A DNA stretch of 64,000 nt from an uncultured Ectothiorhodospiraceae bacterium. Its GTDB lineage: Bacteria; Pseudomonadota; Gammaproteobacteria; CAMYNG01. A model generated the notes under the pieces. The model was not told where the DNA came from, ran no database searches, and saw only the letters and a program-made list of their open reading frames with translations. Positions 1 to 64,000 of the stretch are shown one piece after another. Each line of letters starts with the position of its first letter. Position 1 is the first letter of the stretch. Made by a program: the position numbers and the translations under genes. The stretch lies in NCBI GenBank assembly GCA_947259765.1, contig CAMYNG010000007.1, positions 62,001-126,000 of the forward strand, in the 5' to 3' direction.

Positions 1-132
1 CACGCAGGACGCCAGCCGGGGATTTTTAAAGACCATCGGCGGTTTGTCCGATATGCCTATGTAGCATGCGGCCCTCATTGCTGTTGCTGTCCAGTATAAC
101 AATCGTCAACGACGTCAAGGAAACCGGTTACC

Positions 133-1170
133 ATGGATATCACTGAGCTGCTGGCTTTTAGTGTAAAGAACAACGCGTCTGATCTGCATTTGTCTGCGGG
201 CCTGCCTCCCATGATTCGAGTGGACGGGGATATACGCCGGGTCAACGTGCCGCCTCTCGATCATAAAACCGTGCACTCCCTGGTGTACGACATCATGAAC
301 GACAAACAGCGTAAGGATTTCGAAGAGTTTTTCGAAACCGATTTTTCCTTCGAAATCCAGGGCGTCGCGCGCTTTCGCGTTAACGCGTTCAATCAGAATC
401 GCGGTGCGGGCGCGGTATTCAGGACGATCCCGTCGAATATCCTGTCACTGGAGGAGCTGGGTTGTCCGCCTGTCTTCAAGGAAATCTCTGATGTACCGCG
501 AGGCATCGTGCTGGTTACCGGGCCGACGGGTTCGGGTAAGTCAACAACCCTGGCGGCCATGATCGATTACAAAAATAATACCGAGTACGGGCATATTCTC
601 ACCATCGAGGATCCGATCGAATTTGTTCACGAAAGCAAGAAATCTCTAATCAATCAACGCGAGGTGCATCGTGATACGCTGGGTTTCAACGAAGCGCTGC
701 GTTCCGCGTTGCGTGAGGACCCGGACATTATTCTCGTTGGTGAGTTGCGGGATCTGGAAACAATACGCCTGGCGCTGACCGCGGCGGAAACCGGTCACCT
801 GGTGTTCGGTACCTTGCATACCAGTTCAGCGGCCAAGACCATTGACCGTATCATTGACGTTTTCCCAGCCGCGGAAAAAGACATGGTGCGCTCCATGTTG
901 TCAGAGTCACTACGGGCCGTAATTTCGCAAACGCTTTTAAAGAAAATTGGCGGCGGCCGTGTTGCGGCTCATGAGATCATGGTCGGTACACCCGCCATTC
1001 GTAACCTGATCCGTGAAGACAAGGTGGCGCAGATGTACTCCTCGATTCAGACCGGACAGGGACAGGGCATGCAAACCCTCGATCAATGCCTGCAGGACAT
1101 GGTTGGGCGCGGTATTATCAGCAAGCAGGATGCGCGCCTGCGCGCCGTCGCCAAGGATAATTTTCAGTAG
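133..1170 (+). CDS. pilT: Type IV pilus retraction ATPase PilT
   Basis: Cytoplasmic hexameric ATPase that powers pilus retraction in twitching motility. The 345-residue length is that of the PilT family. The N-terminal PAS-like region (about 1-100) is followed by the RecA-like core. The Walker A loop GPTGSGKS covers residues 130-137 with Lys136, then come an Asp box (TIEDPIEF), Walker B (DPDIILVGE) and a His box (TLHTSSA). The AIRNLIRE motif that marks true retraction ATPases is at residues 288-295. The ATG follows an AAGGAAACC stretch. It is transcribed with pilU 15 nt downstream. Identification is secure. Confidence 0.98.
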   Translation: MDITELLAFSVKNNASDLHLSAGLPPMIRVDGDIRRVNVPPLDHKTVHSLVYDIMNDKQRKDFEEFFETDFSFEIQGVARFRVNAFNQNRGAGAVFRTIPSNILSLEELGCPPVFKEISDVPRGIVLVTGPTGSGKSTTLAAMIDYKNNTEYGHILTIEDPIEFVHESKKSLINQREVHRDTLGFNEALRSALREDPDIILVGELRDLETIRLALTAAETGHLVFGTLHTSSAAKTIDRIIDVFPAAEKDMVRSMLSESLRAVISQTLLKKIGGGRVAAHEIMVGTPAIRNLIREDKVAQMYSSIQTGQGQGMQTLDQCLQDMVGRGIISKQDARLRAVAKDNFQ

Positions 1171-1185
1171 TTCCGGAGTACGAGA

Positions 1186-2310
1186 ATGGATTTTGAACAG
1201 CTGCTTAAATTGATGGTGCACAAAGATGCATCGGATTTGTTTATCACCGCCGGGGTGGCACCGAGCATCAAGGTGCATGGCAAGATTACACCCGTTACAC
1301 AAGCTACGTTAACTCCGGCGCAGGCACGCGAAATTTGCTACTCGGTGATGAATCCCGAGCAGCGTGAACAGTTCGATCGCACGCACGAATGTAATTTCGC
1401 CATCAGTCAGTCCGGTGTGGGCCGTTTCCGTGTCAGCGCGTTTCATCAGCGCAATCACGCCGGCATGGTGTTGCGTAAAATCGAAACGCATATTCCGACT
1501 GTAGAGGATCTCAAGCTTCCGCCCATCATCAAAGATTTCGCCATGACCAAGCGCGGCCTGGTGATTTTCGTGGGCGCAACCGGCACGGGTAAATCAACGT
1601 CACTGGCGTCCATGATCGGTTTTCGTAACCATAACAGTACAGGCCACATCATTAGTATCGAAGACCCCATCGAATATATTCATCAGCATGGGGGCTGCAT
1701 TGTCACCCAGCGTGAGGTGGGTATCGATACTGACTCGTTCGAGACGGCACTCAAGAATACCTTGCGGCAGGCGCCGGACGTTATTCTTATTGGTGAGATC
1801 CGTACCCGTGAGACCATGGATCACGCCGTCGCGTTCGCTGAAACGGGCCACTTGTGTCTGGCGACATTGCACGCCAACAATGCCAACCAGGCCATCGATC
1901 GCATCATCAACTTTTTTCCTGAAGATCGGCGCGATCAACTGCTCATGGATCTGTCGTTGAACCTGAAAGCCATGGTGGCACAACAGCTTATTCCCACGCC
2001 GGACGGCAAGGGACGTCGCGCGGCCGTTGAGATCATGATCAACACGCCTTTGGCGGCTGACATTATCCGCAAGGGTGAGGTCCATACTTTGAAGGAACTC
2101 ATGGCCAAGTCACGTCAATTGGGCATGCAGACCTTTGATCAGGCTTTGTTTGATCTCTATCGGGACGGCCAGATTACTTACGAAGACGCGATTACCCATG
2201 CCGATTCCGCGAACGAGTTGCGTCTCATGATCAAGCTGGGCGACTCGAAGGGTGATGCCAGTTCCATGTCCGCCGCTCTCGATGGTGTGACCATTCAGGA
2301 AACGGAATAA
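1186..2310 (+). CDS. pilU: PilT-dependent retraction accessory ATPase PilU
   Basis: Paralog of PilT that assists retraction under load and works together with PilT at the pilus base. The 374 residues have the same fold and register as PilT: Walker A GATGTGKS at 130-137 (K136), Asp box SIEDPIEY, Walker B APDVILIGE and His box TLHANNA. The C-terminus is about 30 residues longer than PilT, as is usual for PilU. The start is preceded by CCGGAGTACGAGA, a reasonable ribosome site. It is the second gene of a pilTU operon. Repeat-like sequence follows the stop codon. Confidence 0.97.
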   Translation: MDFEQLLKLMVHKDASDLFITAGVAPSIKVHGKITPVTQATLTPAQAREICYSVMNPEQREQFDRTHECNFAISQSGVGRFRVSAFHQRNHAGMVLRKIETHIPTVEDLKLPPIIKDFAMTKRGLVIFVGATGTGKSTSLASMIGFRNHNSTGHIISIEDPIEYIHQHGGCIVTQREVGIDTDSFETALKNTLRQAPDVILIGEIRTRETMDHAVAFAETGHLCLATLHANNANQAIDRIINFFPEDRRDQLLMDLSLNLKAMVAQQLIPTPDGKGRRAAVEIMINTPLAADIIRKGEVHTLKELMAKSRQLGMQTFDQALFDLYRDGQITYEDAITHADSANELRLMIKLGDSKGDASSMSAALDGVTIQETE

Positions 2311-2314
2311 GAGC

Positions 2315-2408
2315 AAGTTACGAGGGCCGAGTAACGGGTGGCGAGGCCAAGAGCGAGTTCCGTTATCCGCAGAACGAATTGCAAACTAACCTTGTTACTC
2401 GTAACTCT
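2315..2408. repeat. GAGTAAC-type intergenic repeat, copy 1
   Basis: Just after pilU lies AGTTACGAGGGCCGAGTAAC (2316-2335), and facing it is TTGTTACTCGTAACTC (2392-2407). The two arms carry the same GAGTAAC/GTTACGAG words in opposite orientation. The same words recur at 33.4-33.55 kb and 34.79-34.9 kb. Function is unknown; it may be a dispersed palindromic element. Confidence 0.6.
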
Positions 2409-2425
2409 TCGCTAGTCCCTCAACA

Positions 2426-2468
2426 CTGTGGATGTGTTTGGCACTTTAAGCGCCAAACACATCCACAG
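2426..2468. terminator. 17-bp perfect hairpin spanning the pyrK stop codon
   Basis: Left arm 2426-2442 (CTGTGGATGTGTTTGGC) and right arm 2452-2468 are perfect reverse complements around a 9-nt loop. The right arm is the last coding part of pyrK and the loop contains its TAA stop. No clear U-tract follows on either strand. It may be an mRNA 3'-end stabiliser or weak terminator for the convergent pilU and pyrK transcripts. Confidence 0.55.
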
Positions 2469-3318
2469 CGTTGAAAACCGGACCATCGACGCATACACGT
2501 TTCATCGCCGGGCCGGTTTCGGTTTTGACTTCCACGACACAACCCGCGCAGCCGCCCACGGCACAGGCCATAAATTCTTCAAGCGAAACCTGGCACGGCA
2601 GGTCGTAGTCGCGCGCGAGTGCCGCGACCGCCTCCAACATGGGGTGCGGACCACAGGAAAAAATTTCGACCTGATCAAGTGATTGTCGATCCAATTCATT
2701 TAGCCAGCGGCGCGCTAGGTCCGTGACGTAACCTTCATGGGAGCCGGCATAGCCCTGCAAACTCGTCAGTCGGCTGGCGATACCCCAATCCTCAAGCAGG
2801 GGCATTGCGGCAATGACACCGTCAGGCATGCCCGGTACCATAATAGTGGAGGGTCGCGCGGTGAACGGAAACGGCACTTCCGAACCCATGATCACAAACG
2901 GTTGGTGATCGGTCCCACGCAGGCTTTCGGCAAGGAAAATCATCGGCGGTATTCCCACTCCGCCGCCGATAAGCAACGGACGTGCTCGTCCGGGTGAGAC
3001 TTCAAACGCTTGTCCAATGGGGCCCATGACGCTCAAGTGTTCACCAGCCATGCGCCGGGCGAGTAGACCCGTGCCATATCCGACCGCCTTGTAAAGCAAA
3101 TCCACCCAGCCTTTTTTTGGATCAACGCGCATGATGGACAGTGGTCGACGCATGGGCAGTTGCGGATCGCAGCTGAGATGCACGAAGCTACCAGGCTGTG
3201 CATGCCGGGCCACGTCCTCCGCCTGCAGGCGAAGGATGTGCTGTTCACCGTCTAGATGCTGGTGGTCAATTACCTCGGCATCAGTAACGAAAATGGTATC
3301 GCGATGGGTGTGGGTCAT
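2446..3318 (-). CDS. pyrK: PyrK-like dihydroorotate dehydrogenase electron transfer subunit
   Basis: Flavin/iron-sulfur reductase subunit that would pass electrons from dihydroorotate dehydrogenase to NAD in pyrimidine synthesis. The 290 residues show the ferredoxin-reductase fold. The FAD motif RRPLSI lies near residue 57, the nucleotide-binding GGGVGIPP in the middle, and a C-terminal 2Fe-2S site follows with the pattern C-x4-C-x2-C (ACAVGGCAGC) and a fourth Cys in KRVCVDGP. It starts directly after pyrC' with no gap, as the last gene of the pyrR-pyrB-pyrC' block. No pyrD is in the window. Many gammaproteobacteria use membrane PyrD and lack PyrK, so a class 1B PyrD elsewhere, or another electron partner, is implied. 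Confidence 0.85.
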   Translation of the reverse strand: MTHTHRDTIFVTDAEVIDHQHLDGEQHILRLQAEDVARHAQPGSFVHLSCDPQLPMRRPLSIMRVDPKKGWVDLLYKAVGYGTGLLARRMAGEHLSVMGPIGQAFEVSPGRARPLLIGGGVGIPPMIFLAESLRGTDHQPFVIMGSEVPFPFTARPSTIMVPGMPDGVIAAMPLLEDWGIASRLTSLQGYAGSHEGYVTDLARRWLNELDRQSLDQVEIFSCGPHPMLEAVAALARDYDLPCQVSLEEFMACAVGGCAGCVVEVKTETGPAMKRVCVDGPVFNAVDVFGA

Positions 3319-4596
3319 TTAATTTTCAAATACCACTCTGCCGTCCAGAAGTGTGTGCGTTACCTTACCGGCAAGTTCCCAGCCGGCAAACGGCGTATTC
3401 TTGCCCTGGCTGATCAGTTCGTGAGGTTCGACGGTCCAGCGTGCCTCGGGATCAAAGATACAAATGTCGGCGGCGGCGCCCACGCTCAAGCTTCCCGCGT
3501 TAATTTGGAGAATGCGTGCGGGTTCGATGGTGAGTTTGGCGATGAGATCGGGCAGCGCCAGCAATTCTTGCTGCACCAGTCGATAGGAAAGCGCCAGGTG
3601 GGTTTCCAATGCGGAAATCCCCGGTTCAGTATCGCAGAACGGCGCCAGCTTGGCGTCGGGATCATGAGGTTGGTGATCGGAACAGATGGCGTCGAGCGTA
3701 CCGCGGACCAGAGCCTCACGTAACGCAATACGGTCGCGCTCGGTACGCAGCGGTGGACGCACGTGGCAATCACCGTTGAAGTTGGCGACGTCCATCTCGG
3801 TCAGGTGCAGTTGGTAGCTACCGACATCCGCAGTAATAGGCAAACCGTCGAATTGCGCCCGTGCCACCATTTGTACCGCACGCGCGGTAGACAGTTGACA
3901 GAAGTGGACCGGTGCATCGGTTTGTTCAATCAGCATCAAGGTTTCGGCGACGGCCACCGTCTCTGCGGCGGAAGGCACACCGGGCAAGCCGAGCCGGGTG
4001 CTGACCGTACCTTCATGTGCACAACCTTCATGCGCCAGATGCGGGTCTTCCGGATGCATCAACACGGTCAGATCGTGACTTGCGGCGTACTCCAGAGCAC
4101 GTCGTAGCACCAGCGTGTCGTGTATCGGTGACAAGGCGTTGCTCACGCCTACGCAGCCGGCGCGCTTGAGCTCCGCCATTTCGCTAAGCTGCTTGCCGTT
4201 GAGTCCGACAGTCAGCGCACCCAGCGGCACGACTTTGGCGGTGCCGGCCAGCTCGGCGCGTTGATGAATGAGTTCCACCACCGCCGGTGTATCGATGACC
4301 GGATCAGTATCGGGGGGTATGCTCAGTGTGGTAATCCCGCCGGCCGCAGCAGCCTGACACTCTGACGCGATAGTGGCTTTGTTTTCCTGGCCGGGTTCAC
4401 GAAGACGGGCACGCAGATCCACGAGTCCCGGCATCACAATTTTTCCGCCGGCATCGATCTCCCGCTCGGGCGAAAAATCGTCGGGGCAGTTGTCGACGGC
4501 TACTATGTGACCGTCGGCGATGCATAAATCACTTTGCCGGTCGATGCCGTTGGCTGGATCAATCACGCGGCCGTTGCTTATGCGAATACGCATCAA
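3319..4596 (-). CDS. pyrC': Non-catalytic dihydroorotase-like subunit PyrC'
   Basis: Amidohydrolase-fold protein of 425 residues from the dihydroorotase family. The metal-binding HxH of active enzymes is replaced here: residues 59-69 read [11 protein letters not shown], with Arg62 and Arg64 where both His should be. The later SDHQPHD segment is kept. In Pseudomonas the corresponding PyrC' (PyrX) is inactive and is needed for assembly of the aspartate carbamoyltransferase dodecamer. The same role is inferred here from the missing ligands and from the 4-nt ATGA overlap with pyrB. An active PyrC should be encoded elsewhere. Confidence 0.92.
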
Positions 4597-5588
4597 TCGA
4601 GCTCCTCGAACTGCGTGTCACTGTCCTTGCCCTGATGCCGCCCCAGCGTCATGGCCATAATCGCCATACGCACGGCAATGCCGTTGGTCACCTGCTCAAG
4701 GATCACGGATTGTGGGCCGTCCGCGACTGTCGATTCGATTTCCACCCCCCGGTTGATGGGGCCTGGATGCATCACGATGGCATCGGGTTTGGCAAACGCC
4801 AGGGTGCGTTCCGTCAGGCCGTAACACTCGAAAAATTCCTGCGCACTGGGCAGTAGCGCGCCCTGCATGCGCTCGCGCTGCAGTCGCAACATGATGACGA
4901 CGTCTGCGTTGCGCAAGCCGCGCTGCATGTCGTTATAAACGTGTACACCGAGCTGCTCAGCTTCAACGGGGATGAGCGTTTGCGGCCCGACGACCCGGAC
5001 TTCCGGAACGCCCAGGGTGGTTAACGCATGGATCTGCGAGCGTGCCACACGCGAGTGCATGATGTCGCCGACTATGGCGACGGTCAGGTTTTGAAACTCT
5101 TGCTTATGCCGCCGGATGGTAAACACGTCAAGCATGGCTTGGGTCGGGTGGGCATGGCTGCCGTCACCACCGTTGATAACACTGATATGCGGCGCGACGT
5201 GCTGGGCGATAAAGTGTGCTGCGCCGCTGCGTGCATGGCGCACAACAAACATATCGCAATGCATGGCTTCGAAGTTGCGTAACATGTCCAGTAGGCTTTC
5301 GCCCTTTACGGCCGACGAGGTATCAATGTTGATGTTCAATACGTCCGCAGACAGCCGCTTGGCCGCGAGTTCAAAGGTGGTGCGCGTGCGGGTACTGGCT
5401 TCGAAAAACAAATTGGTGATGGTTTTACCACGCAATAGCGGCAGCTTTTTCACCGGCTGATGTCCGACCGTGGTGAAATTTTCGGCGTAGTCCAGGATAT
5501 CCGTCAGGATGGTTTTTTTCAGACCTTCAATGGTCAGGAAATGGCGTAAGCGTCCGTGTTCGTCAAGCTGGATATTATTGCCGGTCAT
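4593..5588 (-). CDS. pyrB: Aspartate carbamoyltransferase catalytic subunit
   Basis: Joins carbamoyl phosphate and aspartate in the first committed step of UMP synthesis. The 331 residues include the carbamoyl-phosphate signature [13 protein letters not shown] with STRTRT at 65-70, HPTQAMLD in the middle, and [12 protein letters not shown] near the C-terminus. It has a slightly long N-terminus, as in class A ATCases that bind PyrC'. It overlaps pyrR upstream and pyrC' downstream by 4 nt each, so translation of the three is probably coupled. No pyrI regulatory subunit is seen. Confidence 0.97.
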
Positions 5589-6088
5589 GTCGATTGAATA
5601 ACCAGTTGCAACGGATCGGGGCCGATTAGCTTGACGTGTTCTGATTGCGTCAGATCCAGACGTGTGCCGACGACATCGGCATCAATCGGCAGCTCTCTGC
5701 CTGGGCGAACAACCAGTGTGGCGAGCATGACACTGGCAGGTCGGCCATAGTCGAAGATCTCGTTCAGTGCCGCGCGGATAGTACGGCCCGTGTGCAGGAC
5801 GTCATCAACCAGGACGATATGTTGATCGTCGACATCAAACGGCAGGTTGGAAGGTTGAACCTGAGGATGCAGGCCGATGCGGGTGAAGTCATCACGGTAG
5901 AACGTGATGCTGAGCGTTCCCAGGGGCTGTGCCAGATCCAGTCGCTGGTGAAGTTGTTCGGCAACCCAGACGCCGCCGGTGTGAATGCCAATTAGGGCCG
6001 GTTCTTCAATACCGGCATGCTGCAGTTTTCCCCGCAGTTGGCTGGACATGGAATCCAGCAGAACCTGTAAATCGATATTGTCTGGCAT
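5585..6088 (-). CDS. pyrR: PyrR regulator / uracil phosphoribosyltransferase
   Basis: Phosphoribosyltransferase-fold protein (167 residues) that regulates pyr expression in many bacteria and may salvage uracil. The PRPP-binding loop [15 protein letters not shown] is at about residues 91-105. PyrR of Firmicutes binds mRNA attenuators. In Pseudomonas-type operons it has a less clear regulatory role, and no attenuator is recognised in the short gap before this gene. It is the first gene of the pyrR-pyrB-pyrC'-pyrK block and follows ruvX by 46 nt, so it probably shares the upstream transcript. Confidence 0.93.
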
Positions 6089-6134
6089 TAAAGCGGCATT
6101 TTCGCACGCACGTCATTGCGGGTCCAGCACGGCA

Positions 6135-6590
6135 TTACTCACCCGTTCCTGCGCGGATTGTCGAAGACTCACCGTCGAGCCAGGATTGCAGGATCACCTG
6201 TGCGGCGAGCGCGTCGACTTCCGCTTTGTTGTGTTGCCCCGGGCGCGTGCCGCGTTGCCGAAGTTGGCGTTCCGCCTCATCCGAACTCAGGCGTTCGTCT
6301 ACAAAATGTACCGCGAGCTTGAATCGTCCGGCGAGACGGTTGCCGAATCGGCGCGCCGCACGGGTGCGCTCGTGTTCACTACCGTCCAGGTGTACCGGCA
6401 GCCCGACTATCAATTCGTGAGGTTGCCATTCCTGAATCAGCACGCGGACGTGTTGCCAATCCGGTTGGCCATCTTGTGCGTTAAGGGTGGTAAGGGGGCG
6501 TGCGCGGCGGGTGACGGTTTGGCCGACGGCGACGCCAATGCGTCGTAAACCGAAATCAAAGCCCAGCAGGGTTGCCGCAGATGCACTCAC
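6135..6590 (-). CDS. ruvX: Putative pre-16S rRNA nuclease / Holliday junction resolvase YqgF
   Basis: RNase H-fold nuclease of the YqgF family, implicated in 16S rRNA 5'-end maturation. The 151 residues begin with the conserved FDFGLRRIGVAVGQ segment carrying the first catalytic Asp (residue 12). They continue with VGLPVHLDGSEHERT and the FVDERLSSDEA motif, and the late acidic NKAEVDALAA motif is present. Its ATG overlaps the algH stop by 4 nt, the usual algH-yqgF arrangement in gammaproteobacteria. Confidence 0.95.
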   Translation of the reverse strand: MSASAATLLGFDFGLRRIGVAVGQTVTRRARPLTTLNAQDGQPDWQHVRVLIQEWQPHELIVGLPVHLDGSEHERTRAARRFGNRLAGRFKLAVHFVDERLSSDEAERQLRQRGTRPGQHNKAEVDALAAQVILQSWLDGESSTIRAGTGE

Positions 6591-7150
6591 GCGTGGCCGA
6601 CATCGGGCGACAGCAAGTCTAAATCGATGCCGAGGTGTGCTGCGGACAGTGTCCAGCGCTGCTCAATCGGTTTGTCGAAAACGATCTCCGGATCCGCGGG
6701 TCCATTCAGCCAGGCATTGGCGGCCATTTCGCTTTCCAATTGGCCGCCTCCCCAGCTTGCACAACCCAGGGCAATAAGGAATTGTTCAGGGGCTTCGCCG
6801 CGCGCAATGGCTTCAAGGATATCGCGTGACATGGTAATGCCAATGTCGTCGGTAACCGGCAGTGTTCCCTCCCAGTCTCCCAGCGGTTTATGCAGGATAA
6901 ACCCCCGATCGGTCTGTACCGGGCCGCCCTGAAATACCGGAATACTATTTAGCGCGGGTTCGCTGGCATCGATACCAACCTGCTCGATAATATCGGCAAG
7001 ACTGATATCCAGGTGGCGATTGATGACCAACCCCATGGCGCCGCGATCATTGTGATCACACATGTAGGTTACCGTGTGCGAAAAATTCGGATCCACCATG
7101 TTCGGCATGGCAATCAGGAAATGATTGTTGAAGCTGGATTCGGACTGCAT
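6587..7150 (-). CDS. algH: YqgE/AlgH family protein
   Basis: UPF0301 family protein of unknown biochemical role, linked to alginate and virulence gene expression in Pseudomonas. The start at 7150 gives 187 residues beginning MQSESSFNNHFLIAMP, the normal family length and N-terminus. The upstream in-frame extension to 7252 would run into tonB and is unlikely. Conserved features are MGLVINRH, FQGGPVQTDRGFILH and a C-terminal ALGCASWGGGQLE. It sits between tonB (56 nt upstream) and ruvX (4-nt overlap). Confidence 0.93.
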   Translation of the reverse strand: MQSESSFNNHFLIAMPNMVDPNFSHTVTYMCDHNDRGAMGLVINRHLDISLADIIEQVGIDASEPALNSIPVFQGGPVQTDRGFILHKPLGDWEGTLPVTDDIGITMSRDILEAIARGEAPEQFLIALGCASWGGGQLESEMAANAWLNGPADPEIVFDKPIEQRWTLSAAHLGIDLDLLSPDVGHA

Positions 7151-7206
7151 ACCAATCAGTATCGGGTACAGTTGGGGCACATTCAAGGTGCCCCGGCATG
7201 CACGAT

Positions 7207-8130
7207 TCAATGCGCTGACGTGCGTAGCCCGCTGCCACTCTGAAAGCGCCAAACGCGCGGGATATGCAGGATATCGGTATCGCGCCGAATCTCGTCGGGC
7301 AAGGCCGGGTAGGGTGCGGCGAGCTTCACGATACGCACCGCGGCATCGTCCAAAACTTTGTGGCCTGAGGGGCGTAACACGCGAACCGAACGTAAGGTGC
7401 CGTCGGCATTGATGGAGACGTCCAGCAACAGGCTGCCGGACAGGTTGTTGCGCACCGCCTGCTCCGGGTAATTGACGTTGCCGATCTGTTCGACTTTCAC
7501 GCGCCAGGCTTCCATATAAGCGGCAAAGCGGTATTGGCGGGCATTTGCACCGTTAACGTGCGTGTGCCGCGGGGTTTGCTGGTAAGTCTGCTTGATGCGA
7601 TTAATTTCTGCTGTTAAACGCGCGATTTCACGACTGCGTTCGAATAGCTGTGCCGCCTTAAGTTCGGTAGCCTGCTCGGGCAAGGGATCCTGTTGCGATT
7701 CGCTGGCAATTTTTCTCGGCGCCTGTTGAGCGGTCATGAGCTCGGTTTGTTTGTGTGTGGCCTCGGTTGGGGGCGGCGCGAGAGCCGCCCGGCTGTCAGG
7801 TGCAAAGCCTTCTTCCATGGTCGGCTGCGGATTGGAGAACGGACTCGTGGCGCGAACCTTTTCCTGTATGTTGCCGCCGCCAAGCTGGTTTGCCTGGGCG
7901 AGATACTCCGCGTCTTCCGGAGCCTCCTTGGCATGCTGGTGTACCAGGGTGATCTCCATGTTGAGCACCGGGTCGGCAAATTTATCGGCGGCTTTGAAAC
8001 TGATGCCGAGTATAACCAGTGCGTGAATGGCCAGCGCGACAAACAGGGTCAAACCGAGACGGTCCTGGTCACGTACGTTGGGACCTCCGGCTGGAGCGCC
8101 CGAGCCTGGTTGAAGTGCTAATGAAGTCAC
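7207..8130 (-). CDS. tonB: TonB-like energy transducer
   Basis: Inner-membrane anchored periplasmic protein that couples proton-motive force to outer-membrane receptors. The 307 residues start at a GTG. One N-terminal transmembrane segment covers about residues 25-45 (LGLTLFVALAIHALVILGIS). A long charged and Ala-rich linker follows, then a C-terminal TonB domain in which the YPEQAVRNNLSGSLLLDVS and VRVLRPSGHKVLDDAA segments are typical. The linker is not strongly Pro-Lys rich, so it resembles the TonB3-type protein located between gshB and algH in Pseudomonas, which has been tied to twitching motility. No exbB or exbD is nearby. Confidence 0.88.
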   Translation of the reverse strand: MTSLALQPGSGAPAGGPNVRDQDRLGLTLFVALAIHALVILGISFKAADKFADPVLNMEITLVHQHAKEAPEDAEYLAQANQLGGGNIQEKVRATSPFSNPQPTMEEGFAPDSRAALAPPPTEATHKQTELMTAQQAPRKIASESQQDPLPEQATELKAAQLFERSREIARLTAEINRIKQTYQQTPRHTHVNGANARQYRFAAYMEAWRVKVEQIGNVNYPEQAVRNNLSGSLLLDVSINADGTLRSVRVLRPSGHKVLDDAAVRIVKLAAPYPALPDEIRRDTDILHIPRVWRFQSGSGLRTSAH

Positions 8131-8307
8131 AGCGCGCTTTTTAACATAAAAAGAAGGTTAATTCCGCCAACAAGCCGCATATCCTGGCGTCGACTTTATT
8201 AACCTGTTACGTCGGCGAGTACTCATACGTTCTTAACCCCTTTGCTCTCAGACTTCACAAGTCGTGGCTTGTTCCGTTTGATTAATTTGGGAGCATTTAG
8301 TGGAAGC

Positions 8308-9420
8308 CTAAAAAGTGTCGTCCTGACTTATCTTGTTACTAGTCCCGGGTACCTGAATTTCAGGGCTCACGATCGGAGTTTCAACTGGTTCTTCGAACTT
8401 AATCCGCGCCTGCATCGCCGGAGTGAGATAGATGCGACCCTGTTGATCGATCAACATTACGTGACGGATGCCCATGGCTGTTGCAGTCTCGTGCCAGTGT
8501 TTGGGTCCAGCGACAAACAGCGCCGTTGCCGCAGCATCGGCGGTTGCGGCTTCGGCGTGGATTACGGTCACGGACTGGGTTTCACGCACCGGGTAACCCG
8601 TGCGCGGATCAAGAATATGGTGTTGACGGCGGTTCTTTTCGTCGAAGTAGCGTTCGTAGTCGCCCGAGGTGAAAACGCTCTCATCACCCTGTATGTCGAG
8701 CGAGGCAATGATGCCTTCCTTACGCGGATGGCGAATGCCGATGTGCCACGGCCGGTTGCCGGCGCTTCCATACGCCCGCAGATCGCCACCGGCATTGAGA
8801 ATGGCGTTTTTGATACCCAGTTGACGTAAATTCTCGACGATGCGATCCAGCGCATAACCCTTCGCGTAGCCACCCAGGTCCAAGCGCACAGCGGGGTTCT
8901 TGCTGCGCATACGAATTCCCTCAATTTCGATGTCGGCCATACTGGGGCGTTGTGCGACCAGCTTCCGTATTTCTGCCTCGCGTGGAGATTGGTTACCGGG
9001 TTCATCTCGCTGGAAACCCCACAATCGAATCAAATGCCCGATAGCGGGATCGAAGAAGCCGCCGCTTTTTAGCGTAAGCTCACGACCGCGTTGAATAACG
9101 GGGAGTACCGATGGCGTCGCGGAAAACCAGGCGGTGGTTTCCAATAGCTTGTTGGTGCGTCCCAGCGGTCCGGGTTGCCAGGCATGCCAGGCGTAGTGCA
9201 TGTACTCCAGATCACTTTGCGTGGCAGCGAAGCCCTGCTGAGCCAATTCCGGCGAAGTGTTAGCGAATTGCACATCAACCAGGGTGCCAAAAACAAAAAA
9301 GGTGTCTGATTCGATGCGCTGCGTGTCGGCGGGGGTGCAGGCCGTTATACCTGAGCCAAACAGCAGGAATACGATCAGTCGAACGAAACGTGAAAACGAG
9401 GAACGGGACATATACGGCAT
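8308..9420 (-). CDS. apbE: ApbE-family FAD:protein FMN transferase (lipoprotein)
   Basis: Periplasmic flavin transferase that attaches FMN to Ser/Thr of targets such as RnfG and NqrC subunits. The 370 residues start with a lipoprotein signal ending in a GITAC lipobox; the alternative start Met4 at 9411 changes little. Family motifs are present: SGGFFDPAIG, DLGGYAKGYALD (flavin/Mg site), NAGGDLRAYG, and HHILDPRTGYPV before the Asp-rich VAGPKHWHE end. It lies 17 nt after gshB on the same strand and separates gshB from tonB. No ApbE target (rnf, nqr) is in the window. Confidence 0.93.
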   Translation of the reverse strand: MPYMSRSSFSRFVRLIVFLLFGSGITACTPADTQRIESDTFFVFGTLVDVQFANTSPELAQQGFAATQSDLEYMHYAWHAWQPGPLGRTNKLLETTAWFSATPSVLPVIQRGRELTLKSGGFFDPAIGHLIRLWGFQRDEPGNQSPREAEIRKLVAQRPSMADIEIEGIRMRSKNPAVRLDLGGYAKGYALDRIVENLRQLGIKNAILNAGGDLRAYGSAGNRPWHIGIRHPRKEGIIASLDIQGDESVFTSGDYERYFDEKNRRQHHILDPRTGYPVRETQSVTVIHAEAATADAAATALFVAGPKHWHETATAMGIRHVMLIDQQGRIYLTPAMQARIKFEEPVETPIVSPEIQVPGTSNKISQDDTF

Positions 9421-9437
9421 AATGCGAAAGAAGAACC

Positions 9438-10409
9438 CTAGCGGGTCGGGCGGGCGCTACTGTTGGCCCGTTTTGTTTCAATAGCGTCCATAAGCAGACT
9501 GGAAATATCCAGATCAAAAAGTGTATCGAGTTGGCGCACACCTGTCGGGCTGGTGACGTTTATTTCAGTCAGAAAATCGCCGATGACATCCAAACCCACA
9601 AACATCAAACCGCGCCGTCGTAACTCGGGGCCCACCTGTTCACAAATCCATCGATCTCTGTCGCTTAATGGTATACCTTCACCTTTTCCGCCGGTTGCCA
9701 GGTTGGCTCGGGTTTCACCGCGGGCGGGAATTCGCGCGAGGGCATAGGGAACCGGCTCACCATCTATGAGAATTATTCGCTTATCACCGGCTGAGATCTC
9801 CGGAATATAGCGCTGAGCCATGGCCTGGCGTGTTTCCTGCTGAGTCAGGGTTTCAATTATCACGTTTCGATTGGGATCGTTACGGGCAATACGAAATACA
9901 GAACTGCCCCCCATGCTATCCAGTGGTTTGACAATGATGTCTTCGTGCTGGTCGAGAAATTCACGAATGACATCCGGCCGTGCACTGACAACGGTTTCCG
10001 GCGTGCATTGTGGGAACCAGGCAGTGAAAAGCTTTTCATTGCAGTCACGCAAGCTGCGCGGATCGTTAACAATTAGTGTGCCGTCCCGACCGGCCAGCTC
10101 GAGTAAATAGGTGGTATAGATAAAGTCCATGTCAAATGGCGGATCCTTGCGCATTAACACAACGTCCATATCAGACAATGGACATTGTTGCGGATCGCCG
10201 AGATCAAACCAGTTGTCCGGGTCGTTGCGTACTTCAAGGGACTGCACGACCGCGCCGACGTTATTTTCGCGCAGAAAAAGATCGGCCTGGTTGACGTGAA
10301 ACAATGACCAACCGCGAACCTGGGCCGCTCGGAGCATTGCCAGCGTGGTGTCTTTTTTGAAGTCGATGGAACCGATGTGGTCCATGACGAAGGCAAGCCG
10401 CAGCGTCAT
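9438..10409 (-). CDS. gshB: Glutathione synthetase
   Basis: ATP-grasp ligase that joins gamma-glutamylcysteine with glycine. The 323 residues match the bacterial GshB length. Typical segments are MDHIGSIDFKKDTTLAML at the N-terminus, VLMRKDPPFDMDFIYTTY, IIVKPLDSMGGSSVFR for ATP binding, and the C-terminal NVTSPTGVRQL. It is the promoter-proximal gene of the minus-strand block and is divergent from pilG across a 371-nt intergenic region. Confidence 0.97.
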   Translation of the reverse strand: MTLRLAFVMDHIGSIDFKKDTTLAMLRAAQVRGWSLFHVNQADLFLRENNVGAVVQSLEVRNDPDNWFDLGDPQQCPLSDMDVVLMRKDPPFDMDFIYTTYLLELAGRDGTLIVNDPRSLRDCNEKLFTAWFPQCTPETVVSARPDVIREFLDQHEDIIVKPLDSMGGSSVFRIARNDPNRNVIIETLTQQETRQAMAQRYIPEISAGDKRIILIDGEPVPYALARIPARGETRANLATGGKGEGIPLSDRDRWICEQVGPELRRRGLMFVGLDVIGDFLTEINVTSPTGVRQLDTLFDLDISSLLMDAIETKRANSSARPTR

Positions 10410-10780
10410 CGTGATCCCGGACAGTTTGTTTAACGTTTGGACGTGAAATCGGTCCCGACTGTAGCAGATTTATACCCCGAGGCGTAAAGCCGATAGGTAA
10501 CCTGGCCAGTACTGTGATTTTCTTCAAGAACTGCGTGCTGGCGCCGATAGAACCTGTGCAAGATTGCGCCGGCTCCCGGTCAACCGGTGCCCCACCCCGA
10601 AAGCTAAGGTGTGGCCTGACTTGACAGACGGCGAAAGCCAAATATTCTATAGAATATGGATACTTATGGATTGTTTCTCAAATATGTGTTAAATATCCAG
10701 AGCTTGGGACGTTAACCTTAATGAATTGTTATCGGAATCGGGCATATGGCCCCTCAGCACCAAACCCATAAGAAAACATT
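10410..10780. other. Divergent gshB/pilG intergenic region
   Basis: This 371-nt gap has no convincing coding frame. It contains the probable pilG promoter and a 16-bp palindrome (separate entries) and a GC-rich middle section of unknown role near 10540-10620. The remainder next to gshB presumably holds the gshB promoter, which I could not place. Confidence 0.6.
10621..10657 (+). promoter_or_regulatory. Probable pilG promoter with overlapping 16-bp palindrome
   Basis: A perfect -35 hexamer TTGACA at 10621-10626 is followed after 16 nt by TATTCT (10643-10648). The -10 box sits inside the perfect palindrome ATATTCTATAGAATAT (10642-10657). The arrangement suggests a sigma70 promoter whose -10 region could be covered by a dimeric repressor. 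About 120 nt of leader then precedes the pilG start. Confidence 0.55.
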
Positions 10781-11182
10781 ATGCTGGCAGAAAAAGTGAT
10801 GGAAGATGAATTCCAGGGCCTAAAGGTGATGGTCATCGACGATAGTAAGACTATCCGGCGAACTGCGGAGACATTATTGAAAAAGGTGGGTTGCGATGTC
10901 ATTACCGCGACAGACGGATTCGAAGCACTAGCGAAAATTGCCGACAACAAACCGGACATTATTTTTGTAGACATTATGATGCCGCGTCTGGACGGCTATC
11001 AAACCACGGCGCTGATTAAAAATAACAAAGTTTTTAACCGTACTCCGGTCATCATGTTGTCCAGTAAAGACGGTTTGTTTGACAGGGCGCGTGGTCGAAT
11101 CGTTGGTTCCGAAGAGTACCTGACCAAACCCTTTACCAAGGAAGAACTGCTCGGCGCCATAAAGAAGCACGTTTTGGCGTAA
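10781..11182 (+). CDS. pilG: Twitching motility response regulator PilG
   Basis: Single-domain CheY-like receiver that promotes pilus extension downstream of the Pil-Chp kinase. The body is KVMVIDDSKTIRRTAETLLKK, the phosphoacceptor is in IIFVDIMMPRLDGYQT, and the switch Lys is in YLTKPFTKEEL. The listed ATG gives 133 residues. A second ATG at 10799 gives a length nearer other PilG proteins, and neither has a strong ribosome site. It is the first gene of the pilGHIJK-chpABC operon. Confidence 0.96.
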   Translation: MLAEKVMEDEFQGLKVMVIDDSKTIRRTAETLLKKVGCDVITATDGFEALAKIADNKPDIIFVDIMMPRLDGYQTTALIKNNKVFNRTPVIMLSSKDGLFDRARGRIVGSEEYLTKPFTKEELLGAIKKHVLA

Positions 11183-11267
11183 CGGGTTCGCCGCTTGCGG
11201 CAACTGAACCTACGGATCACGGTAAGTTTAAAGAATAGATTTCAAGCGTTTTCAGGAGACCGAGAAA

Positions 11268-11633
11268 ATGGCGCGCGTACTAATTGTTGACGACTCCCCC
11301 ACGGAGATCCATGTGCTCAAGGGCATACTGGAAAAAAATGGTCATTCCGTGACCACGGCAGGTGGTGGTGAAGAAGGCATACAAAAAGCAAAAGAAGAAC
11401 TGCCGGAAATAATTCTCATGGATGTTGTTATGCCCGGCCTGAACGGCTTTCAGGCCACCCGGGCCTTATCCAAGGATCCGGGTACGCAGCACATCCCCAT
11501 TATTATAGTGACGACCAAAGATCAGGAAACAGACCGGGTATGGGGTTTGCGCCAGGGCGCAAAAGACTACATTACCAAGCCCGTGGATGAAGCGGAACTG
11601 CAGGCCAAAATGGCCACCGCGCTGGGAGCTTAG
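11268..11633 (+). CDS. pilH: Twitching motility response regulator PilH
   Basis: CheY-like receiver of 121 residues acting with PilG to set the balance of pilus extension and retraction. It contains VLIVDDSPTEIHVLKGILEK, the phosphoacceptor Asp in IILMDVVMPGLNGFQAT, and KDYITKPVDEAEL near the end. The ATG is preceded by CAGGAGACCGAGAAA, a good ribosome site. It lies 85 nt after pilG and 6 nt before pilI. Confidence 0.97.
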   Translation: MARVLIVDDSPTEIHVLKGILEKNGHSVTTAGGGEEGIQKAKEELPEIILMDVVMPGLNGFQATRALSKDPGTQHIPIIIVTTKDQETDRVWGLRQGAKDYITKPVDEAELQAKMATALGA

Positions 11634-11639
11634 ACCGGT

Positions 11640-12191
11640 TTGGCTGCCGCTTTACCACAGCAGCCGTTTGCGCTTCTGCGCGACATTGAGTCGCGTAGTC
11701 GTACCAATGCGATCGGTCTGCCACAGCAGGTAGAGGTTCGTCGCACGTGGTCGGGTATCGGCTTTAAAGTAAACGGCATTCGTTTGGTTGCCGCGGTTTC
11801 CGATATCGATGAAATTTTGGATTATCCGTCCATGACGCGGGTGCCGGGGGCGATGCCATGGGTTAGGGGCTTGGCGAATATTCGCGGAACCTTGCTGCCG
11901 ATCCTGGATTTAAATGGTTTCGTCGAAGGCGACGTAACAACGTCGGGGCGCGACACCCGGGTACTTGCGGTGCATCATGGAGATATTTTTGCCGGCCTCG
12001 TGGTTGACGAGGTTATTGGCTTGCGGCATTTCTTTGATGAAGAGCGCACTGAACAATTGCCGGATGTCTCGAGTGAAATGCGTAAATACCTGACCGGCGC
12101 GTATCGTCAGGGAAATGCTCATTGGGCGGTTTTCAGCATGCAACGTCTGGCGGGAAGTAATCGGTTTTTACAGGTTGCAACGCATGCCTAG
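11640..12191 (+). CDS. pilI: CheW-like coupling protein PilI
   Basis: Adaptor linking the PilJ receptor to the ChpA kinase. The 183 residues contain a CheW domain at about 35-175 with WVRGLANIRGTLLPILDLNGF and GLVVDEVIGLRHF. The start used is TTG at 11640, 6 nt after the pilH stop. No in-frame ATG exists before the domain, so a weak start and translational coupling to pilH are likely. Confidence 0.93.
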   Translation: MAAALPQQPFALLRDIESRSRTNAIGLPQQVEVRRTWSGIGFKVNGIRLVAAVSDIDEILDYPSMTRVPGAMPWVRGLANIRGTLLPILDLNGFVEGDVTTSGRDTRVLAVHHGDIFAGLVVDEVIGLRHFFDEERTEQLPDVSSEMRKYLTGAYRQGNAHWAVFSMQRLAGSNRFLQVATHA

Positions 12192-12276
12192 AAATGCGGC
12201 TCGGTAGTTAAGCCGAAGTTAACAACACATACACATAATACAGTTACACCACACCAAAGACGGTAGGAGCAATACA

Positions 12277-14322
12277 ATGGCAGAGCAAACATCACGCGGG
12301 ATAACAGGTGTATCCTCCGGTCGCGTTTTGCTGCTGGTTATCGGCGCACTAATTCTTGCAGTGGTTGCCACTGTTGGTTTGTTTTTCTATGACGCCCAGC
12401 AGGTCAAACTCGATAAAGAATACATTAACAATATCGGTACCCAGAAGGTATTGTCGCAAGAGATCGCCAAGCTTGCGAGCCAGGCGGCGCAAGGTGAGGT
12501 TGACATGTTTCCGTCATTGCAACGCACGCGTGACGAATTCGGCGAACTGGTCGACTGGCAACAGGCTACTACACCGGCAGAGAGCGCCACTCAGTTAGAA
12601 GACCTGGATACGATTTGGACGGATTACAGTAAGAACGTTGATATCATTTCCAAAGGTCGCGACGTAGTAACATCGACGCGGGCGAACATCCAGGCGATTG
12701 ATGAGCAAATCCCCACCCTGCTGGCGTTAACCGATGAAGTGGTTACAACCCTTGCCGAACAGAACGCGCCACCGGAGCAGATTTATATTGCCGCGCGGCA
12801 GTTGATGTTGATTCAGCGTATAGCCAGTAACGTTATTCATGTACTCGAAGGTGGTGAGCAAGCCGTAACTGCCGCCGATCGTTTTGGCCGTGACGCTGCT
12901 TTGTACGGTCGCGTTCTGGACGGTATGTTACGCGGCAACAAAACATTGAAGGTCGCACGGGTTAGTGATCCGGGCGCACGTGCAAAACTGAATGAGGTTT
13001 CGCAACTCTTTGGCCAAATCAGCACACAGGTGGGCGCGATTCTCGAACGTTCGCCGGAGATGTTTAATATATCTGACGCATCTGAATCCGTATTGGGTTT
13101 GTCCGAAGGTCTGCTGTCCGCAATTGGCAGCCTGTCAAACAGCTACGCGGATGCCTCCGCCGGCCGCGCGTCCGCCGTCGCGGCACAGGGTCTGGCAGTC
13201 GTGACCTTTGTGTTGCTCGTATTGCTGGGTTTTGTCTACACCATGTACAACAAGCAACAGCTGACACTGGTGGAAGAACAGCGACTTATTGCTGAAGACC
13301 AGCGACAGGAAACCCAGGAAACCAACGAGCGAAATCAGCAGGCTATCCTGCGTTTACTCGATGAAATGGGTGACCTTGCTGATGGTGACCTTACAGTTGA
13401 AGCGACAGTTACCGAAGACATCACTGGCGCTATTGCTGACTCAATAAACTACACCATCGAAGCATTGCGCAACCTGGTAACGGCCATTAACGACACGACC
13501 CAACAGGTATCATCTGCAGCACAGCAAACTCAGGCCACGGCAATGCATCTGGCGGAAGCGTCGGATCATCAGGCGCAGCAGATTACGGCGGCGAGTTCGG
13601 CGATTAACGAAATGGCGGTTTCAATTGAAGGCGTTTCCAGCCATGCCGCGGAACTGGCCAATGAAGCCAACCGCTCAGTATCCATCGCCAATAAAGGTAC
13701 CGAGGCTGTGCAACGGACCATCGGCGGTATGGATTCCATTCGTGAAAACATTCAGGAAACATCAAAACGTATTAAACGTCTTGGTGAAAGTTCGCAGGAA
13801 ATCGGTGACATCGTTGAGTTGATTAACGACATTGCCGAGCAGACGAATATTCTCGCACTTAACGCTGCAATCCAGGCCGCCATGGCCGGTGAAGCCGGGC
13901 GAGGTTTCGCGGTCGTGGCCGACGAAGTTCAGCGACTGGCAGAACGTTCCGGTGACGCAACACGGCAAATCGAGGCGCTGGTTAAAACTATCCAGACCGA
14001 TACCCATGAGGCCGTGGCTTCAATGGAGCAAAGCACCGCTAACGTGGTTCAGGGTACGGAACTGGCACAAAATGCCGGCGAGGCTCTGGAGGCCATTGAG
14101 TCGGTGTCCAAGCATCTGGCCGACCTGATCCGGAACATTTCCGAATCGGCATCGCAACAGGCAAATGCGGCAAACAATATCTCCGATACCATGAACGTTA
14201 TCCAGGAGATCACGACACAGACTTCCGCAGGTACCAATGAAACAGCGGCATCAATCGGTAATCTGGCTGAACTGGCTAATGAACTACGACGCTCGGTTGC
14301 CGGCTTCAAGCTTCCCGGCTAA
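12277..14322 (+). CDS. pilJ: Methyl-accepting chemoreceptor PilJ
   Basis: Membrane chemoreceptor of the Pil-Chp system, 681 residues. The first transmembrane segment is near residues 17-37 and the second near 307-325 ([18 protein letters not shown]), enclosing a periplasmic helical PilJ sensor domain. A HAMP-like region follows, then a long signalling coiled coil. The kinase-contact hairpin tip is [20 protein letters not shown]. The normal receptor tip reads NAAIEAA; here Glu is Gln, as is common in PilJ. The ATG has an upstream GTAGGAGCAATACA ribosome site. It is operonic with pilI and pilK. Confidence 0.96.
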
Positions 14323-14349
14323 TCCATCTCGTTGCGTCGGGAGGAGGCT

Positions 14350-15258
14350 ATGGCCTTAGGCACCGTCAAATTTATCGGTGAAACCGGTCGTTGGCAGATG
14401 CAACATCCGCTACCTATGGACGATACGCTTTTTCAGCATTGGCGAGAAATGCTGGAGGCGCGCATTGGTATCAGCTTGCCCCAGGAGCGTAAGTCGTTTC
14501 TGGTCACCAGTCTGGCAGTGCGTATGCGCGAGGTCGGCTGTGAAAACTATGCGGACTATCTCGAACTTCTCGAGAGTGGGCGCAATGGTGCTGTGGAGTG
14601 GGAGATTCTTGTCGATAGATTAACGGTTCATGAGACCCGTTTTTGCCGTGATCAGCAGGCGTTGTTGCTTGTGGAACAGGAGGTTCAGCGCAGACTACCC
14701 AAAAATCCGGACGAACCCGTCAAGCTGGACTTTTGGAGTGTGGGCTGCGCGACCGGTGAAGAACCGTATTCGCTGGCGATTACCGTTGAGCACTTTCTAC
14801 AATCAGTAGACAGACCGGGTTTGTATTCGGTAATGGCGACGGATATCAGCCGCGCTTCCTTGGCCAGTGCCCGTGAAGGTGTGTTTCATCGAAATCGATT
14901 AAAAAACATGCCCGTGGAGCTGTTGCGAACCTATTTTAAACCTTACGATCTGGATCATTATCAATTGGTGAAGCGGATCCGGGATCGCGTCTGTTTTACT
15001 CGATTAAACCTGATAAACCTTGATGCCAACCGGATTGGCGGTATGGATGTCATTTTTTGTCAAAACGTACTGATTTATTTCCGCCGTGAGCGGCGTGTCG
15101 AGATTGTTAACCGGTTGGTGGATCATTTACGCCCCGGCGGGGTATTAATACTCGGTGCAGGCGAGTTAGTGAACTGGAATCATCCCGCATTGGTTCCGAT
15201 TGTGAATGAAGAAGTCATCGCGTACCGTCGCGAGCAAGAGGAAGACGCGGTCTTATGA
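14350..15258 (+). CDS. pilK: CheR-type chemoreceptor methyltransferase PilK
   Basis: SAM-dependent methyltransferase predicted to methylate Glu residues of PilJ. The ATG at 14350 is chosen because GGGAGGAGG lies just ahead; an in-frame TTG at 14332 would include that Shine-Dalgarno. This gives 302 residues. The CheR N-terminal helical domain carries the segment TVHETRFCRDQQ, the SAM-binding motif is FWSVGCATGEEPYSLAI, and the acidic ATDISRASL and FCQNVLIYF motifs follow. It ends in a 4-nt overlap with chpA. Confidence 0.95.
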   Translation: MALGTVKFIGETGRWQMQHPLPMDDTLFQHWREMLEARIGISLPQERKSFLVTSLAVRMREVGCENYADYLELLESGRNGAVEWEILVDRLTVHETRFCRDQQALLLVEQEVQRRLPKNPDEPVKLDFWSVGCATGEEPYSLAITVEHFLQSVDRPGLYSVMATDISRASLASAREGVFHRNRLKNMPVELLRTYFKPYDLDHYQLVKRIRDRVCFTRLNLINLDANRIGGMDVIFCQNVLIYFRRERRVEIVNRLVDHLRPGGVLILGAGELVNWNHPALVPIVNEEVIAYRREQEEDAVL

Positions 15259-18200
15259 GTAATCCCAGTCAGAGTCAGCTAGATATAAATACCCTGGGTT
15301 GGGTGAAGTCGGAAATCGATGACACCCTGAATCAGGCCCGTTCCGCACTGGAAACCTTTGTTGAGTCGCCAGACGATGACTCACAGCTCCGTTTTTGCAT
15401 CAATTACCTGCACCAAGTGCACGGTACGCTGCAAATGGTCGAACTCTACGGAGCGGCCATGGTGGCGGAGGAAATGGAGGCTGTCACGCAGGCGCTGCTG
15501 GATAACCAGATCGGCAATCGTGAGGACGCCTACGAAATTCTCATGCGCGGAATTTTGCAGCTGCCCGACTATCTGGAACGTTTGCAGTCGGGCGCCAAGG
15601 ACATGCCGGTTCTGCTACTACCACTGTTGAACGATCTTCGCGCCACGCGTGGCGATGCACTGCTTACCGAAAATGCTTTATTTCAGCCGGACCTTTCAGT
15701 CGAGGCACCGCTGGTAAGCACGGTGGGCGAACAAGCGGAAGATTTGCCGCAGCTTGCACGCACCTTACGACATACATACCACCTCGGACTGCTCGGCTGG
15801 TTTCGCGAGAAGGATACCCCGGGCAGCCTGCAAAAGCTCCAGGGCGTGGTCGATCAATTGCGTGAGGCAGCCAATGATGCCGAGGCCAGTCGTATGCTGT
15901 GGGTCGCCAGTGGCGTTATTGAAGGTTTGCGTGATGGTGGCCTGGAATCAAGCGTTGCGGTCAAGTTGTTGCTGGGCAACCTCGACCGTCAAATAAAACA
16001 AATCATCGACCAGGGTGAGTCTTCGCTGCAAGACACTCCGCCCGTTGAACTCCTTAAAAACCTGCTTTATTACGTTTCGCGCGCCGAACCTCGTGGAGAG
16101 CTGGTTAAAGAGCTTAAGGGTGCGTTTAACCTGAAAGACGTGCTGCCGGACGCACAGTCAATAGAAAAGGCGCGGGCCGATATGACCGGGCCGAACCAGG
16201 CATTGATGAGCACCGTATCTGCAGTACTGGTCGATGATCTGACCAAGGTTAAGGACAGCCTGGATGTATTCGTTCGTACTGACGACAAGAACGTAGACAC
16301 CTTGCGCGAACTTGGCGATACCTTGACGCAAATGTCCGATACCCTTGGCATGCTGGGCCTGGGTATTCAACGGCAAGAAGTGCTCAACCAGTTGGATATC
16401 CTCAATGAAATGGTTTCCGGCAAAGCAGAAATCAACGACGTCGCACTTATGGATGTCGCCGGCGCCCTGCTCGCTGTAGAGAATGCTTTGGGCGATTTGT
16501 CGACAGCTCGGGTCGCGAATGAAAAGGCGGCTGTTGCCGAAGCAGAAGGCTCCACGGTCAAGGCGCCTGATCAGCAACTTATGCAATCGGTTATTGCTGA
16601 AGCGCGTGCAGAGCTTAACAAGGTCAAGGAAGCGCTTAACGACTTTAGTCGCACACCAAGCCGCCCGGCGCTGCTCAACGACGTACCCGAATATATGAGC
16701 AAAATCCAGGGCAGCCTAGCCATGCTGGATTTGCATCAGGCGGCAGAACTGCTTGCCGTGGCCACCCATTATATAGAGGTGTCGTTGATACCAGGTGACA
16801 ACCTGCCTGAAGATGAGTCCCTGGAAGTGTTGGCTGATGCTATCAGTAGTATTGAATACTACCTTGAATCTCTGGTGGAGGGCTGGGGGCATCCCGAAGC
16901 AATACTACAGGTCGCCCAACAAAGCCTGACCCAGCTCGGTGTGGTGACCGGCACAGGCTTATCCGGTGGTGCTGGAGAAAGCGGGGAAGAAGAGGGGGAG
17001 CTCGGCGAAATCAGCGACAGCGACCTGGTCAACCAGACCCTGGACAACCTTGAGCGTCCGGACCTTTCCGGCATTGACGAAGAAGCCGGTTATGATTCCC
17101 GCGCCGATACCCTGGTCGATATGCCGGCCACGGAGACTGACGAAAAGACCACGATTAATCTGGATACGACCTCCGGTGAGCATGACTTCCAAACGTCCGA
17201 GACTGACCCGACACTGGTTGACCTGCCAATGCCGGATATGTCGATCGAGGAACGCGAGGGCGCCAGCAGCGAGGAATTCAAAATCGAGTCAGAAGGTAGC
17301 GCTGGCCCAGGCTTGACGCTGGAAGGTTTTGACTCAGACGAGAGCCTTGAGAACAATATTCAACAGCCCGGCGAGACGCTTCAAGGCGACACGACTGGTG
17401 ACGAATTGGATTTTGATATCAGCGCGGCCAGCGCAGAAACGGACGTGATGACACCCGAGGCCTCCCGTTCAATGGCAGAGTCTGCGGCCGCGTCTCTGCT
17501 AGAAGAAATCGATGATGAGATCCTGGAAATTTTCCTTGAGGAAGCCGAGGAAGAGCAGGCCAACATCGCACGAAATTATCCCAAGTGGAAAGCAAACCCG
17601 GAGAACGAGGAAGCCCTCATGGATATGCGCCGTTCCTTTCATACGCTGAAGGGAAGTGGTCGTCTGGTGGGTGCAATTGACGTGGGTGAGTTTGCCTGGG
17701 CGTGTGAAAACATGCTTAACCGGGTTATCGACAACACGGTAGAGCCGACACCGGTAATGCATGAACTTCTGCTAAGAGTGCAGGAAGTCCTACCGCAGTT
17801 GTTTGACGGTTTTCGTCACGGCAAACAACCGGACCACGAAATTTTTAATTTAATGGACATTGCTCATGCCCTTAGTCAGGGAAAGCAAGTCGGCGATGAC
17901 GCACTGCAGCAGGCGCAGCAGGCCGAGCCGATTGAGGTTACAGCGCCAGTAGAAACCACTCAATCCGAGGCAATTGTTGAAGAAGCCACGGCTTCGGAAA
18001 TTGATGAGGACACTCAGCTAATCGGTGAGCCGCAAACGGAAACAATCGATGGCTTCGTGATCCCGCCAATTGATTCTGCATTGTGTGATATTTATCGCAA
18101 TGAAGCGCAACTGCATTTACAAACACTGCGCGAATACATACTTAATGCGCAGGATCAAAAAGAACTTGGCATCACACATGACTTGATTCGCGCGCTACAT

Positions 18201-21200
18201 ACCTTGTCTGGAAGTTCGCGTACTACTGGCATGGCTCCAGTTGCCAAACTAAGTGGTTTGTTTGAAAAATATGTCAAACATCTGGAGTCTGCCGAGGCGT
18301 CGCTGCATGCCCAGGCGATAGATGTTCTCGAAGATTATGTCGAGTACGTCGCCGAGGCAGCGAAAGATGTCGATAAGGCCGGTGAGCCGTTGGCAGATCA
18401 TGAACCGTTGATGCGGCGCATCGACGTTTTATGCAACCAGGCGGTTGCTGACGCCGGCGCGGTTCAGGCGGAGACCAGCGCTAGCGAACCTGCGATTGCT
18501 GAAGAAGCCAGCGTGCAAGAATATGATGACGAGTTGCTGGAGATTTTTCTTGAGGAGGGTATTGAAATCCTCGACGAAAGCGATCACACCTTACACGACT
18601 GGATCAAAGAACCTGATAACCAGGAAATGGTCGAAGCCTTGCAGCGCCAACTGCACACACTTAAAGGTGGTGCACGAATGGCCGGTGTGGCGGCAATCGG
18701 CGATTTAAGTCACGCGGTTGAATCTGTGCTTACCGCAGTGGTCGAAACTAAGTTAGCAACCTCTCAGCCGATGTTTGATGATCTTGTGCGTGCACAGGAT
18801 CGATTGGTTCATATGTTGGATCAATTAAAACAGCGACAAACGCTGACACCGGCCGACGATATCGAGAAGAGCCTGGAGGATTTGTTGCGCAACCCGCCGG
18901 CAGCGGCAAGCGCGTCCATGGAAAGCTCGGTAGAAATTTCCATGCCTGAGGAAGAGATTGAATCCGCCCAGTCAGAGGAATGGCATTTCGCCCCGGATCT
19001 GGACTTGTCGGCCGGGCCGGAAGTTGAAATCCCGACGGACGAGCTAAATGAATCTCCGCAAGCCTCAGCTGAAAGTCTGGAGACAGATGAAGCGAGTGCA
19101 GACCTTACCGTTCTTGATCTGGAAGAGCCGGAGGTCGTCGGGCAGGAGGAAGCCGAAAATTCAGTTCCACTTACCCATCTGGAGGGTGAGGCGACGACGG
19201 AGGAGTCGATCCAGGACAGAGAACCTGCCGAGAATCAGGTAGGCGATAATGTCGTTTCATTTGAGCCCAAGCAGGCTGAACCTGCAGATGAGCTTACGGT
19301 TGTTGAGGTGGAAGTCGCTGGGACCGACGAGTCTGATCCGGCGGCGGAAACCATGCAGGAACCGGATACGAGCCCGGAAGCTATTTCGGAACCAGAGCCG
19401 ATTGCCGAATCTGATGAGGAAACACCCGGCGACGAAACTGCGGAGCTCGCCCCGGAGGACGTTACCTCGGACGTTGAGGAAGAATTACCTGGCACAGACA
19501 TGGTTTCGCCTGACCGTGACAACATTGAATCTGTAAGCGCCGAGCCCGAGCAGGCCGTCGACGAAACGGCACAGCCGATTGCGGAGCTGGAGTCTTCATC
19601 CCCCGCCGATGAACTACCGGCTGAAACCGAGCGCGAGCAGCCTGTTCGCAATCGCCCGCAGGGAGAACAGGTCCGCGTGCGTTCCGGATTGTTGGACAAT
19701 CTGGTTAACTTCGCCGGTGAGGTCAGCATTTACAGTTCCCGCCTGGAGCAGCAAAACAATACCTTTCGATATAACCTCGTTGAGCTGAATGACACGGTAA
19801 CCCGGCTGCGCGATCAGTTACGTAATTTTGAGATCGAAGCCGAAACTCAGATTCAGTTCCGCTACGAAGAAGCAACCGGTAAGTCTTACGGCGACTTTGA
19901 TCCTTTGGAATTCGATCGCTTCACCCAGATGCAGCAGCTGTCACGAGGTATGCTGGAAAGTCTTAGCGATTTGGATAGCTTGCGTAATATGTTGGGCAAT
20001 CTGACGCGTGAGTCGGAAACGCTTCTCGTACAACAGTCACGTATTAACACCGAGCTTCAGGAAGGCTTGATGCGTACCCGCATGGTGCCGTTTTCGAGCC
20101 AGGTGGCGCGCTTGCGGCGCATTGTTCGCCAAACCTGCCAGGAACTCGATAAACAAGCCGAGTTACACATTCACGGCATGGAAAGCGAACTGGATCGTAC
20201 AGTATTGGAGCGGATCCTCGCGCCGCTCGAGCATATGTTACGTAACGCTATCGCGCACGGCATCGAAGCCCCCGCGCGCCGCAAAGAATTGGGTAAAAAG
20301 GGATCGGGCCGACTCGACGTCAACTTAACTCGAGAAGGTAACGATCTGGTTATCACCATGACCGATGACGGTGCCGGAATAAACCTGGATGCGATTCGCG
20401 CCCAAGCAGTTGATCGCGGACTGTTGGATCCGGACGCACAGCCTGATACCGATGAACTAATCGCGCTGATAATGGAGTCTGGCTTCAGTACGGCCAGCGA
20501 AGTTACCCAGATCTCGGGACGTGGTGTCGGCATGGATGTTGTCAATAGCGAAATCACCCGTCTGGGCGGATTGTTGAATATTGAAACCGAAGCGGATAAA
20601 GGCACCCAGTTTATCATCCGCTTACCACAATCTTTGTCGGTGACCCGTGCATTGCTGGTCACCGTGGCAGAAGAAGTTTACGCCATTCCATTACTGGGTG
20701 TTGAAGGCGTTGAACGTGTGGATGCGGAGATTGTCAACCAACTCCAACAATCCGAGACACAACTTTACAAATGGGTAGGAGAGGATTATCGCTATATGCA
20801 CCTCGGTGCCATGTTGAGCAATGAGGCAAGTCCGGCCGTCGAGTCTGGCCGAAATGTGCCGTTGCTTTTGGTACGTAGCGGAGATTTCCGCGCGGCCATA
20901 CAGGTCGATGGTCTTATCGGTAGCCGCGAAGTCGTGGTCAAACCCGTGGGTCCGCAACTAAGTACCTTGCGTGGAATTTCCGGTGCAACCATTATGGGTG
21001 ATGGCGGCGTGGTTTTGATCCTTGACCTCGGGGTTTTAACCCGCTTGGTAGAGACAAGCGATATGCCGATCGAGCTTGTCGAAGCGGTCCCCGAGCAGGA
21101 AGCGGCGCGCTTGCCCTTAATTATGGTGGTCGATGACTCCATCACCGTAAGGAAGGTAACCACCCGTCTACTGGAGCGTAACGACATGGAAGTGGTCACT

Positions 21201-21485
21201 GCGAAAGACGGCGTCGATGCGCTGGCGCAATTACATGATATTCACCCGGATGTCATGTTATTGGATATCGAGATGCCGCGTATGGACGGTTTCGAACTTG
21301 CTACGAACATGCGTAACGATGAGCAGATGAGCCAAATTCCGATCATCATGATCACGTCGCGCACCGGGGAAAAACACCGCCAGCGAGCATTTTCAATTGG
21401 TGTCAATGAATACATGGGTAAGCCTTATCAGGAAGGAGAGCTAATCGGCACTATCAATCAGCTCCTGGACGAAAAGAAAGCCTAA
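15255..21485 (+). CDS. chpA: Hybrid chemosensory histidine kinase ChpA (PilL-like)
   Basis: CheA-type kinase of the Pil-Chp pathway, 2076 residues. Canonical Hpt domains carry HTLKGSGR (His796), HTLSGSSR (His982) and HTLKGGAR (His1134). Upstream, about 1-600, lie FimL/Hpt-like helical repeats that mostly lack the His: VHGTLQM has His56, while LTQMSDTLGMLGL and MSKIQGSLAMLDL have Ser/Thr-like sites. A highly acidic Glu/Ser/Ala linker (about 1210-1465) leads to the CheA dimerisation region, the ATPase N box HMLRNAIAHGIE near 1660, and the G box GRGVGMDVV near 1755. A CheW domain and a C-terminal receiver with Asp2004 (LLDIEMPRMDG) complete it. The protein is shorter than the 2472-residue Pseudomonas ChpA. 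Confidence 0.96.
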   Translation: MSNPSQSQLDINTLGWVKSEIDDTLNQARSALETFVESPDDDSQLRFCINYLHQVHGTLQMVELYGAAMVAEEMEAVTQALLDNQIGNREDAYEILMRGILQLPDYLERLQSGAKDMPVLLLPLLNDLRATRGDALLTENALFQPDLSVEAPLVSTVGEQAEDLPQLARTLRHTYHLGLLGWFREKDTPGSLQKLQGVVDQLREAANDAEASRMLWVASGVIEGLRDGGLESSVAVKLLLGNLDRQIKQIIDQGESSLQDTPPVELLKNLLYYVSRAEPRGELVKELKGAFNLKDVLPDAQSIEKARADMTGPNQALMSTVSAVLVDDLTKVKDSLDVFVRTDDKNVDTLRELGDTLTQMSDTLGMLGLGIQRQEVLNQLDILNEMVSGKAEINDVALMDVAGALLAVENALGDLSTARVANEKAAVAEAEGSTVKAPDQQLMQSVIAEARAELNKVKEALNDFSRTPSRPALLNDVPEYMSKIQGSLAMLDLHQAAELLAVATHYIEVSLIPGDNLPEDESLEVLADAISSIEYYLESLVEGWGHPEAILQVAQQSLTQLGVVTGTGLSGGAGESGEEEGELGEISDSDLVNQTLDNLERPDLSGIDEEAGYDSRADTLVDMPATETDEKTTINLDTTSGEHDFQTSETDPTLVDLPMPDMSIEEREGASSEEFKIESEGSAGPGLTLEGFDSDESLENNIQQPGETLQGDTTGDELDFDISAASAETDVMTPEASRSMAESAAASLLEEIDDEILEIFLEEAEEEQANIARNYPKWKANPENEEALMDMRRSFHTLKGSGRLVGAIDVGEFAWACENMLNRVIDNTVEPTPVMHELLLRVQEVLPQLFDGFRHGKQPDHEIFNLMDIAHALSQGKQVGDDALQQAQQAEPIEVTAPVETTQSEAIVEEATASEIDEDTQLIGEPQTETIDGFVIPPIDSALCDIYRNEAQLHLQTLREYILNAQDQKELGITHDLIRALHTLSGSSRTTGMAPVAKLSGLFEKYVKHLESAEASLHAQAIDVLEDYVEYVAEAAKDVDKAGEPLADHEPLMRRIDVLCNQAVADAGAVQAETSASEPAIAEEASVQEYDDELLEIFLEEGIEILDESDHTLHDWIKEPDNQEMVEALQRQLHTLKGGARMAGVAAIGDLSHAVESVLTAVVETKLATSQPMFDDLVRAQDRLVHMLDQLKQRQTLTPADDIEKSLEDLLRNPPAAASASMESSVEISMPEEEIESAQSEEWHFAPDLDLSAGPEVEIPTDELNESPQASAESLETDEASADLTVLDLEEPEVVGQEEAENSVPLTHLEGEATTEESIQDREPAENQVGDNVVSFEPKQAEPADELTVVEVEVAGTDESDPAAETMQEPDTSPEAISEPEPIAESDEETPGDETAELAPEDVTSDVEEELPGTDMVSPDRDNIESVSAEPEQAVDETAQPIAELESSSPADELPAETEREQPVRNRPQGEQVRVRSGLLDNLVNFAGEVSIYSSRLEQQNNTFRYNLVELNDTVTRLRDQLRNFEIEAETQIQFRYEEATGKSYGDFDPLEFDRFTQMQQLSRGMLESLSDLDSLRNMLGNLTRESETLLVQQSRINTELQEGLMRTRMVPFSSQVARLRRIVRQTCQELDKQAELHIHGMESELDRTVLERILAPLEHMLRNAIAHGIEAPARRKELGKKGSGRLDVNLTREGNDLVITMTDDGAGINLDAIRAQAVDRGLLDPDAQPDTDELIALIMESGFSTASEVTQISGRGVGMDVVNSEITRLGGLLNIETEADKGTQFIIRLPQSLSVTRALLVTVAEEVYAIPLLGVEGVERVDAEIVNQLQQSETQLYKWVGEDYRYMHLGAMLSNEASPAVESGRNVPLLLVRSGDFRAAIQVDGLIGSREVVVKPVGPQLSTLRGISGATIMGDGGVVLILDLGVLTRLVETSDMPIELVEAVPEQEAARLPLIMVVDDSITVRKVTTRLLERNDMEVVTAKDGVDALAQLHDIHPDVMLLDIEMPRMDGFELATNMRNDEQMSQIPIIMITSRTGEKHRQRAFSIGVNEYMGKPYQEGELIGTINQLLDEKKA

Positions 21486-21509
21486 TCCGATCCTGCGCGG
21501 GTGATCGTA

Positions 21510-22616
21510 ATGAGTTCCTACGAACCAACCGACAAACCTGAATACGTGACCCGCAAACCGATCAGCATGCAAACACCGTCGCTTTCCACGCTTGAACTGC
21601 GGAAAATTCGGATTGCAGTTGCATCCAACTCACTACGCCATCGTACGTTTTTACAGCAGGCGCTGGAAGATCGCGGCCTCAACGTTGTGCTATGTGAGGC
21701 GCTTACCGAAACCTTCCAGGGTAGTCTGGACGAAACGCAAGCCGAAGTTCTAGTGCTTGATTTACACGATGATGCCGAGTTTGATGACGATTTGTTTGAC
21801 AGTTTGTTGGACGAATCCAAGGTACCCATTGTATTTAACGACGTCGCGGCGCTGACCATCAACGAACCTCGCGTACTTGCGCGCTGGCACAATACCTTGC
21901 TGCGCAAGATCGCGGAGATTACGGGCCACAAAGAAGATTCGGAAGCCAGTTCGGAAACCGATATTGAGAAGCTTGCTTCGGATTCTGGATTGCTTCGACT
22001 AACACCCGATCGAGTCGCTCCAGGTCAGATACCACAGGGCGAATTGGCAATGAACGTCTGGGTGCTTGGCGCGTCGCTGGGAGGGCCTGAGGCGACCAAG
22101 CGTTTTCTTCGCGAACTGCCCGAGGATTTGCCGGTCGCTTTCGTGCTCGCGCAACATCTTGGCGCCAATTTTGTGAAATTGCTCGCTGAGCAGCTTGATC
22201 GTGAAACGAGTTTTAGCGTTTTCCAGCCCAGAGTGGGTCATGTTTTACGCCACCAGCAGGTGTTAATTGCACCGGTAGAAGAGCGTCTGGTAATCAATAC
22301 TATCGGTTCAATAGAACTACACCCAGCCCCGCGACAATCACCTTATTCGCCTTCAATCGATATGGTGATAAGCGATATCGCGCAAAGATACCCGGGTCGC
22401 TCCGGGGCAATAATCTTCAGTGGCATGGGTGATGACGGCCGGGTTGGCGTTCATGACATGGTCGAGCGTGGTGGTATGGTGTGGGCGCAGGATAAAAAAA
22501 GTTGCGTCATAAGCAGCATGCCCGACAAGGTGCGAGATACTCGGGTAGTCAGTTTTTCGGGGACACCGGAAAAGCTGGCGAAACACCTGAAGAAGCACTT
22601 CGCGATGTACAACTAA
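21510..22616 (+). CDS. chpB: CheB-type methylesterase ChpB
   Basis: Predicted receptor methylesterase opposing PilK. The 368 residues from the ATG at 21510 (a GTG at 21501 is in frame) comprise a degenerate receiver-like domain at about 25-135 and a C-terminal CheB domain. The catalytic residues lie in GASLGGPEATKRF (Ser), LAQHLGANF (His) and FSGMGDDGRVG (Asp). The receiver lacks the usual DD pair, so phosphorylation is doubtful. It lies between chpA (24 nt) and chpC (12 nt). Confidence 0.92.
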   Translation: MSSYEPTDKPEYVTRKPISMQTPSLSTLELRKIRIAVASNSLRHRTFLQQALEDRGLNVVLCEALTETFQGSLDETQAEVLVLDLHDDAEFDDDLFDSLLDESKVPIVFNDVAALTINEPRVLARWHNTLLRKIAEITGHKEDSEASSETDIEKLASDSGLLRLTPDRVAPGQIPQGELAMNVWVLGASLGGPEATKRFLRELPEDLPVAFVLAQHLGANFVKLLAEQLDRETSFSVFQPRVGHVLRHQQVLIAPVEERLVINTIGSIELHPAPRQSPYSPSIDMVISDIAQRYPGRSGAIIFSGMGDDGRVGVHDMVERGGMVWAQDKKSCVISSMPDKVRDTRVVSFSGTPEKLAKHLKKHFAMYN

Positions 22617-22628
22617 CGGTAAACTCTC

Positions 22629-23156
22629 ATGGCAGAAATCACTCATATAAATAGCAAACGGGGTGCCGGTTTGGCGCGAAAGTCGAAAGCAGGTGTTGCG
22701 CGAACCGACATTGTGCATTGCTTGCGTATACCGCTGGAAAACGATACGTTGTTGCTCCCAAACACGGCCGTTGCGGAAGTGGTCGCCTATCAGGCGCCTG
22801 AGCCCATGCGGGACGCACCTGAATGGTTCCTGGGTTGGATGGGATGGCGCGAACTGCGTGTCCCGGTGATTTCTTTCGAGTCTGCGACCGGCGGACGTTA
22901 TTGTCCGCCTTCGGCGTCCAGTCGAATTGCTGTAATTAATACTTTGAACCGGAATCCGCGCGTGCCTTACATTGGCATACAATCTCAGGGAATTCCGCAA
23001 TTGCGTATGATTAATGACGCCAACATTGTGCCGGATGAGAATGTGTCCGTGCCGGCACCTTCGGTCGCGAGCTACGCGCGCTATAATGAAGAATCCATTC
23101 TCGTGCCGGATATAGATGATCTGGAAATACGTCTGGAACGTCTGTTGCAAGGCTGA
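22629..23156 (+). CDS. chpC: CheW-like protein ChpC
   Basis: Second CheW-type adaptor of the Pil-Chp operon, 175 residues. The CheW fold is visible from about residue 30: LRIPLENDTLLLPNTAVAEV, WFLGWMGWRELRVPVISFE and PYIGIQSQGIPQLRM. It is the last gene of the operon; only 12 nt separate it from the convergent rsmE stop and no clear terminator hairpin was seen there. Assignment rests on domain and position. Confidence 0.88.
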   Translation: MAEITHINSKRGAGLARKSKAGVARTDIVHCLRIPLENDTLLLPNTAVAEVVAYQAPEPMRDAPEWFLGWMGWRELRVPVISFESATGGRYCPPSASSRIAVINTLNRNPRVPYIGIQSQGIPQLRMINDANIVPDENVSVPAPSVASYARYNEESILVPDIDDLEIRLERLLQG

Positions 23157-23168
23157 GTCAAAGCCACG

Positions 23169-23897
23169 TCAAAGATCGCCCCACATCGCCTGCACCAGTG
23201 CTACAGCGCTGATTGCCGCCGTTTCAGTACGTAAGATTCGCGGGCCAAGCCGGGCCATGCTGACATCTGAAGAACGAATTGCAGATACTTCAGGCTCACT
23301 GAATCCCCCTTCAGGACCGATTAATATTCCGACATTGTGTTCGGGGGGCTGTAATGAGTTCAGCTGATTTTCGGTATCCGGTAGGAAGGCGACGCGTGTC
23401 ATATTGTCGGTGTCCTCAAGCCAGTCGGCGAGTGAGCAGGGTGCAGTTAATATAGGAATCGCGGTCCGCCCCGATTGTTCGCAAGCGCTGGTGACTACTC
23501 CATGCCAGTGTGTCATGCGTTTCTCGCGGTTACTGTCATCAATGCGTACGATGCTTCGTTCGGTCATTAGCGGCGTTATGGCGGTCACCCCTAACTCAAC
23601 AACTTTCTGCACGGCCGTATCCATTCGATCCCCTCGGGAAATCGCCAGCGCCAGATGAATCGCAAGGTTTGATTCGCGATCCACGTCATCATATCTTGAT
23701 AATTGCACCTGGACTGATCTGCGGCTGATTTGTGTGAGTATGCCTTCGTATTCCCCGCCCTGACCATTAAACAATCTAACCGTGAAATCCTTTTTCATGC
23801 GTAAAACATTTACGCAGTAATTCGCCGCGCGATCGTCCAGTTCAACATGCGCATTCTCGCTCAGTGCTTGCGGAGAGAAAATTCGAGGAATGCGCAT
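23169..23897 (-). CDS. rsmE: 16S rRNA m3U1498 methyltransferase RsmE
   Basis: SPOUT-class methyltransferase acting on U1498 of 16S rRNA in the 30S subunit. The start at 23897 gives 242 residues beginning MRIPRIF, the usual N-terminus. This ATG overlaps the bioA stop as TAATG, so translation is probably coupled. The PUA-like N-terminal domain is followed by the SPOUT knot with LIGPEGGFSEPEV and RLGPRILRTETAAISA. An earlier in-frame start at 23945 lies inside bioA and is unlikely. Confidence 0.95.
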   Translation of the reverse strand: MRIPRIFSPQALSENAHVELDDRAANYCVNVLRMKKDFTVRLFNGQGGEYEGILTQISRRSVQVQLSRYDDVDRESNLAIHLALAISRGDRMDTAVQKVVELGVTAITPLMTERSIVRIDDSNREKRMTHWHGVVTSACEQSGRTAIPILTAPCSLADWLEDTDNMTRVAFLPDTENQLNSLQPPEHNVGILIGPEGGFSEPEVSAIRSSDVSMARLGPRILRTETAAISAVALVQAMWGDL

Positions 23898-25246
23898 TAG
23901 CTCTGTGTTGCCAGTTCGATTCCTTGCGTTGCCACGGACAGGCACTGCTGAATTTGTTCCTCGGTAACGACATAAGGAGGCATTAGGTAAATGACGTTAC
24001 CCAGCGGCCTGAGCAGTACTTCATTTTCCAACGCATGCCGATAAACCGTCAGCCCGCGCCGTTCCCGCCAGTCATAGGGAGTTTTGCTCGCTTTTTCCTT
24101 AACCATTTCAATGGCGAGAATCATGCCCTTTTGTCTCACCTCAGCCACGTGAGGATGATCCTGTAGAGGTGCGGCAGAGATCTGCATGGCCTTGGCGAGC
24201 ACTCGATTACTTGTCAGGACATCCTCTTCGGCAAATATATTAAGTGTTGCCAACGCTGCGCTACAAGCGAGCGCGTTGCCGGTGTAACTGTGGGAATGCA
24301 AAAACGCCGTTAGCTGTTCATAGTCGTCATAAAAGGCCTGGTAGATGGATTCTGTCGTCAGAGTCACCGATAACGGCAGGTAGCCGCCTGTTAGTCCTTT
24401 GGATAAACACATAAAGTCCGGTGTGACACCGGCCTGTTCGCACGCAAACAGGCTGCCCGTACGGCCGAAGCCCACGGCAATTTCGTCGGCAATAAAGTGT
24501 ACGTTAAAACGGTCGCATGCGTTTCGCAGCATTTTAAGGTACACCGGATCGTACATACGCATAGATCCGGCGCATTGCACCAGCGGTTCAACAATCACGG
24601 CGCAAACGTCGTCGGCGTGTTGTTGAAGAGCCTGCTCCATATGCGAAAACATGCGCTCGGAATACTGCGCACATGTCTCGCCAGGCTCCCGAAAATAACA
24701 GTCGGGTCCGGGTACAGTAATGACATCCATGAGCAGCGGCGCATATGTTTGTTTGTAAAGAGCAACATCCCCCACTGCCAGCGCACCAAGGGTTTCACCA
24801 TGATAGCTGTTGCTCAGGGCGATGAATTTATGTTTCTTTTTCTGTCCCTGGTTCTGCCAGTAGTGGAAACTCATCTTGAGGGCAACCTCAATGGCGGACG
24901 AACCGTTGTCGGCATAAAAACAGCGATCGAGTCCCGGCGGTGTAAGCGCTACTAGTCGCTCGGAAAGCTCAATAATTGGTTCGTGGGTAAAGCCAGCCAC
25001 AATCACGTGTTCCAGAGATTCAAGTTGCTGCTTAATACCGGCATTGATACGCGGATTCGCGTGACCAAACAGATTCACCCACCAGGAGCTAATGGCGTCG
25101 AGGTAACGGCTGCCGTCGAAATCATACAGCCACACCCCCTCGCCGCGCTTGATGGGGATCATGGGTAACCACTCATGATCTTTCATCTGCGTGCAGGGAT
25201 GCCACAAGACGGATAGATCCCGGTCGATGAGACTTTTATTGTTCAT
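23897..25246 (-). CDS. bioA: Adenosylmethionine-8-amino-7-oxononanoate aminotransferase
   Basis: PLP enzyme that makes 7,8-diaminopelargonate in biotin synthesis, with S-adenosylmethionine as amino donor. The 449 residues show the class III aminotransferase pattern: LWHPCTQMKDHE and SWWVNLFGHANPRIN near the N-terminus, YADNGSSAIEVALKMSFHYW, FIADEIAVGFGRTG, and the PLP lysine in LSKGLTGGYLP. It is cotranscribed with rsmE. Other biotin genes are absent from the window. Its neighbours include the SAM-cycle genes metF, ahcY and metK. Confidence 0.96.
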   Translation of the reverse strand: MNNKSLIDRDLSVLWHPCTQMKDHEWLPMIPIKRGEGVWLYDFDGSRYLDAISSWWVNLFGHANPRINAGIKQQLESLEHVIVAGFTHEPIIELSERLVALTPPGLDRCFYADNGSSAIEVALKMSFHYWQNQGQKKKHKFIALSNSYHGETLGALAVGDVALYKQTYAPLLMDVITVPGPDCYFREPGETCAQYSERMFSHMEQALQQHADDVCAVIVEPLVQCAGSMRMYDPVYLKMLRNACDRFNVHFIADEIAVGFGRTGSLFACEQAGVTPDFMCLSKGLTGGYLPLSVTLTTESIYQAFYDDYEQLTAFLHSHSYTGNALACSAALATLNIFAEEDVLTSNRVLAKAMQISAAPLQDHPHVAEVRQKGMILAIEMVKEKASKTPYDWRERRGLTVYRHALENEVLLRPLGNVIYLMPPYVVTEEQIQQCLSVATQGIELATQS

Positions 25247-25561
25247 TAATGAAGATTAAACCACAGAGGGCACAGAGAACACAGAGTTAAACAAAACATT
25301 TCGACAGGACGAATTTCGGCAGTAAAAGGAAATTCGCACTAATTCATGTTTTCAGGTATCTGTCCCGTATTGCCTCGCGCTTTTTTTACATTTTACGGCA
25401 GCGGGGTAGTAATTGTGAGGCAGGCGGTGGGTAGAGTTTGCATGCCTAAGGATGTGGCGAAGCAAGGCTGGAACTAACGACACGCCCTGGAACAATAATA
25501 TTGAAGTTCGAATTTATACGGTAAAATACGCCGTGCCCTCGATGTTCCCGGTAGTTGATTT
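25247..25561. other. bioA-metF intergenic region with CCACAGAG repeat arm
   Basis: This 315-nt gap separates metF from bioA. At 25259-25289 it contains AACCACAGAGGGCACAGAGA and further ACAGAG words, one arm of the dispersed CCACAGAG family described elsewhere. No coding frame, RNA or confident promoter is recognised in the remainder. Confidence 0.6.
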
Positions 25562-26413
25562 TTACAAACCCAGATTTTTCCACAAGGTAAGGGTAGGCTC
25601 GGTGCGGTTCATAGTATAAAAATGTAGCCCGGGAGCACCAGCGGCCAGTAGTTTTTCACACAACTCGCCAACGACGTCCAAGCCAAAATCAACAATGGCC
25701 TGCTTGTCGTCACCAAAGCCTTGCAGGCGCTTGCGGATCCAGCGCGGAATCTCGGCACCGCAGGCGTCGGAAAAACGAGCCAATTGGGTGAAATTGGTGA
25801 TGGGCATAATGCCGGGTACTACCGGTACGTTTACACTCATTGCTTCACAGCTGTCGACAAACCGAAAATAGGCGTCGGCGTTATAGAAATACTGGGTCAA
25901 GGCGCTGTTGGCTCCGGCCTCGATCTTGCGCTTAAAATGCTGCAAATCCTTTTGCGCAGAGTCCGCTTGCGGATGAAACTCCGGATAGGCAGCAACCTCG
26001 ATATGAAAGTGATCGCCGGTTTGCTCGCGAATGAAGGCTACCAGCTCGTTGGCATGATTAAATTCCCCTGGACCCTGCATACCGGAGGGGATGTCACCAC
26101 GTAACGCAACAATATGCTCAATTCCGTTATCGATATAAATTTGCAGTAATTCGCTAATGGACGCTTTTTGCGAACCGATGCAGGACAGGTGAGGGGCCGC
26201 GGAAAAACCGGCTTGGCGAATGCTTAAAACAGCGTCAAGTGTGCCTTGCTGGGTACTGCCCCCGGCGCCAAACGTAACCGAGAAGTAGCGCGGTTTCAAT
26301 GCGCCCAGCTGATCCCGCACCAGAGCGATTTTTTCCGCGCCTTCCGGAGTTTTCGGCGGGAAAAATTCGAAACTGAAAGTCCGTTCAAATTTCTTTTGCG
26401 TTTCCATAATCAT
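25562..26413 (-). CDS. metF: 5,10-methylenetetrahydrofolate reductase
   Basis: FAD enzyme that makes 5-methyltetrahydrofolate for methionine synthesis. The 283 residues form the TIM barrel with FSFEFFPPKTPEG at the start, SVTFGAGGSTQQGTLD, HIVALRGDIPSG and the QYFYNADAYFRF segment. Two start codons, 26413 and 26407, are two codons apart and cannot be separated by ribosome site. It lies downstream of ahcY in the same direction, separated by an 80-nt palindromic repeat. Confidence 0.96.
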   Translation of the reverse strand: MIMETQKKFERTFSFEFFPPKTPEGAEKIALVRDQLGALKPRYFSVTFGAGGSTQQGTLDAVLSIRQAGFSAAPHLSCIGSQKASISELLQIYIDNGIEHIVALRGDIPSGMQGPGEFNHANELVAFIREQTGDHFHIEVAAYPEFHPQADSAQKDLQHFKRKIEAGANSALTQYFYNADAYFRFVDSCEAMSVNVPVVPGIMPITNFTQLARFSDACGAEIPRWIRKRLQGFGDDKQAIVDFGLDVVGELCEKLLAAGAPGLHFYTMNRTEPTLTLWKNLGL

Positions 26414-26421
26414 TTAGTTCG

Positions 26422-26489
26422 TAAACACAGGGACACCGAACGTTCACAGAGACGAGTCTCTATGAACGCTGTGTCCTCTGCTGTGGTGA
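26422..26489. repeat. CACAGAG-family palindromic repeat between metF and ahcY
   Basis: The sequence folds into an imperfect hairpin about 30 bp long whose tip is CAGAGACGAGTCTCTATG. The left arm has ACACAGGGACAC and the right arm GTGTCCTCTGCTGTGGTG. It belongs to the same family as copies near 25.26, 28.03, 60.15 and 62.21 kb. Lying between two co-oriented genes, it may attenuate ahcY-metF read-through. Confidence 0.6.
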
Positions 26490-26493
26490 CGTA

Positions 26494-27912
26494 TTAGTAG
26501 CGGTAGTGATCCGGTTTGTACGGACCGTCGACCGGAACCCCGATGTAGTCTGCCTGCTCCTGGCTGAGTGGTGTCAGATTGACGCCAATTTTTGCCAGAT
26601 GGAGTCGTGCGACCTTTTCGTCCAGATGTTTGGGCAGCACGTAGACCTTGTTTTCATATTTATCGGGGTTGTTGAAGAACTCGATTTGCGCCATCACTTG
26701 GTTGGTGAAGGACGCCGACATAACGAAACTCGGATGCCCGGTCGCGCAACCCAGGTTCACCAGGCGGCCTTCGGCCAGCACAATGATTTTTTTACCATCC
26801 GGGAAAACGACGTGGTCAACTTGTGGTTTGATGTTGTCCCACTGGTACTTACGCAGACTGGCGATTTCGATTTCAGAATCAAAATGACCGATGTTGCAGA
26901 CTATGGATTCATCTTTCATTGCCTGCATGTGGTCGTGATTGATGACATTAACGTTACCCGTGGTGGTGACGAAAATGTTGCCCTGTGAACAGGCATCGTC
27001 CATGTTAACCACCCGGTAACCTTCCATTGCCGCTTGCAAGGCACAGATAGGATCAATTTCGGTCACCCAGACTGTGGCGCCCATACCACGGAACGCCTGC
27101 GCACAACCCTTGCCGACGTCGCCGTAACCCAATACGACGCAGATCTTGCCGGCCACCATCACGTCGGTTGCACGTTTGATGCCGTCAAGGAGGGATTCAC
27201 GGCAGCCGTAAAGGTTATCGAACTTGCTCTTGGTCACCGAGTCGTTGACGTTCATCGCCGGGAACAACAAATTGCCGTCTTCCTGCATCTGATACAGGCG
27301 ATGCACACCCGTGGTGGTTTCCTCGGTGACGCCTTTAATGCTGTCGGCCATGGCAGTCCACTTGCCGGGACTGCTTCCGAGTGTGCGGCGCAATACGTCG
27401 AGGATGGCAACCCATTCCTCGTTGTCATCGGCTTTAGCGTCGGGTACGACTCCGGCCTTTTCGAACTCCACGCCCTTGTGAATGAGCAAGGTGGCGTCGC
27501 CGCCATCGTCCAGAATCATGTTGGGCATGCCGCCATCGGGCCAGGTCAGGGCTTGCTCGGTGCACCACCAGTATTCCTCAATGGTCTCACCCTTCCAGGC
27601 GTAAACCGGAATACCCTCGGCAGCAATCGCGGCCGCTGCCTGATCCTGAGTCGAATAAATATTGCACGACGCCCAACGAACCTGGGCACCCAGCTCAACC
27701 AGGGTTTCAATGAGTACGGCGGTTTGGATGGTCATATGCAGGCTGCCGGTGATACGGCAATCCTTGAGGGGCTGCGTGTCACGCAACTCCTCCCGCAGCG
27801 CCATCAGGCCGGGCATTTCACTTTCGGCAATCGAAATTTCCTTGCGGCCCCAGTCCGCAAGAGAAATGTCGGCGACTTTGTAATCGGTAATAGAATCAGC
27901 AACAGCGTTCAT
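26494..27912 (-). CDS. ahcY: S-adenosylhomocysteine hydrolase
   Basis: NAD-dependent enzyme that splits S-adenosylhomocysteine to adenosine and homocysteine, recycling the product of methyl transfer. The ATG at 27912 is chosen for the TATGGAGATCAATC ribosome site and gives 472 residues. Motifs include [25 protein letters not shown] and the NAD-binding [14 protein letters not shown], and the C-terminus ends in KPDHYRY as in the family. The mRNA leader contains an SAH riboswitch, so expression should rise when its substrate accumulates. Confidence 0.97.
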
Positions 27913-27933
27913 GATTGATCTCCATAACAATTT

Positions 27934-28010
27934 TGTTGGGGAGCGCCGTTGAACGAAGAGGTGTTATCCGAGCCTGACAGGAAGGACTCCCGCTGCAGCG
28001 CCCCTCGGAA
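27934..28010 (-). promoter_or_regulatory. SAH riboswitch upstream of ahcY
   Basis: On the minus strand the leader reads CCGAGGGGCGCTGCAGCGGG (28008-27989), then CAGGCTCGG (27976-27968) and CAACGGCGCTCCCC (27952-27939). These are the conserved blocks of the SAH riboswitch: the P1 stem CCGAG/CTCGG and the pseudoknot between GGGCGC and GCGCTC. In known examples SAH binding turns on ahcY expression. The identification is by motif recall only; a covariance search would settle it. Confidence 0.9.
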
Positions 28011-28024
28011 AACCTGTAAAAAAT

Positions 28025-28093
28025 GTACGCAGAGCACAAAGAAGAATAGAACAAAAAGGCAATTTTTACCTCGTTTTCTTTGTACTCCGCGTG
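28025..28093. repeat. CACAGAG-family diverged repeat between ahcY leader and metK
   Basis: The left arm ACGCAGAGCACAAAGAAGAA and the right arm TTTTCTTTGTACTCCGCGTG are imperfect reverse complements around a T-rich centre. It ends 10 nt before the metK stop. It may terminate metK transcription ahead of the ahcY riboswitch leader. Confidence 0.5.
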
Positions 28094-28103
28094 ACCGCGT
28101 TGA

Positions 28104-29264
28104 TTATAACCCGGCGGCGTCGCGCAGGGTGTCGGCCTTGTCGGTATGTTCCCAGGTGAAATCTGCTTCCGGCCGGCCGAAGTGGCCGTAAGCCGCGGTC
28201 TGTTGATAGATCGGCCGCTCCAAATCGAGCATCTTGATCAAGCCTTTGGGTCGCAGGTCAAAATGTTCCCGCACAAGTTCGACAATTCGATCGTCGGCGA
28301 TTTTTCCCGTACCGAATGTGTCCACGCTGATGGATGTTGGCTCTGCTACGCCAATTGCATAGGACACCTGAATTTCGCAACGTTCCGCCAGGCCGGCGGC
28401 GACGATGTTCTTGGCCACATAGCGCCCGGCGTAGGCGGCCGAGCGGTCGACCTTTGACGGGTCCTTGCCGGAAAACGCGCCACCACCATGGCGCGCCATG
28501 CCACCGTAAGTGTCGACAATGATTTTGCGTCCGGTCAAGCCGCAATCGCCCACCGGTCCACCGATGACAAAGCGGCCGGTCGGGTTAATGTAGAAGCGCG
28601 TATTTTTGTCAATCCACTCGGCTGGCAGCACGGGTAGGATAATCTCGTCCATGATGGCTTCTTTAAGGGCCTTGTCTTCAATATCAGGACTGTGCTGAGT
28701 TGAGAGCACAACTGCATCAATGCCGATAGGTGTTGTACCTTCATAGCGGAGTGTGACCTGGCTTTTTGCATCGGGGCGCAGCCACGGCAGGGTACCGTTT
28801 TTGCGCATTTCCGCCTGACGTTTCATCAGCCTGTGTGCATAGGTGATGGGCGCAGGCATGAGCACATCCGTTTCATTGCAGGCAAAGCCAAACATGAGAC
28901 CTTGATCACCTGCACCTTGTTCGTGCTTTTCGTCTTCGTCGACACCCATCGCAATGTCCACCGATTGTTTTCCAATGGCATTGAGAACCGCGCAGGTTTC
29001 CCATTCAAACCCCATATCGGCACTGGTGTAGCCGATCTGCTTAATGGTATTGCGTACAACGTTTTCCAGGTCAACCCAGGCGCTGGTGGTAATTTCACCG
29101 GCAACCAGTACCATGCCGGTTTTAACCAGGGTTTCACAGGCCACACGAGCTTTGGTGTCCTGTTCAAAGATGGCATCCAGGACCGCGTCCGAAATTTGGT
29201 CACAGATTTTGTCCGGATGCCCTTCCGAAACCGATTCTGAAGTAAACAGATGTTGTTCAGCCAT
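28104..29264 (-). CDS. metK: S-adenosylmethionine synthetase
   Basis: Makes S-adenosylmethionine from methionine and ATP. The ATG at 29264, with AGGA eight bases upstream, gives 386 residues beginning [19 protein letters not shown], the usual family start. The methionine/ATP sites [10 protein letters not shown] and [19 protein letters not shown] are intact. It precedes ahcY and metF on the same strand, forming a SAM regeneration cluster, but the ahcY riboswitch and the repeat suggest separate control. Confidence 0.98.
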
Positions 29265-29499
29265 ACTTTGATTTTCCTGTTGCCGCCATTGACCCAATTC
29301 AATTAAGCCGCCTAGTCTAGCGCCTCGGTTTACGGATTAACAGTCGTCTTTTAGTGCTAGTCCCACGAACCGGTGTTTAGGCGTAACGGTGAAGGCAGGC
29401 ATTGTCCTCCCCAATAGCGGGTGATTTGCCCCCGTTACAATCGCTATACTTAAGGTTTCCGGTACCTTCATTAAAATCCAAACACGGAGGAATGTAATT

Positions 29500-29921
29500 A
29501 TGGTCAGTCTGGAAACACCGAACGTATCGTGCGTGATACGCGCGCCCTGTTGGGTTACGGCATTAATAGTGTCGCCATTATGTCCAATGATCCGGTGCTA
29601 TATGAGGAAGACTCCTTCGAAAATATGCAAAAGGTGGCGCGGGATTTTGAGTTTCCGTTCCCCTATTTGCTTGACGAAACCCAACAGGTTGCCCGCGCCT
29701 ATGGTGCCGTGTGTACTCCTGACTTTTTTGGGTATAACGGCGAATTGGAATTGCAGTATCGCGGCCGGCTAGACGCCAGTCGTAAGGAAACAGCGCCCAA
29801 GGACGTACGTAGGGATTTGTACGAAGCCATGGTCCAGGTCGCTGAAACGGGCCGCGGACCGGCGGATCAGATCCCCAGTATGGGGTGCTCAATCAAGTGG
29901 CGGGAGGCCGCAAGTGCCTGA
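29500..29921 (+). pseudogene. Peroxiredoxin-like (AhpC/TSA, thioredoxin-fold) gene with internal deletion
   Basis: A good ribosome site (GGAGG at 29486-29490) and ATG at 29500 open with MVSLETP, the family's usual N-terminus. The reading then jumps, in another frame, to ERIVRDTRALL (from 29520) and runs intact to MGCSIKWREAASA. Family members have about 50 further residues at this junction, including the redox CNHCPYVK motif. The missing segment is not a multiple of three, so the ATG frame is broken and the catalytic Cys are gone. The rest (IMSNDP, YGAVCTPDFFGY, YRGRLDASRKE) is undamaged, which suggests a recent deletion or an assembly error. Confidence 0.8.
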
Positions 29922-30323
29922 CGTGGTGGAGAAAATCGCTAAAAAGTTAATAAAAATCATTTATTTATAATATTAATCAAGCTTATCCGCCCGGGTTTTC
30001 CTTGGCTGGGCTATTGCCGCGGCCGGGCAAAAAAGAGAGAATTGGCGGCTCTTCATTTCCGGGGTAGATTTCCGGTTAGTGAGTGGGGGAGACCGCCATA
30101 CATTCAATTTGAGCGATAGTGCCTATCGCCGGTCTCGTCGTGTTAACAATTTCCGCGTCTACACCGTGTGCTGCCGCGCAGCGCAGCATGGGGTGCGGAC
30201 CATTCGGCCGGGTTAGTTCCCCGCCGCAAGGCGCTCGTGTTGATCGTGCGGCATGCCGATCAAGGGGCGCCTTTTACAGTTTTGGACAATTTCGATTTTT
30301 TTGCATTGAGACAGGAGAAAGTG
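29922..30323 (+). other. Long leader region of tkt
   Basis: These 402 nt contain no convincing gene. An A+T-rich block (about 29945-29985, TTTATTTATAATATTAATC) looks like a promoter zone. Near the 3' end, TGATCG-TGCGGCATGC-CGATCA (about 30240-30261) could form a hairpin before a GGGGCGCCTTTT stretch. An upstream in-frame extension of tkt through this region has no similarity to transketolase and is rejected. Confidence 0.4.
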
Positions 30324-32318
30324 ATGACTGACCGCAGACAACTCGCGAATGCCATCCGTGCCCTGAGTATGGACGCCGTGCAGAAGGCCAAGTCTGGCCA
30401 TCCCGGTGCACCCATGGGCATGGCGGATATCGCCGAAGTATTGTGGAATGATTTTATGCACCACAATCCGGCCAATCCCAAGTGGCCGAACCGTGACCGG
30501 TTTGTACTTTCCAACGGTCACGGATCCATGCTTATTTATTCATTGCTGCATCTGACCGGTTATGAGCTCTCGATTGACGATTTGAAGAACTTTCGTCAAC
30601 TGCATGCGAAAACACCTGGTCACCCGGAGTACGGTTATGCGCCCGGGATTGAGACCACTACTGGCCCGTTGGGTCAGGGCATCACCAACGCGGTGGGTAT
30701 GGCGATTGCTGAAAAAGCCCTTGCCGGCACCTTCAACCGCGACGGTCACCACATTGTCGATCACAACACTTATGTATTCCTGGGTGATGGTTGCCTGATG
30801 GAAGGGATCTCACATGAAGCCTGCTCTTTGGCCGGCACACTGGGTCTGGGTAAGCTGATCTGCTTTTATGACGACAATGGCATTTCGATTGATGGCCATG
30901 TCGAGGGTTGGTTCACCGACGATACACCAAAGCGATTTGAAGCCTATGGTTGGCATGTGATCCGTGACGTCGACGGACATAGTGCCGACGCAGTGAGCAA
31001 AGCCGTGCACGAAGCCAAATCGGTCAATGACAAACCGACGATGATTTGTTGCAAGACGGTCATCGGTTTTGGCGCACCGAATCTATGCGGAAGCCACGAC
31101 TGTCACGGTGCTCCGCTGGGTGACGATGAGATCGCCGCGACGCGCGAAAATCTGAGTTGGTCACATGGACCCTTTGAGGTGCCGGACGATATCTATGCGG
31201 GTTGGAGCGCCAAGGACAAGGGCGCACAGTCTGAAGCCGATTGGAATGCAAAGTTTGACGCCTACAAGAAAGACCACCCGGAATTGGCCGCCGAGTTCGA
31301 ACGTCGCATGGCCGGCAAGCTACCCGCAAACTGGGCCGCCGATGCCGACAAGTTCATTAAGTCGGTGGATGCGAAGGGCGAAACCATCGCTTCGCGCAAG
31401 GCTTCACAGAACACCATCAATGGTTATGCGCCCTTGTTACCGGAACTGCTTGGCGGTTCGGCTGACCTGGCGGGTTCCAACCTGACCATGTGGAGCGATT
31501 CGAAACCATTGAGCAACACCGTTTCGGACGGCAACTATGTTTACTACGGCGTGCGTGAATTTGGTATGTCGGCCATGATGAACGGTATGTCCCTGCACGG
31601 TGGGATCATCCCGTTTGGCGGCACCTTCCTGATGTTTTCCGAATACGCGCGCAATGCGTTGCGCATGGCGGCGTTGATGAAGGTTCGCAGTATTTTCGTT
31701 TATACGCATGACTCGATTGGTCTGGGCGAAGACGGTCCGACCCACCAGCCTGTCGAACAAACCGCCACGCTACGGATGATTCCACGTATGTCGGTTTGGC
31801 GGCCATGTGATGCGGTTGAATCCGCCGTGGCGTGGAAAGCAGCCATTGAGTACACCGAGGGTCCTACCAGCCTGATATTCTCACGCCAGGCTTTGCCGCA
31901 TCAGACGCGCAGCGCCGAGCAACTGGCGGGCATCGAAAAGGGGGGGTATATCCTCAAGGACTGCAGCGGAACGCCGGATGCAATTATGATCGCCACGGGT
32001 TCGGAAGTCGGGCTGGCCATGGATGCGGCCGAGCAATTGACCAAGGCCGGCAAGAAGATCCGCGTGGTGTCCATGCCGTCGACAGACGTGTTTGACGCGC
32101 AGGACGAAGGCTATCGTGAATCCGTGTTGCCATCCGGTGTCACCGCACGCGTTGCTGTTGAAGCTGGAATTGCAGACTACTGGAGTAAGTATGTCGGTCT
32201 GAACGGCAAGGTAGTGGGCATGACGACCTTTGGTGAGTCAGCACCCGACAAAGACGTGTTCAAGCATTTCGGCTTTACTGTGGATAATGTCGTGGCCACC
32301 GTTAACGACGTGCTCTGA
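30324..32318 (+). CDS. tkt: Transketolase
   Basis: Thiamine diphosphate enzyme moving two-carbon units in the pentose phosphate and Calvin cycles. The ATG at 30324 follows AGACAGGAGAAAGTG and gives 664 residues with the typical start [19 protein letters not shown]. Motifs are [32 protein letters not shown] and the ThDP motif from [18 protein letters not shown] through [11 protein letters not shown]. The pyrimidine-binding part has [19 protein letters not shown]. It heads a plus-strand run of gap, pgk, pyk and fba. Confidence 0.97.
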
Positions 32319-32404
32319 TAACACAAAATTACTGGTTCCGCGGTCTTCCGATTATTGGATCGCGGGACCCAGATTTTTTTACATTCTTTAGGGGAGAAAT
32401 TTAG

Positions 32405-33409
<1,005 letters not shown>

Positions 33410-33416
33410 ATCCAGG

Positions 33417-33555
33417 GACGAGTGACGGGTAACGAGTAACAAAGGAAAGCGAAGTTTGTGTCCTCAGTGAAATGGATTCAGGTGGCGAGCGTGGCTCGCC
33501 ACCTGATTTCTTTCTTGCCGCGTTACTCGGCCCTCGTCACTCGTTACTCTTTGTG
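33417..33555. repeat. GAGTAAC-type intergenic repeat, copy 2, around a hairpin
   Basis: The left arm at 33417-33445 (GGACGAGTGACGGGTAACGA, then GTAACAAAG) faces a right arm at 33521-33555 containing CGTTACTCGGCCCTCGTCAC and TCGTTACTCTTTGT. The arms are reverse-complementary overall. The gap terminator lies between them. It matches the repeats at 2.3 and 34.8 kb. Confidence 0.65.
33479..33516 (+). terminator. Terminator-like hairpin after gap
   Basis: CAGGTGGCGAG and CTCGCCACCTG form an 11-bp perfect stem around CGTGG (33479-33505), followed by ATTTCTTTCTT. This is a plausible intrinsic terminator or mRNA processing hairpin between gap and pgk, so the pair may not be strictly one transcript. 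Confidence 0.65.
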
Positions 33556-33616
33556 AGAAAAATCCGCAAAGGCTAAAGACTTTGCCGATTTTTTTTGAGC
33601 TTTTAGGAGTTTTAAC

Positions 33617-34795
33617 ATGTCTTTTATCAAATTGACGGATTTGGATCTGGCGGGTAAGCGTGTACTGATTCGAGCCGATCTGAATGTGCCTGTTAAGAAC
33701 GGCAAAGTCACGTCAGATGCACGTATCTCTGCGTCCATGCCCACTATCGAGCACTGCATGAAGGCGGGAGCATCCGTGATGGTCATGTCTCACCGAGGCC
33801 GACCCGAAGAAGGTACGGTAGACGAAGAAAACTCAATGCAGCCGATTGCAGAGGACATGTCCGCCAAGCTGGGCAAGGAAGTGAAACTTGCTAAAGGTTA
33901 CCTGGAAAATCCTCCGCAAGTGGCGGCCGGTGAGGTAGTTCTGCTCGAAAACGTTCGTTTTAATGCGGGTGAGAAGAAAGATAACGAAGATCTGGCGAAG
34001 AAGTACGCTTCGCTTTGCGACGTGTTCGTGATGGACGCATTCGGTACCGCACATCGCGCGCAGGCCTCGACCCATGGAGTTGGTAAATTTGCACCCACGG
34101 CCTGTGCAGGGCTGTTACTGGCAGAAGAACTGGATGCGCTCAACAAGGCATTGGCGAACCCGAAACGACCGATGGTGGCCATTGTTGGTGGTTCCAAGGT
34201 ATCCACCAAACTGACCGTGCTGGAAGCCCTGTCAGAAAAGGTTGATCAGCTCGTGGTGGGTGGTGGTATCGCCAATACGTTTCTTAAAGCGGCGGGTCAT
34301 CCGGTGGGCAAATCGTTGTGTGAAGATGACCTTGTCGGTACCGCGCAAAGCTTGATGAAAAAAATGAACGAGCGAGATGCCACGATTCCGATCGCGACGG
34401 ATGTCGTTGTCGGCAAAAATTTTGACGAAAATGAACCGGCAATTTTAAAGAAAGCCGACGAAGTCACCGACGACGAAATGATTTTTGATATCGGTCCGGA
34501 CAGCGCAAAAGAACTGGCTGATATTATCATGCAGGCCGGTACCGTCGTCTGGAACGGCCCGGTGGGTGTATTTGAATTTGATCAATTCGGTGAAGGGACC
34601 AAAACGGTTTCCATGGCCATTGCCAACACCAATGCGTTTACCCTGGCGGGTGGTGGTGACACCATCGCGGCAATTCAGAAATACGATATTTTTGACAAGG
34701 TCTCCTATATTTCCACTGCCGGCGGTGCGTTCCTGGAATTTCTGGAAGGTAAAACTCTGCCTGCAGTGGCCATGCTTGAAATGAGGGCCAAGTAA
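33617..34795 (+). CDS. pgk: Phosphoglycerate kinase
   Basis: Transfers phosphate between 1,3-bisphosphoglycerate and ADP. The 392 residues include the signature [42 protein letters not shown] and the nucleotide-binding [12 protein letters not shown] and [10 protein letters not shown], with the C-terminal [15 protein letters not shown]. The ATG follows TTTTAGGAGTTTTAAC, a clear ribosome site. The stop codon lies inside the first words of the third GAGTAAC repeat. Confidence 0.98.
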
Positions 34796-34904
34796 CGAGT
34801 TTCGAGTGACGAGGTTTTATCAAGGCGGAAGATTTACACCTATGTTACAGCGAATCAGCTCAGCAATAAGAAACTTTGTAACTCGTCCCTCGTAACTCGT
34901 AACT
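34790..34904. repeat. GAGTAAC-type intergenic repeat, copy 3, between pgk and pyk
   Basis: AAGTAACGAGTTTCGAGTGA and GACGAGG (34790-34814) face GTAACTCGTCCCTCGTAACT and CGTAACT (34878-34904) in inverted orientation. The pgk TAA stop is part of the first arm. The right arm ends 10 nt before the pyk ATG, where it may hide or replace a ribosome site. Confidence 0.6.
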
Positions 34905-34914
34905 GATTTTAATT

Positions 34915-36357
34915 ATGCAACGTAGAACAAAAATAGTCGCAACACTCGGGCCGTCGACTGACGATCCGAAAGTTCTCGATAAGATTATTGACGCGGGCGT
35001 AGATGTCGTGCGCGTCAATTTTTCCCACGGTACGCCTGAGGAGCACAAGGAACGGGTTGAGCGCGTACGTAATCGTGCGCGGGCTCATGGGCGCCAGGTC
35101 GGTGTTTTGGTTGATCTGCAAGGTCCGAAGATCCGCGTTGAGCGTTTCGTTACCGGGCAGGCCGATCTGATTGAGGGTGAAACATTCGTTCTTGATGCGG
35201 CCCACGACCCGGCAAAGGGTAACAATGAACGTGTCGGCATATCGTATAAAGCGTTGCCGGGCGACGTGCAACGCGGTGATACGTTGTTGCTCGACGACGG
35301 TCGCATTACCTTGTGGGTTAATGAAGTTCACGAAAGCGAAATAATTTGTCGTGTGATGACCGGTGGTGCGCTTTACGACCGCAAGGGAATTAATCGTCAG
35401 GGTGGAGGTTTGTCTGCGCCGGCCCTAACGCAAAAGGATCGCGAAGACGTGCGCCTGGCCGCCGAAATCCAGGCGGATTACCTGGCGGTTTCGTTTGTAC
35501 GCAATGCCGAGGACGTGAATGAGGCGCGCAAGCTTCTGGAAGCGGCCGGTGGGCATAGCGACATCGTTGCCAAGATCGAACGTGCCGAAGCACTGGATCT
35601 GATCGACGAGATCTTCGAGGCTTCGGACGTCATTATGGTTGCCCGCGGCGATCTGGGCGTGGAAATCGGTGACGCCGGTTTGCCGCCGGTGCAAAAGCGG
35701 TTGATTTCCAAGGCGCGAGAAATGAATCGCGTGGTGATCACGGCGACACAGATGATGGAGTCGATGATCGAAAACTCCATTCCGACTCGCGCCGAAGTTT
35801 TTGACGTTGCTAATGCCGTTCTCGATGGAACCGATGCAGTTATGCTGTCGGCGGAAACCGCCACAGGCAAATTTCCCGACGCGGCCATACTGGCCATGGA
35901 TCGCATCTGCCGTGAGGCAGAAAAGCAACGTGAGGTGACCACCTCTCACCACCGTATCGATACGCGCTTTGGTGTTATCGACGAAGCTATCGCCATGGCG
36001 ACCATGTATACCGCCAATCATCTTGGGGTCAAAGCCATTGCGGCGCTCACCGAATCCGGTGCGACTACATTGTGGATGTCGCGCATCAGCTCGGGGATCC
36101 CCATCTACGCCTTGACGAGCCATGTTGAGACGCGTAGAAAAGTAACTCTTTATCGAGGCGTCTACCCGGTCAGTTTTGAGAGTGCCACGCAAGACCACGC
36201 ACAGGTCAACAAGGAAGCCATCGATGAACTCCTGCGGCGCGGTGCTGTGCGCGAAGGAGATTTGGTAATCATAACCAAGGGTGATCTGATGGGCGCTCAC
36301 GGCGGAACCAACGCCATGAAGATTGTACGTGTCGGCGACCTGGTGTCGGTTGGATAG
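34915..36357 (+). CDS. pyk: Pyruvate kinase
   Basis: Makes pyruvate and ATP from phosphoenolpyruvate. The 480 residues start MQRRTKIVATLGPSTDD and contain the substrate loop VDLQGPKIRVERF and the active-site VMVARGDLGVEIG. Also present are ITATQMMESMIENSIPTRAE with the catalytic Lys/Thr region, and MLSAETATGKFP. The C-terminal domain is of type II form. The ATG has no clear Shine-Dalgarno because a repeat arm lies immediately upstream. It sits between pgk and fba. Confidence 0.97.
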   Translation: MQRRTKIVATLGPSTDDPKVLDKIIDAGVDVVRVNFSHGTPEEHKERVERVRNRARAHGRQVGVLVDLQGPKIRVERFVTGQADLIEGETFVLDAAHDPAKGNNERVGISYKALPGDVQRGDTLLLDDGRITLWVNEVHESEIICRVMTGGALYDRKGINRQGGGLSAPALTQKDREDVRLAAEIQADYLAVSFVRNAEDVNEARKLLEAAGGHSDIVAKIERAEALDLIDEIFEASDVIMVARGDLGVEIGDAGLPPVQKRLISKAREMNRVVITATQMMESMIENSIPTRAEVFDVANAVLDGTDAVMLSAETATGKFPDAAILAMDRICREAEKQREVTTSHHRIDTRFGVIDEAIAMATMYTANHLGVKAIAALTESGATTLWMSRISSGIPIYALTSHVETRRKVTLYRGVYPVSFESATQDHAQVNKEAIDELLRRGAVREGDLVIITKGDLMGAHGGTNAMKIVRVGDLVSVG

Positions 36358-36413
36358 ACCGGTCATCGTGTCAGAATTTGAATTTTTAAATCGTTAACCC
36401 CAAGGAGGTCAAC

Positions 36414-37487
36414 ATGGCCCTTATTTCATTACGCCAATTACTGGACCATGCAGCTGAAAATGGCTATGGCATGCCCGCGTTCAATGTGAATAACATGGAG
36501 CAAGTGCAAGCTATCATGCAGGCTGCCGATGAAACCAACAGCCCGGTGATCATGCAAGGCTCTGCCGGCGCACGCTCTTACGCGGGCGAACCGTTTTTGC
36601 GCCACCTGATCATGGCGGCACTGGAACAATATCCCCACATTCCTGTTGTAATGCATCAGGACCATGGCTCTGCGCCAGGTGTGTGCTTGCGATCAATTCA
36701 GTCGGGCTTCAGCTCGGTAATGATGGACGGCTCGCTGATGGAAGACATGAAAACACCGTCTTCCTACGAATATAACGTTGATGTCACCCGCACTGTTGTC
36801 AATATGGCGCATTCCGGCGGTGTTTCCGTTGAAGGTGAGCTGGGTTGCCTGGGTTCTCTGGAAACCGGCGAAATGGGTGAAGAAGACGGTCATGGCGCGG
36901 AAGGCAAATTGTCCATGGACCAACTGTTGACCGATCCGGAACAAGCGGCGGATTTCGTCGCCCAAACCGGCTGTGATGCATTGGCCATTGCTATTGGAAC
37001 CTCGCACGGCGCATACAAGTTTACCCGCCCGCCGACCGGTGACATTCTGGCCATCGATCGCATCAAGGAAATTCACGCGCGGATCCCCAACACTCACCTG
37101 GTCATGCACGGCTCCAGCTCGGTGCCGCAGGACTGGCTGGAAATTATCAACAGCCACGGCGGTGACATGGGCCAGACTTATGGTGTCCCGGTTGAAGAGA
37201 TCCAGGAAGGTATCAAGCACGGTGTGCGTAAGGTCAATATCGATACTGACCTGCGCATGGCCTCGACTGGAGCCGTCCGCAAGCATCTGGCTGAAAATGC
37301 CGCCAATTTCGATCCACGCAAGTTCCTCAAGGCCTCTACCGCGGCTATGAAGGAAATCTGCAAGGCCCGTTATGAGGCGTTTGGTTGTGCCGGTATGGCG
37401 GGCAAGATTACGCCGGTTAGTCTGGAGGCCATGGTCAAACGCTATGCGTCTGGCGAACTGGATCCCAAAATCGAAAAGGCGGCCTAA
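36414..37487 (+). CDS. fba: Fructose-bisphosphate aldolase class II, Calvin-cycle type
   Basis: Zinc-dependent aldolase forming fructose-1,6-bisphosphate (and sedoheptulose-1,7-bisphosphate in the Calvin cycle). The 357 residues begin [20 protein letters not shown] as in CbbA-type enzymes. Zinc ligands lie in [12 protein letters not shown], and [20 protein letters not shown] and [12 protein letters not shown] are conserved. The ATG follows AAGGAGGTCAAC, a near-perfect ribosome site. It ends the tkt-gap-pgk-pyk-fba cluster and is followed by a strong terminator. Confidence 0.96.
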
Positions 37488-37510
37488 ACGCCAGCCCGGC
37501 AAAGACAGGC

Positions 37511-37540
37511 AAGGGCGGGTTTACCCCGCCCTTGTTTTTA
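37511..37540 (+). terminator. Rho-independent terminator after fba
   Basis: AAGGGCGGG (37511-37519) and CCCGCCCTT (37525-37533) form a 9-bp GC-rich stem around TTTAC, followed by GTTTTTA. This is a textbook intrinsic terminator 23 nt after the fba stop. It sits immediately before the next small gene. Confidence 0.88.
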
Positions 37541-37542
37541 CC

Positions 37543-37818
37543 ATGACCGAAATTCCCGCCGTTCTTGCTCAGTTGCTTTCTTTGGTCGAGGCCGATCCGC
37601 GTTCCGGCCAGGCGCTGGTGCTGTACGCACTGGCTAAGACTCTGGATGTTCCCCGAGGCGGTCACATGTTCATGTTGAAAAAGCTCGCCGATCTTGATGC
37701 AGAAAACCGACAGTTGGCCTATGGACTCATCGAACTGATGGTCAGCGACGGTGCCCGCGGTCCGGCCTGGGAGCAGGCTATGACAAGTCTGGACAGTGCG
37801 ATCAGCGGACGAACGTAG
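37543..37818 (+). CDS. Small conserved-looking protein of unknown function
   Basis: A 91-residue frame with ATG at 37543, beginning MTEIPAVLAQLLSLVEADPR. It is predicted all-helical and Leu/Ala rich, with no signal peptide, Cys pair or recognised domain. Codon use looks like that of the neighbours, and no overlapping frame on the other strand looks better. The start lies only 3 nt after the U-tract of the fba terminator, with no visible ribosome site. It may be translated from read-through transcript or from an unrecognised promoter. I do not recognise the family. Confidence 0.6.
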   Translation: MTEIPAVLAQLLSLVEADPRSGQALVLYALAKTLDVPRGGHMFMLKKLADLDAENRQLAYGLIELMVSDGARGPAWEQAMTSLDSAISGRT

Positions 37819-37985
37819 CCTGTAAGGCCCGCTCCTGGTCTCAAAATTCCTCCCCCGTGTCTCAATTCTCACTAGATAACTAGTTGTTTTAAAAAAGATA
37901 TTTACCGACTTTAAAGCCGCTTACCCGCTGAGCCGCTAAAGAAACAGGAGCACTGTTTTGTTTCTAAAGCCTTGGAGGTGGCGTG

Positions 37986-38786
37986 ATGGGCGCACACAAC
38001 AAGAAGTCAATTGGCCTGGGTCGGCCCGTTTTGCGGACCAAAGCCATGCGCGGTTTACCCGCACCGCTGGTTGGCGGCGTGTTGCTGATGTTGCTGGCTT
38101 TGCTGGCATCGCCAGGTCGCGCCGGTATGCTCACTGTGGAGCAGCAACGCGATGCCGTCAGGGTGGCGGCCTTGGGCGACCGAATTTCCCACCACGAGAG
38201 CGAGTTTGACAAGGCTTGGGACGCATACCAACAGGCCGATTACGCGCTGGCACGGCGTCTGTGGACACCCTTGGCCGAGGACGGCAACGTCCAGGCACAG
38301 TTTTTTTTGGGTTTGATCTATGATGCCGGTAACGGCATGAAACGTGATGCGCCAAAATCAATTCATTGGTACCAACAAGCCGCAGAGGCAGGGCACGAGA
38401 CGGCACAACACAACCTGGCTGTTGCCTATGCCTATGGCGACGGCGTTACGGCGGATATTCATCAGGCAATGCGTTGGTGGTCTCTTTCGGCTAGCCAGGG
38501 AAATACGGATGCGCAATACAATCTCGGCGTTATTTACGCCATTGGTCGGGATGACGTCACTCCTGATATTGCCAAGGCCCTCAAATGGTGGAGTCAGGCC
38601 GCGAAAAGTGGTGATGCACAAGCACAATTCAATCTCGGCACGCTGTATGCTAACGCCGACAACGCTGTTCGAAACTACTGTGAGGCCGTTCGTTGGTGGG
38701 AAAAATCCGCCCGGAGCGGTGTTCAACAAGCCAGTACTGCAATTAAATTGCTGATGTCTCGAGAAGACTACACCTCCTGCCAATAA
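37986..38786 (+). CDS. Sel1-repeat protein, membrane-anchored or exported
   Basis: A 266-residue protein. GGAGGTG ends 5 nt before the ATG at 37986; a GTG one codon earlier is in frame. After a basic N-terminus, a hydrophobic segment at about 20-37 (LVGGVLLMLLALLASPGRAG) looks like a signal peptide or anchor. About four Sel1/TPR-like repeats follow (for example AQFFLGLIYDAGNGMKRDAP and AQYNLGVIYAIGRDDVTPDI), which usually make protein-binding solenoids in the periplasm. The specific partner is unknown. Confidence 0.85.
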   Translation: MGAHNKKSIGLGRPVLRTKAMRGLPAPLVGGVLLMLLALLASPGRAGMLTVEQQRDAVRVAALGDRISHHESEFDKAWDAYQQADYALARRLWTPLAEDGNVQAQFFLGLIYDAGNGMKRDAPKSIHWYQQAAEAGHETAQHNLAVAYAYGDGVTADIHQAMRWWSLSASQGNTDAQYNLGVIYAIGRDDVTPDIAKALKWWSQAAKSGDAQAQFNLGTLYANADNAVRNYCEAVRWWEKSARSGVQQASTAIKLLMSREDYTSCQ

Positions 38787-39048
38787 GAATCCCGTTTTAA
38801 GCAAATGCGTCGTTGTGCAGATACGGCGCGAACCTACCCACATTAGCACGTCATCTCTATAACTGGTTGTGTTTCGGTAATCGCAAATTTCGTGATCTCC
38901 AGACAGTAAAACCAGCAATTTATTGAGTGACTTGCCGTAATTTTTTCAGTAGCCTGCTTGCCTTACATTGGGGTATCTCGGTGGGAGTGCAGGTTTGAAC
39001 ATCTTTACGGAGGCGTAAACAATTTTTTTTCGGCGTCCATCGGTTGCA

Positions 39049-40551
39049 GTGGAAACCACGGTTCCGGAAACCGTTGCCGCAATCGATTTAGGTTCAAATA
39101 GTTTTCATCTCATTCTCGCACGTGCGACTGATGATGGTTTTAACGTCATCGATCGTGAGCGCGAAATGGTACGTCTGGCGGAAGGCCTTGACGAACACCG
39201 TTGTTTATCCGAAGCAGTACAGCAACGCGCACTCGAATGCCTACAACGTTTTGGGCAGATTGTCCGGCAGTTACCCGAAGGTGCAGTGCGAGTCGTGGGC
39301 ACCAATACCCTCCGTAGTGCTCACAACTCACATGTATTTCTGCAGCAGGCGGCCGAGGCGCTCGGTCATCCGGTGGAAGTTGTTTCCGGCGTCGAAGAAG
39401 CCCGGCTGCTTTATCTCGGCGTTGCGCAAAGCCTCGCCAGCGAGGGCGAACAGCGACTGGTAGTCGATATTGGTGGCGGCAGTACTGAGTTAATCATTGG
39501 CAGAGGTTTTCAGCCACGCATGCTGGACAGCCTGTATATGGGCTGTGTGTCGTTCAGCAGGCAGTTTTTTCTCGATGGCAAAATCACCCGCAAGCGCATC
39601 AAGCGTGCCGAGCTTGCCGCCTTGTCCGAACTTGAAACTGTGGAAACCCGCTATCGCCGGCGTGGATGGGAAACCGCCATCGGCGCATCCGGCAGTATCC
39701 GTGCAATTGGTAAAATTGTTTCCCAGATGAATGATAGTCATAGCGGTATCGAGGCCCGGGATCTGGACACGCTTGTCGACTTGGCGGTCGACGCGGGTCA
39801 CATCGATAATCTAAAGCTGAAGGGTCTGAGTAAGGAACGCTTGCCGGTTTTTATGGGTGGATTGGTTGTTCTGAAAGCGGTTTTCGGCGCACTGGGTATG
39901 GAGCATATGAAAACGGCTGATGGCGCACTGCGTGAGGGCCTGCTTTATGATTTGCTCGGACGTATTCACCACGAGGACGTGCGCGAGCGGAGCGTCGATG
40001 CTCTGGTGCAAAGGTATGACGTCGATACCGAACAGGCCGCACGGGTGGAGACGACGGCGATGGACTTCTTTCGTCAGGTGAGTAAAGACTGGCAGTTGAA
40101 CCGGTCGGATTTTCGTGATCTGCTTGTCTGGGCAGCAAATCTGCATGAGATCGGAATTGCCATTGCACACAACCAATACCACAAGCACGGTGCCTACGTA
40201 CTTATGAATGCGGATTTGCCAGGGTTTTCGAGACAGGAACAACATGAACTGGGCCTTTTGGTCCGGGGTCACCGGCGCAAGTTTCCGCTGAGCGAGTTTG
40301 ACCTGCAGGATCGTGAACGGCGTTCGGAGCTGCTTCGGTTGTGCGTATTGCTACGGCTAGCCGTAGTGCTACACCGCGGTCGTCGGACTGAAGCACTACC
40401 GGTGATTGATTTGTCAGTTAACGATAAAAAAATTAATCTTCGATTTCCAACGGATTGGCTTGAACGACATGCATTGACGACGGCTGACCTTGAACAGGAA
40501 GCTGAGTTTCTCAAAGGCGTTGGCTACATCTTAAAGCCAGGGAGCATCTGA
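39049..40551 (+). CDS. ppx: Exopolyphosphatase / pppGpp phosphohydrolase (Ppx/GppA)
   Basis: Releases phosphate from polyphosphate chain ends or hydrolyses pppGpp. The 500 residues start at GTG 39049. The ASKHA ATPase-like half has AAIDLGSNSFHLILA, GVEEARLLYLG and VVDIGGGSTELIIG. The C-terminal half is an HD-like helical domain, LHEIGIAIAHNQYHKHGAYV. The length is closer to Ppx than to GppA. A polyphosphate kinase gene lies about 10 kb downstream, convergent in orientation and not in an operon with this one. Confidence 0.92.
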   Translation: METTVPETVAAIDLGSNSFHLILARATDDGFNVIDREREMVRLAEGLDEHRCLSEAVQQRALECLQRFGQIVRQLPEGAVRVVGTNTLRSAHNSHVFLQQAAEALGHPVEVVSGVEEARLLYLGVAQSLASEGEQRLVVDIGGGSTELIIGRGFQPRMLDSLYMGCVSFSRQFFLDGKITRKRIKRAELAALSELETVETRYRRRGWETAIGASGSIRAIGKIVSQMNDSHSGIEARDLDTLVDLAVDAGHIDNLKLKGLSKERLPVFMGGLVVLKAVFGALGMEHMKTADGALREGLLYDLLGRIHHEDVRERSVDALVQRYDVDTEQAARVETTAMDFFRQVSKDWQLNRSDFRDLLVWAANLHEIGIAIAHNQYHKHGAYVLMNADLPGFSRQEQHELGLLVRGHRRKFPLSEFDLQDRERRSELLRLCVLLRLAVVLHRGRRTEALPVIDLSVNDKKINLRFPTDWLERHALTTADLEQEAEFLKGVGYILKPGSI

Positions 40552-40596
40552 TAGCTGCCTGAAGCGGCAACGTCAATTTTTTTAGCGGACAGAAAG

Positions 40597-41667
40597 TTAT
40601 TCGGTAGGTGCGGGCAGTTCGTCCGTTTTCGCGTCAGAAGCAGAACCAAGCAGTATTGCAATCTTCGCGGTGTCCTCGTGTGCTTCCAGTGCGACCTTTA
40701 TTACCATGGTCAGTGGAACCGATAAGAGCATGCCCACCGGGCCGAGAACCCAACCCCAGAAAATCATCGAGATAAACACAACCAGCGTAGAGAGGCCGAG
40801 GCCACGCCCCATGACTTGTGGCTCAATGATATTGCCGATAAGGATGTTAACGAAAAGGTAGCCTCCTCCGGTTAGCAGTGCCAGTTGCGCTCCACCCTGC
40901 ACAAGTGCAAGCAGCACTGCTGGAATTGCAGCAATGATCGAGCCAATATTTGGAATGAAATTAAGTAGAAAGGCCAACAGACCCCAGAGCAGTGGGTAAT
41001 CCACACCGATAATCTTTAACCACAGTGCTACCGCTGTACCTGTAGCCAGACTCAGGATAGTTTTGAGGGAAAAGTACCGATTCATGTCCTCTAGGAATTT
41101 ATGAAATGTATTGATCGATTGATCGGGGTTTGTTGCAATCCGCTCAATTTTCACCGGCAAGCCTGTTGCTTCTAATAAAATAAAAACCACGGTCATAAGA
41201 ATGAGAAAGGCATTGGTAAAGATGCTGCTAAGGCTGGAAAACAATTGGCCTACAAATTTCATGGCGGCGCCGGGATTGAGAATATCTTCACTCAACGACT
41301 GGGGAAGGGTAATGCCATGTTCATGAAACCAGTTTATAAACTGTTCCATTTGCAAGCTGAGGCGTTGTGTAGTGGCGGGTATCGAAACGGAAAAATCATT
41401 GATGGACTTTCCCACCAAGGTGGTCAAAATAGTGATGGCCGCCATGATTACCGAAAGTACAATAAGCATTGCCAACCATTTAGGAACACCGCGACCCTGC
41501 AAAAAAAATAATGGTGGTGAGGCAATAATCGCAATAAAAATTGCAAGAAAAAATGGCACCAGTAAAGGGGAGGCAGCGCGCATGCCAGCGACAACGATTA
41601 TAAATGCCGCCAGGGTGACTAAAAATACCGCCCCTGTATTAAGCCTTGATCCTGAATCGTCTGTCAT
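40597..41667 (-). CDS. AI-2E/PerM family membrane transporter
   Basis: A 356-residue polytopic inner-membrane protein of the AI-2E exporter (PerM/UPF0118) family. About seven to eight transmembrane helices are visible: two near residues 13-55, one near 60-85, and a cluster from about 150 to 330. A soluble part lies at about 90-145. Family-typical segments are FLLNFIPNIGSIIAAIPAVLLAL and IGNIIEPQVMGRGLGLSTLVVF. Substrate unknown. It converges with ppx and is 39 nt downstream of the DUF374 acyltransferase gene. Confidence 0.88.
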   Translation of the reverse strand: MTDDSGSRLNTGAVFLVTLAAFIIVVAGMRAASPLLVPFFLAIFIAIIASPPLFFLQGRGVPKWLAMLIVLSVIMAAITILTTLVGKSINDFSVSIPATTQRLSLQMEQFINWFHEHGITLPQSLSEDILNPGAAMKFVGQLFSSLSSIFTNAFLILMTVVFILLEATGLPVKIERIATNPDQSINTFHKFLEDMNRYFSLKTILSLATGTAVALWLKIIGVDYPLLWGLLAFLLNFIPNIGSIIAAIPAVLLALVQGGAQLALLTGGGYLFVNILIGNIIEPQVMGRGLGLSTLVVFISMIFWGWVLGPVGMLLSVPLTMVIKVALEAHEDTAKIAILLGSASDAKTDELPAPTE

Positions 41668-41706
41668 TTCGTGTCCTTTTTTTAAGGCATTGCCAGATCT
41701 TCGGCG

Positions 41707-42399
41707 CTAATCAGGGCGCATCAGGGCATCATTCGCTTGCCGTCCAAGCAGATTTAATTCATCTTCCATCTGTTGGCGTGTTTCTTCCAGTTCCTCCGGG
41801 CTCTGACCCCTTGGGATCAGGCAAGGCCTGCCAATAGCAATGGCGATCCGGCTGAAGGGTTTAGGGATCACAAATTGGTCCCAGGAGCTCAGTCGCCATG
41901 CACGCTCGGCCGCATAGGAAAAAGGCACCAGCGGGGCGCGAGTAAATTGAGACAACAATACATCACCAAGTTTGAATTTGTGCAGCGGCCCTTGTGGGCC
42001 ATCCGAGGTTGTAACCGGGGAAACGCCTTGTTTGACGATAATTTCATACATATCGCGCATGGCCTGCGCGCCGGCGCGCGTGGTTGAACCGCGAATCACT
42101 GTTGCACCCCAACTGCGTATAATTCGCGCCGGTATTTCGCCGTCACGCGAAGGGCTGACAAGAAAACCGATCTTACGCCCCTTGCGCAGCAATTTTCGCA
42201 TGTACCAGGCACCGAAGACGTGGTTCTGGTGCCAGTAACAAGGTAAAAAGGTTCTCTCCCCGGAAAGAATGTCACTAAGGTTTTCCTCTCCCAGAATGCG
42301 CTGGACCCGGCAGGTGGACCAGACCAACATAAGCATGGCTTTTACGATTGGTGTGAGGAGAACGATTTTTGTTTTTTGTTTCAGGGTGAGTTGTGCCAT
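41707..42399 (-). CDS. DUF374 lysophospholipid acyltransferase-family protein
   Basis: A 230-residue protein with an N-terminal hydrophobic helix at about 10-30 and the DUF374 pattern. CYWHQNHVFGAWYM holds the His-x4 motif position and LVSPSRDGEIPARII follows. GATVIRGSTTRAGAQAM and TSDGPQGPLHKFKLG are the typical later motifs, with LVPFSYAAERAWRL behind them. Relatives act as membrane acyltransferases on lipid A or lysophospholipids, but the donor and acceptor here cannot be read from the sequence. It lies 48 nt downstream of a phosphopantetheinyl transferase gene on the same strand. Confidence 0.82.
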   Translation of the reverse strand: MAQLTLKQKTKIVLLTPIVKAMLMLVWSTCRVQRILGEENLSDILSGERTFLPCYWHQNHVFGAWYMRKLLRKGRKIGFLVSPSRDGEIPARIIRSWGATVIRGSTTRAGAQAMRDMYEIIVKQGVSPVTTSDGPQGPLHKFKLGDVLLSQFTRAPLVPFSYAAERAWRLSSWDQFVIPKPFSRIAIAIGRPCLIPRGQSPEELEETRQQMEDELNLLGRQANDALMRPD

Positions 42400-42447
42400 G
42401 GGGGAGCTTCTTATTATTGATCCGGTTTGATACCGAATGTTCGTTTC

Positions 42448-43107
42448 CTATAGTTTAGACAGTTCGATTCTTGATTGCTTAATTGATGTGTCGGCGCGTA
42501 ACGTTGACACGTGCGTAACGTATCCTGCGTGCAGCGAGACTTCGGCCAGATGCCATCGTCGACCGCGGAAGCTTACGGATTTCCGGGGCGTCGTACTACC
42601 GAAATCAATTTCTCGCATGTGCTGTAATCCCGCGGTACCATCGGCCTTAATGACGGCTTCCTTGCGTGTCCAGAGCGAAAAGAAATCGTCCGGAACCGAG
42701 GCTATATGCCGGCGCTCGGAAGCGGTTAAGACGTTTGTGAGTTTTAAGCCATTGAAAGGTCTGACAAGCTCAGTATCCAGGCCAACCGGGAAATTTAGGC
42801 TGGCCGCGCAGGCGACGAGCTGATTAGAGTGGCTGAGACTGAACTCGATCTTGCTGCGTGCACGGGGTTTGTGGCCGGGTGTGAAATTCAGTGCATCCAG
42901 TTGGAAGTTGTCGACGCCGAGATCCAGGCAGGCCTTTTTAAGGAGCTGGTAGCCGATAAGCGACCGAAGTCTATCCTCCGGTCGGCGCAGTCTTGCTACT
43001 GAGTTTCTCTTTTCGCATGGAAGTTCCGCAAGCCAACGCGCCACATTTGTGCGTTGTACGAACGAGTCGAACATGCTGTAGAAGACGATCACCATAGCTG
43101 GTAGCAT
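42448..43107 (-). CDS. Sfp-type 4'-phosphopantetheinyl transferase
   Basis: Transfers phosphopantetheine from CoA to a serine of acyl or peptidyl carrier proteins. The 219 residues show the Sfp signatures: ARSKIEFSLSHSNQLVACAA, VGLDTELVRPF (metal-binding Asp) and FFSLWTRKEAVIKADGTAG (the W-x-x-KEA motif). The start could also be the Met at 43095. It is divergent from the P450 gene with only 47 nt between the start codons. The fused ACP at 46.3 kb is an obvious candidate substrate. Confidence 0.92.
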   Translation of the reverse strand: MLPAMVIVFYSMFDSFVQRTNVARWLAELPCEKRNSVARLRRPEDRLRSLIGYQLLKKACLDLGVDNFQLDALNFTPGHKPRARSKIEFSLSHSNQLVACAASLNFPVGLDTELVRPFNGLKLTNVLTASERRHIASVPDDFFSLWTRKEAVIKADGTAGLQHMREIDFGSTTPRKSVSFRGRRWHLAEVSLHAGYVTHVSTLRADTSIKQSRIELSKL

Positions 43108-43154
43108 TGAAACACGGGTTCGCCCCTACATACCATGTCGCAGCGAAATTATCC

Positions 43155-44468
43155 ATGAAAGTTGCCGAAGCAAAAACCCGGCCTGTCCCATCCGGTCCTG
43201 ACGAAGCATTCGACCTGAATCCGGACGAGGCGACGTTTCACAAACTGGCCGACTGGGTTTCGAAATATGGGGACATTTTCTCCGTACCATCGGTAAATCG
43301 GCAAAAACCGGTTGTTCTGATCAATCACCCTGACTATATAAAGCATGTCCTGGTCAGTGGGCATGAAAATTACGTCAAGGGATCAGGCTTCGAGATGGTC
43401 AAAATGTTATTGGGAAACGGCATTATTGTTAGTGACGGCCCGTTTTGGCGTCGGCAGAGACGCATGATTCAGCCGGCGTTTAACAAGCAGGTTATCGCCG
43501 GACTTACCGAACAAATGAAACTGGCCAATCGGCGTCTGTTTTCTGTCTGGAGTCAACATGCCGAATCAGGCACCGAAATTAACGTCACCGAAGCCACCAA
43601 TGAACTCGCACTGGAAATAATTCTACGCGCTATCTTCAGCAACGACTACGAACGTATTACCGGCGGTACAAATGCAAACCCATTCGCAATCCTGACTGAA
43701 AGTGTCGCACGAGATTTGCAGCTCGCGTTAAAGTTTCGGGCATTGACCAAAATCGTGCACGAAGCGGTGGCGCATCGGCGTGCTTCCGGCGTGGAGCAGG
43801 AGGACTTTCTGTCTATTTTTCTCGCGGCGCGGGATAAAGACACCGGTGAGCCCATGACTGACAAGGAGTTGGTTGACGAAATTATGACCTTGATTGTTGC
43901 GGGTTCCGAGACCAGCGCTACCACGATGAACTGGGCCTGGTATTCATTAGCCACGAATCCAGATGTTGAAACACGTTTCCATGCGGAGATTGACAGTGCA
44001 GGTTACACTGATGTTCCGGGCTTTGACGATGCCTTGCAGCTCGTTTACACCCGGCAGATTATCGAGGAAACCCTTCGCCTGTATCCGCCGGTCTGGCTGT
44101 TTTCACGCAAGGCCGTTGCCGATGACGCTTTGGCGGGTTTCGCCATCGAGGCCGGTACCGAAATTCTGATAACCCCGTACTTCCTGCATCGGCACAAGGA
44201 CTTCTGGCCTGACGCGGAAAATTTTGTTCCTGAGCGTTTCGATCCGGATGCCGTCAAGCAGCGTCACAAGTTGGCCTTTATTCCGTTTTCGGCCGGGCCA
44301 CGCCGCTGCATTGGAGATTTTTTTGGCATAGTGGAAGTACAACTTCATCTTGGTTTGATGGCCAGACATTTTCGCTTGCGGCTTTCGCCCGGGCAATCGG
44401 CGGAGTTGGCTCCGGAAGTTAATCTGCGTTCAAAGTATCCTCTAATGATGCAAATACAAAAGCGCTAA
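43155..44468 (+). CDS. Cytochrome P450
   Basis: Heme monooxygenase of 437 residues from the ATG at 43155; an upstream TTG at 43107 would overlap the divergent gene start. Key motifs are intact: the I-helix IVAGSETSATTM, ExxR in EETLRLYPPVW, and the heme loop FSAGPRRCIGDFFG with Cys385. The C-helix segment DGPFWRRQRRMIQPAF resembles fatty-acid hydroxylases of the CYP4/CYP102 clans. No ferredoxin or reductase gene is nearby. It is 9 nt upstream of the acyl-AMP ligase/ACP gene, so an acyl-ACP substrate is plausible. Confidence 0.95.
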   Translation: MKVAEAKTRPVPSGPDEAFDLNPDEATFHKLADWVSKYGDIFSVPSVNRQKPVVLINHPDYIKHVLVSGHENYVKGSGFEMVKMLLGNGIIVSDGPFWRRQRRMIQPAFNKQVIAGLTEQMKLANRRLFSVWSQHAESGTEINVTEATNELALEIILRAIFSNDYERITGGTNANPFAILTESVARDLQLALKFRALTKIVHEAVAHRRASGVEQEDFLSIFLAARDKDTGEPMTDKELVDEIMTLIVAGSETSATTMNWAWYSLATNPDVETRFHAEIDSAGYTDVPGFDDALQLVYTRQIIEETLRLYPPVWLFSRKAVADDALAGFAIEAGTEILITPYFLHRHKDFWPDAENFVPERFDPDAVKQRHKLAFIPFSAGPRRCIGDFFGIVEVQLHLGLMARHFRLRLSPGQSAELAPEVNLRSKYPLMMQIQKR

Positions 44469-44477
44469 CGGGTTCCC

Positions 44478-46433
44478 ATGGCCGAATTCAATACCCTGAA
44501 CGAAATACTGCAAGCGAGACGTTCTTCCGACGGATCGATTTTTTTTATTGAAGGCAAACAGGATACTCGCCAACTGGAGTACGCTCAGCTCTATACAAAT
44601 AGTCTCCGCCTATTGTTTGATTTGCAGGAAACCGGCTTGAGGCCTGGCGATCAGCTAACCGTTTTGTTGCGCGACAATCAGCGATTCGTCGAGGTCTATT
44701 GGGCCTGCATACTGGGAGGAATCGTACCGGTACCGGTGGCCGTGGGCATCAGCGATGAACATCGGGCCAAACTGTTGCGAATTTTCAACAAACTTGAACG
44801 GCCGCATCTTTTTACCACCCAGGCTGATCTTGATCGACTCGTAGACTATGGCAAACGTAACGACATGATGGAGTCGGTGAATATCGTTCGGCAAAAGACA
44901 GTGATCACCGATCTGCTTGAAGCTCACGAAACACCGGGCGTGTGCCATACGCCAGCGCCGGGGGATATCGCCTTTATTCAATTCTCTTCCGGTTCTACCA
45001 GTGAACCGAAGGGCGTGGTTCTGACGCACGCAAACATCGTAACCAATATTAGCGCTATCAACAGGGCAGCGGCGCACAGAGCGGAAGATGTCGCTTTGTC
45101 CTGGATGCCATTAACGCATGACATGGGGCTGATTGGCTTTCACCTGGTTATGCTTGCCGTCGGCTGTGATCAGTACTTGATGCCCACCGATCTGTTCAGT
45201 CGTCGGCCGCTACTGTGGATGCAGAAAGCCAGCGAGATCCGGGCAACATTGTCGAGCTCGCCTAATTTTGGTTATAAACATTATCTCAAGGCACTGGGCG
45301 ACAAGCCACTGGATGATATTGACCTCTCAAAATTGCGTCTGATCTACAACGGTGCGGAGCCCATTTCCGTTGATCTCTGTGAAGAGTTTCTGCGTCGCCT
45401 GGCACCCACCGGATTACAACCAGAAGCCATGTTTACGGTTTATGGTTTGGCCGAAGCGACTCTGGCAGTCACCTTTCCATCACTGGATGCGGGTTGTCGA
45501 GCGGTGTGCCTGGATCGTCATGCGATGCGGCTGGGCGACGAAGTTGTTCCCGTGGACCGGAATCATGTAGATGCGGTGTGTTTTGCGCGCGAAGGTTCAC
45601 CGGTACAGGATATGGAAGTGAGAATCACCGATGAGTCCGGCAGCTCGCTGGCGCGGGAACACATCGGACTCATTCACATCCGTGGTGGCAGCGTAACCCG
45701 CGGCTACTATTTAGAAGAAGAACTCAACAAACTGTCCCTAAGCGAGGATGGTTGGTTAAATACCGGTGACCTGGGTTTTCTGACCACCGAAGGTGAGCTT
45801 GTGGTCACCGGACGGGCAAAGGACATTTTGTTTGCCCATGGCCAGAACTACTATCCGCATGATATCGAGGCCGTGGCGTTGCAACTCCCCGAACTCGAGT
45901 TGGGCAAGGTCGTGGCAACGGGAATTCGACGTCCTGGATCGGACTCCGATGACCTACTGGTGTTTATTTTGTTTCGCGCCGATCTGGAAAGTTTTATTGG
46001 CATTGCACGTGACGTGACGCATCACATAACAGAACAAGCGGGTTTGCAGGTTAGTCACGTGATCCCCGTAAAGCGGATCCCCAAAACCACCAGCGGTAAA
46101 ATTCAGCGCGGCAGGTTGGGAGACGCGTTTGTTGAAGGTGAGTTCGACCAGGTGCTCTCGGAGCTGCAAGGCTTATTGGCAAGCCCGGTTTCCACGGATG
46201 ACAGCAGTCTCGATCCCATCGAAGGTAAGCTTAAACAGCTATGCGAAGATGTCATCAAGGATCGGCAAGTCGGCGTCGAGGAAAATTTCTTTGAATTAGG
46301 TATAAGCTCACTGACACTGACTGAGATCCATCAAAGTATCGAGCTCGAATATCCCGGGGTGGTGGATATCACTGATTTGTTTGAGCACCAGACCCTGCGT
46401 GAGCTCGCTGAATTTATCCAACAAAAAACTTGA
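44478..46433 (+). CDS. Fatty acyl-AMP ligase fused to an acyl carrier protein
   Basis: A 651-residue two-domain protein. Residues 1 to about 560 are an adenylation domain of the FAAL type: FSSGSTSEPKGVVLTHANI (about 168-185), YNGAEPIS, VYGLAEATLA, WLNTGDLGFL, and the A10 lysine in KTTSGKIQRGRLG. Residues about 575-651 are a carrier domain with NFFELGISSLTLTEIH, where Ser611 is the expected phosphopantetheine site. FAALs activate a free fatty acid as acyl-AMP and load it directly on a carrier, here in cis. The downstream modification is probably by the P450. No polyketide or peptide synthetase genes follow. Confidence 0.93.
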   Translation: MAEFNTLNEILQARRSSDGSIFFIEGKQDTRQLEYAQLYTNSLRLLFDLQETGLRPGDQLTVLLRDNQRFVEVYWACILGGIVPVPVAVGISDEHRAKLLRIFNKLERPHLFTTQADLDRLVDYGKRNDMMESVNIVRQKTVITDLLEAHETPGVCHTPAPGDIAFIQFSSGSTSEPKGVVLTHANIVTNISAINRAAAHRAEDVALSWMPLTHDMGLIGFHLVMLAVGCDQYLMPTDLFSRRPLLWMQKASEIRATLSSSPNFGYKHYLKALGDKPLDDIDLSKLRLIYNGAEPISVDLCEEFLRRLAPTGLQPEAMFTVYGLAEATLAVTFPSLDAGCRAVCLDRHAMRLGDEVVPVDRNHVDAVCFAREGSPVQDMEVRITDESGSSLAREHIGLIHIRGGSVTRGYYLEEELNKLSLSEDGWLNTGDLGFLTTEGELVVTGRAKDILFAHGQNYYPHDIEAVALQLPELELGKVVATGIRRPGSDSDDLLVFILFRADLESFIGIARDVTHHITEQAGLQVSHVIPVKRIPKTTSGKIQRGRLGDAFVEGEFDQVLSELQGLLASPVSTDDSSLDPIEGKLKQLCEDVIKDRQVGVEENFFELGISSLTLTEIHQSIELEYPGVVDITDLFEHQTLRELAEFIQQKT

Positions 46434-46456
46434 GTCAGCTCCTTTAATGGCTGGCG

Positions 46457-47044
46457 CTATTTGCAAGCGCCAAGCAAGGTCTGAATCGTGGTGAGTGCCT
46501 CAGCACTTTGCCATTCCCGTTGACCCAGGGTGCGGCCGCGAATGCGCAATTCAGCATCAAGAAAGTAGCTGGTTGGTAAACCAACAATCTCATACTGTTT
46601 GCGGGCGTTTCCGTCTGCATCCAGGCCCACAGGCAGGTCGAACCCCAATCGCGTGACCACACGTTCAACGGCACGAGGTGAGCCGCGATCAACCGCAATG
46701 GTGATTATTTTCAGGGAACCGTTGCAATCGGTTGCAAGTTGTTTAAGCGCGGGTAATTCTTTTAGGCAGGGCTTGCAGAAACTCGCCCAGAAGTGCACCA
46801 GTACCGGCGTACCCGCTTGCGCTGCCAGGTCAAGCGAGTCACCGTTGAGTTGGGGCAAAGAAAACAGGGGCGACGGCACCGACTGTCTGGGGACTTCTAG
46901 CCACGTCGGAGCAATTGGTTCCGCGGAAGCTACGCGGATGCTAAACAATACTACGGCGATACAGTATAAAAAGCCGTACAACCCCCGAAGCAGGTTCGGG
47001 GGTTGACGGAATCCCGTTAGCAAGAGAGGGGTGTCAACGGGCAT
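46457..47044 (-). CDS. TlpA/ResA-like thioredoxin-fold protein
   Basis: A 195-residue exported thiol-disulfide protein. The start at 47044 (MPVDTPLLLTG) is chosen because it places a hydrophobic signal/anchor at about 20-40 and overlaps the upstream cytochrome gene by 11 nt; longer starts extend into that gene. The redox motif is WASFCKPCLKELP with Cys90 and Cys93. It continues with VGLPTSYFLDAELRIRGRTL containing the cis-Pro. It probably reduces apocytochrome or copper-site cysteines in the periplasm. Confidence 0.88.
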   Translation of the reverse strand: MPVDTPLLLTGFRQPPNLLRGLYGFLYCIAVVLFSIRVASAEPIAPTWLEVPRQSVPSPLFSLPQLNGDSLDLAAQAGTPVLVHFWASFCKPCLKELPALKQLATDCNGSLKIITIAVDRGSPRAVERVVTRLGFDLPVGLDADGNARKQYEIVGLPTSYFLDAELRIRGRTLGQREWQSAEALTTIQTLLGACK

Positions 47045-47300
47045 TTCGTTGCAGGTACGCAAGAATTTCATCACGTTCCTGCTCTGACATTGGCGCATAG
47101 GCGCGTTCTTGCATGCGTAGTTCCATGAGCGAAAGAACGTGCGGCCATTGACTCGCACTATGGCGAGCCGGGTGCGGTAGCGCGTGACAGCCGCCGCAGC
47201 GGGTGACAAAGGCCTGCGCGCCGACTGATTCGGGTTCGGGGACTGGCGTCGCGCACGCCGCGAGCACACTTGTCAGAGTTGCGGGGATGAGTCGCTTCAC
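47034..47300 (-). CDS. Small c-type cytochrome lipoprotein
   Basis: An 88-residue protein starting at GTG 47300. A signal sequence ends in a lipobox (SVLAAC, Cys16), and one heme-binding motif CGGCH is at 35-39. A candidate distal Met ligand lies in YAPMSEQERDEIL. This is the minimal single-heme cytochrome c fold. It overlaps the TlpA-like gene, suggesting a two-gene operon in which the thioredoxin could serve heme attachment or the same redox chain. Confidence 0.88.
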   Translation of the reverse strand: MKRLIPATLTSVLAACATPVPEPESVGAQAFVTRCGGCHALPHPARHSASQWPHVLSLMELRMQERAYAPMSEQERDEILAYLQRNAR

Positions 47301-47403
47301 GTTGTGGGTCCAATTACGTCAGTAAATAACAACCGTTTTTTAGTCACAGCCCCAAAAAACATTTTGAACATCAGTTCATTTCCCGAGCCATTGAATCATC
47401 GAG

Positions 47404-47511
47404 CAGTTTTCAGGCCGGCACCCGCCAAGGTCGTGGGCCGCAGGGATGCGGCCCTCGAGCCTACATGGACGTATTTACGGCGTGCCTTGGCGGGTGCCGG
47501 CCTGAAAACTG
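47404..47511. repeat. Perfect 27-bp inverted repeat with nested hairpin
   Basis: The arms at 47404-47430 and 47485-47511 are exact reverse complements (left arm starts CAGTTTTCAGGCCGGCACCC). The 54-nt interior holds a second perfect hairpin, GGGCCGCA-GGGA-TGCGGCCC (47435-47454), followed by GCCTACATGGACGTATTTAC. The layout resembles dispersed intergenic palindromes of gammaproteobacteria. It lies between the cytochrome gene and the end of the Met-rich outer-membrane gene. Confidence 0.85.
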
Positions 47512-47570
47512 CCCCTCCTACGAACCTGCATTTAATTCCAAATTTCATCTGGATAGCCATTTAAAAAAAC

Positions 47571-48740
47571 CTAGAAACCAAGTTTGCTGTCTCCGCTCTT
47601 TCGTTTTCCGGTATAACGAACACTATTTGACGTGGGCAGTTCATAAAACCAGGTCAGCATGACGCGATAGTCAGTTTCCAGTTGTAATCCATTTAGATCG
47701 CGATACAACGGTAGGGAAAACTGAAAATCAAGGACATGGAACTGGGCCGGTTGCCATTGCACTCCCAAGGTCGTGAACAATTGGGTTCCGCCGTAATTTT
47801 CGGGGTCCCAAAGCGGAGTGGCAAAGGGTGAATTAGGGTTACCAGGGATGACATGTCCGGAATCGCCGCTGGTGGACTCATCCATTTCACCGGAAATCGA
47901 GTCCTGGTAGAAGGCATTCAGTTGTGCCTGCACCAGCCAACTGGCGGAGAATTGGAACATGCCATAGGTATCAAGTCGAAAATTGTTTCCGAGGCGGTAA
48001 TCGCGTTTGTTGTCGTAGAGCCGTGCGGTATACATCGCGTTTACACCCCACCAAAATGGTGAACTCGAACCCTGATAAAGGATGCCCAGAGTCGGATCAA
48101 ACGTGCCTGAGCCGAGCTGCATGCTATAGGGCTGCAACTCATCTTGGCGGATCGGAACAGGATGCGTCGTGTTACGTTCGTCTATAGATCCGGTGGGCAG
48201 GCTCAGGCCGAAAAACAACGAGGCCTGGCTTGCGGGGATCAAGGGGTCGTCGGCGAAAAGGCGGTATTTGGCCATCAGCATGGTGTCGCCGAGGCCCGAA
48301 GATTCCATGGTAAAACCCTCTTGGCCGGTCATGGCCTGCATCATGTCATTGAATTGCATTTGCATGCGGTTGTCTTTGTACATGAACATCATGCCGGCAA
48401 AGAATTTGTCTGAGAACGAATAGCCAAACGACACGTTAAGCATGGACATGTCCATTTCCGTCGGTGCGGCCATGAATTTACCCATGGAGGGCATGCCAAG
48501 CACGCTGTCTATGGAGACCGGATCGGTGCCGGATCGAAGGCCCTCCATGTGCATAAAACTGGGGCTGACCTTGAAGCGAAACTCATAGGTTTCCGGGATC
48601 CCGCCCCCCGGGATGTTCATGGGCATGTTGCCGCCGCATTTTCCACAGCACAGGCCGACAAAGGCCAGTGCCGGTTGCGTACCCGTCAGACTCATTAAAA
48701 CGGAAATTAGCAGCGCATATTTTGTTCTTTTCTGGATCAT
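47571..48740 (-). CDS. Met-rich outer-membrane beta-barrel, transporter-like
   Basis: A 389-residue exported protein with a signal peptide ending LTGTQPALAF. The mature N-terminus is GLCCGKCGGNMPMNIPGGG, a Cys/Met-rich stretch that could bind metal. Later segments alternate polar and aromatic residues as in a beta-barrel (FGYSFSDKFFAGMMFMYKDN, SLFFGLSLPTGSI), and the tail fits the phenol-degradation/transporter outer-membrane family. The abundant Met residues suggest copper-related work. It is divergent from regB, 121 nt away. Confidence 0.7.
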   Translation of the reverse strand: MIQKRTKYALLISVLMSLTGTQPALAFVGLCCGKCGGNMPMNIPGGGIPETYEFRFKVSPSFMHMEGLRSGTDPVSIDSVLGMPSMGKFMAAPTEMDMSMLNVSFGYSFSDKFFAGMMFMYKDNRMQMQFNDMMQAMTGQEGFTMESSGLGDTMLMAKYRLFADDPLIPASQASLFFGLSLPTGSIDERNTTHPVPIRQDELQPYSMQLGSGTFDPTLGILYQGSSSPFWWGVNAMYTARLYDNKRDYRLGNNFRLDTYGMFQFSASWLVQAQLNAFYQDSISGEMDESTSGDSGHVIPGNPNSPFATPLWDPENYGGTQLFTTLGVQWQPAQFHVLDFQFSLPLYRDLNGLQLETDYRVMLTWFYELPTSNSVRYTGKRKSGDSKLGF

Positions 48741-48821
48741 GACTTCACCCCGGTCAACTGCCTACATCACGGAGGCACTCACGAACTTTCTCTAAAACAA
48801 CGGTCTTGCGAAAGAGACATG

Positions 48822-48843
48822 TTGTCGCGCGACAAATTGTCGC
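48822..48843 (+). promoter_or_regulatory. Triple half-site operator before regB (RegA/PrrA-like)
   Basis: TTGTCGC-GCGACAA-A-TTGTCGC contains two overlapping perfect inverted repeats (48822-48835 and 48829-48843). It ends 18 nt before the regB ATG. RegA/PrrA family regulators are known to bind inverted GCGRC/GNCGC half-sites, so autoregulation of regBA and control of the divergent outer-membrane gene are inferred. Confidence 0.65.
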
Positions 48844-48861
48844 AGGCTGATCGGAGCAGGA

Positions 48862-50175
48862 ATGATAGAATGCTCATTTGAGCCCCGTTACCTGATCCCG
48901 ATGGCTGTAGCTGAAACTACCAATACCCTCAGGCGGTCGAGCACCGGGGCACGACACGCCAATCTGCGTCGACTTTTTGTGCTGCGAAATCTGGCGATTG
49001 CCGGCCAGATCACAGCGTTTGCCGTGGCCGCGGCTTATTTCGACATGGATCTGCCGTATCAAATGGCAGCCGGTGTTATTTTGGCGATGTCTGTTTTCAA
49101 TTTTTGGACTTTCCTGCGCCTGCAAAAGTCGCGACCGGTTTCCGACCTGACCCTGATGGCGCAGTTAGTGGTGGACGTCACACAGCTGTCGACCTTGCTT
49201 TACCTCACCGGGGGCGCGACAAATCCATTTGCCGGACTTTTCCTTTTACCGGTGACAATTTCAGCGACCATCCTGCCGGCACGCTATACCTGGAGCCTGG
49301 CAGGTATTACCGTGGCGAGTTATTCCTTGCTGGTGTTTTTCAATCTTCCTCTGCCGCATGCGCATGGTGAGGGCGATCAGTTTCAGCTGCATGTAACCGG
49401 CATGTGGCTGGGTTTCTTGCTGAGTGCCGGATTTGTCGCGTACTTTGTTGTGGGCATGGGCACGGCGATGCGTCGGCAGGAGCGTGCCCTGGCTCAGGAA
49501 CGTGAACGCGCGCTTCGTAACGAACGCCTGTTGGCGTTGGGCACCCAGGCAGCGACTACGGCGCATGAACTCGGGACGCCACTCACGACCATCTCGCTGC
49601 TTGTTGACGAATTGGCGGCCGAGACCGATTTGGACAACGATGAAATGGGGACGCGCCTGAAAACGCTCAAGGGACAGGTGGATCGGTGCAAGAATGCGCT
49701 TGCAGTACTTTCTGCGAGTGCCGGAAACGAGCAGGCAACCGCCGGCCGGGCAATGACTGCGCCGGAGTTTATCGATCAGTGGTTGAGTGTCTGGCAGGCG
49801 CACCATCCCGAGTTGGAATTAAGAGTAGTTCGGGGTAATTTTGCCCAGCGAGCCAGTTTATTAGCCGATCGCATGTTGCTCCAGGCCCTGGATAATATTC
49901 TCGACAATGCTGTTGAAGCATCGCCTAATGAAGTTGAAGTGTCTGTAACCTGCGATGAGCAGCAATTGATGATAGAAGTTCGGGATCGTGGTCCAGGTCT
50001 TCCCAATGAAGCCAGAAAACGAGCGGGTAAAGAACCTTTTACAGAACGCGACGGCGGCATGGGCTTAGGGTTGTTCCTGAGCCACGCCATCATTGAAAGA
50101 TTCGGTGGTGTGGTTACGCTTTTTGATCGTAACGGTGGCGGTGTTACCGCGCGAATCGCGATCCCGTTACAATGA
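48862..50175 (+). CDS. regB: RegB/PrrB-type redox-sensing histidine kinase
   Basis: Membrane histidine kinase of 437 residues that reports respiratory redox state. About six transmembrane segments lie between residues 40 and 200. The quinone-site signature GGATNPF is at 117-123, the phosphorylated His235 in TTAHELGTPLTTI, and a Cys276 in QVDRCKNAL sits where RegB carries its redox switch cysteine. The ATPase end has LDNILDNAVEAS and GGMGLGLFLSHAI. The ATG at 48862 has GGAG upstream; Met14 is an alternative. It is the first gene of the regBA operon. Confidence 0.93.
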   Translation: MIECSFEPRYLIPMAVAETTNTLRRSSTGARHANLRRLFVLRNLAIAGQITAFAVAAAYFDMDLPYQMAAGVILAMSVFNFWTFLRLQKSRPVSDLTLMAQLVVDVTQLSTLLYLTGGATNPFAGLFLLPVTISATILPARYTWSLAGITVASYSLLVFFNLPLPHAHGEGDQFQLHVTGMWLGFLLSAGFVAYFVVGMGTAMRRQERALAQERERALRNERLLALGTQAATTAHELGTPLTTISLLVDELAAETDLDNDEMGTRLKTLKGQVDRCKNALAVLSASAGNEQATAGRAMTAPEFIDQWLSVWQAHHPELELRVVRGNFAQRASLLADRMLLQALDNILDNAVEASPNEVEVSVTCDEQQLMIEVRDRGPGLPNEARKRAGKEPFTERDGGMGLGLFLSHAIIERFGGVVTLFDRNGGGVTARIAIPLQ

Positions 50176-50206
50176 TTGTGGCGAGCTACGCGTGGAGGCC
50201 AATGCG

Positions 50207-50740
50207 TTGTCAGCGGTAAAGAAAACACTTTTGTTTGTCGATGACGACGCTGTTTTTTGTGAAGTCATGGGTCGGGCGTTGGAGCGTCATGGCTATGCGG
50301 TTCGTTTGGCGAATTGCATCGACGACGCGTTGGTCTTGGCGGAAGGCACTCAGCATGCCGTTATCGACCTCCGTATCGGCAATGAGTCCGGTCTTGATTT
50401 AATAAACCAATTATCTGCATGCCAGCCAAATTTGAAAATGGTGGTGCTGACCGGTTACGCGAGCATTGCCACCGCGGTGGAGGCAATTAAGTTGGGTGCG
50501 CATCATTACCTGACGAAACCCGCGGAGGCGGCCGACATTGTCGCCGCCTTTGGACATGAAGGTGGTATGCAGGAAGTTTCTATCGAACAGCAGCCCATGT
50601 CAGTGAATCGATTGGAGTGGGAACATCTTCAGCGTGTGCTGCAGGAGCACGACGGAAATATTTCGGCTGCCGCCCGCGCGTTGGGTATGCATCGCCGCAC
50701 CTTGCAACGCAAGCTGCAAAAACGGCCTGCGCGGCGCTAA
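50207..50740 (+). CDS. regA: RegA/PrrA-type response regulator
   Basis: Partner regulator of RegB, 177 residues from a TTG at 50207 preceded by GGAGG. An earlier in-frame GTG at 50192 overlaps that site, and longer starts would run into regB. The receiver has LLFVDDDAVFCEV and the phosphoacceptor Asp54 in HAVIDLRIGNESG. A C-terminal Fis-type helix-turn-helix reads NISAAARALGMHRRTLQRKL. It is likely to control respiratory, carbon-fixation or copper-enzyme genes; the target set is not visible beyond the operator before regB. Confidence 0.93.
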   Translation: MSAVKKTLLFVDDDAVFCEVMGRALERHGYAVRLANCIDDALVLAEGTQHAVIDLRIGNESGLDLINQLSACQPNLKMVVLTGYASIATAVEAIKLGAHHYLTKPAEAADIVAAFGHEGGMQEVSIEQQPMSVNRLEWEHLQRVLQEHDGNISAAARALGMHRRTLQRKLQKRPARR

Positions 50741-50751
50741 CTAAACGTCGA

Positions 50752-52827
50752 CTAGCTGGCTTCGGTTATACTGGTCAGTAGTAGCTGCTGTGCGTTAACG
50801 GCGGGTTGGTCGCCGGATTGCAAACGCACGTAAGTACCATCGGGCTGTAGTTGCCACGCATGGGTGTTATCTTGCAAATAGGTTTCCAGGTCGCGAACCA
50901 CACGCTTGCGCAATTTCGTGTTTTCGATCGGGAAGCAGGTTTCTACGCGACGAAAAAAATTTCGCTCCATCCAGTCGGCACTTGCGCAAAACACCTCAGG
51001 CGAGCCGTCGTTTTCGAAAAAAAATACGCGCGTATGTTCCAGAAAGCGGCCAACGATTGAGCGGACTTCAATGTTCTCGGACACGCCCGGTACACCCGGT
51101 TTCAAACAGCACATGCCGCGCACGATAAGACGGATTTCCACTCCGGCTATGGAAGCACGATAGAGTTCCTGGATAACCTGTTTTTCAACCAGCGAATTGA
51201 CCTTGATAATGATACGAGCGGGTTTTCCGGCCTGGGCGTTTTTGGCTTCGCGCTGGATTTTCTCCAGAAAGCCTGCATGCAGCGTAAATGGCGATTGCAA
51301 GAGCTTATGGAGTTTGGCAACTTTGCCCAGACTGGTTAATTGCAAAAAGATGTGGTGTACGTCATCGCCGATGGCGGGATCGGCGGTCATAAAGCCGTAG
51401 TCGGTATACAGTCGTGCGGTTCGTGCATGATAGTTGCCGGTACCCAGGTGCACGTAGTGAACGAGATGCTCGGATTCACGACGGATCACCATGGTCATTT
51501 TTGCGTGGGTTTTATGACCCACAATGCCATACACGACGTGCGCCCCGGCTTCCTGCAAGCGCGTGGCCACTGCAATGTTGGCTTGCTCATCGAAACGGGC
51601 ACGCAGCTCGATGACCACGGTGACTTCCTTGCCAGCCTGTGCCGCACGTGCCAGCGAATCTACTACAACCGATTCCGGTCCGGTTCGATACAAGGTCATC
51701 TTGATCGCCAGCACTTTCGGATCGGCAGACGCCTGGCGAACGAATTCGGTCACCGGCACGAAGGAGTCAAACGGATGCAACAGGAGAATGTCGCCGCGGC
51801 GGATTGCCTTGAATATATCAGCGCCGCGCGCAAGTTCGGCGGGTAATACCGGTGTAAAGGGAGGAAACTTCAGGTCCGGTCTGTCGACCAGGTCGATAAT
51901 TGTTAAAAGGCGGTTAAGGTTAACAGGTCCGTTAACCTGGTATACGTCCTCGGGTTCCAATTCAAATCGATGCGCAAGAAACGTTGCAATATCATCCGGG
52001 CAATTGTCGGCGACCTCAACTCGAACCGCGTCACCATAGCGTCGTGACGGCAACTCGCCTTCCACCGCGCGGAGTAAATCGTCAATCTCTTCTTCATCGA
52101 CGAACAGGTCACTGTTACGTGTGACCCGGAACTGGTAGCAACCGGTGACGCGCATTCCAGGGAAAAGGTGTTTGCTAAAGGCATGAATGACGGAGGTAAG
52201 AAACACAAAATCATACGGCCCGTTACCGTCTTCATTCGGCGGTAAACGGATCAATCTGGGCAGTGCGCGGGGTGCTTGCACCACGGCCATGCCACTGCTA
52301 CGCCCAAAGGCGTCTTTACCTTTCAGCGAAACTATGAAATTAAGACTCTTATTTAAAATGCGTGGAAATGGATGCGCGGGGTCGAGTCCCATGGGACTCA
52401 GCACTGGCAGCAGCTCACGCTCAAAGTAATTGTGTAGCCAGGCTTCCTGCTGCTCACTCCATTCAGTACGTCGCACAAATCGAATTTGCTCCTGCTCCAT
52501 TTGTGGCAACAGTACGTCGTTGAGTAGTTGATACTGGCTGGCGACGAGTTCATGACAGCGTTCGCTAAGGGCTTTGAGTGTATCTTGCGGCAGCACATTG
52601 TCCGGGCCGGTTTCCATCGAGCCGAGCTCGACGCGCTGCTTGAGGACGGCAACACGGATCTCGAACAATTCGTCCAGATTTGTCGACGAGATACATAGAT
52701 AGCGCAACCGCTCCAGTAGCGGCACCAGTTCGTCATGGGCCTGATTCAGTACGCGACGATTAAACTCGACGAGGCTGAGTTCACGACCAAGGTACAAATC
52801 GGCTTGTTTAAGGTCTACGGTGTCCAT
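50752..52827 (-). CDS. ppk: Polyphosphate kinase 1
   Basis: Synthesises polyphosphate from ATP. The 691 residues show the four-domain PPK1 layout. The N-terminal part has ELSLVEFNRRVLNQA, the head domain NSDLFVDEEEIDDLL. The catalytic core has RFDEQANIAVATRLQEAG, GIVGHKTHAKMTMVI (with the autophosphorylated His) and SIVGRFLEHTRVFFF. The ATG at 52827 gives the usual N-terminus with YLGRELSLVEF near the start. It converges with regA, only 11 nt apart, and is transcribed apart from ppx. Confidence 0.97.
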   Translation of the reverse strand: MDTVDLKQADLYLGRELSLVEFNRRVLNQAHDELVPLLERLRYLCISSTNLDELFEIRVAVLKQRVELGSMETGPDNVLPQDTLKALSERCHELVASQYQLLNDVLLPQMEQEQIRFVRRTEWSEQQEAWLHNYFERELLPVLSPMGLDPAHPFPRILNKSLNFIVSLKGKDAFGRSSGMAVVQAPRALPRLIRLPPNEDGNGPYDFVFLTSVIHAFSKHLFPGMRVTGCYQFRVTRNSDLFVDEEEIDDLLRAVEGELPSRRYGDAVRVEVADNCPDDIATFLAHRFELEPEDVYQVNGPVNLNRLLTIIDLVDRPDLKFPPFTPVLPAELARGADIFKAIRRGDILLLHPFDSFVPVTEFVRQASADPKVLAIKMTLYRTGPESVVVDSLARAAQAGKEVTVVIELRARFDEQANIAVATRLQEAGAHVVYGIVGHKTHAKMTMVIRRESEHLVHYVHLGTGNYHARTARLYTDYGFMTADPAIGDDVHHIFLQLTSLGKVAKLHKLLQSPFTLHAGFLEKIQREAKNAQAGKPARIIIKVNSLVEKQVIQELYRASIAGVEIRLIVRGMCCLKPGVPGVSENIEVRSIVGRFLEHTRVFFFENDGSPEVFCASADWMERNFFRRVETCFPIENTKLRKRVVRDLETYLQDNTHAWQLQPDGTYVRLQSGDQPAVNAQQLLLTSITEAS

Positions 52828-52974
52828 AATTGTCGAATGTTGGTTTAATTCGCCAGAGTACTTTGTTATTTATGAAAAACAATGACTTACGTAAAAAGGT
52901 GGCATAAATAAATGACGTGTTTCGCTACGTATCAGATTATACTAACGCGATGAAAATTTACGGAGAATTCATTT

Positions 52975-53364
52975 ATGTATGGTTTCAGCACAAAAGTCGG
53001 CTGCGGATTTTCCGAGGCTATCGACAAGGCCACGGCGGCCCTGCAGGAAGAGGGCTTTGGCGTATTGACCGAAATCGATGTCAAAGCCGTGATGAAGAAG
53101 AAACTGGATGTCGATAAGCGCCCATATACAATTTTGGGTGCCTGCAATCCGGTATTGGCCAACAAGGCTTTAACGGCAGATCCGGACATTGGCCTGCTTT
53201 TGCCGTGTAACGTCGTGGTCCGGGAAGAAGAAGATGGCAGCGTAACCGTGGCGTTTATGGATCCGTCTGCTGTTCTGGGACTGGTAAACCAGGAAGGCAT
53301 TGAAGAGCTCGCTGGAGACGTACGTAGCCGCCTGCAACGGGTGCGTGACAAGCTAGCGGCTTGA
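52975..53364 (+). CDS. DUF302 family protein
   Basis: A 129-residue cytoplasmic protein of the DUF302 family, whose biochemical role is unknown. It starts [20 protein letters not shown] and has the family's [20 protein letters not shown] and [20 protein letters not shown]. The Cys in GACNP and LLPCN are the characteristic conserved ones. ACGGAGAATTCATTT precedes the ATG. It appears monocistronic, divergent from ppk. Confidence 0.88.
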
Positions 53365-53706
53365 GTTTGGCCCCTTTGACCGTTAACCTGTCTCCTGCCT
53401 GTAGCCGGAATGCTTTAGCTTTCGGCAATTGGGCCGCCAATTAGACTTGGGCCGTGTTGAATTTCGTTGGACTGGATTGGACCGGATTGGACTGGATTGA
53501 ACGGGAATAACTCGGGCCAGATTCGCCTCAATTTGCTCGGGGATTGCGATTTTAGGGCGCAGGAAATCTGAACTATTTGTTAATCGGCCTGTCGTTTAGA
53601 GAAGTAGAATCAGGTATTGTTGGTCAAAGCACGGTTTCAATGTTGCGCACGGGACTATTTAGTGGCCAACTGAGTTAGACAAAGTGATTTTTAATACAGT
53701 ACTCTA
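53365..53706. other. Intergenic region before the cus operon
   Basis: This 342-nt gap contains a 10-bp tandem repeat (separate entry). A T-rich stretch just before the next gene (GTGATTTTTAATACAGTACT, about 53682-53701) may include the -10 region of the cus promoter. No palindrome typical of CueR or CusR could be assigned with confidence. Confidence 0.45.
53467..53506. repeat. Four 10-bp tandem units (TTGGACTGGA)
   Basis: Consecutive units TTGGACTGGA, TTGGACCGGA, TTGGACTGGA and TTGAACGGGA occupy 53467-53506. The period is about one helical turn, so the repeats face the same side of the DNA. It may be a slippage product or a cooperative binding site. Confidence 0.8.
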
Positions 53707-54084
53707 ATGACAAAATCGGCAATACAACGCAGGATATGTCTCACACTGGCACTGGTGATGGTGCTGTTTGTGCCCCTGCAACTGGTGGTAGCCGACAGCA
53801 TGGTTCCGGGTTCATGTTTAATGGCCGAAATGCACGATTCGGCTGTAAATCCCGCCATGCATATGAGCCATCAAAACTCCAATGCCGATTGCTGCTCAAT
53901 TGAAATGCACTGTAACGAGAGTTGCATGCAACTCTGTGCAGGCACACTGTTGTTCATGGGAACCACGCAAGCTGCAAACCGACTTGTTTCGCGAACGGAT
54001 AGTCCTGATGCTACTTACGTGAATGTAGAGTCACACGTTTTCACCCCCCCTCAACTACCTCCCCCAATACCCTCTCGCTGTTGA
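53707..54084 (+). CDS. Small exported Cys/His/Met-rich protein at head of cus operon
   Basis: A 125-residue protein with a clear signal peptide (LALVMVLFVPLQLVVADS). The mature part is dense in potential soft-metal ligands: CLMAEMHDSAVNPAMHMSHQ, DCCSIEMHCNESCMQLC, and a C-terminal PPPIPSRC. Such proteins often sit in front of Cu/Ag efflux genes and may buffer or present Cu(I) or Ag(I) in the periplasm. No named family is certain. It lies 76 nt upstream of cusC, likely in one transcript. Confidence 0.72.
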   Translation: MTKSAIQRRICLTLALVMVLFVPLQLVVADSMVPGSCLMAEMHDSAVNPAMHMSHQNSNADCCSIEMHCNESCMQLCAGTLLFMGTTQAANRLVSRTDSPDATYVNVESHVFTPPQLPPPIPSRC

Positions 54085-54160
54085 TCGACTTCTAATGCCG
54101 TTTTCGTAGCGGGATCAGTTTTCCTTAATTTCAACAATATCGCCGAAAAAGGTGGTAGAG

Positions 54161-55471
54161 ATGGTTATGCAAACTTTGAATGTTTTTCGCCCCAGGCGCC
54201 TGTTCGTCGTTCTTTTTTGTACGCTAGTGACTACGGCCAACGTTGCGGCCGGCAGTGCGACGCTCTCTCTCGCGGAAGCACAAAAACTGGCGCTCGAACG
54301 GGACTCAATTTCACGCGCATCACAAGCTAAGGAACGCTCGCTGCAGGACAGCGCCGTGGCCGCAAATACACTGCCGGATCCAAAACTCAAGTTGGGATTG
54401 ATGAACTTCCCGACGGATACCTTTCGACGCGATCAGGAAGCTATGACCCAGGTTCAGGTCGGCGTCATACAGCAATTTCCACGCGGTAAGAGTCTCGCCC
54501 TGAAATCGCAACGCACCCAGCGAATGGCCGAAGGGCAGGGCGCCCTGACGCAAGAACGCCGATTAAGCATTCGTCGTGACGTGCAGGTCAACTGGCTGGA
54601 GATATTTTACTGGGATGAAGCAACCGAGGTCATTAAAAAGAACCGCGATCTGTTTCATCAGCTCGTTAACATCACTCGCTCAAACTATGCTGCAGGAAAA
54701 CAGAATCAACAGGATGTGACACGGGCTCAGCTGGAGTTGAGTCTCCTGGATGATCGTGAAATTGCGATTAAAACCATGCAGGACAAGTTTCGTGCCGAGT
54801 TAGCAAAATGGGTGGGTGATACTCATGCCTATGCGCGATTGACGGCGGACATTCCGGCGTTGCCGACATTGCCGAGCAAACAGGAAATCGAACGTGAGCT
54901 AACACTGCATCCCTTGCTACAGGCTGAGCAATCCCGGATCGACGTTTCCGAGGACTCTGTGGAGCTGGCAAGGCAGCAGTACAAGCCCGCGTGGATGCTG
55001 GATGTGACCTACGGCTTTCGTGATGGAAATAATCCGGATGGGTCAAGCCGGGCGGATTTTCTGAGCGCCATGGTCAAGGTTGAACTACCACTGTTTACCA
55101 ACAACCGACAGGACCGAAAATTATCGGCGAGCCAAAGCGATCTTTCGGCGGCTCATGACATGCATCTCGATAAAAGCCGGGTACTAAGACGCATGCTTGA
55201 TGATACCTATGCGCAATGGACGCGTCTCACGGAGCGTGTCGATAGTTTCAATACTATCCTCGTGCCAAAGGCACGGGAAAACACACAGGCTGCGCTGAAC
55301 GCGTATCAAAGCCAAAAGGGTGACTTTACCACCTTGATGCGCGCCAGCATTACGGAGCTGGAAACTCAGCTAAAAGCGTTGCGTTTGCATGTTGATCACA
55401 TGCAGTCACATGCGAGGATTTTGTACCTGATGGGTAATGGTGCCGCGAAAAATAACAGGACAGTGCAATGA
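54161..55471 (+). CDS. cusC: CusC-like TolC-family outer-membrane efflux protein
   Basis: Outer-membrane channel of a tripartite heavy-metal pump. The ATG at 54161 has AAGGTGG upstream and gives 436 residues; a GTG at 54152 is in frame. The signal peptide is followed by the two alpha-helical OEP repeats. Landmarks are LSLAEAQKLALERDS near the start, NTLPDPKLKLGLMNFPTDTF, and AYQSQKGDFTTLMRASITEL. It overlaps cusB by 4 nt. Metal specificity comes from the partners. Confidence 0.88.
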   Translation: MVMQTLNVFRPRRLFVVLFCTLVTTANVAAGSATLSLAEAQKLALERDSISRASQAKERSLQDSAVAANTLPDPKLKLGLMNFPTDTFRRDQEAMTQVQVGVIQQFPRGKSLALKSQRTQRMAEGQGALTQERRLSIRRDVQVNWLEIFYWDEATEVIKKNRDLFHQLVNITRSNYAAGKQNQQDVTRAQLELSLLDDREIAIKTMQDKFRAELAKWVGDTHAYARLTADIPALPTLPSKQEIERELTLHPLLQAEQSRIDVSEDSVELARQQYKPAWMLDVTYGFRDGNNPDGSSRADFLSAMVKVELPLFTNNRQDRKLSASQSDLSAAHDMHLDKSRVLRRMLDDTYAQWTRLTERVDSFNTILVPKARENTQAALNAYQSQKGDFTTLMRASITELETQLKALRLHVDHMQSHARILYLMGNGAAKNNRTVQ

Positions 55472-56985
55472 AACAGAAAATGATGAAATTCCTCACGCTA
55501 GGTTTTGTTGCCTTGTTGTTGTCCGCTTGCAGTGAGGGTGGTGACAACGGCGATGGCAACAGTCAACAAGCGACAGCGGAGACCATGTCTGGCAAGGAAG
55601 ACACCGACAAAGAACCGGAGATTCTTTACTGGGTCGCGCCGATGGACCCAAACTACCGCCGGGACGAACCGGGTAAGTCACCCATGGGTATGGATTTGAT
55701 CCCGATGTATGCGGATGGTGAGGATGCCTCTGGCCAGGATGGTCCGGTGGTCAGGATTGATCCGGTAGTTGTAAATAATATGGGCGTACGGTTGACTCCG
55801 GTTGAGCGAGGCCGGCTTGGGCGACGTATTGACACTGTGGGCTATGTCGACTTCGATGAAGCAAAGGTGGTGCACATTCATCTGCGAACTGAAGGCTGGA
55901 TAGAAAAACTGTACGTCAAGTCAGAGGGTGAGCGCGTCAAAAAGGGCGATATTCTGTTCACACTTTATTCACCTACTCTGGTAAACGCTCAGGAAGAATT
56001 TCTTCAGGCAATCCGCAGCGGAAACAAGATTCTGGTTAAAGCCTCTCGAGAGCGGTTGCTGGCCTTGGGGCTTTCAACAAGCCAAGTCACGAAGTTGCGC
56101 AACACGCGTGAAGTGAAACAGAACATTGGGACCTATGCACCACAGGATGGGATCGTAACCAATCTCACGGTCCGCCAGGGAATGTTCGTGCGCCCAACCA
56201 ACGAGATCATGTCACTTGCCGATCTGTCCAGCATTTGGTTGCTGGCTGAGGTATTTGAACAACAGGTCGATTGGCTAAATGTCGGTGATCCTGCCGATAT
56301 GCGTCTTTCGTTTCTTCCTGGTCGTGAATGGGAAGGCACTGTCGAATATATCTACCCCAGTTTGGATGCAAAAACTCGCACACTGAAAGTGCGTCTGTTG
56401 TTTGAAAACCCAAATGAAGACTTAAAACCAAATATGTATGCCAATGTTCGTCTATATGGTGGTTTTAAAGAGGATATTTTATTTGTGCCACGAGAGGCGC
56501 TAATTCGCACCGCAGCAGAAGCGCGCGTAATTATAAGTCTTGGTGAAGGGCGGTTTACGCCGCGAATTATCAAAGCGGGGATCGAGTCTGGAAACTTTGT
56601 TGAAATCATGGAAGGGCTCAAGGAGGGTGAACGTGTTGTGATCTCCGGACAGTTCCTTATCGATTCCGAAGCCAGCCTGAAAGCGAGCATGCTACGTATG
56701 GCCGAGCCCGCCGCCAATGTATCGATGAATGAGCCACAAGCGGAACCGGATGCCGGCAAACAGGTTAGCGGTCGTGGAACCGTAACAAACGTTATGGTCG
56801 ACCACAACATGCTGACGCTGAATCATGAACCTATAAACGAACTCGGCTGGCCAAGTATGACCATGGATTTCACAGTTACGGAAGAGATAAGTTTATCCGA
56901 CCTGTCAACGGGTGACGCCATTGAATTTGATCTTGAAAAGCGCGGTGAACGCTATCTCATCACTGCAATTCGAGCCAGGGAATAG
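55468..56985 (+). CDS. cusB: CusB-like periplasmic adaptor with two metal-binding modules
   Basis: A 505-residue membrane-fusion lipoprotein (lipobox LLSAC, Cys21). After it, residues 54-81 form a heavy-metal-binding domain (YWVAPMDPNYRRDEPG followed by KSPMGMDLIPMY). The adaptor core has the hairpin and barrel segments GWIEKLYVKSEGERVKKGD and GIVTNLTVRQGMFVRPTNEI. Residues about 430-505 form a CusF-like domain (RGTVTNVMVDHNMLTLNHEP, WPSMTMDF), which normally is a separate Cu(I)/Ag(I) chaperone. The pump is therefore predicted to export copper or silver. Confidence 0.93.
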   Translation: MKQKMMKFLTLGFVALLLSACSEGGDNGDGNSQQATAETMSGKEDTDKEPEILYWVAPMDPNYRRDEPGKSPMGMDLIPMYADGEDASGQDGPVVRIDPVVVNNMGVRLTPVERGRLGRRIDTVGYVDFDEAKVVHIHLRTEGWIEKLYVKSEGERVKKGDILFTLYSPTLVNAQEEFLQAIRSGNKILVKASRERLLALGLSTSQVTKLRNTREVKQNIGTYAPQDGIVTNLTVRQGMFVRPTNEIMSLADLSSIWLLAEVFEQQVDWLNVGDPADMRLSFLPGREWEGTVEYIYPSLDAKTRTLKVRLLFENPNEDLKPNMYANVRLYGGFKEDILFVPREALIRTAAEARVIISLGEGRFTPRIIKAGIESGNFVEIMEGLKEGERVVISGQFLIDSEASLKASMLRMAEPAANVSMNEPQAEPDAGKQVSGRGTVTNVMVDHNMLTLNHEPINELGWPSMTMDFTVTEEISLSDLSTGDAIEFDLEKRGERYLITAIRARE

Positions 56986-56997
56986 GGAGCGTTAGCT

Positions 56998-59900
56998 ATG
57001 ATTGCTTCTATTATTCACTGGTCGATTCGCAACCGGTTCATGGTTTTGCTTTTGACTGTGGTACTTGTCGGTTGGGGTTTATACGCTGTCAAGGCAACAC
57101 CACTCGACGCTATTCCCGATTTGTCGGATGTTCAGGTCATTATCAAAACGCCTTTCCCCGGTCAGGCTCCACAGGTCGTCGAGGATCAGGTTACCTACCC
57201 AATGACCACCGCAATGTTGTCGGTACCCAAGGCGACTACGGTGCGTGGCTATTCATTTTTCGGTGATTCCTATGTCTATGTAATCTTCGAGGATGGCACA
57301 GATCCTTATTGGGCGCGCACACGTGTGCTGGAGTATCTGAGTCAGGTCGCCAGTAAGTTACCACCACAGGCTCGGCCCGAGCTCGGTCCGGACGCGACCG
57401 GCGTAGGCTGGATTTACCAATATGCGCTTGCTGATCGTACTGGCAAGCACGATCTTTCCCAGCTGCGTAGTCTGCAGGACTGGTTTCTTAAGTACGAGTT
57501 ACAGACCGTACCTGGAGTGTCAGAAGTCGCTACCGTAGGCGGGATGGTTAAGCAATACCAGGTCGTGCTGGACCCAAATCGGTTACGGGCTTACAACCTG
57601 ACTTTGGGACAGGTGCGCAAGGCGATCCAGGGGGCAAACCAGGAGGTTGGGGGCTCAGTTATTGAAATGGGTGAAGCCGAATACATGGTTCGTGCAACCG
57701 GCTACTTGTCAAAACTGGAAGACCTGTATCTTATTCCAATCGGAATCAAACAGCAGGGCACCCCTGTTTTACTTAAAGACGTCGCTGATATCCGCCTCGG
57801 TCCACAGATGCGACGCGGCATTGCCGAACTGGATGGTGAGGGTGAGGTCGTGGGTGGCATTGTCGTGATGCGTTTTGGGGAGAACGCGCTAACGACGATT
57901 GCCGGCGTGAAAAAGCGTCTGGCCGAGTTACAGACGAGCCTGCCAAAGGGTGTGGAGGTCATCGAGACATACGATCGATCCACGCTGATCACACGTGCGG
58001 TAAATACACTTAACGGTAAGCTGATAGAAGAATTTCTAGTCGTTGCGCTGGTGTGCGTGGTGTTCCTGTTCCACATTCGATCCGCAATGGTTATTGTCGT
58101 TTCATTGCCTATAGGAATTTTGACTGCCTTTATCGTAATGGATTCACAGGGGATTAACGCCAACATCATGTCCCTGGGGGGAATTGCGATAGCTATCGGT
58201 GCAATGGTGGACGCCGCAATCGTGATGATCGAGAACGCTCACAAGCATATGGAACAGGAAGATGTAAATCACCTGAATCGTTGGGATATCATACAACGTG
58301 CAGCGACAGAGGTGGGCCCGCCTCTGTTTTTCTCGCTACTGATAATCACCCTGAGTTTTCTACCGGTGTTCACATTGGAGGCACAGGAGGGCAAACTATT
58401 CGCGCCGCTGGCGTTCACAAAGACATTTGCCATGGCGGCCGCAGCCGGGCTATCCATTACCCTGGTGCCGGTGCTGATGGGATATTTCATCCGGGGTCAT
58501 ATCACGCCGGAACACAAGAATCCGATTAATCGTATTCTTATCGCCGGTTATCGACCATTCATCAATTTCGTTTTGAAGAAGCCGGGAACTGTCCTGGTGA
58601 TTTCACTTGTCCTCGTACTCTCGGGAGTCTGGCCTTTGATCAATACGGGCTCGGAGTTTATGCCGGATCTCGACGAAGGCGACCTGATGTATATGCCAAC
58701 GACCTTCCCGGCGGTCTCCATTGGCAAGGCACAGGAAATTTTACAACAGACGGATAAATTGATCCGCACCGTGCCTGAAGTGAAATCTGTTTTCGGCAAG
58801 ATCGGTCGGGCAGAGACGGCGACTGATCCGGCGCCGCTGACGATGATAGAAACCACAATCCAGTTAAAGCCCCGAGATCAGTGGCGAGAGGGTATGACGT
58901 CTGAAAAACTGAAACAGGAGTTGAACGCCTTAATTCAGTATCCCGGTCTGACTAATGCCTGGGTCATGCCTATCAAGACACGAATTGACATGCTCGCTAC
59001 AGGAATCAAAACCCCGGTAGGCATAAAGGTGGCGGGGCCCGATTTGAAGGTCATTGAAAAAATCGGTAAACAACTGGAGGACATTATAAAGCCCGTCCCG
59101 GGTACGGCCTCGGTGTATTCGGAGCGAGTTGTCGGCGGACGTTATGTGACCGTCGACATCGATCGTGTTGCCGCTTCGCGCTTTGGACTTAATATCGCAG
59201 ATGTTCAGGATGTTGTACGCACAGCCGTAGGTGGAATGAATGTAACACAAAGTGTTGAAGGGCTTGAGCGCTATCCCATCAATGTCCGCTATCCGAGGGA
59301 AGTGCGCGACTCGATAGAAAATTTGCGCAAACTGCCGGTGGTTACGCCATCGGGTGCAAACATCCCGCTGGGGGAAGTTGCCGAAGTGCGGGTCGAGGAT
59401 GGACCTGCCATGATTAAGAGCGAGGACGCACGATTGAACGGCTGGACCTTTGTCGATATTCAGGACCGGGATCTGGGCTCGTATGTTGCTGAGGCACAGA
59501 AAGTGGTCAGTGAGCAACTCGACCTGCCGCCCGGCTACTCTCTCGCATGGTCCGGGCAATATGAGTACATGGTTCGTGCAAAGGAGCGCCTGTCCGTTGT
59601 TGTACCAATCACCATCCTGATTATCGTCCTGCTGTTGTACCTGAACTTTCGCAACCTTACCGAAGTGCTGATTATTCTGGGTACGCTGCCCATGGCGTTG
59701 GTGGGTGGCTTCTGGTTGCTTTACCTTCTTGATTACAATATGTCCGTTGCGGTGGGGGTCGGCTTTATTGCTTTGGCGGGTGTGGCTGTCGAAATCGGTG
59801 TGGTGATGTTGGTGTACCTGAACCAGGCCTACAATCGTCTGCATCACCAAGCTGAACGCGAACACTCACTTACCCTTGCCGAACTGCGCAAGGCGGTAAC

Positions 59901-60114
59901 CGAGGGTGCACTATTGCGGGTTCGACCTATTATGATGACGGTGTCGGCGATTATTGCCGGTCTGTTGCCTATCATGTTGGGAGGCGGTACGGGTGCGGAG
60001 GTTATGCGGCGCATTGCTGCACCCATGGTTGGCGGCATGATTAGTGCGACCATTCTGACTCTGGTGGTGATACCGTCAGTGTTTTTGCTCTGGAAAAAGC
60101 GCAGCTGCGGTTAA
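56998..60114 (+). CDS. cusA: CusA-like heavy-metal RND efflux pump
   Basis: Proton-driven inner-membrane transporter of 1038 residues, the usual HME-RND size. It begins IIHWSIRNRFMVLLLTVVLV and has DAIPDLSDVQVIIKTPFPGQ, the transmembrane 4 region GAMVDAAIVMIENAHKHMEQ with the proton-relay acids, and a second repeat with GIKTPVGIKVAGPDL and LPMALVGGFWLLYLL. Twelve transmembrane segments and two large periplasmic loops are predicted. Periplasmic Met residues (TNAWVMPIKTRIDMLATGIK) support Cu(I)/Ag(I) as substrate. It is the last gene of the cusCBA operon. Confidence 0.96.
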   Translation: MIASIIHWSIRNRFMVLLLTVVLVGWGLYAVKATPLDAIPDLSDVQVIIKTPFPGQAPQVVEDQVTYPMTTAMLSVPKATTVRGYSFFGDSYVYVIFEDGTDPYWARTRVLEYLSQVASKLPPQARPELGPDATGVGWIYQYALADRTGKHDLSQLRSLQDWFLKYELQTVPGVSEVATVGGMVKQYQVVLDPNRLRAYNLTLGQVRKAIQGANQEVGGSVIEMGEAEYMVRATGYLSKLEDLYLIPIGIKQQGTPVLLKDVADIRLGPQMRRGIAELDGEGEVVGGIVVMRFGENALTTIAGVKKRLAELQTSLPKGVEVIETYDRSTLITRAVNTLNGKLIEEFLVVALVCVVFLFHIRSAMVIVVSLPIGILTAFIVMDSQGINANIMSLGGIAIAIGAMVDAAIVMIENAHKHMEQEDVNHLNRWDIIQRAATEVGPPLFFSLLIITLSFLPVFTLEAQEGKLFAPLAFTKTFAMAAAAGLSITLVPVLMGYFIRGHITPEHKNPINRILIAGYRPFINFVLKKPGTVLVISLVLVLSGVWPLINTGSEFMPDLDEGDLMYMPTTFPAVSIGKAQEILQQTDKLIRTVPEVKSVFGKIGRAETATDPAPLTMIETTIQLKPRDQWREGMTSEKLKQELNALIQYPGLTNAWVMPIKTRIDMLATGIKTPVGIKVAGPDLKVIEKIGKQLEDIIKPVPGTASVYSERVVGGRYVTVDIDRVAASRFGLNIADVQDVVRTAVGGMNVTQSVEGLERYPINVRYPREVRDSIENLRKLPVVTPSGANIPLGEVAEVRVEDGPAMIKSEDARLNGWTFVDIQDRDLGSYVAEAQKVVSEQLDLPPGYSLAWSGQYEYMVRAKERLSVVVPITILIIVLLLYLNFRNLTEVLIILGTLPMALVGGFWLLYLLDYNMSVAVGVGFIALAGVAVEIGVVMLVYLNQAYNRLHHQAEREHSLTLAELRKAVTEGALLRVRPIMMTVSAIIAGLLPIMLGGGTGAEVMRRIAAPMVGGMISATILTLVVIPSVFLLWKKRSCG

Positions 60115-60144
60115 GTGGGTTTATTTTTTAAACGCAAAAAACCT

Positions 60145-60194
60145 TAACCACCGAGATCATAGTGAACACAGAAGTTCTCCTTGTTTCTGTGGTT
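60145..60194. repeat. CACAGAG-family repeat after cusA
   Basis: AACCACCGAGATCATAGTGA, then ACACAGAA, is followed by TTGTTTCTGTGGTT, an inverted pair of the CCACAGAG family with a short centre. It sits between the convergent cusA and HDOD genes, where it could act as a bidirectional terminator. Confidence 0.55.
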
Positions 60195-60221
60195 GATCTT
60201 TGGCCGCCTGAGAGCGGCAGC

Positions 60222-61091
60222 CTAGCCGACTGCGGCACTGACGGGTTCGGCATTGACTATGAACGCGGTGGCTTCGCGCTTGCGAGCTATCTGTTCATGC
60301 AGTCCGGCTAATTGGCTATTCTCCAGCCCTAGGGCTTGCCATGTATCGGCTTCAAGTTCTGAAAATTCATCATTTGCAAGTGGTGCTTCGATCTGATTTG
60401 CAATGTGGTTAGCGAGATGCAGGATGTAGGCATCTTTTCTGAACTTTGTTGCTTGCTGGGGAGTATGGTGGGCGCCCACCGGCTCGATCAGCGATTCGGG
60501 AAACTTCCAGCGCCGTAACAGTTCCTGGCTAACTTCAGCGTGATCGAAACCGAAAATTTCGTTTTCCAGATTGCGTTGTGAAGCCGCACTTAATTGCAGC
60601 CGCTCAAGCAGTCGCTGGTAACGTTCCGGTAGCGTGGCCTGTAATACGAGTTTACCAATGTCATGCAGCAGACCCGCGACAAACAAACGTTCTACATAGG
60701 ACAGTTTCATCAGCACGGCAATTTCACGTGCGGCCAGTCCGCAACAGGTACTGTGTGACCAAAATGTTTCGGTTGTCTGGTTGGTGCCGGTAACCCGATC
60801 AAAGCTTGAAACAATAGAAGTTGCAAGAACCAAATCGCGGAGTTGTCGCGTACCAAGAATCGTGATCGCCATGGGAATGGTATCGACATGGGAAGGGAAT
60901 CCGTAAAACGGGCTGTTTACGATGCGGAGTAAACGCGCGGTTAGCGCCGGGTCGTTGCTTATCACATTGCCAAAGTCGGCCGCCGTGTAAGTCGGGTCAT
61001 CGACCATGCGATTAAGTCGGAATACCACGTCAGGGAGCGAGTAGAGCTTACAGTTTTCGCTAACAAGTTGCCGGGGACTTACTGTGACCAT
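60222..61091 (-). CDS. HDOD domain protein
   Basis: A 289-residue cytoplasmic protein with an HDOD domain (about 15-215), a variant HD fold common in signalling. Segments are LYSLPDVVFRLNRMVDDPTY, LLRIVNSPFYGFPSHVDTIP and LFVAGLLHDIGKLVLQATLP; the HDIGK motif keeps the HD pair. FGFDHAEVSQELLRRWKFPE and GAHHTPQQATKF follow. No other output domain is attached. A link to c-di-GMP or motility signalling is common for the family but is not shown here. Confidence 0.9.
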   Translation of the reverse strand: MVTVSPRQLVSENCKLYSLPDVVFRLNRMVDDPTYTAADFGNVISNDPALTARLLRIVNSPFYGFPSHVDTIPMAITILGTRQLRDLVLATSIVSSFDRVTGTNQTTETFWSHSTCCGLAAREIAVLMKLSYVERLFVAGLLHDIGKLVLQATLPERYQRLLERLQLSAASQRNLENEIFGFDHAEVSQELLRRWKFPESLIEPVGAHHTPQQATKFRKDAYILHLANHIANQIEAPLANDEFSELEADTWQALGLENSQLAGLHEQIARKREATAFIVNAEPVSAAVG

Positions 61092-61391
61092 TCGAATGCC
61101 TCCTGCACGCGTTTACACAGCGACCGTACAACACTCGTTGGCGCGAGTTCGGGATACGTTGAGAACATTTATGTTGTCAGAAAACGCCCGGCATATCAAT
61201 GTTGCTTATGCTTTGCTGTGTTTGCTACCGGTGTTTCGAATTCGCCACAAATTATCGGTGCTGTTGCACTTTCACCACGATCTTCAGGTAAACAACCTGT
61301 CGCTCTTCTGTAAAAAGCGCATATACCACGGTAAACTCGCTGTTAAGACAACAGCATTGTGTTGCTGAGACGAAACATAGGAATAGACGGC
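61092..61391. other. Divergent HDOD/djlA intergenic region
   Basis: This 300-nt space between two divergent genes should contain both promoters. I see no convincing reading frame, RNA or operator in it. Short frames exist but lack ribosome sites and protein-like composition. Confidence 0.5.
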
Positions 61392-62207
61392 ATGAGTTGG
61401 TGGGGTAAGATTCTCGGAGGCGCGTTTGGATATTCGCTCGGTGGTCCGTTGGGTGCGTTGCTCGGCGCAGTGATCGGGCATCAATTTGATGCCGGCCTCA
61501 AGCGTATGACTGAATATGGCGGCGGTTGGTCGCCGGGCGATCAGGAACGTACCCAGACTGCGTTTTTTACCAGCGTGTTTTCTGTCATGGGTCACATGGC
61601 CAAAGTGGACGGGCGCGTCAGCGAGCAGGAAATTGCCATGGCCCGCTCGATAATGCAGCAGATGGCCCTAAATGCCGAGCAGCAACGCGTCGCTATTGAC
61701 TTGTTTCAGGATGGTAAGCGGCCGGATTTTCCTCTTGATGAGATTTTGGAACAGTTCCGGCGTGAATGCCACGGGCGTCGTACGCTGGTGCAGATGTTTC
61801 TTGAAATACTGCTGCACGCGGGCTATGCCGATGGAAAACTTGATGGCAAAGAAAGAGCCTTGTTGTTCCACATCAGTGATCGCCTGCACTTCCCGCGGCA
61901 TCTTTTGGAGCAATTGGATGCCATGGTGCAGGCTCAGCAGCAGTTTCATGGCTATGGACACCGGGGTCAGCAACGCGCCGGTCCCAGCCGGCCCAGTATG
62001 GCGGATGCGTATACGGCGCTTGGCGTTAAATCAGACTCAAGTGATGCCGAAGTGAAAAAGGCTTATCGACGGTTAATGAATCAGCATCATCCTGACAAAC
62101 TGGTGGCCAAGGGCCTGCCGGAAGAAATGATCAATGTGGCTAAGGAAAAGACCCAGGAGATTCAGGCCGCGTACGAGCAAATCAAAGAAGCTCGGGGTAT
62201 GAAATAA
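61392..62207 (+). CDS. djlA: DjlA-like co-chaperone (TerB and DnaJ domains)
   Basis: A 271-residue membrane-anchored J-protein that stimulates DnaK. The ATG at 61392 begins MSWWGKILGGAFGYSLGGPL, the Gly-rich transmembrane start typical of DjlA. A TerB-like helical domain covers about 55-180 (FFTSVFSVMGHMAKVDGRVS). The C-terminal J domain (about 205-271) has AYTALGVKSDSSDAEVKKAY and the HPD motif in MNQHHPDKLVAKG. It is probably monocistronic. Confidence 0.93.
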   Translation: MSWWGKILGGAFGYSLGGPLGALLGAVIGHQFDAGLKRMTEYGGGWSPGDQERTQTAFFTSVFSVMGHMAKVDGRVSEQEIAMARSIMQQMALNAEQQRVAIDLFQDGKRPDFPLDEILEQFRRECHGRRTLVQMFLEILLHAGYADGKLDGKERALLFHISDRLHFPRHLLEQLDAMVQAQQQFHGYGHRGQQRAGPSRPSMADAYTALGVKSDSSDAEVKKAYRRLMNQHHPDKLVAKGLPEEMINVAKEKTQEIQAAYEQIKEARGMK

Positions 62208-62210
62208 CTT

Positions 62211-62363
62211 AACCACAGAGTGCACGGTGCGATAAATTTTAGTTTTCAGCCTGATTCACAACATTGATTCTTCAATAGGGCTTTTCGAATCCGCAGAAGA
62301 CGCTTCGCATCTTACTATAAGAAACATATTTTTAGCTCTGCGTTCTCTGTGCCCTCTGTGGTA
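62211..62363. repeat. CACAGAG-family inverted repeat after djlA
   Basis: AACCACAGAGTGCACGG at 62211-62227 faces CGTTCTCTGTGCCCTCTGTG GT at 62341-62362, an inverted pair enclosing about 110 nt of unrelated sequence. The inner part has no reading frame. The arrangement looks like a small non-autonomous element or a paired-arm terminator between convergent genes. Confidence 0.65.
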
Positions 62364-62372
62364 ATTTTATTA

Positions 62373-62837
62373 TCAAATCAAATAACGTCCACCGCTGGCG
62401 ACTGCGACCACCAGCAGTCCAAGGATCAGGTTAATACCCACGAGCATACGAATCTGTGCCAGGCGCTTGCCGCCATCCGGCCAGTCCTGCGCAGCCACAG
62501 CTAGTTTCAGGCGCCGAAAGGGTGCGAAAAACACGTGCAGAAAAATAAGGATCATCAAGATACCCAGGCCGTTCATGATATGAACATATAACGGCGAGTT
62601 AGCCATTCCTCCAAAACGATCCGGGGAAAAAATCATGGCGTAACCCGTTAACGGTAACAAGATTACGCATACCCAGACCCAGGGAAAAAAGCGTTTGAAG
62701 GACGCCACCCACAGCGGTAACCGTTTGGGTGGGTCCAGCGTTTCCACCGCTGCAGGACGTAGTGCCATATAGGCGAAAAACATGCCGCCGACCCAGACGA
62801 CCACGGACAAAATGTGCAAGATAATTAAAATGGCCAT
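62373..62837 (-). CDS. CopD-like four-helix membrane protein
   Basis: A 154-residue integral membrane protein with about four helices: residues 3-25 (LIILHILSVVVWVGGMFFAY), 50-72 (FFPWVWVCVILLPLTGYAMI), 82-105 and 130-150. The first helix with HILSVVVWVGGMFF and the conserved His resembles the CopD/heme-copper-like family. Family members have been linked to copper uptake or to membrane heme proteins. Function here is unproven. It lies 72 nt downstream of the DUF3530 gene. Confidence 0.7.
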   Translation of the reverse strand: MAILIILHILSVVVWVGGMFFAYMALRPAAVETLDPPKRLPLWVASFKRFFPWVWVCVILLPLTGYAMIFSPDRFGGMANSPLYVHIMNGLGILMILIFLHVFFAPFRRLKLAVAAQDWPDGGKRLAQIRMLVGINLILGLLVVAVASGGRYLI

Positions 62838-62909
62838 TAAGCTTCCTTGTGTGAGTTATTTTACCCAAATTTTGTACAAGTGATTTGCGAGATATCCTCT
62901 CTGACAGCA

Positions 62910-63719
62910 TCATTTATTCTGTGTGGCCACGACGGCATTTCGATCAAGCCATCCTCGTACCCGTTTAACTAACGGGTCTTCCATGCCGCGGAAAAAATGG
63001 TCCGCACCGCTAATTTCCACCTGCACAAAGCGCCTGTTTCCGGATTTGTTGGCTGCGGTTCGGCGCGCTTTTACTGAATTGAGCACGCTTTCCAAATCGT
63101 TACCGCCATAAATATCCAGTACGGGTAGAGTTATCCGCTCAAGTGAATATACGTTGCTCATGCGGGTATCAAAATTCATGTCGTTCATGCCAATTCCAAC
63201 AAATGCAATTGCTTTCGACTGTGCGCCACTAGCAAGATAGTGGCTTGCCATGGCCGCGCCCAGGCTGTGGCCCACTAACGCGATTTGTTTGATGCCATTT
63301 TTTTGCAAATAGGCAATCGCAGCGTCAATACGTGTCGGGCCTTCGTCCCATATAGCCAGATAATCCCGCGCGCCGGCCCTATTGTGCAGAATAGGCATTT
63401 GAATGGACAGCGTCGTCCAGCCGTGCAGGGGGAGCTGGGTGCGCAACGGGTAAATGACATCGGGCCAGTTGGGATGCACACCGATACCATGCATTAGTAC
63501 AACGCCGCCGCGTGCTTTTGTGCTGGTTTGCTCAGAGTAGATTCCCAGAAAACGCTGCTTCCCGGTACTTAGCCAAATGCTTTCACCGTCAATCAGGCTG
63601 TCAACGATCTGCTCGGCCCAGCGCTGCTCTTTTGCCTGATCTGACGCCAATAGAGGTGCTGCCTGCAACAGCAGGGGCAGAATACATATATAGGTATAAT
63701 GCCTGATACTGTTCTTCAT
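62910..63719 (-). CDS. DUF3530 family exported alpha/beta hydrolase-like protein
   Basis: A 269-residue protein from the ATG at 63719, with a signal peptide (YICILPLLLQAAPLLAS). The fold resembles alpha/beta hydrolases. VVLMHGIGVHPNWPDVIYPL looks like the oxyanion region and IALVGHSLGAAMASHYLASG holds the nucleophile Ser. LDIYGGNDLES holds the acid, and a late His lies in ISGADHFFRGMED. The substrate is unknown. An alternative start at 63740 adds seven residues. Confidence 0.82.
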   Translation of the reverse strand: MKNSIRHYTYICILPLLLQAAPLLASDQAKEQRWAEQIVDSLIDGESIWLSTGKQRFLGIYSEQTSTKARGGVVLMHGIGVHPNWPDVIYPLRTQLPLHGWTTLSIQMPILHNRAGARDYLAIWDEGPTRIDAAIAYLQKNGIKQIALVGHSLGAAMASHYLASGAQSKAIAFVGIGMNDMNFDTRMSNVYSLERITLPVLDIYGGNDLESVLNSVKARRTAANKSGNRRFVQVEISGADHFFRGMEDPLVKRVRGWLDRNAVVATQNK

Positions 63720-63933
63720 CCCCGCATCTCCCTGTCCCAACAGGTTGAAAATTATAAAGGAAATCTGCGAGCTTCACAGCCTTGTCTGTTTATTCCATGC
63801 AGGACGTAGGGAACCACGCGGTCGCCAGCTGAAAAATTTCGCGTGATGGGGTAGAGTGTGCGGCTCGTAATTTTTGGGCCCAATGGCGCAGGCCGTTGTG
63901 GCGGGTGTTTTGACGATACAGGGGTTTCAGACT

Positions 63934-64000
63934 ATGGCGCGCGCAAGCGATTTTATTGCACCTTCCATCCTCTCAGCGAATTTCGCAACGCTGGGTGACG
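63934..64000 (+). CDS. rpe: Ribulose-phosphate 3-epimerase, N-terminal fragment (window edge)
   Basis: The last 67 nt open a frame reading MARASDFIAPSILSANFATL, the characteristic N-terminus of Rpe, which interconverts ribulose-5-phosphate and xylulose-5-phosphate. The gene continues past the window. It supplies the substrate of transketolase in the pentose phosphate and Calvin pathways. Only the first 22 codons are visible, so the assignment rests on this short match. Confidence 0.82.
   Translation, partial: MARASDFIAPSILSANFATLGD

Follow-up and report, generated by a model that had tools for sequence, protein, structure and literature searches.

The 64,000-nucleotide stretch of an uncultured Ectothiorhodospiraceae genome analyzed here (the window) contains a compact set of genes for a cytochrome P450, a fatty acyl-AMP ligase fused to an ACP (FAAL-ACP) and a phosphopantetheinyl transferase, raising the question of what such a set would do to a fatty acid and where the product would go. 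Our comparison of this locus with related loci suggests a route, previously undescribed, by which a membrane lipid of bacteria would acquire oxygenated fatty chains.

Organization of the locus and features of the encoded proteins

The predicted layout of the locus was borne out, with all catalytic motifs intact. The gene for a Sfp-type 4'-phosphopantetheinyl transferase (PPTase; 219 aa, minus strand, 42448-43107; Pfam ACPS PF01648, 3e-9) is separated by 47 nt of divergent intergenic space (43108-43154, from PPTase start to P450 start) from that of a fatty-acid-hydroxylase-type P450 (437 aa, plus strand, 43155-44468; PF00067, 5.7e-80), which is followed 9 nt later by the gene for the 651-aa FAAL-ACP didomain (plus strand, 44478-46433; AMP-binding 5.2e-52, PP-binding 7.1e-12). 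The 47-nt gap assumes the ATG at 43155 as the P450 start, an in-frame TTG at 43107 being the mechanical start of the reading frame. The divergent gene for a DUF374/LpxJ-family acyltransferase (230 aa, minus strand, 41707-42399; Pfam PF04028, 6.8e-20) is counted here in the gene set, though it lies beyond the interval first described (42448-46433). Within the window, the module does not adjoin other LPS genes.

The P450, the only one found in this 72.6%-complete genome, carries the motifs AGSETS249, ETLRL305 and FSAGPRRCIG378, containing the I-helix acid-alcohol pair (AGxET), ExxR and the heme-Cys; the Thr, ExxR and Cys were each invariant in 75/75 P450s. The nearest PDB entries by sequence were CYP97, CYP170, CYP184, CYP4B1 and CYP102, and the best fold matches of its AlphaFold model (pLDDT 89.3) were CYP184A1 (also with oleic acid) and P450 BM3, placing the modeled fold closest to these two fatty-acid enzymes. 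Assignment to the CYP152 peroxygenases/decarboxylases (OleT-like) was rejected, given an NCBIfam CypC-family score of 25 bits versus a cut-off of 600.

The FAAL-ACP contains Lys541 and, within its ACP domain (PF00550; residues 584-647, 46227-46418, plus strand, placed by the GISSLTL motif), Ser611 (codon 46308-46310), the phosphopantetheine Ser that is kept in 92/93 FAAL-ACPs. Its best PDB relatives are FAALs (6ulw, 6ulx, 4r0m, 3pbk and 3kxw) together with the McyG FAAL-PCP, and its insertion, of the type found in the FAAL fold, aligns with that of 6ulw, McyG being without it. The best NCBIfam match was fatty acyl-AMP ligase PRK09192, with a score below the cut-off of that family. The proposed loading in cis onto the ligase's own ACP is a supported prediction. 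As originally noted, synthetase modules are absent: the genome has no NRPS condensation domain (PF00668) and no synthetase was recognized at the proteobacterial loci, and a role as NRPS/PKS starter (loading) module was rejected on these grounds. The same genome also encodes an ACP-FAAL-PlsC fusion (L111), a precedent for channeling from a FAAL to an acyltransferase.

The PPTase motifs (VGLDTE108 and TRKEAVIK147) are of the GxDxE and WxxKEA types, and its 219 aa correspond to the length of Sfp rather than AcpS; it matched Sfp by phmmer (1.2e-4) and could be aligned to Sfp 1qr0. Residues G107, D109, E111, E148 and K152, which belong to the GxDxE and KEA motifs, are kept in 15/15 PPTases. Our search of this genome found one further ACPS-family gene, on contig C1.

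The DUF374 protein, also the only one of its family found in the 72.6%-complete genome, scored 70.9 bits against the PF04028 cut-off of 26.8. Its W56, H57, D86, D133, W173 and D174 match the six essential residues of LpxJ (W60-H61, D86, D132 and W172-D173; PMC6148475) by motif, no LpxJ sequence being aligned, and these residues are conserved in at least 67/70 DUF374s. The AlphaFold model (pLDDT 93.6) had LpxM, PlsC and PatA as best PDB matches, with an LPLAT fold in the top Foldseek matches (5knk, 5kym and PatA; TM about 0.5-0.6). The genome encodes LpxC plus three PF03279 acyltransferases; with these three already present, DUF374 is not needed as a stand-in for a missing LpxM, and that role was rejected.

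Conservation of the module and its acyltransferase partner

If the genes act together, their co-occurrence and order should be conserved in relatives, as the original prediction required. This was the case: the P450 gene lies directly upstream of the FAAL-ACP gene in 73 of the 88 proteobacterial loci whose upstream sequence reaches far enough. Since this arrangement is shared by diverged genomes whose proteins are 40-60% identical, with key residues invariant or nearly so (75 P450s, 70 DUF374s and 15 PPTases; 92-93 of 93 FAAL-ACPs), it is not due to chance. Linkage of the PPTase was likewise supported: about 16 loci, a minority, have a PPTase gene close to the module, and five other genomes (L139, L140, L141, L168 and L014) show the exact gene order of the window, PPTase included.

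The most constant partner of the module is the acyltransferase, which had been mentioned only in passing. A DUF374 (LpxJ-type) or LpxL/HtrB-type gene adjoins the module in 60 of 63 fully flanked loci, the PF03279 LpxL/HtrB homologs replacing DUF374 in beta- and some gammaproteobacterial loci, and the linkage persists despite changed gene order (L149, L151 and L156). In a class sample of 369 genomes, FAAL-ACP was found in 23 and absent in 346; DUF374 was present in 19 of the former versus 32 of the latter (Fisher 1e-14, uncorrected for phylogeny), lying within about 4 kb of FAAL-ACP in 18 of the 19 genomes having both. Module-linked DUF374s form their own clade (support 99/96), apart from most other DUF374s. 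Because they fall outside the clade that holds most other gammaproteobacterial DUF374s, their function may have shifted. Two free DUF374s within the module clade look like relics, and one genome (G090) keeps DUF374 and PPTase only.

The P450, in contrast, is absent from 15 of the 88 loci, 12 of which keep the acyltransferase, indicating that the flow runs to acyl transfer. Thus, the oxidation step of the proposed acyl-oxidation module is retained as a prediction, but not the P450 as its constant core; given a lipid-A-type acyltransferase in 60/63 loci, the set is better named for acyl transfer, with oxidation as one of its steps. We found no description of such a P450/FAAL/lipid-acyltransferase module in the open-access literature.

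A proposed route from free fatty acid to membrane lipid

From gene content, motifs, folds, a P450-FAAL-ACP fusion described below, near-constant acyltransferase linkage and P450 dispensability, all established by computation, we infer the order of steps, an ACP-bound substrate, hydroxylation and its site, and the acceptor. The PPTase would convert the ACP of FAAL-ACP to the holo form, and the FAAL would adenylate a free fatty acid and pass it, via acyl-AMP, to the holo-ACP in cis rather than to CoA. The P450 would then oxygenate the carrier-bound chain, most likely hydroxylating it at a position distant from the carboxyl group, and the DUF374/LpxJ-type enzyme would shift the oxygenated chain from its dedicated ACP to a hydroxyl of an inner-membrane lipid acceptor, the likeliest being lipid A or a related saccharolipid. 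We judge the chances slightly better than even that these genes form such a self-contained acyl-donor module, modifying a membrane lipid by loading, carrier-bound oxidation and acyl transfer. The more specific proposal is tentative and falls somewhat short of an even chance: an outer-membrane lipid pathway of Woeseiaceae and many other environmental Proteobacteria, in which a P450 oxygenates a chain tethered to the FAAL carrier and a dedicated LpxJ- or LpxL-type enzyme delivers it to lipid A or a sister saccharolipid.

A variant of this route, differing in the acceptor alone, would end on a non-LPS lipid such as an aminolipid, lyso-phospholipid or glycolipid. Consistent with this variant, the module DUF374s stand apart from most of their family as a subclade, the genome already has its three PF03279 enzymes, and glycolipids are acylated by PatA-like folds. 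Nevertheless, we consider it less likely than not, as other lineages have LpxL/HtrB homologs in place of DUF374 and lipid A is the substrate of characterized LpxJ and LpxL enzymes (PMC6148475).

Whether the P450 belongs to the route at all bears on a second alternative, in which FAAL-ACP and the acyltransferase return fatty acids, whether exogenous or released, to lipids while the P450 independently detoxifies free fatty acids. The P450-less loci that keep the acyltransferase are consistent with such recycling, as is the salvage-like architecture of the ACP-FAAL-PlsC fusion. However, two loci encode the P450 joined to FAAL-ACP within a single ORF that bears the three Pfam domains together: 1114 aa in L005 and 1122 aa in L014, where PPTase and DUF374 adjoin it in the order of the window. 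These fusions are strong circumstantial evidence for the proposed carrier-bound oxidation. Furthermore, in the class sample FAAL-ACP adjoins this P450 subfamily in all 18 genomes that have it, counting one (G247) whose FAAL-ACP is cut off by the contig end. We therefore regard independent action of the P450 as improbable, although it might act on the free acid ahead of loading.

Also to be weighed is the production of a secondary metabolite, that is, a small oxidized fatty acid, amide or polyketide-like product. Polyyne clusters, for example that of caryoynencin, combine a P450 with FAAL and ACP, and Bacillota relatives of FAAL-ACP have multiple additional adenylation domains beside them, an arrangement resembling that of NRPS clusters. 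At Woeseiaceae loci the set also includes a FabH-like KASIII, a module-linked second FabH that would extend such a product, suggesting that in this family the chain is elongated or has a different fate. This explanation is quite improbable given a genome without an NRPS condensation domain, the absence of a desaturase, thioesterase, exporter or PKS as conserved neighbor of the module at the loci examined, and a constant partner that is a lipid acyltransferase. Finally, BioI acts on acyl-ACP, but the suggested BioI-like cleavage to pimeloyl-ACP for biotin is very improbable because the genome has BioC (239.9 bits versus a curated cut-off of 184.95), and the P450 is nearest CYP97, CYP102 and CYP184 types with no bio gene recognized at the loci examined.

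If the proposed acyl-donor route is correct, P450s oxygenate lipid acyl chains before transfer, while carrier-bound, in many environmental (often sediment) Proteobacteria, and these chains originate from free fatty acids rather than the FAS II pool. It would also give an entire DUF374 subclade a function, partly explain puzzling FAAL-ACPs outside NRPS/PKS clusters, provide, in the naturally fused P450-FAAL-ACP proteins, single-chain catalysts for fatty acid hydroxylation, and make testable predictions for the lipids of Woeseiaceae, a widespread and poorly studied family.

Comparison with known systems

The module resembles FAAL-ACP loading modules (McyG, MbtM and FadD families) in its adenylation and carrier didomain, FAAL-type insertion, and active Lys and Ser, but in Proteobacteria has no NRPS/PKS downstream, its partners being a P450 and a lipid acyltransferase. 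As with BioI and other carrier-acting P450s, the substrate would be an ACP-tethered acyl chain; unlike BioI, the P450 has CYP97/102/184-like relatives, is fused in frame to the carrier in two genomes, and would not serve biotin synthesis. The L111 protein similarly joins FAAL, ACP and an LPLAT acyltransferase, but has PlsC in place of DUF374, an N-terminal ACP and no P450.

LpxJ is a late acyltransferase of lipid A, catalyzing its 3' secondary acylation, in Helicobacter, Campylobacter and Rickettsia (PMC6148475). The module DUF374 shares its Pfam family, the six residues essential to it (WH, D, D, WD) and an LPLAT fold matching LpxM, PlsC and PatA, but belongs to a separate subclade tied to FAAL-ACP, in a genome that keeps three PF03279 enzymes. 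In the rhizobial AcpXL-LpxXL system, a dedicated carrier and an LpxL-type acyltransferase bring an (omega-1)-hydroxylated chain to lipid A, and the cluster as described has FabF/FabZ-type elongation genes without a FAAL or P450 (PMC5613085). Our module would likewise pair a dedicated carrier with a dedicated acyltransferase for a specially modified chain, but its ACP is fused to a FAAL predicted to use free fatty acids and is accompanied by a P450.

Conservation of the P450-FAAL-ACP gene set

Re-examination of the window confirmed the gene spacing, motifs and Ser611 of the original prediction: a DUF374 gene (41707-42399) and a Sfp-type 4'-phosphopantetheinyl transferase (PPTase) gene (42448-43107) on the minus strand, and P450 (43155-44468) and FAAL-ACP (44478-46433) genes on the plus strand. 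Its observations stand, and its interpretation as a compact acyl-oxidation module holds in part, the most informative gene being the neighboring acyltransferase. The source genome, a 2.38 Mb gammaproteobacterial assembly whose 72.6% completeness bounds all absences, contained a single P450, a single DUF374 and two PPTases of the ACPS family.

A scan for FAAL-ACP yielded 80 loci, chiefly from uncultured Gammaproteobacteria (many Woeseiaceae), with some Betaproteobacteria and a Bacillota group. In the survey of 369 genomes of the class, FAAL-ACP occurred in 23 and was not found in the four other sampled members of the window's own family. The predicted co-occurrence was conserved, with a P450 directly upstream of FAAL-ACP in 73 of 88 proteobacterial loci (scan and survey combined, with at least 1.5 kb of upstream sequence, and with some redundancy: loci from close relatives, and L009/L143 and L039/L146, each an identical pair). 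Within the class sample, the P450 subfamily (E below 1e-90) adjoined FAAL-ACP in all 18 carrier genomes, including G247, a contig-end case counted after reading the contig end. The complete four-gene arrangement, running from DUF374 through PPTase and the divergent P450 to FAAL-ACP, recurred in L139, L140, L141 and L168, and in L014 with P450 and FAAL-ACP fused. Such single ORFs carrying P450, FAAL and ACP domains were found at L005:8615-11956 (1114 aa) and L014:8591-11959 (1122 aa).

P450-less loci were scattered over the FAAL-ACP tree, a pattern that fits repeated P450 loss, and 12 of these 15 loci retained an acyltransferase. Ahead of FAAL-ACP in L056 (9747-9995) lies an 83-residue remnant, apparently of a P450 being lost. 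The Bacillota FAAL-ACPs lacked a P450, and several adjoined further adenylation domains in NRPS-like surroundings (L075, L077, L078 and L079), suggesting that the proteobacterial FAAL-ACP may be a repurposed loading module.

An acyltransferase is the constant partner of the module

Among 63 adequately flanked loci, 60 contained an acyltransferase gene, either DUF374 (55), LpxL/HtrB-type (7) or, in some, both; Pfam assigned examples of each type to PF04028 and PF03279, respectively. LpxL-type genes stand in for DUF374 in Betaproteobacteria and others, and in L149, L151 and L156 the DUF374 position is altered with linkage kept. In the class sample, DUF374 was present in 19 of 23 FAAL-ACP genomes versus 32 of 346 others (Fisher 1e-14, phylogeny ignored), within about 4 kb of FAAL-ACP in 18 of the 19. 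Lipid-A-type acyltransferase genes also stand in tandem beside the module, as lpxL pairs (L074, L029) or DUF374 pairs (L149, L151), which suggests that acyl transfer occurs twice or that there are two acceptors.

DUF374 corresponds to LpxJ, a family of late lipid A acyltransferases; the Rickettsia enzyme requires W60, H61, D86, D132, W172 and D173 (PMC6148475). The window protein has motif-matched counterparts (W56, H57, D86, D133, W173 and D174), each conserved in 67 or more of the 70 DUF374 proteins from modules, and its AlphaFold model (pLDDT 93.6) best matched LpxM, PlsC and PatA in the PDB. Module DUF374s formed one clade (support 99/96), separate from most other gammaproteobacterial DUF374s, that also included two free members, one retaining a PPTase; neither FAAL nor P450 was found adjoining these two. 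The module proteins therefore make up a dedicated subfamily. A module-type DUF374-PPTase pair at L191:5698-7061, with no P450 or FAAL-ACP nearby, is likely a relic left after loss of the rest.

In about 50 Woeseiaceae loci, a second, FabH-like KASIII gene lies downstream of FAAL-ACP (e.g. L013:11938-12903, L010, L015), suggesting that the module may add an elongation step there. Since all six genomes checked had two FabH copies, the linked gene is not the sole housekeeping copy. In 45 Woeseiaceae loci (e.g. L018:7092-7829), the gene after DUF374, in the same orientation, encodes a putative secreted protein tentatively read as DUF3108-like, and a small lipoprotein is also nearby; both are possible further members.

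A proposed pathway for carrier-bound acyl oxidation

We propose that the PPTase would convert ACP to holo-ACP, FAAL would load a free fatty acid in cis, the P450 would oxygenate the ACP-bound chain and DUF374 would move it onto a lipid. The sequences themselves establish the fusion and the linkage; substrate, regiochemistry and lipid acceptor we infer. Lipid A is the candidate acceptor, proposed all the more tentatively because the genome already encodes LpxC and three PF03279 enzymes, and the product may instead be a soluble oxidized compound, or the P450 may act on free acids. The P450 is related by sequence to CYP97, CYP170, CYP184, CYP4B1 and CYP102, and its model (pLDDT 89.3) matched BM3 and CYP184A1, for which a structure with oleic acid also exists. 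All 75 module P450s compared retained Thr in the I helix, the ExxR motif and the heme Cys, as would be expected for a monooxygenase. Pimelate synthesis for biotin is unlikely, BioC being encoded in the genome; no NRPS condensation domain was found in the 72.6%-complete assembly.

Among solved structures, FAAL-ACP comes closest to FAALs and to the FAAL-carrier didomain of McyG, and it has an insertion missing from McyG. The same genome encodes a 965-aa ACP-FAAL-PlsC fusion (L111, G000:C1:216380-217969 and flanks), which would be an independent case of FAAL feeding an LPLAT; many related genomes have FAAL ORFs of comparable length, about 930-1030 aa. The gene set, undescribed in the open-access literature searched, combines known parts in a new way and yields a clear prediction that can be tested. 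Its closest counterpart in function is the rhizobial AcpXL-LpxXL system, in which a carrier and an acyltransferase are both dedicated to an (omega-1)-hydroxylated chain (PMC5613085).
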